This document shows, piece after piece, positions 1-14,105 of a stretch of 14,105 nt of DNA. Both the position numbers and the translations under genes were made by a program. The DNA is from Actinomycetes bacterium (GTDB lineage Bacteria > Actinomycetota > CALGFH01), in assembly GCA_030152105.1 (NCBI GenBank), contig JASLIH010000047.1:1-14105 (forward strand), in the 5' to 3' direction. Below the pieces are notes generated by a model. The model had not been told where the DNA came from. It saw nothing but the letters and a program-made list of their open reading frames with translations, and ran no database searches. The first letter of the stretch is position 1. The number at the start of each line of letters is the position of its first letter.

Positions 1-195
1 CAGATCTCCGACACCACCGAGCTGGAGGCCGTGGTCGAGCGGGTGGTGGCCGCCAACCCCGACCTGGCCGACAAGTTCCGGGGCGGCAAGCGGGGCGTGC
101 TCGGGGCCATGGTCGGCCAGGTCATGCGCGAGACCCGCGGCCGGGCCAACCCCAAGCTGGTCAGCGACCTCCTGGAGCGGACCATCGGCGACTGA
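1..195 (+). CDS. gatB: Aspartyl/glutamyl-tRNA(Asn/Gln) amidotransferase subunit B, C-terminal fragment
   Basis: Frame 1 is open from the first base to TGA at 193-195 and encodes the last 64 residues of a protein that starts before the window. The segment matches the C-terminal YqeY-like tRNA-binding domain of GatB: the run ANPDLADKFRGGKRGVLGAM, then VGQVMRETRGRANPKLVSDL and a short tail. The conserved features are the K-x-x-x-LG-x-x-VGQVM motif and the G-[RK]-ANPK-L motif. In the family, GatB works with GatA and GatC to convert misacylated Glu-tRNA(Gln) or Asp-tRNA(Asn) to the amidated form in the cytoplasm, and this domain contacts the tRNA. gatC and gatA are expected upstream outside the window, as in most actinobacteria. 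YqeY alone also carries this domain, but the tail sequence and gene neighbourhood favour GatB. Confidence 0.9.
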   Translation, partial: QISDTTELEAVVERVVAANPDLADKFRGGKRGVLGAMVGQVMRETRGRANPKLVSDLLERTIGD

Positions 196-227
196 CCGGA
201 GCCGCATCGGCGGCTGGACGGGTGGTT

Positions 228-281
228 GGTAACCGTCCGTCATCGTGGTGGTAACCACGTCCGCATACTGGGACGTATAAG
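228..281 (+). promoter_or_regulatory. Putative kinase promoter with a repeated GGTAACC element
   Basis: The 97-bp gap between gatB and the kinase holds two exact GGTAACC heptamers at 228-234 and 250-256. They are 22 bp apart start to start, about two helical turns, and each is followed within a few bases by CGTCCG. TATAAG at 276-281 resembles a sigma-70-type -10 box and would place transcription start a few bases before the kinase ATG. No good TTGACA-like -35 lies at the matching distance. Alternatively the second GGTAACC with CGTA at 274-277 loosely resembles an ECF-sigma promoter. The motifs are read directly; their function is inference. Confidence 0.3.
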
Positions 282-292
282 CTGCTGACGCC

Positions 293-1780
293 ATGACCAC
301 CACCCCCCAGGTGCTCCTGGACCGCTACGAGGTCGGCCGTCTGCTCGGTGCGGGCGGCATGGCCGAGGTGTTCGAGGGCCGCGACCGGCTCCTGTCCCGC
401 CGGGTGGCCATCAAGGTGCCGCTGTCCCAGTACGCCCACGACCCGGAGTTCGCCCACCGGTTCCGGCGGGAGGCCCAGACGGCGGCCAGCCTCTCCCATC
501 CCGGGGTGGTGGCCGTCTACGACACCGGGTCCGAGGACGGCACCCACTTCATCGTCATGGAGTACGTGGAGGGCCGCACCCTCAAGGACGTGATCCGGGC
601 CGAGGCGCCGCTGTACCCGGGCCGGGCGGCCGAGATCACCGCCGACGTCTGCTCGGCCCTGGCCGCCGCCCACGCCCGCGGCCTGGTCCACCGGGACGTC
701 AAGCCGGCCAACATCATGCTCATGCCCGACGGCCGGGTGAAGCTGATGGACCTGGGGATCGCCAGGGCGGCCGCCTCCGAGACGCTCACCCAGACCGCGG
801 CCATGCTCGGCACCGCCCAGTACCTGTCGCCCGAGCAGGCCCAGGGGCAGGCGGTCGACTACCGCAGCGACCTGTACTCGCTCGGCTGCTGCCTGTACGA
901 GATGCTCACCGGGACGGTGCCGTTCCGGGGGGCGACCCCGGTGGCCATCGCCTACCGGCACGTTCGCGAGGACCCGGCGCCGCCCCGGCTGCTCAACCCC
1001 GACATCCCGGCGTCGCTGGAAGCGGTGTGCCTGAAGGCGATGGCCAAGCGGCCCGAGGACCGCTACCAGACGGCGGCCGAGCTCCGGGCCGACCTGGAGC
1101 GGGTCAGGGCCGGGCAGCGGGTCGCGGCCGGCCCGGCCGCCGCCGGCGCGGCCACGGCGGCCATGGCCACGACGATGCTGCCGCCGCTGGCCGGCTACCC
1201 GGGCGGGCCGGGCGACGCGACCTCGGCCATGGGCGGCGGGACGGTGACCGCCGGCCGGGCGGCCCGCCACAGCGAGCCGCCGCCGGGCCGGCGGCGCTGG
1301 TGGCTGTGGGTGCTGGTGCCGCTCGGGGTGGTGGCGCTGGCCGTCGGGGTCGCGTTCACGGTCTCGCGGCTGGTCGACGCGCCGCCCGCGACCGAGTCGG
1401 CCCCGACCCTGCCAACGGCCACCAGGGCGCGGGTGGTCGAGACGACCGCCCTCCAGACCTCGACCTCCCAGCTTCCGAGCACCTCGCAGCTGCCCACCAC
1501 GACCGCGCCGCCGACCACCCTGGCGCCCACGACCCAGGCGCAGCCAGCCCAGGTGCAGGTCCCCGACGTGATCGGCCGCCGGGCCCGGGGCGCCCGGGCC
1601 CAGCTGGAAGCGGCCGGCCTCCAGGTGAACCAGCAGCAGGTACCGGTCCGCGACCCCCAGCAGGCCGGCCGGGTCGTCCTCCAGAACCCGCCCGCCGGCA
1701 CCACCGTCGGGCGCGGCTCCACCGTCACCATCGTCATCGGCTTCCGCTTCGGCGACGGCGGCGGCGACGGGAACGGCTGA
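293..1780 (+). CDS. PknB-like transmembrane Ser/Thr protein kinase with one PASTA domain
   Basis: The 495-residue protein has an N-terminal cytoplasmic Hanks-type kinase domain (about residues 12-275). It shows a glycine loop GAGGMAEV (19-26), ATP-anchoring Lys41, helix-C Glu60, the catalytic loop HRDVKPAN (133-140), the metal-binding DLG (153-155) in place of DFG, and SPE (179-181). The activation loop LTQTAAMLGTAQYLSPEQ closely matches Mycobacterium PknB, so Thr166 and Thr168 are likely autophosphorylation sites. An Ala/Gly-rich juxtamembrane linker leads to one membrane helix (about 334-358) and a Thr/Gln/Pro-rich stalk containing a TSQLPS repeat. A single PASTA domain (about 421-484) follows, then a Gly/Asp tail. 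PknB has four PASTA domains; one is short for the family. Family knowledge suggests phosphorylation of cytoplasmic targets in response to muropeptide or cell-wall signals. The start lacks a clear Shine-Dalgarno sequence and may be nearly leaderless. The next gene begins 7 bp after its stop, so the two are probably cotranscribed. Confidence 0.93.
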   Translation: MTTTPQVLLDRYEVGRLLGAGGMAEVFEGRDRLLSRRVAIKVPLSQYAHDPEFAHRFRREAQTAASLSHPGVVAVYDTGSEDGTHFIVMEYVEGRTLKDVIRAEAPLYPGRAAEITADVCSALAAAHARGLVHRDVKPANIMLMPDGRVKLMDLGIARAAASETLTQTAAMLGTAQYLSPEQAQGQAVDYRSDLYSLGCCLYEMLTGTVPFRGATPVAIAYRHVREDPAPPRLLNPDIPASLEAVCLKAMAKRPEDRYQTAAELRADLERVRAGQRVAAGPAAAGAATAAMATTMLPPLAGYPGGPGDATSAMGGGTVTAGRAARHSEPPPGRRRWWLWVLVPLGVVALAVGVAFTVSRLVDAPPATESAPTLPTATRARVVETTALQTSTSQLPSTSQLPTTTAPPTTLAPTTQAQPAQVQVPDVIGRRARGARAQLEAAGLQVNQQQVPVRDPQQAGRVVLQNPPAGTTVGRGSTVTIVIGFRFGDGGGDGNG

Positions 1781-1787
1781 CCCGGTC

Positions 1788-2900
1788 ATGCCGTCCGAGG
1801 GTCCCGCGGGGACGCGGGTCGTGCTGTTCGGGGCCACCGGGTACACCGGCCGGCTGACGGCCGAGGCGATGGCCGCCGCCGGGGCCAGGCCGGTGCTGGC
1901 CGGACGCGACCGGGCCCGGCTGGAGGCGCTGGCCGGGCGGCTCGGGGGCCTGCCTGTGGCCGAGGCCGACACGGCCAGGCCGGACAGCGTCCGCGCGCTC
2001 GTCGGTCCCGGCGACGTGCTGGTCAGCACCGTCGGCCCGTTCATGGTCCATGGCGAGCCGGCGGTCAGGGCGGCCGTCGACGCCGGAGCCACCTACCTGG
2101 ACGCCACCGGTGAGCCACCGTTCCTGCGGCGCGTGTTCGAGGAGTACGGCCCGCGGGCCGCCGGCCGCTGCGCCCTGATCCCGGCCTTCGGGTACGACTT
2201 CGTCCCCGGCAACCTGGCCGGCGCCCTCGCCCTCGCCCAGGCCCGAACGTCGACCAGGGTCGCCATCGGGTACTTCGTGACCGGCCGGGGTGGGTTCAGC
2301 AGCGGGACCATGGCGTCGGGGGCGGGGCTGCTGGTGGAACCGGGGTTCGCGTGGCGGGGTGGGGAGCTGCGGCGGGAGCGGATCGCGCGGCGGGTGCGGG
2401 CGTTCCCGATCGGGGGGCGGGACTGGCTGGCGGTGACCTATGGGGGCAGTGAGCATCTCGCGCTGCCGCGGATCGCTCCCGGGTTGCGGGAGGTCGAGGT
2501 GTACCTGGGGTGGTTCGGGCGGCGGTCCCGGGCGCTGCAGGTGCTCTCGGCGGTGGGGACGCCGCTGGCGCGGGTGCCCGGGGTCAGGGCACTTGCCCGG
2601 GCCGCCACCGGGCCGCTGGCCGGGCGGACCGGCCAGGGGCCGGACGAGTCGGCCAGGCGCGGCGCCGGGTCGCTGATCGTGGCCAGCGCGGCCGACGCCA
2701 GCGGACGGGAGCTGGCCTGGGTCCAGCTGCGCGGGCCCGACCCCTACACCCTCACCGCCAGGCTGCTCACCTGGGGCGCCCTGCGAGCAGCCGGCGGCGG
2801 CGTCCGGGACACCGGCGCCCTCGGCCCGGTCGACGCCTTCGGCCTGGAGGCCCTCGAACAGGGAGCCGCCACCGCCGGCCTGGAGCGAACCGCCGGCTAG
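1788..2900 (+). CDS. Saccharopine-dehydrogenase-like NAD(P)-dependent reductase (trans-acting enoyl reductase type)
   Basis: The 370-residue protein begins with a Rossmann fold whose nucleotide loop is GATGYTG (residues 15-21), followed by VLAGRD, a typical ribose-binding strand end. STVGPF, a run of A-x-x-AG-x-x-Y-x-D-x-TGE and PAFGYDFVPGNLAG downstream are typical of the saccharopine dehydrogenase NADP-binding family. That family includes the mycobacterial trans-acting enoyl reductase of phthiocerol lipid synthesis and many proteins of unknown substrate. The substrate here cannot be told from sequence. No membrane helix is evident. It follows the kinase by 7 bp without a recognisable Shine-Dalgarno sequence, suggesting reinitiation or coupling after the kinase stop. 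The central third (about 2285-2580) is unusually G-rich on the coding strand, using many GGG glycine codons. The family assignment is firm and the reaction is not. Confidence 0.82.
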   Translation: MPSEGPAGTRVVLFGATGYTGRLTAEAMAAAGARPVLAGRDRARLEALAGRLGGLPVAEADTARPDSVRALVGPGDVLVSTVGPFMVHGEPAVRAAVDAGATYLDATGEPPFLRRVFEEYGPRAAGRCALIPAFGYDFVPGNLAGALALAQARTSTRVAIGYFVTGRGGFSSGTMASGAGLLVEPGFAWRGGELRRERIARRVRAFPIGGRDWLAVTYGGSEHLALPRIAPGLREVEVYLGWFGRRSRALQVLSAVGTPLARVPGVRALARAATGPLAGRTGQGPDESARRGAGSLIVASAADASGRELAWVQLRGPDPYTLTARLLTWGALRAAGGGVRDTGALGPVDAFGLEALEQGAATAGLERTAG

Positions 2901-2928
2901 CAGGGCGCCCGGGGGCGAGCGCGGCCGA

Positions 2929-2943
2929 CCCCCGGTTCGGGGG
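2929..2943. terminator. Hairpin between convergent genes, possible bidirectional terminator
   Basis: CCCCCG, loop GTT and CGGGGG form a perfect 6-bp GC stem in the 63-bp gap between the reductase stop (2900) and the protease stop (2964). Convergent placement fits a terminator serving both sides. There is no T tract on either side, so it is not a classic intrinsic terminator, although such T-less hairpins are common guesses in high-GC actinobacteria. Confidence 0.4.
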
Positions 2944-2963
2944 CCCGGACCCGCCACAATCTC

Positions 2964-5900
2964 TCAGCGAACTGGGAACGCTCGGATCAGGGTCTGGTGG
3001 ATGCGGCTGTCGCCGGCGTCGCGGGCCCAGGTGCGGAGGCTGACCCAGGTGCCGGAGCGGAGGCGGGAGCCGGGGATCACGGCCCGGTAGTGGCCGGGGC
3101 CGACCTTGGCCAGGTGGACCAGGCGCCAGCTGCTCCCGTCGTCGGTCGAGAGCCACAGGGCGGTGGCGACCACCTCGCTCGGCTCGGCGCCCTCCTGGCG
3201 GGCCACGTTCAGGTCGACGGTGACGGGCTGGCCGGCGACGGCGCCGTTGCGGCCGCCGAGCGGGGCGGCCTGGTAGTCGACCCCCAGGAGCGGTGGCAGC
3301 CCGAAGTCGTCCTGGCCGGCCGGGGCCTCGGAGTTGAACCACCAGCGGGTCCGGGAGGCGTTGGCCAGGCGGGTCAGCCCGTCCATGTCCAGGTCGCGCT
3401 CCAGCCGGTAGCGGGCCCGGCCGGCCGGCACCGCAACCTGGAGGAACGGCTCCTGGGCGCTGGCCAGCAGCCGCCCGTGGCGGTACAGGCGCATGGCCTG
3501 GACGGCCACCGGGTCCTCGCTCCACTCCCACGGGTAGCCCTCGTGGCCGCCGGTGTCGCGCAGGTCGGCCACGCCGACGAACATCGAGTCGGCGCCGCGC
3601 TCTCCGTAGGCGTTGGCGTGCAGGGGCGCCCCGAACCACCACTCGTCGGTCTGCTGGGCGGGCTCGAACTGGACGAACGCCGGGCCGTAGAAGTCGATGA
3701 ACGCCTCCCCCCGGTACCAGACGGCGTCGTGCAGCCAGCTGATCGGCGCTGGGCTCACGTACTCGGCCCGGGTCCGGGGCACGGCGATCGACTCGTAGCT
3801 TCCCCCGGCGAAGAACTGGAGGGGCGCGAAGCCGACCCGCACGTCCTGGTACTCGGCGTTGTCGTTGAGGTTGCGGTAGTGGCTGCCGGTCCGGGCCAGC
3901 CGGGCCCGCTCGGCGGCGGACAGGACGTAGCTGGGCGGGTCCGGGACCTGGCCGCCGTACTGCAGCAGGTCGTACAGGGCTGGGGCGGTGGCGGCCGAGC
4001 CGGCGCCGGCCGGCAGCAGCCGCGTCCGCAGCTCCACCTCGAACTGGCCCACCCGGACCGGCTCGCCGGTCGGCTCGGCGAACAGCCCGCCGGACGCCAC
4101 CTCGGCGCCGACCGAGGAGCTGAAGGCGAGCCCGTAGCTGTCGGCGGCATCCACCCGGGTGAAGCCGACGTCGGCGAAGCTGGGGTGGGTCGCCACCCCC
4201 TCGATCCCGAGCGTGACCGGCTCGGCCCGGCGGGCGTCCAGGGCGAAGGTGGTCGCGCCGGTCACCCGGACCTCGGGGTCGCCGACCATCGAGAGCGACT
4301 CGAAGTCCGCGCCGGACACGAACCCCATGATGTGGTAGTGGCCCGGCGCGACCCTGATGGTGACCGTGGCGTCCTCGTCGAAGACCAGGAAGTCGGCGAA
4401 CAGCTCGCCGTTGTCGACGTTCAGGACCCCGGCGTCGGCGAAGGCGGCCGGCTGGCCGTCGCGGCCGATCGCCCTGATGGTCAGGTCGTAGCGCTCCGGC
4501 TCCTTGTAGAAGCCGAGCGGGGTCCGCACGGCCGGGCCGCTGGCCGGGGTGGCGGTCACCGCGCCGCTGTACAGCCCGGCCGCGCCCGCCTGCACGTCGA
4601 CGGTGACCTGGGCGGTGGCCTGGGCGCCGGCGGCCAGGGTGAGACGCGGCGGCGTCACCGTGACCATCCCGGCCGGGGCCGGGCTGTCGTCCTCGGTCTC
4701 CAGCTCGGCCCGCAGGTCGACAGTGGTCGGGCGGTCGCCCAGGTTCTGCAGCAGCAGCGGCCTGGTCACCGGCCGGACGCCGGTCTGCGGGTAGCGGAAG
4801 TAGCCGAAGTCGAGGTTGGCCCGGCGGGCGATCAGCCGCTGGCCGATGGCGTGGCCGACGTCCAGGCGGCCGCCGCCCTGGGAGTACACACTCGCCGAGG
4901 GGCTGGGGCTGGCCGTCCCCATCAGCACCGCCTTGATCCGGCCGGGGGTCCAGCTGGGCCAGCGCTGGGCCATGATGGCGGCCGCCCCGGCCACGTGCGG
5001 GGTGGCCATGGAGGTGCCGGTGGCGCGGGTGTACCACTGGCCGACCGGCTCGCCCAGGGCGGTCCCGGCGGCCCGGGCGGCGACGATGTCGACGCCGGGG
5101 GCGGTGATGTCGGGCTTCATCGCGTAGTCGCCGGAGCGCGGGCCCCGGCTGGAGAAGTCGGCCAGCTGGTCCTCGGCGTCGACGGCGCCGACGGTGAGGG
5201 CGGCGGTGGCCGCGCCGGGGGTCTCGACGGTCTGGCCGCCGGGGCCGGAGTTGCCGGCCGCGACCACGAACAGGGTCCGGTACTGGTTGGTCAGCCGGGT
5301 GACGGCCTGGCTCATCGGGTCGGTGCCGTCGGTCGGCCAGCCGCCGAGGCTCATGTTCACGACCCTGGCCCGCTGCCTGGCCGCCCACTCCATCCCGGCG
5401 ATGATCCCCGACTCGCTGCCGAAGCCGGAGTCGTCGAGCACCTTGCCGTTGAGCAGGCTGGCCTTGAAGGCCACGCCCTTGCGCTGGCCGGACGAGCGGG
5501 CGCCGGTGCCGGCCACGATCGAGGCCACGTGGGTGCCGTGGCCGTAGTGGTCGGTGACGGAGTCGGCCTCGGAGAAGTTGGCCTGAGCCACGACCTTGCC
5601 GCCGCTGAGGTCCGGGTGGGTGGTGTCGATGCCGGTGTCGAGCACGGCCACCTTCACGCCCTTGCCGGTCAGGCCGGCCGACCAGGCGGCCGGGGCGTTG
5701 ACCTGGGCCAGGTTGGGGTCGAGGTCGGTGGCCCGGAAGCGGCGGTCCAGCCAGACCCTGCGCACCCCGGCCAGGGCCCCGGTGGTCCGGGTGGCCGTGG
5801 CCGTCGTGCCGGCCAGGGCCGCGCCCAGCTTGGCCGCATCGGCCCGCGGCTGCCGCATGGCGGTGGCCCGCAGGCTGGACAGCTCGCGCACCGGGCGCAG

Positions 5901-6356
5901 CGAGGCCGCGGCCAGGGCCGGCGGCCGGCTGGCCGTCCGGCGCTGCACGATCAGGGGAAGGCTGGAGGACCTGGCGTCGCCGTAGCCCATCCGCTGGAGG
6001 GCCGAGACGTTGAACAGCTCCAGGTCGAGCAGGCGGCCGAGCAGGTGGTGGACGTCACCGGGGATCACGTGGACGTCGCCCCGGACGGAGACGGTCTGGA
6101 ACGACGGCCGGCCGCCGCGCCGCGGGGCCGCGACCACCTGCACCGACGTGCGGCCGCCGGGCCGCTGGCGCAGGAGCACCTTGTCGCCGGTGAGGAGGGT
6201 GACGGCGACGCCGCGCTCCTGGCCGGACCGGGCCAGCCTGGCGGCCCCGGCCGCCTGCGCGCCGGCCGTCCCCCCGGCCGGGCCGGGGGCGGTGACCAGC
6301 AGCGCGGCCACGGCGAGCAGGATGGCGAGTTGACGGGCGCGACGCTTGGCGGCCAT
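2964..6356 (-). CDS. Secreted subtilisin-like serine protease (peptidase family S8)
   Basis: The encoded preproprotein has 1,130 residues. The start at 6356 is chosen because the minus strand carries a strong GGAGGAGG Shine-Dalgarno just upstream and because it begins a textbook signal peptide: MAAKRRAR, a hydrophobic core LAILLAVAALLV, and an Ala-rich cleavage region near residues 33-36. An upstream in-frame start at 6455 would put 33 non-conserved residues before this. A propeptide (about 45-205, beginning VTLLTGDKVLL) is typical of large Streptomyces S8 proteases. The catalytic domain has all three triad residues: Asp240 in VAVLDTGID, His273 in GHGTHVAS and Ser449 in GTSMATPHVAG, plus the oxyanion Asn in VAAGNSGPGG. 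About 600 residues of beta-rich C-terminal sequence with Fn3-like character follow. It has no LPxTG motif or terminal membrane helix, so the protein is probably released. The exact substrate is unknown. It lies downstream of rsgA with a 126-bp gap. Confidence 0.93.
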   Translation of the reverse strand: MAAKRRARQLAILLAVAALLVTAPGPAGGTAGAQAAGAARLARSGQERGVAVTLLTGDKVLLRQRPGGRTSVQVVAAPRRGGRPSFQTVSVRGDVHVIPGDVHHLLGRLLDLELFNVSALQRMGYGDARSSSLPLIVQRRTASRPPALAAASLRPVRELSSLRATAMRQPRADAAKLGAALAGTTATATRTTGALAGVRRVWLDRRFRATDLDPNLAQVNAPAAWSAGLTGKGVKVAVLDTGIDTTHPDLSGGKVVAQANFSEADSVTDHYGHGTHVASIVAGTGARSSGQRKGVAFKASLLNGKVLDDSGFGSESGIIAGMEWAARQRARVVNMSLGGWPTDGTDPMSQAVTRLTNQYRTLFVVAAGNSGPGGQTVETPGAATAALTVGAVDAEDQLADFSSRGPRSGDYAMKPDITAPGVDIVAARAAGTALGEPVGQWYTRATGTSMATPHVAGAAAIMAQRWPSWTPGRIKAVLMGTASPSPSASVYSQGGGRLDVGHAIGQRLIARRANLDFGYFRYPQTGVRPVTRPLLLQNLGDRPTTVDLRAELETEDDSPAPAGMVTVTPPRLTLAAGAQATAQVTVDVQAGAAGLYSGAVTATPASGPAVRTPLGFYKEPERYDLTIRAIGRDGQPAAFADAGVLNVDNGELFADFLVFDEDATVTIRVAPGHYHIMGFVSGADFESLSMVGDPEVRVTGATTFALDARRAEPVTLGIEGVATHPSFADVGFTRVDAADSYGLAFSSSVGAEVASGGLFAEPTGEPVRVGQFEVELRTRLLPAGAGSAATAPALYDLLQYGGQVPDPPSYVLSAAERARLARTGSHYRNLNDNAEYQDVRVGFAPLQFFAGGSYESIAVPRTRAEYVSPAPISWLHDAVWYRGEAFIDFYGPAFVQFEPAQQTDEWWFGAPLHANAYGERGADSMFVGVADLRDTGGHEGYPWEWSEDPVAVQAMRLYRHGRLLASAQEPFLQVAVPAGRARYRLERDLDMDGLTRLANASRTRWWFNSEAPAGQDDFGLPPLLGVDYQAAPLGGRNGAVAGQPVTVDLNVARQEGAEPSEVVATALWLSTDDGSSWRLVHLAKVGPGHYRAVIPGSRLRSGTWVSLRTWARDAGDSRIHQTLIRAFPVR

Positions 6357-6424
6357 GGCTGCCTCCTCCGGCGGGCTTCGTCCCGTCGGGGAGATTCGCA
6401 CCGTACACACCTTGAGTCCAGGGT

Positions 6425-6438
6425 GCGGAGAACTCCGC
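6425..6438. promoter_or_regulatory. Perfect inverted repeat upstream of the protease
   Basis: GCGGAG, AA and CTCCGC form a 14-bp perfect palindrome with a 2-bp centre. It lies about 70 bp upstream of the protease start, between rsgA and the protease. The centre is too short for a good RNA hairpin loop, so a dimeric repressor operator is the more natural reading. A GC-rich genome produces such repeats by chance fairly often, so the function is uncertain. The rest of the gap holds the Shine-Dalgarno sequence at about 6361-6370 and no convincing promoter. Confidence 0.3.
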
Positions 6439-6482
6439 GTCCATCCTGTGACCATCGGTTCGGCGGGTCCGGGAGGATCTGC

Positions 6483-7592
6483 TCAGTCGCGCCCGCGGTG
6501 CACCTGGTTGGTCCGGATCGACCTGCTCATGGCCTTGATGGTGCGGCGCCGCTTGGCCGCGGCCAGCGGGTCGGTCCGCCGCTCGACCCAGGACAGCTCG
6601 CGCTGGAGCTTCTCCCAGGAGGAGAACCGCTCGGCCGGCAGCCGGCCGTCCTCCAGCGCCGCCAGGACGGCGCAGCCGGGCTCGGTCCGGTGCTGGCAGT
6701 CGTCAAAGCGGCACTCGGCGGCCAGGGCGGCGACGTCGTCGAAGGCGGCGGCGGTCCCGGCCCCGACAGACCGGGGCACCCCATCGGGGTTCCCCGGACC
6801 CCTCCGGTTGGCCCAGAGGCCGAGCTCGCGCAGGCCGGGGGTGTCGATGACCAGGCCGCCGCCGGCCAGCACGACGAGCTGGCGGGTGGTGGTCGTGTGC
6901 CGGCCCTTGCCGTCGTCCCGTAGCTCGCCGGTGGCCAGCAGGTCGCGGCCGGCCAGGCGGTTGACCAGGGTCGACTTGCCGACCCCGGAGGAGCCGAGCA
7001 GCACCGCGGTCCGGCCGGGGGCGAGCAGGGCCGCGATCTCGTCCACCCCCTGGCCGGTGTAGCAGCTCAGGGCCAGCACCCTGACGCCGAGGGCGACCGC
7101 GGCCAGGCCGGCCAGCTCGGTGGCCACGTCGGTGCCCCAGTCGGGGCAGAGGTCGGCCCGGCCGAGCACCACCACCGGCTGGGCGCCGCTCTCCCAGGCC
7201 AGGGCGAGCAGGCGCTCCACCCGGCGTGGGTTGGCGTCCCGGCCCGGGGCCACGACCACGATCACCAGGTCGACGTTGGCCGCCAGCACCTGCTCGACGG
7301 TCGCCGACCCGGGCATGCGCCGGGTCACGGCCGTGCGGCGGGGGAGCACGGCGTGGATCCGGTCGTCGCGGACGGCCACCCAGTCGCCGACCGCCGGAAG
7401 GGCGGCCACACTCGGCCCGGCCAGGTGGCGCAGGCGGCCGGTGGCCCGGGCGAGCAGCTCGCCGGCGGCGGTGGCGACCAGGTCGCCGCCGCGGTGGGCG
7501 GCGAGCACCCGGCCGGGCCGGTGGCCGGCGTCGGCCCAGGGCGCGAACTGGCCGGCGAGGCCGCCGTCCCAGCCAAGCAGGTCGAGGTCCAT
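6483..7592 (-). CDS. rsgA: Ribosome small-subunit-dependent GTPase A
   Basis: The 369-residue protein has the circularly permuted GTPase order that defines RsgA (YjeQ). An N-terminal OB-fold region (about 1-110) is followed by the G4-type strand with GRAD at 144-147, then the P-loop GSSGVGKS (200-207, Lys206), the TTTTR switch region and DTPG (Asp250). A C-terminal Cys/His cluster, CRFDDCQHRTEPGC, is the zinc-binding motif. RsgA helps late maturation of the 30S ribosomal subunit in the cytoplasm. The start at 7592 (MDLDLLGWD) matches homologues better than an in-frame GTG at 7628; neither has a clear Shine-Dalgarno. G4 normally reads [NT]KxD, so the GR in place of NK is unusual and may weaken guanine specificity. 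It is divergently placed from the receiver gene and may be cotranscribed with the protease downstream. Confidence 0.93.
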   Translation of the reverse strand: MDLDLLGWDGGLAGQFAPWADAGHRPGRVLAAHRGGDLVATAAGELLARATGRLRHLAGPSVAALPAVGDWVAVRDDRIHAVLPRRTAVTRRMPGSATVEQVLAANVDLVIVVVAPGRDANPRRVERLLALAWESGAQPVVVLGRADLCPDWGTDVATELAGLAAVALGVRVLALSCYTGQGVDEIAALLAPGRTAVLLGSSGVGKSTLVNRLAGRDLLATGELRDDGKGRHTTTTRQLVVLAGGGLVIDTPGLRELGLWANRRGPGNPDGVPRSVGAGTAAAFDDVAALAAECRFDDCQHRTEPGCAVLAALEDGRLPAERFSSWEKLQRELSWVERRTDPLAAAKRRRTIKAMSRSIRTNQVHRGRD

Positions 7593-7748
7593 GGGCCCAG
7601 TGTGGGCCGCCGCGATGCCCGGCCGCACCCGAATATCCGGGTCGACAGCTTCCGCCTTGACCGGCGGCGCGGGCCGCGATCAGGATTCGGCCGCCGGTCG
7701 CGACATTCCCGCATGCGACGACGAGGAGGGAAACGAGGTGGGCAGCGG

Positions 7749-8546
7749 ATGACCGCGGCCAGGATCATCGAGGCCATCGGGAGCCTGCTCTGGCCGCTCC
7801 TGGTCGCCGTGCTGCTGATCCGGGTGATCCCGCACATCCCCGGCGTGGCCGCCGACCTGCGCAAGGCGATGCGGACCCGTGCCTTCACGGTCAAGGTCGG
7901 CGGGGTCGAGCTGTCGGTCGAGGACGCCACCGAGCAGCTCCGGCGCCAGGTCGCCGACCTCCAGACCCACATGGCCACCGAGCTGGTCGAGCGGGGCGAG
8001 CCCGCCCCCTCCGGCCCGCCCGCCGCGCCCGGAGCACCGCCCGGAGCACCGGCCGGGGCGGCGGACGGCGCGGTCGCCGGCCTGGACCGGGCGACCATCC
8101 TGTGGGTCGACGACAACCCCGACGACAACGCCCTCGAGCTGGCCAAGCTGCGCGACGACGGCCTCGAGGTGCTGCTGGCCCGCTCCACGGCCGAGGCCAT
8201 GGACGTCCTGTCCCTGCGCCGCGGGGTCCGGGCCATCGTCACCGACCTGGGCCGCTCCGAGGACGGCGAGTTCCGTTCCCATGCCGGCCTGGCGCTGCTC
8301 CGACAGCTGCGGGAGGCCGAGCAGGACCAGCCCGTCCTCGTCTACACCAGCACCAGGCGGGTCGAGCTCGACCGCCAGGACGCCCTGGAGGCCGGCGCCA
8401 CCGCCGTCACCGCCTCCCCGACCGAGCTGTTCGCCGCCCTGCGCCGCCTCCTGGCCACCCCGCCCGACGGCCAGGGGGGGCCGGCCGCCGCCCCGCTGCC
8501 CGGTTCCGGCCAGCGCCGGCCGCGCCGCCCGATCCGTCCAGGCTGA
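7749..8546 (+). CDS. Membrane-anchored single receiver-domain protein lacking the conserved lysine
   Basis: The 265-residue protein has one hydrophobic helix near its N terminus (about 8-29, IGSLLWPLLVAVLLIRVIPH), a charged and partly helical segment (about 30-80), and a Pro/Ala/Gly-rich linker. A CheY-like receiver domain follows (about 115-235) and then a short basic Pro/Arg tail. In the receiver, the acidic pair is Asp121-Asp122 (ILWVDDNPDDN), the phosphoacceptor is Asp166 (IVTDLGR) and the switch Thr is Thr200 (VYTS). The Lys-Pro that normally follows is Ser223-Pro224, so the conserved lysine is missing. There is no output domain, and no histidine kinase is nearby. The ATG at 7749 is preceded by GAGGTGGG about 6 bases upstream; an in-frame ATG at 7713 precedes a better AGGAGG, which argues against it. 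It is divergent from rsgA and converges on the ABC permease with 12 bp between stops. The role is unknown, possibly a membrane-tethered phosphorylation sink or scaffold. Confidence 0.8.
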   Translation: MTAARIIEAIGSLLWPLLVAVLLIRVIPHIPGVAADLRKAMRTRAFTVKVGGVELSVEDATEQLRRQVADLQTHMATELVERGEPAPSGPPAAPGAPPGAPAGAADGAVAGLDRATILWVDDNPDDNALELAKLRDDGLEVLLARSTAEAMDVLSLRRGVRAIVTDLGRSEDGEFRSHAGLALLRQLREAEQDQPVLVYTSTRRVELDRQDALEAGATAVTASPTELFAALRRLLATPPDGQGGPAAAPLPGSGQRRPRRPIRPG

Positions 8547-8558
8547 CGCCCGGCCGGC

Positions 8559-9380
8559 TCAGTCCACGGCCCGGCGAAGGAACAGGCGGATGCCGACGGC
8601 CAGCGACACCACGATGGTCAGGACCAGGACCAGCACCGACACCCAGGGCCGGATGTGGGGGACCTCGGGCACCAGGGCTGCCCGCATGCCCTCGCTGACG
8701 TAGGTGAGCGGGTTGAGGGCGGTCACCACCTGGAACCAGCGCAGGTCGTCCAGCGACGCCCAGGGGTACTGGCTCGCCCCGGTGAACAGCAGCGGGGTGA
8801 GGATCAGGGCGAACATGACGTTGATGCGGTTGGGCGGCACGGCCGTGCCCATGATCATCCCGAGGCACGACCCGACCAGGCACCCGAGCACCAGGACGGT
8901 CAGGAACAGAGGGACACCGCTGGCCGGCCACGGGATCGAGCCCAGCACCCAGACCCCGATGGGCAGCATCACCAGCGCGGCCAGCAGGGCCCGCATGCTG
9001 GCGAACACCACCTTCTCGACGGCCACCATCCCCACCGGCAGCGGCGCCAGCAGCCGGTCCTCGATCTCCTTGGTGAAGCTGAAGTCGATCACCAGCGGGA
9101 AGGCGGTGCTCTGGAGGCCGGTGACGACCGCCGTCAGGGCGACGATGCCGGGGAACAGGACCCGGGTGTAGCCGGGCTGGGTGAAGCCGAGGTCGGCGAG
9201 GACCTTGCCGAAGACGAACAGCAGGAACAGGGGCTGGAGGACCACCTGGGCCAGGAACACCGGCAGCTCGCGGCCGGTGACGTACAGGTCGCGCCACAGC
9301 ACGGCCAGGAACGCCCTGGCCGGCCCGCCGGCGACCCGGGGCCGCACCGGTGTCGTGACCGGACTGGTCGTGGTGCTCAT
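8559..9380 (-). CDS. ABC-2 type transporter permease (DrrB-like)
   Basis: The 273-residue protein has a soluble N terminus and about six hydrophobic segments. These include LAQVVLQPLFLLFVFG, the run after GIVALTAVV, MRALLAALVMLPIGVWVLG, LFLTVLVLGCLVGSCLGMIM, and a last helix, VSVLVLVLTIVVSLAVGI. The stretch FTKEIEDRLLAPLPV is the coupling region typical of ABC-2 permeases of the DrrB/NodJ type, and NPLTYVSEGMRAAL near the C terminus is another family hallmark. It would form the membrane channel for the ATPase encoded immediately upstream. Its ATG overlaps the ATPase stop (ATGA, 4 bp), so the two are translationally coupled. Related systems export drugs, polyketides or lipids; the substrate here is unknown. 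Confidence 0.92.
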   Translation of the reverse strand: MSTTTSPVTTPVRPRVAGGPARAFLAVLWRDLYVTGRELPVFLAQVVLQPLFLLFVFGKVLADLGFTQPGYTRVLFPGIVALTAVVTGLQSTAFPLVIDFSFTKEIEDRLLAPLPVGMVAVEKVVFASMRALLAALVMLPIGVWVLGSIPWPASGVPLFLTVLVLGCLVGSCLGMIMGTAVPPNRINVMFALILTPLLFTGASQYPWASLDDLRWFQVVTALNPLTYVSEGMRAALVPEVPHIRPWVSVLVLVLTIVVSLAVGIRLFLRRAVD

Positions 9381-10498
9381 CGCAGTGCCCTCCCCGTGAG
9401 CGCGATGAAGACGTCCTCGAGGCTGGGGGCGCCGATGGCCACGTCGGTGAGCTGAGCCCGGTGGCTGGCCACCAGCGCGGCCACCGGCGCCACCATCGCG
9501 GGCGCCTCCCCGAGCAGGTACAGCCGGGCCCGCAGTTCGCGCGGAGGGGCCGCCGGGCTGGCGGGCGCCCGCCCGGCGGGGGAGCCGCCATCGCCCGGCG
9601 GGCCTCCGCCCGGCCGCCCGCCTCCCATCGGCCCTCCGCCCATCGGCGGCCAGCCGCCCGGCGGGCCGGTGGCGGCGCCGACCCGCTCGACCCGCTCCAC
9701 GCCGTCGAGGGCGCCGAGGTCGGCCACCAGGTCCTCGGCGGAGGAGCCGTCGAGGGCCACCGCCACCTCGAGGGTGGTCCGGCCGGGCAGCCCGCGGGTC
9801 AGCGCCGCCGGGGTGTCCAGGGCCAGCAGCTTGCCGTGGTCCATGATCCCGACCCGGTCGGCCAGCTCGGCCGCCTCGTCCATGTCGTGGGTGGTCAGCA
9901 CCACCGTCACCCCCCTGGCGCGGAGGTCACGGACCCGGTCCCAGACGAACAGCCGGGCCGCCGGGTCCAGCCCGGTGGTCGGCTCGTCCAGGAACAGCAC
10001 CTCGGGGGCGTGCATCAGCGCCCTGGCCACCATGACCCGCTGGGCCTGGCCACCCGAGAACATGTCCGGCTTGTCGTCGGCCCGGTCGGCCAGCCCGAAC
10101 TCCTCCAGCAGCTCGCTGGCCCGCCGGGTCCGCTCGGCGGCCGGCACCCCGTGGTAGGCGGCGTGGAAGAGCAGGTTCTGGCGGATGGACAGCGACCGGT
10201 CGAGGTTGTTGCGCTGGGGCACGACCGCCACCAGCCGCCGGGCCCGCACCGGGTCGACCCCGACGTCGACCCCGCTGACGCAGGCCGTCCCACCTGTCCG
10301 CCGCACCCGGGTGGTGAGGACCCCCACCGTGGTCGTCTTCCCGGCCCCGTTCGGGCCCAGCAGCCCGAGCACCTCACCTCGCCGGACCGCGAAGCTCACT
10401 CCGTCGACCGCGTTCACCTTGGCCTTGCGGTACCGCTTGACCAGGTCGCGGACCTCCACCACCGGCCCCTGCCCGTTCCCTTCCACACCCACCTCCAT
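9377..10498 (-). CDS. ABC transporter ATP-binding protein (DrrA-like) with a Gly/Pro/Met-rich insert
   Basis: The 373-residue ATPase has Walker A GPNGAGKT (48-55, Lys54), a Q-loop in VVPQRNNLD, the signature FSGGQAQR in place of LSGGQ, Walker B VLFLDEPTTGLD and the switch His in TTHDMDEA. The C-terminal domain (LEVAVALDG through SLEDVFIALTGR) is the DrrA-type regulatory domain. It is interrupted at about residues 276-319 by a low-complexity insert of Gly, Pro, Met and Ala. DrrA-type proteins are about 330 residues, so the insert accounts for the excess length. The start was placed at 10498 (MEVGVEGNG). ATG 10537 is also in frame but would sit inside the 11-bp tandem repeat, and GTG codons just inside are possible too; no clean Shine-Dalgarno settles it. 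The gene overlaps the permease by 4 bp and should power export by that channel. Confidence 0.92.
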   Translation of the reverse strand: MEVGVEGNGQGPVVEVRDLVKRYRKAKVNAVDGVSFAVRRGEVLGLLGPNGAGKTTTVGVLTTRVRRTGGTACVSGVDVGVDPVRARRLVAVVPQRNNLDRSLSIRQNLLFHAAYHGVPAAERTRRASELLEEFGLADRADDKPDMFSGGQAQRVMVARALMHAPEVLFLDEPTTGLDPAARLFVWDRVRDLRARGVTVVLTTHDMDEAAELADRVGIMDHGKLLALDTPAALTRGLPGRTTLEVAVALDGSSAEDLVADLGALDGVERVERVGAATGPPGGWPPMGGGPMGGGRPGGGPPGDGGSPAGRAPASPAAPPRELRARLYLLGEAPAMVAPVAALVASHRAQLTDVAIGAPSLEDVFIALTGRALR

Positions 10499-10514
10499 GC
10501 GACGGCCCACAGCC

Positions 10515-10520
10515 AGCCTA
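10515..10520 (-). promoter_or_regulatory. Possible -10 box of the ABC operon
   Basis: On the minus strand this reads TAGGCT, matching the actinobacterial TANNNT -10 pattern. It would place transcription start near 10508, about 10 bases before the ATPase start at 10498. No TTGACA-like -35 is present; that position is occupied by the 11-bp tandem repeat. The same hexamer occurs before the MDR gene. Confidence 0.3.
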
Positions 10521-10532
10521 GCCCTGATTCTG

Positions 10533-10554
10533 AGCATGCCCGCAGCATGCCCGC
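10533..10554. repeat. Perfect 11-bp tandem duplication, AGCATGCCCGC twice
   Basis: AGCATGCCCGC occurs twice with no spacer at 10533-10543 and 10544-10554, in the 94-bp gap between the ABC ATPase and the MDR gene. Each copy contains the palindrome GCATGC, so two palindromes lie one helical turn apart on the same DNA face. They cover the expected -35 region of the ABC operon. This could be a regulator site, a slipped-strand duplication or chance. The rest of the gap shows nothing else I can name. Confidence 0.45.
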
Positions 10555-10592
10555 CGCCGGCCTGGGCTGCGGGGTGGCCGGGGGTCCGGCGT

Positions 10593-11519
10593 CTAGCGGG
10601 TGAGCACGACCTTGCCGGTGACCTTGCGGGCGTAGAGGTCGGCGATCAGAGGGAGGGCGTCGGCCAGGGGGGCGGTGGCCTGGACCTTGATCGAGAGGGT
10701 GCCGGAGGCGACCTGGTCGGCCAGGGCGGCCATGTCCTTGACGACCTGGTCGGGGGGGACGCTGGTGAAGACCCGGAAGCCGTAGATGGTGACGCCCTTG
10801 CTGTAGAAGGTCTCGACCCGGAAGGTGGACTCGGCGTCGGCGGAGTTGCCGTAGACGACCACGCGGCCGTTGGGGGCGGTGGCGGCCAGGAGGGGGCCGA
10901 GCATGGGGCCGCCGATGCCGTCCAGGACGACGTCGAACTGGCCGTCGACGGGGGAGCCGTCGCCCGGGTGGACCAGCGCCCCGGCGCCGGTGGCGCGGAC
11001 GGCGGCGGCGCGCTCCTCGCTGGCCGCCTGGCCGGTCACGGTGGCCCTGGCCTGGAGGGCGAGCTGGAGGATGAACTGGCCGACGCCGCCGGCCGCCCCG
11101 GTGACCAGGACCCGGTCGCCGGCGTGAGTCCGAGCCAGGCGGAGGGTGCCGGCCGCGGTCACCCCGGCCACGGGCAGGGTGGCGGCGGGAACGAAGTCGC
11201 AGGCCGACGGCAGGGGCGCGGTCCACTCGGCCGGGACGACCAGCCGCTCGGCGAAGCTGCCACCGTCCGGGGACAACGCGACCACCCGCTCGCCGACGTC
11301 GAAGGTGGTCACGCCCTCGCCGAGGGCGGCCACGGTCCCGGCCACGTCCCAGCCGATGACCGTGCCCGGCGGCTGCTTGGCCGCCGTCCGGATCTCGCCC
11401 CGGTTGACCGAGGCCGCCTCCATGTCGAGCAGCAGCTCGCCGGGGCCTGGGGCCGGCTCGGGCACGTCGGCCAGGGACAGGGGTGGGGAGGCCGTCGGGT
11501 CGGCCACGAGTGCGCGCAT
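10593..11519 (-). CDS. NAD(P)H:quinone-oxidoreductase-like MDR family enzyme (zinc-independent)
   Basis: The 308-residue protein has the two-domain fold of medium-chain dehydrogenases. The N-terminal GroES-like domain includes ASVNRGEIR (36-44) and IGWDVAGTV (55-63), followed by GERVVAL. The Rossmann domain begins VLVTGAAGGVG (137-147), the NADPH-binding loop of the quinone-reductase branch, and ends in the typical RKVTGKVVLTR. The catalytic Cys/His zinc ligands and the four-cysteine structural zinc loop of alcohol dehydrogenases are absent, as expected for the QOR group. It probably reduces quinones or other activated carbonyl compounds with NADPH in the cytoplasm; the real substrate is unknown. 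The ATG at 11519 has no Shine-Dalgarno, and a TAGGCT box sits so close that the message may be leaderless. It is divergent from the broken cyclase gene. Confidence 0.88.
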   Translation of the reverse strand: MRALVADPTASPPLSLADVPEPAPGPGELLLDMEAASVNRGEIRTAAKQPPGTVIGWDVAGTVAALGEGVTTFDVGERVVALSPDGGSFAERLVVPAEWTAPLPSACDFVPAATLPVAGVTAAGTLRLARTHAGDRVLVTGAAGGVGQFILQLALQARATVTGQAASEERAAAVRATGAGALVHPGDGSPVDGQFDVVLDGIGGPMLGPLLAATAPNGRVVVYGNSADAESTFRVETFYSKGVTIYGFRVFTSVPPDQVVKDMAALADQVASGTLSIKVQATAPLADALPLIADLYARKVTGKVVLTR

Positions 11520-11525
11520 GGGCCA

Positions 11526-11531
11526 AGCCTA
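11526..11531 (-). promoter_or_regulatory. Possible -10 box for a leaderless MDR transcript
   Basis: TAGGCT on the minus strand ends six bases before the MDR start codon. With the usual -7 position for its last T, transcription would begin at the A of the ATG at 11519. This would explain the missing Shine-Dalgarno sequence. The -35 region is weak (TGGAGT at a 16-bp spacing), so this rests mainly on the -10 match. Confidence 0.35.
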
Positions 11532-11580
11532 CTACGCCGGTTCGTCCACTCCATCCCCCTGCCCGACGTGCCGATCAAGG

Positions 11581-12662
11581 GTGGGACTGGTGTTCCTGGC
11601 GGTCCGGCCGGTGGGCGACGGGTCGGTCAAGCTGACCGCCAACCTGGCCCAGCTGCTGGCGCCGTCGCTGGCCGCGGTCAGCTGCGCCTGGGCGGCCGTC
11701 TCGGGGTCGGACGGCCGGACCCCGCCGGGCCTGGGCTCTGCTGGCCGCGTCGGCCGCCTGCTGGGCGGTCGGGCAGGCCACCTGGGTGTGGTACGAGCAC
11801 CTGGCCCGGCGCGACCTGCCCTTCCCATCGCTCGCCGACGTCGGCTACCTGGGGGCCATCCCGAGCTGGTCGCTGGTGCTCGGCCCGGTGTTCCGGGCTG
11901 GCGAGGGCAGCGTCCCGGAGCAGGCGATCGTGCTCGCCTACCCGGTCGGGGACGTGGTCCTGGCCACCATCGTGTTCGTGGTCGTGGCCAGGAGCCGGGT
12001 CGCCGGGGCCCCGGTCCTGCTGCTCGGGGCCGGCCTGCTCAGCCTGGCCGTTGCCGACACCAACTTCGCCTACCTCACCCAGGAGGGGGCCTACTCGACC
12101 GGGGCCCTGTCCGACGTCGGCTGGTTCGCCGGCTACCTACTGGTGGCGCGGCGGCCTGGAGCACCAGGCGTTCCACGACGGGCTCACCAGCCTGCCCAAC
12201 CGGGCCCTGTTCCGCGAACGGGTGGGCCACGCGCTGCGCCGCCGCTCCCAGGCCGGTACGCCCCTGGCCCTGCTCTTCATCGACCTGGACGACCTCAAGA
12301 CGGTCAACGACGAGCTCGGCCACGCGGCCGGCGACGACCTGCTGGTCGCGGTGGCCGGCCGGCTCCAGACCTGTGTGCGGGGCGAGGACACCGTGGCCCG
12401 CCTGGGCGGCGACGAGTTCGCCATCCTGCTCGAGCAGGCCCCCAGCCACGAGGTCGCGGTCCGGGTCGCCGGCCGCATCCTGGAGTCGATGGGGCCGCCG
12501 TTCCCCCTCCAGGGCCACCAGGTCCAGGTCGGGGCCAGCGTCGGCGTCACCGTGAGCCAGGCCGCCGACGTCGACGCCGTCCTGCGCGAGGCCGACGTGG
12601 CCATGTACACCGCCAAAGCCCGCGGCAAGGGCCGCTTCGAGATGACCGCCACCTCGGCCTAG
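11581..12662 (+). pseudogene. Broken membrane-bound diguanylate cyclase (GGDEF) gene
   Basis: Three successive reading frames each carry a piece of one recognisable protein. Frame 1, from about 11581 or GTG 11590, gives VKLTANLAQLLAPSLAAVSCAWAAVSGSDGRT. After the CCCC run at 11720-11723 the sense moves to frame 2, giving RRAWALLAASAACWAVGQAT and LADVGYLGAIP. This continues through hydrophobic segments to GWFAGYLLVARR. Around 12146-12156 it moves to frame 3, giving LEHQAFHDGLTSLPNRALF and a complete GGDEF domain ending at TAG 12660-12662. The domain keeps the catalytic GGDEF (12405-12419) and the inhibitory RxxD site RGED (12378-12389) five residues before it. At both breaks, dropping one C restores a smooth family-like reading. 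Compared with actinobacterial relatives as I remember them, about 50 residues also seem missing at GAIP/SWSLVLGP near 11861, and the linker before LEHQ is short. If intact, it would make cyclic di-GMP. Sequencing error could explain the indels but not an internal deletion. Confidence 0.75.
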
Positions 12663-12667
12663 ACGAC

Positions 12668-12690
12668 CTGACGGCCGCTCGGGCCGTCGG
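12668..12690 (+). terminator. Hairpin after the cyclase gene
   Basis: A 9-bp stem (CTGACGGCC with GGCCGTCGG, one G-T pair) closes the 5-base loop GCTCG directly after the GGDEF stop. There is no T tract. Position and strength fit a terminator isolating the cyclase gene from the ilv leader, but this is inferred from structure only. Confidence 0.45.
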
Positions 12691-12695
12691 CTGGC

Positions 12696-12725
12696 TTGAC
12701 AGGGTAGATACCATCCGAGAAACGT
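12696..12725 (+). promoter_or_regulatory. Putative promoter of the ilvB leader
   Basis: A perfect TTGACA -35 hexamer lies at 12696-12701. Eighteen bases later AAACGT (12720-12725) keeps only the A at position 2 and the T at position 6 of a -10 box, so the -10 is weak. Transcription would begin near 12732, about 20 bases before the leader peptide start. The -35 match and the position are the support. Confidence 0.4.
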
Positions 12726-12750
12726 AGCCGTTACCTGCGACAGGATCTTC

Positions 12751-12786
12751 ATGCCGCCCCGGATCACTCTGGTACTTATCGACTAG
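12751..12786 (+). CDS. ilvB leader peptide, MPPRITLVLID
   Basis: An 11-codon reading frame (ATG 12751, TAG 12784-12786) encodes MPPRITLVLID. Five of its codons 5-10 specify the branched-chain amino acids Ile, Leu, Val, Leu and Ile, and the sixth is Thr, the precursor of Ile. Codons ACT, GTA and CTT are rare in this GC-rich DNA, which would sharpen ribosome stalling. AGGA at 12742-12745 lies 5 bases before the ATG and can serve as Shine-Dalgarno. The stop codon abuts the first hairpin of the attenuator. Leader peptides of this kind precede ilvB in other actinobacteria such as Corynebacterium glutamicum. The peptide probably has no function of its own; its translation senses charged Ile-, Leu- and Val-tRNA. 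Confidence 0.85.
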   Translation: MPPRITLVLID

Positions 12787-12817
12787 CGCGGGACCGCCGC
12801 CATAGGCGGACCCGCGC
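12786..12817 (+). promoter_or_regulatory. Attenuator hairpin 1:2 (anti-antiterminator)
   Basis: GCGCGGG, A, CCGCC, loop GCCATA, GGCGG, A and CCCGCGC form a 12-bp stem with one A-A mismatch, starting at the last base of the leader stop codon. Bases 12801-12809 (CATAGGCGG) can instead pair with 12822-12830 (CCTCCTATG) at 8 of 9 positions, which forms an antiterminator. A ribosome stalled on the Ile/Leu/Val codons would cover the 5' arm and free this segment. A ribosome that finishes and leaves lets this hairpin form and favours termination. Confidence 0.8.
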
Positions 12818-12819
12818 GG

Positions 12820-12852
12820 AACCTCCTATGCCCTCGGGCAGGAGGTTTTTTT
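12820..12852 (+). terminator. Intrinsic terminator of the ilvB attenuator
   Basis: AACCTCC, bulge TA, TGCCC, loop TC, GGGCA and GGAGGTT form a 12-bp stem, followed by an unbroken run of seven T's (12846-12852, two of them in the stem). It is by far the best intrinsic terminator in the window. It lies 33 bases before the ilvB start codon and after a short leader, which marks it as an attenuator and not a gene-end terminator. Its 5' arm can be captured by 12801-12809 of the preceding hairpin. Confidence 0.88.
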
Positions 12853-12885
12853 CTTGCCCCGACCACCGCACCCCTGGGAGCAACC

Positions 12886-14105
12886 TTGAAGGTCACCGGC
12901 GCCCAATCGCTCATCCGCAGCCTGGAAGCCTGCGACGTCGACGTCATGTTCGGCCTTCCCGGCGGGGCCATCCTTCCCGCCTACGACCCGATCCGGGAGT
13001 CGTCGGTCCGGCACATCCTGGTCCGCCACGAGCAGGGCGCCGGCCACGCCGCCGAGGGCTACGCCTGGGCCACCGGCAAGGTCGGGGTGTGCATGGCGAC
13101 GAGCGGGCCGGGCGCGACCAACCTGGTCACCGCCCTGTGCGACGCCTACATGGACTCGGTGCCGCTGGTGGCCATCACCGGCCAGGTGCCGAGCTGGGCG
13201 ATCGGCTCCGACGCCTTCCAGGAGGCCGACACCACCGGCATCACCATGCCCGTCACCAAGCACAACGAGCTGGTGCTTGACATCGACCGCATCCCCGGCG
13301 CGGTGGCCGAGGCGTTCCACATCGCCGCCTCCGGCCGCCCCGGCCCGGTCCTGGTCGACGTGCCCAAGGACATCCTCCAGGCCACCACCGAGTGGAGCTG
13401 GCCGTCCACCACCGAGCTGCCCGGCTACCGGCCGGTGACCCGGCCCAACGGCAAGCGGGTCCGGGAGGCGGCGGCCCTGCTGCGGGAGTCCCGCCGGCCG
13501 GTGCTGTACGTCGGCGGCGGCGTGACCAAGGCCGGGGCCGAGGCCGCCCTGCGGGAGCTGGCCGAGGCCTGCGGGGCCCCGGTCACCACCACCCTGATGG
13601 CCCGGGGGGCCTTCCCCGACAGCCACCCCCTGGCCCTCGGCATGCCGGGCATGCACGGCAACTACGCCGCCGTGGCCGCCCTCCAGGAGGCCGACCTGCT
13701 GGTCGCCCTCGGGGCCCGCTTCGACGACCGGGTCACCGGCAACCTGGCCACCTTCGCCCCCAAGGCCAGGATCGTCCACGCCGACATCGACCCGGCCGAG
13801 ATCGGCAAGAACCGCGTCGCCGACGTGCCCATCGTCGGCGATGTCAGGCTGGTGGTCGAGGAGCTGGCGTCGGCCTACCGGGCGGCGGTGGCCGCCGAGG
13901 GGGCCGGCGACACCGAGGCCTGGCAGGGGGCCTGCGCCCAGTGGAAGCAGCGCTTCCCGTTCCGCTACGACCAGCAGGAGGGCGGCCCGCTCAAGCCCCA
14001 GCACGTGGTCGAGCGGGTGTCGGCCCTCACCGGCGGCGAGGCGGTGGTGGTCGCCGGGGTCGGCCAGCACCAGATGTACGCCGCCCAGCACTTCCGCTTC
14101 GACCG
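12886..14105 (+). CDS. ilvB: Acetolactate synthase large (catalytic) subunit, 5' part
   Basis: The frame is open to the window end and gives 406 residues of a protein usually near 600. It starts at TTG 12886: GGGAG at 12876-12880 lies 5 bases upstream, homology begins there ([20 protein letters not shown]) and no in-frame ATG is available. The N-terminal ThDP-binding (PYR) domain has [10 protein letters not shown] (22-31), catalytic Glu49 in [15 protein letters not shown], and [13 protein letters not shown]. The [16 protein letters not shown] segment and [11 protein letters not shown] are also typical. The central FAD domain follows ([40 protein letters not shown]). The second ThDP domain begins at [10 protein letters not shown] where the window stops. 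IlvB condenses two pyruvates, or pyruvate and 2-oxobutyrate, in valine, leucine and isoleucine synthesis, with IlvN as regulatory partner. ilvN and ilvC are expected just downstream. Expression is probably set by the leader attenuator. Confidence 0.96.

What the first reader, a model, noticed from the sequence alone, without database searches (positions are those of the whole stretch)
12751..12852. Complete leader-peptide transcription attenuator in front of ilvB
An 11-codon peptide with Ile, Leu, Val, Leu and Ile among codons 5-10 is followed at once by a hairpin (12786-12817). A terminator with a T7 tract follows (12820-12852). Segment 12801-12809 (CATAGGCGG) pairs with terminator arm 12822-12830 (CCTCCTATG) at 8 of 9 positions, so the three segments can form mutually exclusive structures. 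Ribosome stalling at the regulatory codons would free the antiterminator. The mechanism class is known for ilv operons, but this instance is short and would be missed by gene callers.
Basis: partly seen in the sequence, partly recalled or inferred. Interest (0 to 1): 0.75.

Follow-up and report, generated by a model that had tools for sequence, protein, structure and literature searches.

The report
Leader-peptide attenuator before acetolactate synthase gene
A short peptide gene and two back-to-back RNA hairpins in front of an actinobacterial amino-acid gene form a starvation-sensing transcription switch of a kind already known in these bacteria, although the way its first hairpin works is probably not the one first proposed.

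Summary
In detail: the 11-codon uORF (MPPRITLVLID), hairpin H1 (12786-12817), terminator T with a U7 tract and the 8-of-9 pairing are all present. A script found the same layout before ilvB in 103 of 109 unique upstream regions of relatives (window included). In 43 non-redundant leaders H1 starts most often 7 nt after the first base of the last Ile/Leu/Val codon (28 of 43 within 6-8 nt) and ends -3 to +2 nt from T in 42. H1 and T covary. This is a new member of the known actinobacterial ilvB leader-peptide attenuators.

The proposed 2:3 antiterminator is not supported. It is hardly conserved, native partners are no more complementary than swapped ones, and folding predicts it mainly with the ribosome at the stop codon, not stalled at codons 7-9. 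H1, just ahead of the stalled ribosome and abutting T, is the likelier antiterminator, as modelled in Corynebacterium and M. tuberculosis. How it blocks T is unproven.

In passing: paralogous elements precede leuS with Leu codon runs and citramalate synthase cimA with Ile runs. This codon tracking supports ribosome sensing. Four literature searches listed no paper on the cimA leader.

The parts
12696..12701 (+). TTGACA, candidate -35 box of the leader promoter
   Evidence: Sequence. TTGAC lies within 75 nt upstream of the uORF start in 36 of 43 non-redundant ilvB leaders, the window included (1.9 expected). The consensus scan found no full sigma-70 promoter, so the -10 box is not assigned.
12742..12745 (+). 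AGGA, candidate Shine-Dalgarno of the uORF, 5 nt before ATG
   Evidence: Sequence; inference.
12751..12786 (+). uORF: MPPRITLVLID, stop TAG
   Evidence: Sequence. Equivalent uORFs end LVLIT or VLLIT in the nearest relatives found (L086, L001, L085, L087).
12769..12780 (+). Regulatory run Leu7-Val8-Leu9-Ile10 (CTG GTA CTT ATC)
   Evidence: I/L/V codons at offsets 0, -3, -6 and -9 from the last regulatory codon in 43, 43, 40 and 33 of 43 leaders (offsets 0 and -3 were a condition of the parser).
12786..12817 (+). Hairpin H1 (GC-rich base GCGCGGG:CCCGCGC), proposed antiterminator
   Evidence: Folds. H1 base columns paired in 98% of cells with two-sided changes at 4 of 6 pairs.
12820..12852 (+). 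Terminator hairpin T (stem 12820-12847) with T7 tract 12846-12852
   Evidence: Folds. T columns 91.3% paired with 3 of 4 pairs showing two-sided change. Starts 2 nt after H1 ends, or 0 nt if G12818 and G12819 pair with U.
12801..12809 (+).
   Evidence: Present, but hardly conserved.
12822..12830 (+).
   Evidence: Present, but hardly conserved as partner of segment 2.
12876..12880 (+). GGGAG, candidate Shine-Dalgarno of ilvB
   Evidence: Sequence; inference.
12886..14105 (+). ilvB, acetolactate synthase large subunit, TTG start, cut by the window end
   Evidence: Above the TIGR00118 cut-off, 548.8 against 538.35 bits, for the part in the window; TPP_enzyme_N and TPP_enzyme_M. The start lines up by eye with the GTG start of L001.

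Best explanation
A ribosome-sensing transcription attenuator for the ilvB transcript, belonging to the actinobacterial ilvB leader family. A ribosome translates the 11-codon uORF behind RNA polymerase. When branched-chain aminoacyl-tRNAs are plentiful it runs through Leu-Val-Leu-Ile to the stop codon, its leading edge opens the 5' arm of H1, T forms and transcription ends at about 12850. When they are scarce it stalls on the run. At Leu7 and Val8 it leaves H1 intact and at Leu9 largely so. Intact H1, which abuts T, acts as the antiterminator and ilvB is transcribed. Shown here: the parts, their conservation and covariation, the codon-to-H1 spacing and the H1-T abutment. Shown elsewhere for related leaders: codon-dependent control. 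Inferred: the direction of control in this organism, and that H1 hinders T (perhaps sterically, because the two helices have almost no linker).
For: Layout in 103 of 109 unique regions, five of the other six by eye or by an earlier parser. Among 43 non-redundant leaders the H1-T gap is -3 to +2 in 42 of 43 with no gap penalty in the search, against 25% in shuffles, while H1 loops run from 4 to 48 nt. Codon-to-H1 spacing peaks at 7 nt (14 of 43 without penalty). H1 and T covary. On transcripts ending before the T 3' arm, with the ribosome at offsets -9, -6, -3, 0 and +3 from the last regulatory codon, mean H1 pairing is 0.95, 0.87, 0.62, 0.22 and 0.03, so H1 survives stalls at most regulatory codons and is lost once the ribosome passes. 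Codon runs follow the product: ilvB I/L/V 29/68/67, cimA 50/24/6, leuS 1/52/1. Published passages: M. tuberculosis ilvB1 LVVI-to-AAAA gives low, dose-independent expression, and a ~120-nt terminated transcript exists (PMC13236596); C. glutamicum Val-to-Ala loses the valine response and the hairpin next to T is the antiterminator (PMC11857589).
Against: In full-length folds H1 and T coexist (H1 0.94, T 0.95 at offset -12), so base-pair competition does not explain exclusivity, and no shared boundary triplet like that of C. glutamicum was seen in the window. At the last codon (Ile10) the ribosome already opens most of the H1 base (0.19 left). Seliverstov et al. report that codon substitutions in the S. 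coelicolor ilvB leader had no effect on regulation (PMC1262725). No expression data exist for this organism, and no whole genome is held for it.
Confidence: 0.55

Rival explanations
1. Classical three-segment attenuator: stalling opens H1, 12801-12809 pairs with 12822-12830, and T cannot form.
For: The pairing exists (8 of 9; -9.1 kcal/mol) and the stretches around it pair somewhat better than chance (P 0.03-0.08). It forms before T is complete once H1 is opened to 12796. The AU bulge in the T 5' arm lies inside it. On the alignment its cells paired and covariation score lie slightly above shuffles (46 and 39 of 500 reach them). Comparable best duplexes exist in some near relatives, for example L088 at -10.6 and L007 at -9.5 kcal/mol.
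Against: Only 42.5% of cells pair on 43 leaders. Native partners weaker than swapped, also in cimA (z +2.2) and not stronger in leuS (z +0.8). As low as -5.2 kcal/mol in L091 and L093. Needs a ribosome past Ile10; the stop codon favours it most.
Confidence: 0.17
2. H1 is mainly an RNA polymerase pause or synchronisation hairpin, and read-through under starvation depends on ribosome-polymerase kinetics rather than on a defined antiterminator.
For: No tested upstream segment is co-adapted to either T arm, while H1 and its spacing are conserved.
Against: A pause role alone does not explain why H1 ends within about 3 nt of T; the C. glutamicum study assigns the hairpin next to T as antiterminator (PMC11857589 passages).
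Confidence: 0.15
3. An addition rather than a replacement: the uORF region pairs with the 3' half of H1 when no ribosome is present, as an anti-antiterminator that keeps the gene off without translation (compare hairpin H1/AAT of C. glutamicum).
For: uORF x H1-3'-half complementarity exceeds swapped partners, z -3.7 to -3.8; in the window 12754-12758 CCGCC can pair with 12805-12809 GGCGG.
Against: Without the last 4 nt z falls to -2.5, and against the last 10 nt of H1 to -1.2. In the window without a ribosome H1 stays formed at 0.99.
Confidence: 0.2
4. The uORF does not sense amino acids here; T is a constitutive or otherwise regulated partial terminator.
For: S. coelicolor ilvB codon substitutions had no effect, as reported in PMC1262725.
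Against: Codon identity tracks the controlled gene in ilvB, cimA and leuS leaders; positive results in M. tuberculosis and C. glutamicum.
Confidence: 0.08

Closest known systems
Actinobacterial ilvB leaders (Seliverstov et al. 2005, PMC1262725; S. lividans ilvL MRTRILVLGKRVG, PMC8079986 Table 4)
   Same: Short uORF with an I/L/V run, hairpins, intrinsic terminator with U-rich tract, then ilvB. The S. lividans peptide is identical to that of many Streptomyces leaders parsed here.
   Different: In the window the stop codon sits at the foot of H1 (as in 26 of 103 parsed leaders) rather than further inside it as in the Streptomyces leaders. The candidate -35 is 55 nt upstream of the uORF start; 29 of the 36 leaders with TTGAC have it at -35 to -39 and 7, the window included, at -44 to -55. 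So the window's uORF appears to have a short SD-bearing leader, where the S. lividans one is described as leaderless.
M. tuberculosis ilvB1 attenuator (PMC13236596)
   Same: BCAA uORF (LVVI), a terminator in the leader, leader RNA of about 120 nt there; a similar length would follow here if transcription starts near 12730 (inference).
   Different: Experimentally tested there. The published antiterminator drawing was not available as a figure, so base-level homology was not compared.
Corynebacterium ilvB-II motif / C. glutamicum three-hairpin attenuator (PMC10272879, PMC11857589)
   Same: BCAA uORF; hairpin between the control codons and T; T with U tract.
   Different: There the antiterminator and T share bases (a GCC triplet, or the T 3' shoulder with the P1 loop). 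Here H1 and T abut without clear overlap.
E. coli trp-type three-segment attenuator (recalled)
   Same: Leader peptide with control codons, terminator, alternative pairings possible.
   Different: The 2:3 helix is hardly conserved, and the stop-codon ribosome does not cover segment 2.

Membership tests
Actinobacterial ilvB leader-peptide attenuator | uORF with a run of Ile/Leu/Val codons directly upstream of ilvB | tested here: met
Actinobacterial ilvB leader-peptide attenuator | Intrinsic terminator with poly-U between uORF and ilvB | tested here: met
   The simple consensus scan listed none, probably because the bulge in the T 5' arm breaks its stem rule.
Actinobacterial ilvB leader-peptide attenuator | Hairpin at near-fixed distance from the last control codon and abutting the terminator | tested here: met
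   H1 starts 8 nt after the first base of Ile10 (G12786; A12785, the +7 position, is unpaired here); gap 0-2 to T. This feature is defined here.
Actinobacterial ilvB leader-peptide attenuator | Expression depends on translation of the control codons | not testable with these tools
   Needs a reporter.
Classical three-segment (trp-type) attenuator | Conserved antiterminator helix between segment 2 and the terminator 5' arm | tested here: not met
   The closest kin (IlvB above about 76%) could not be read.
Classical three-segment (trp-type) attenuator | Ribosome stalled at control codons opens the first hairpin; ribosome at the stop covers segment 2 | tested here: not met
   Begins to open only at Leu9-Ile10; at the stop the leading edge (12796) leaves segment 2 (12801-12809) free.
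Two-hairpin antiterminator/terminator (C. glutamicum type) | Hairpin downstream of control codons intact when stalled, opened when the ribosome reaches the stop | tested here: met
   By folding only: H1 1.00 at -6, 0.71 at -3, 0.19 at 0, 0.00 at +3 and +6 in the window.
Two-hairpin antiterminator/terminator (C. glutamicum type) | Antiterminator and terminator mutually exclusive by shared bases | tested here: not met
   H1 and T coexist in full-length folds.
Rfam families, including any riboswitch, T-box or ilvB motif held there | Covariance-model match at gathering score | tested here: not met
   0 matches in the window; two sub-threshold matches in 12650-12900, both on the other strand.

The most novel reading that the evidence does not exclude
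A modular actinobacterial attenuator scaffold, reused before ilvB (I/L/V codons), cimA (Ile) and leuS (Leu), in which the antiterminator does not compete with the terminator for bases at all. Instead a very stable GC hairpin docked with almost no linker against the terminator physically keeps it from closing, and a ribosome that clears the control codons removes that block.
Probability: 0.22. Interest if true: 0.68.

Novelty: new member of a known kind. Interest (0 to 1): 0.4.

Why it matters
The window's element is an ordinary member of a known class. What the comparison adds is a sharp, testable problem. In the relatives examined the parts that selection keeps are the control codons, their distance to H1, H1 itself and its abutment to T, and not a terminator-sequestering helix. 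If that holds, textbook base-pair competition is not how these attenuators work. The cimA leader, with Ile codons, also extends the family to the committed step of isoleucine synthesis by the citramalate route (pathway role recalled).

Tried and rejected
Sequestering antiterminators of four kinds were tested by partner swapping on 42 leaders (L032 dropped): uORF x T5, uORF x T3, H1-3'-half x T5, H1-3'-half x T3. None exceeded swapped partners (z +1.3 to +2.7). In no-ribosome folds the T 5' arm pairs with upstream sequence at 0.44, but shuffled uORFs give 0.47, so that pairing is no more than chance (42 leaders). For stalls at the last codon, native sequestration is 0.26 against 0.38 for shuffled H1 remainders.

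Extension of H1 into T (the C. glutamicum shared-triplet model): with about 0-6 nt of flank exposed the T 5' arm is hardly paired upstream (0.05-0.17), so this was not adopted.

Promoter and terminator consensus scans found nothing. Rfam gave nothing. A Pfam query on window:11786-12661 was in the wrong frame and was repeated in frame. Alignment A2 used wrong L001 coordinates and is not used. In alignment A1 the row L013 is plainly misaligned at H1; it was left in the counts.

Limits and dropped rows: L092 (misparsed H1) was dropped before the 43-leader set was made; L032 (uORF parse doubtful), but it is and the alignment; L055 gave no run and was left out of the tally, so 41 of 42 were counted. 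Six of 109 regions were not parsed: L003, L005, L009 and L042 show the element by eye (L003 and L005 with only a T3 run), L058 had been parsed, and L019 has only 23 nt upstream. The parser penalised the H1-T gap and spacing and required two I/L/V codons; the unpenalised gap test is. H1 and T arms were chosen for pairing by the parser, so their swap z-scores are positive controls, not independent proof. On the alignment, sliding by +2 also gives 82.3% paired cells because of the GCGCGC repeats, but only 2 cells with two-sided change against 32. Relatives closer than about 76% in IlvB were seen only as proteins, so the 2:3 helix could not be checked in the very closest kin. In the cimA tally two of 26 leaders (L168, L183) were given a Leu frame by the script; by eye both carry ATT ATT in another frame. 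The leuS tally left out L213 of 19.

Full report
What is there. Between a diguanylate cyclase gene ending at 12662 (GGDEF) and ilvB starting at TTG 12886 (TIGR00118) lies a leader of about 220 bases. It holds a candidate -35 box, an 11-codon uORF, hairpin H1 (12786-12817), terminator T (12820-12852) and a Shine-Dalgarno site. All coordinates in the finding hold, and the 8-of-9 pairing exists.

Is it real. The best 80 loci kept from the named-genome collection encode IlvB at 63-74% identity (a capped list); a search of 149 unnamed relatives' genomes reached 75% (best 30 loci returned). After removal of duplicates 109 upstream regions remained, the window included. A script that looked for terminator, abutting stem and I/L/V run parsed 103 of 109. 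Of the six others, four show the element by eye (two with only a T3 run), one had been parsed, and one lacks upstream DNA. Thinned to 43 non-redundant leaders, the peptides differ widely, but the layout does not. H1 starts 7 nt after the first base of the last control codon as the mode (14 of 43, and 28 of 43 within 6-8 nt, without penalty). H1 ends within -3 to +2 nt of T in 42 of 43 in that search, against 25% for shuffles. On the MAFFT alignment H1 base and T pair in 90.5% of cells, 8 of 11 pairs have two-sided changes, and all five measures exceed all 500 shuffles. RNAalifold predicts the same two helices. TTGAC lies upstream of the uORF in 36 of 43, in 29 of these at -35 to -39, which fits near-leaderless uORFs. 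In the window it is at -55 with an AGGA before the ATG; six others lie at -44 to -51.

How it could work. I asked what a ribosome with its leading edge 12 nt beyond the first A-site base would do to a transcript that ends before the T 3' arm. Averaged over 43 leaders the H1 pairs are formed at 0.95, 0.87 and 0.62 for stalls 9, 6 and 3 nt before the last control codon, 0.22 at that codon and 0.03 beyond it. Of the 43 leaders 33, 40 and 43 carry I/L/V at -9, -6 and -3. So most starvation stalls leave H1 largely intact, and completion of the peptide destroys it. If starvation is to raise expression, H1 must oppose T. This is the published assignment in C. glutamicum (antiterminator next to T, PMC11857589, passages) and, in outline, in M. 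tuberculosis (PMC13236596, passages).

On the alignment its columns pair in 42.5% of cells (shuffles 39.9 +/- 1.8, 46 of 500 as high; slid versions 32-40%; covariation score reached by 39 of 500), a slight excess at most. By partner swapping, H1-3'-half x T-5'-arm is weaker than with chance partners (z +2.7) and the three other possible sequesterings are not stronger either, while the positive controls, H1 arms and T arms, give z -18 and -11.7 (the arms were picked for pairing). The result repeats in cimA and leuS leaders (z +2.2, +0.8). In the window itself 2:3 has probability 0.00 at Leu7 and Val8, 0.00-0.23 at Leu9, 0.00-0.26 at Ile10 for leading edges of 11-15 nt, 0.83 at 16, and 0.83-1.00 at the stop codon. 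In ten near relatives the best such duplex ranges from -5.2 to -10.6 kcal/mol, against -10.9 in the window. I conclude that 2:3 is probably incidental, while noting that very close kin could not be read.

What remains open. H1 and T coexist in full-length folds, so exclusivity is not base-pair competition as far as nearest-neighbour folding shows. The tight abutment suggests a steric block; this is inference. The uORF is more complementary to the 3' half of H1 than swapped partners are (z -3.7 to -3.8), which may be an anti-antiterminator for the untranslated state. In the window, however, H1 wins (0.99).

The wider family. A covariance model from the 43 leaders matched 142 of 149 relatives' genomes at E <= 0.01, many of them twice; genomes that supplied training leaders are among them. 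Of the 22 further loci fetched showed the citramalate-synthase motif in the longest downstream frame. Of the remaining six, L115 gives it in another frame, L152 and L153 lie at CimA places, L160 starts an IlvB-like protein by eye, and L159 and L161 were not assigned. One CimA and one LeuS were named by NCBIfam (TIGR00977, TIGR00396). Taking the 30 best loci that each protein search returned, the element was parsed before 26 of 30 cimA and 19 of 30 leuS genes (one leuS locus had only 194 nt upstream). Codon runs differ sharply: ilvB (41 of 42 leaders) I 29, L 68, V 67; cimA (26) I 50, L 24, V 6; leuS (18 of 19) I 1, L 52, V 1 (chi-square 2e-26, but the rows are related, so it is not a true probability). 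This is independent evidence that the codons are read.

Against known work. ilvB and leuS leaders in actinobacteria are in print (PMC1262725, parts 1-2 of 3 of the text read; PMC8079986, passages), as are the Corynebacterium ilvB-II motif (PMC10272879, abstract, part 1 of section 10, and section 14) and the M. tuberculosis case. PMC1262725 also records that S. coelicolor ilvB codon changes had no effect, which stands against my reading. For a cimA leader, four searches were made; I saw listings of 20 of 65, 14 of 14, 15 of 29 and 15 of 42 papers, and none is on it by title or abstract start. cimA and citramalate do not occur in the main text of PMC8079986, nor cimA in PMC13236596. Only open-licence papers are searched, so this is not proof of novelty. 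PMC2965389 was checked by passages. Other papers were seen as listings only.

Verdict. A real, conserved attenuator; a new member of a known kind; the mechanism class is right and the proposed antiterminator probably wrong.

Noticed in passing
L162-L191 (30 cimA loci; element parsed in 26), also L114 and L116-L121: A paralogous leader with an Ile codon run, H1, abutting terminator and U run precedes citramalate synthase (cimA) in many of the relatives examined; no paper on it in the listings of four literature searches.
   Followed up: partly
L192-L221 (30 leuS loci; element parsed in 19), also L134, L135, L141: A paralogous leader with Leu-Leu-Leu codons precedes leuS in several near relatives; leuS leaders are known from Streptomyces.
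   Followed up: partly
43 ilvB leaders (42 tested): The uORF region is more complementary to the 3' half of H1 than swapped partners are (z -3.7 to -3.8), a possible anti-antiterminator.
   Followed up: partly
ilvB leaders, 36 of 43: A TTGAC -35 box, in 29 of these 35-39 nt upstream of the uORF start, suggests leaderless uORFs in much of the family, unlike the window (-55).
   Followed up: partly
window 11646-12662: GGDEF diguanylate cyclase gene directly upstream on the same strand.
   Followed up: no
window 2964-6455: Large subtilase (Peptidase_S8, 1163 aa, minus strand), secreted-looking by eye.
   Followed up: no
L021: A record titled Proteobacteria bacterium carries a typical actinomycete ilvB leader and an IlvB 67% identical to the window's; the bin may be mislabelled or mixed.
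   Followed up: no
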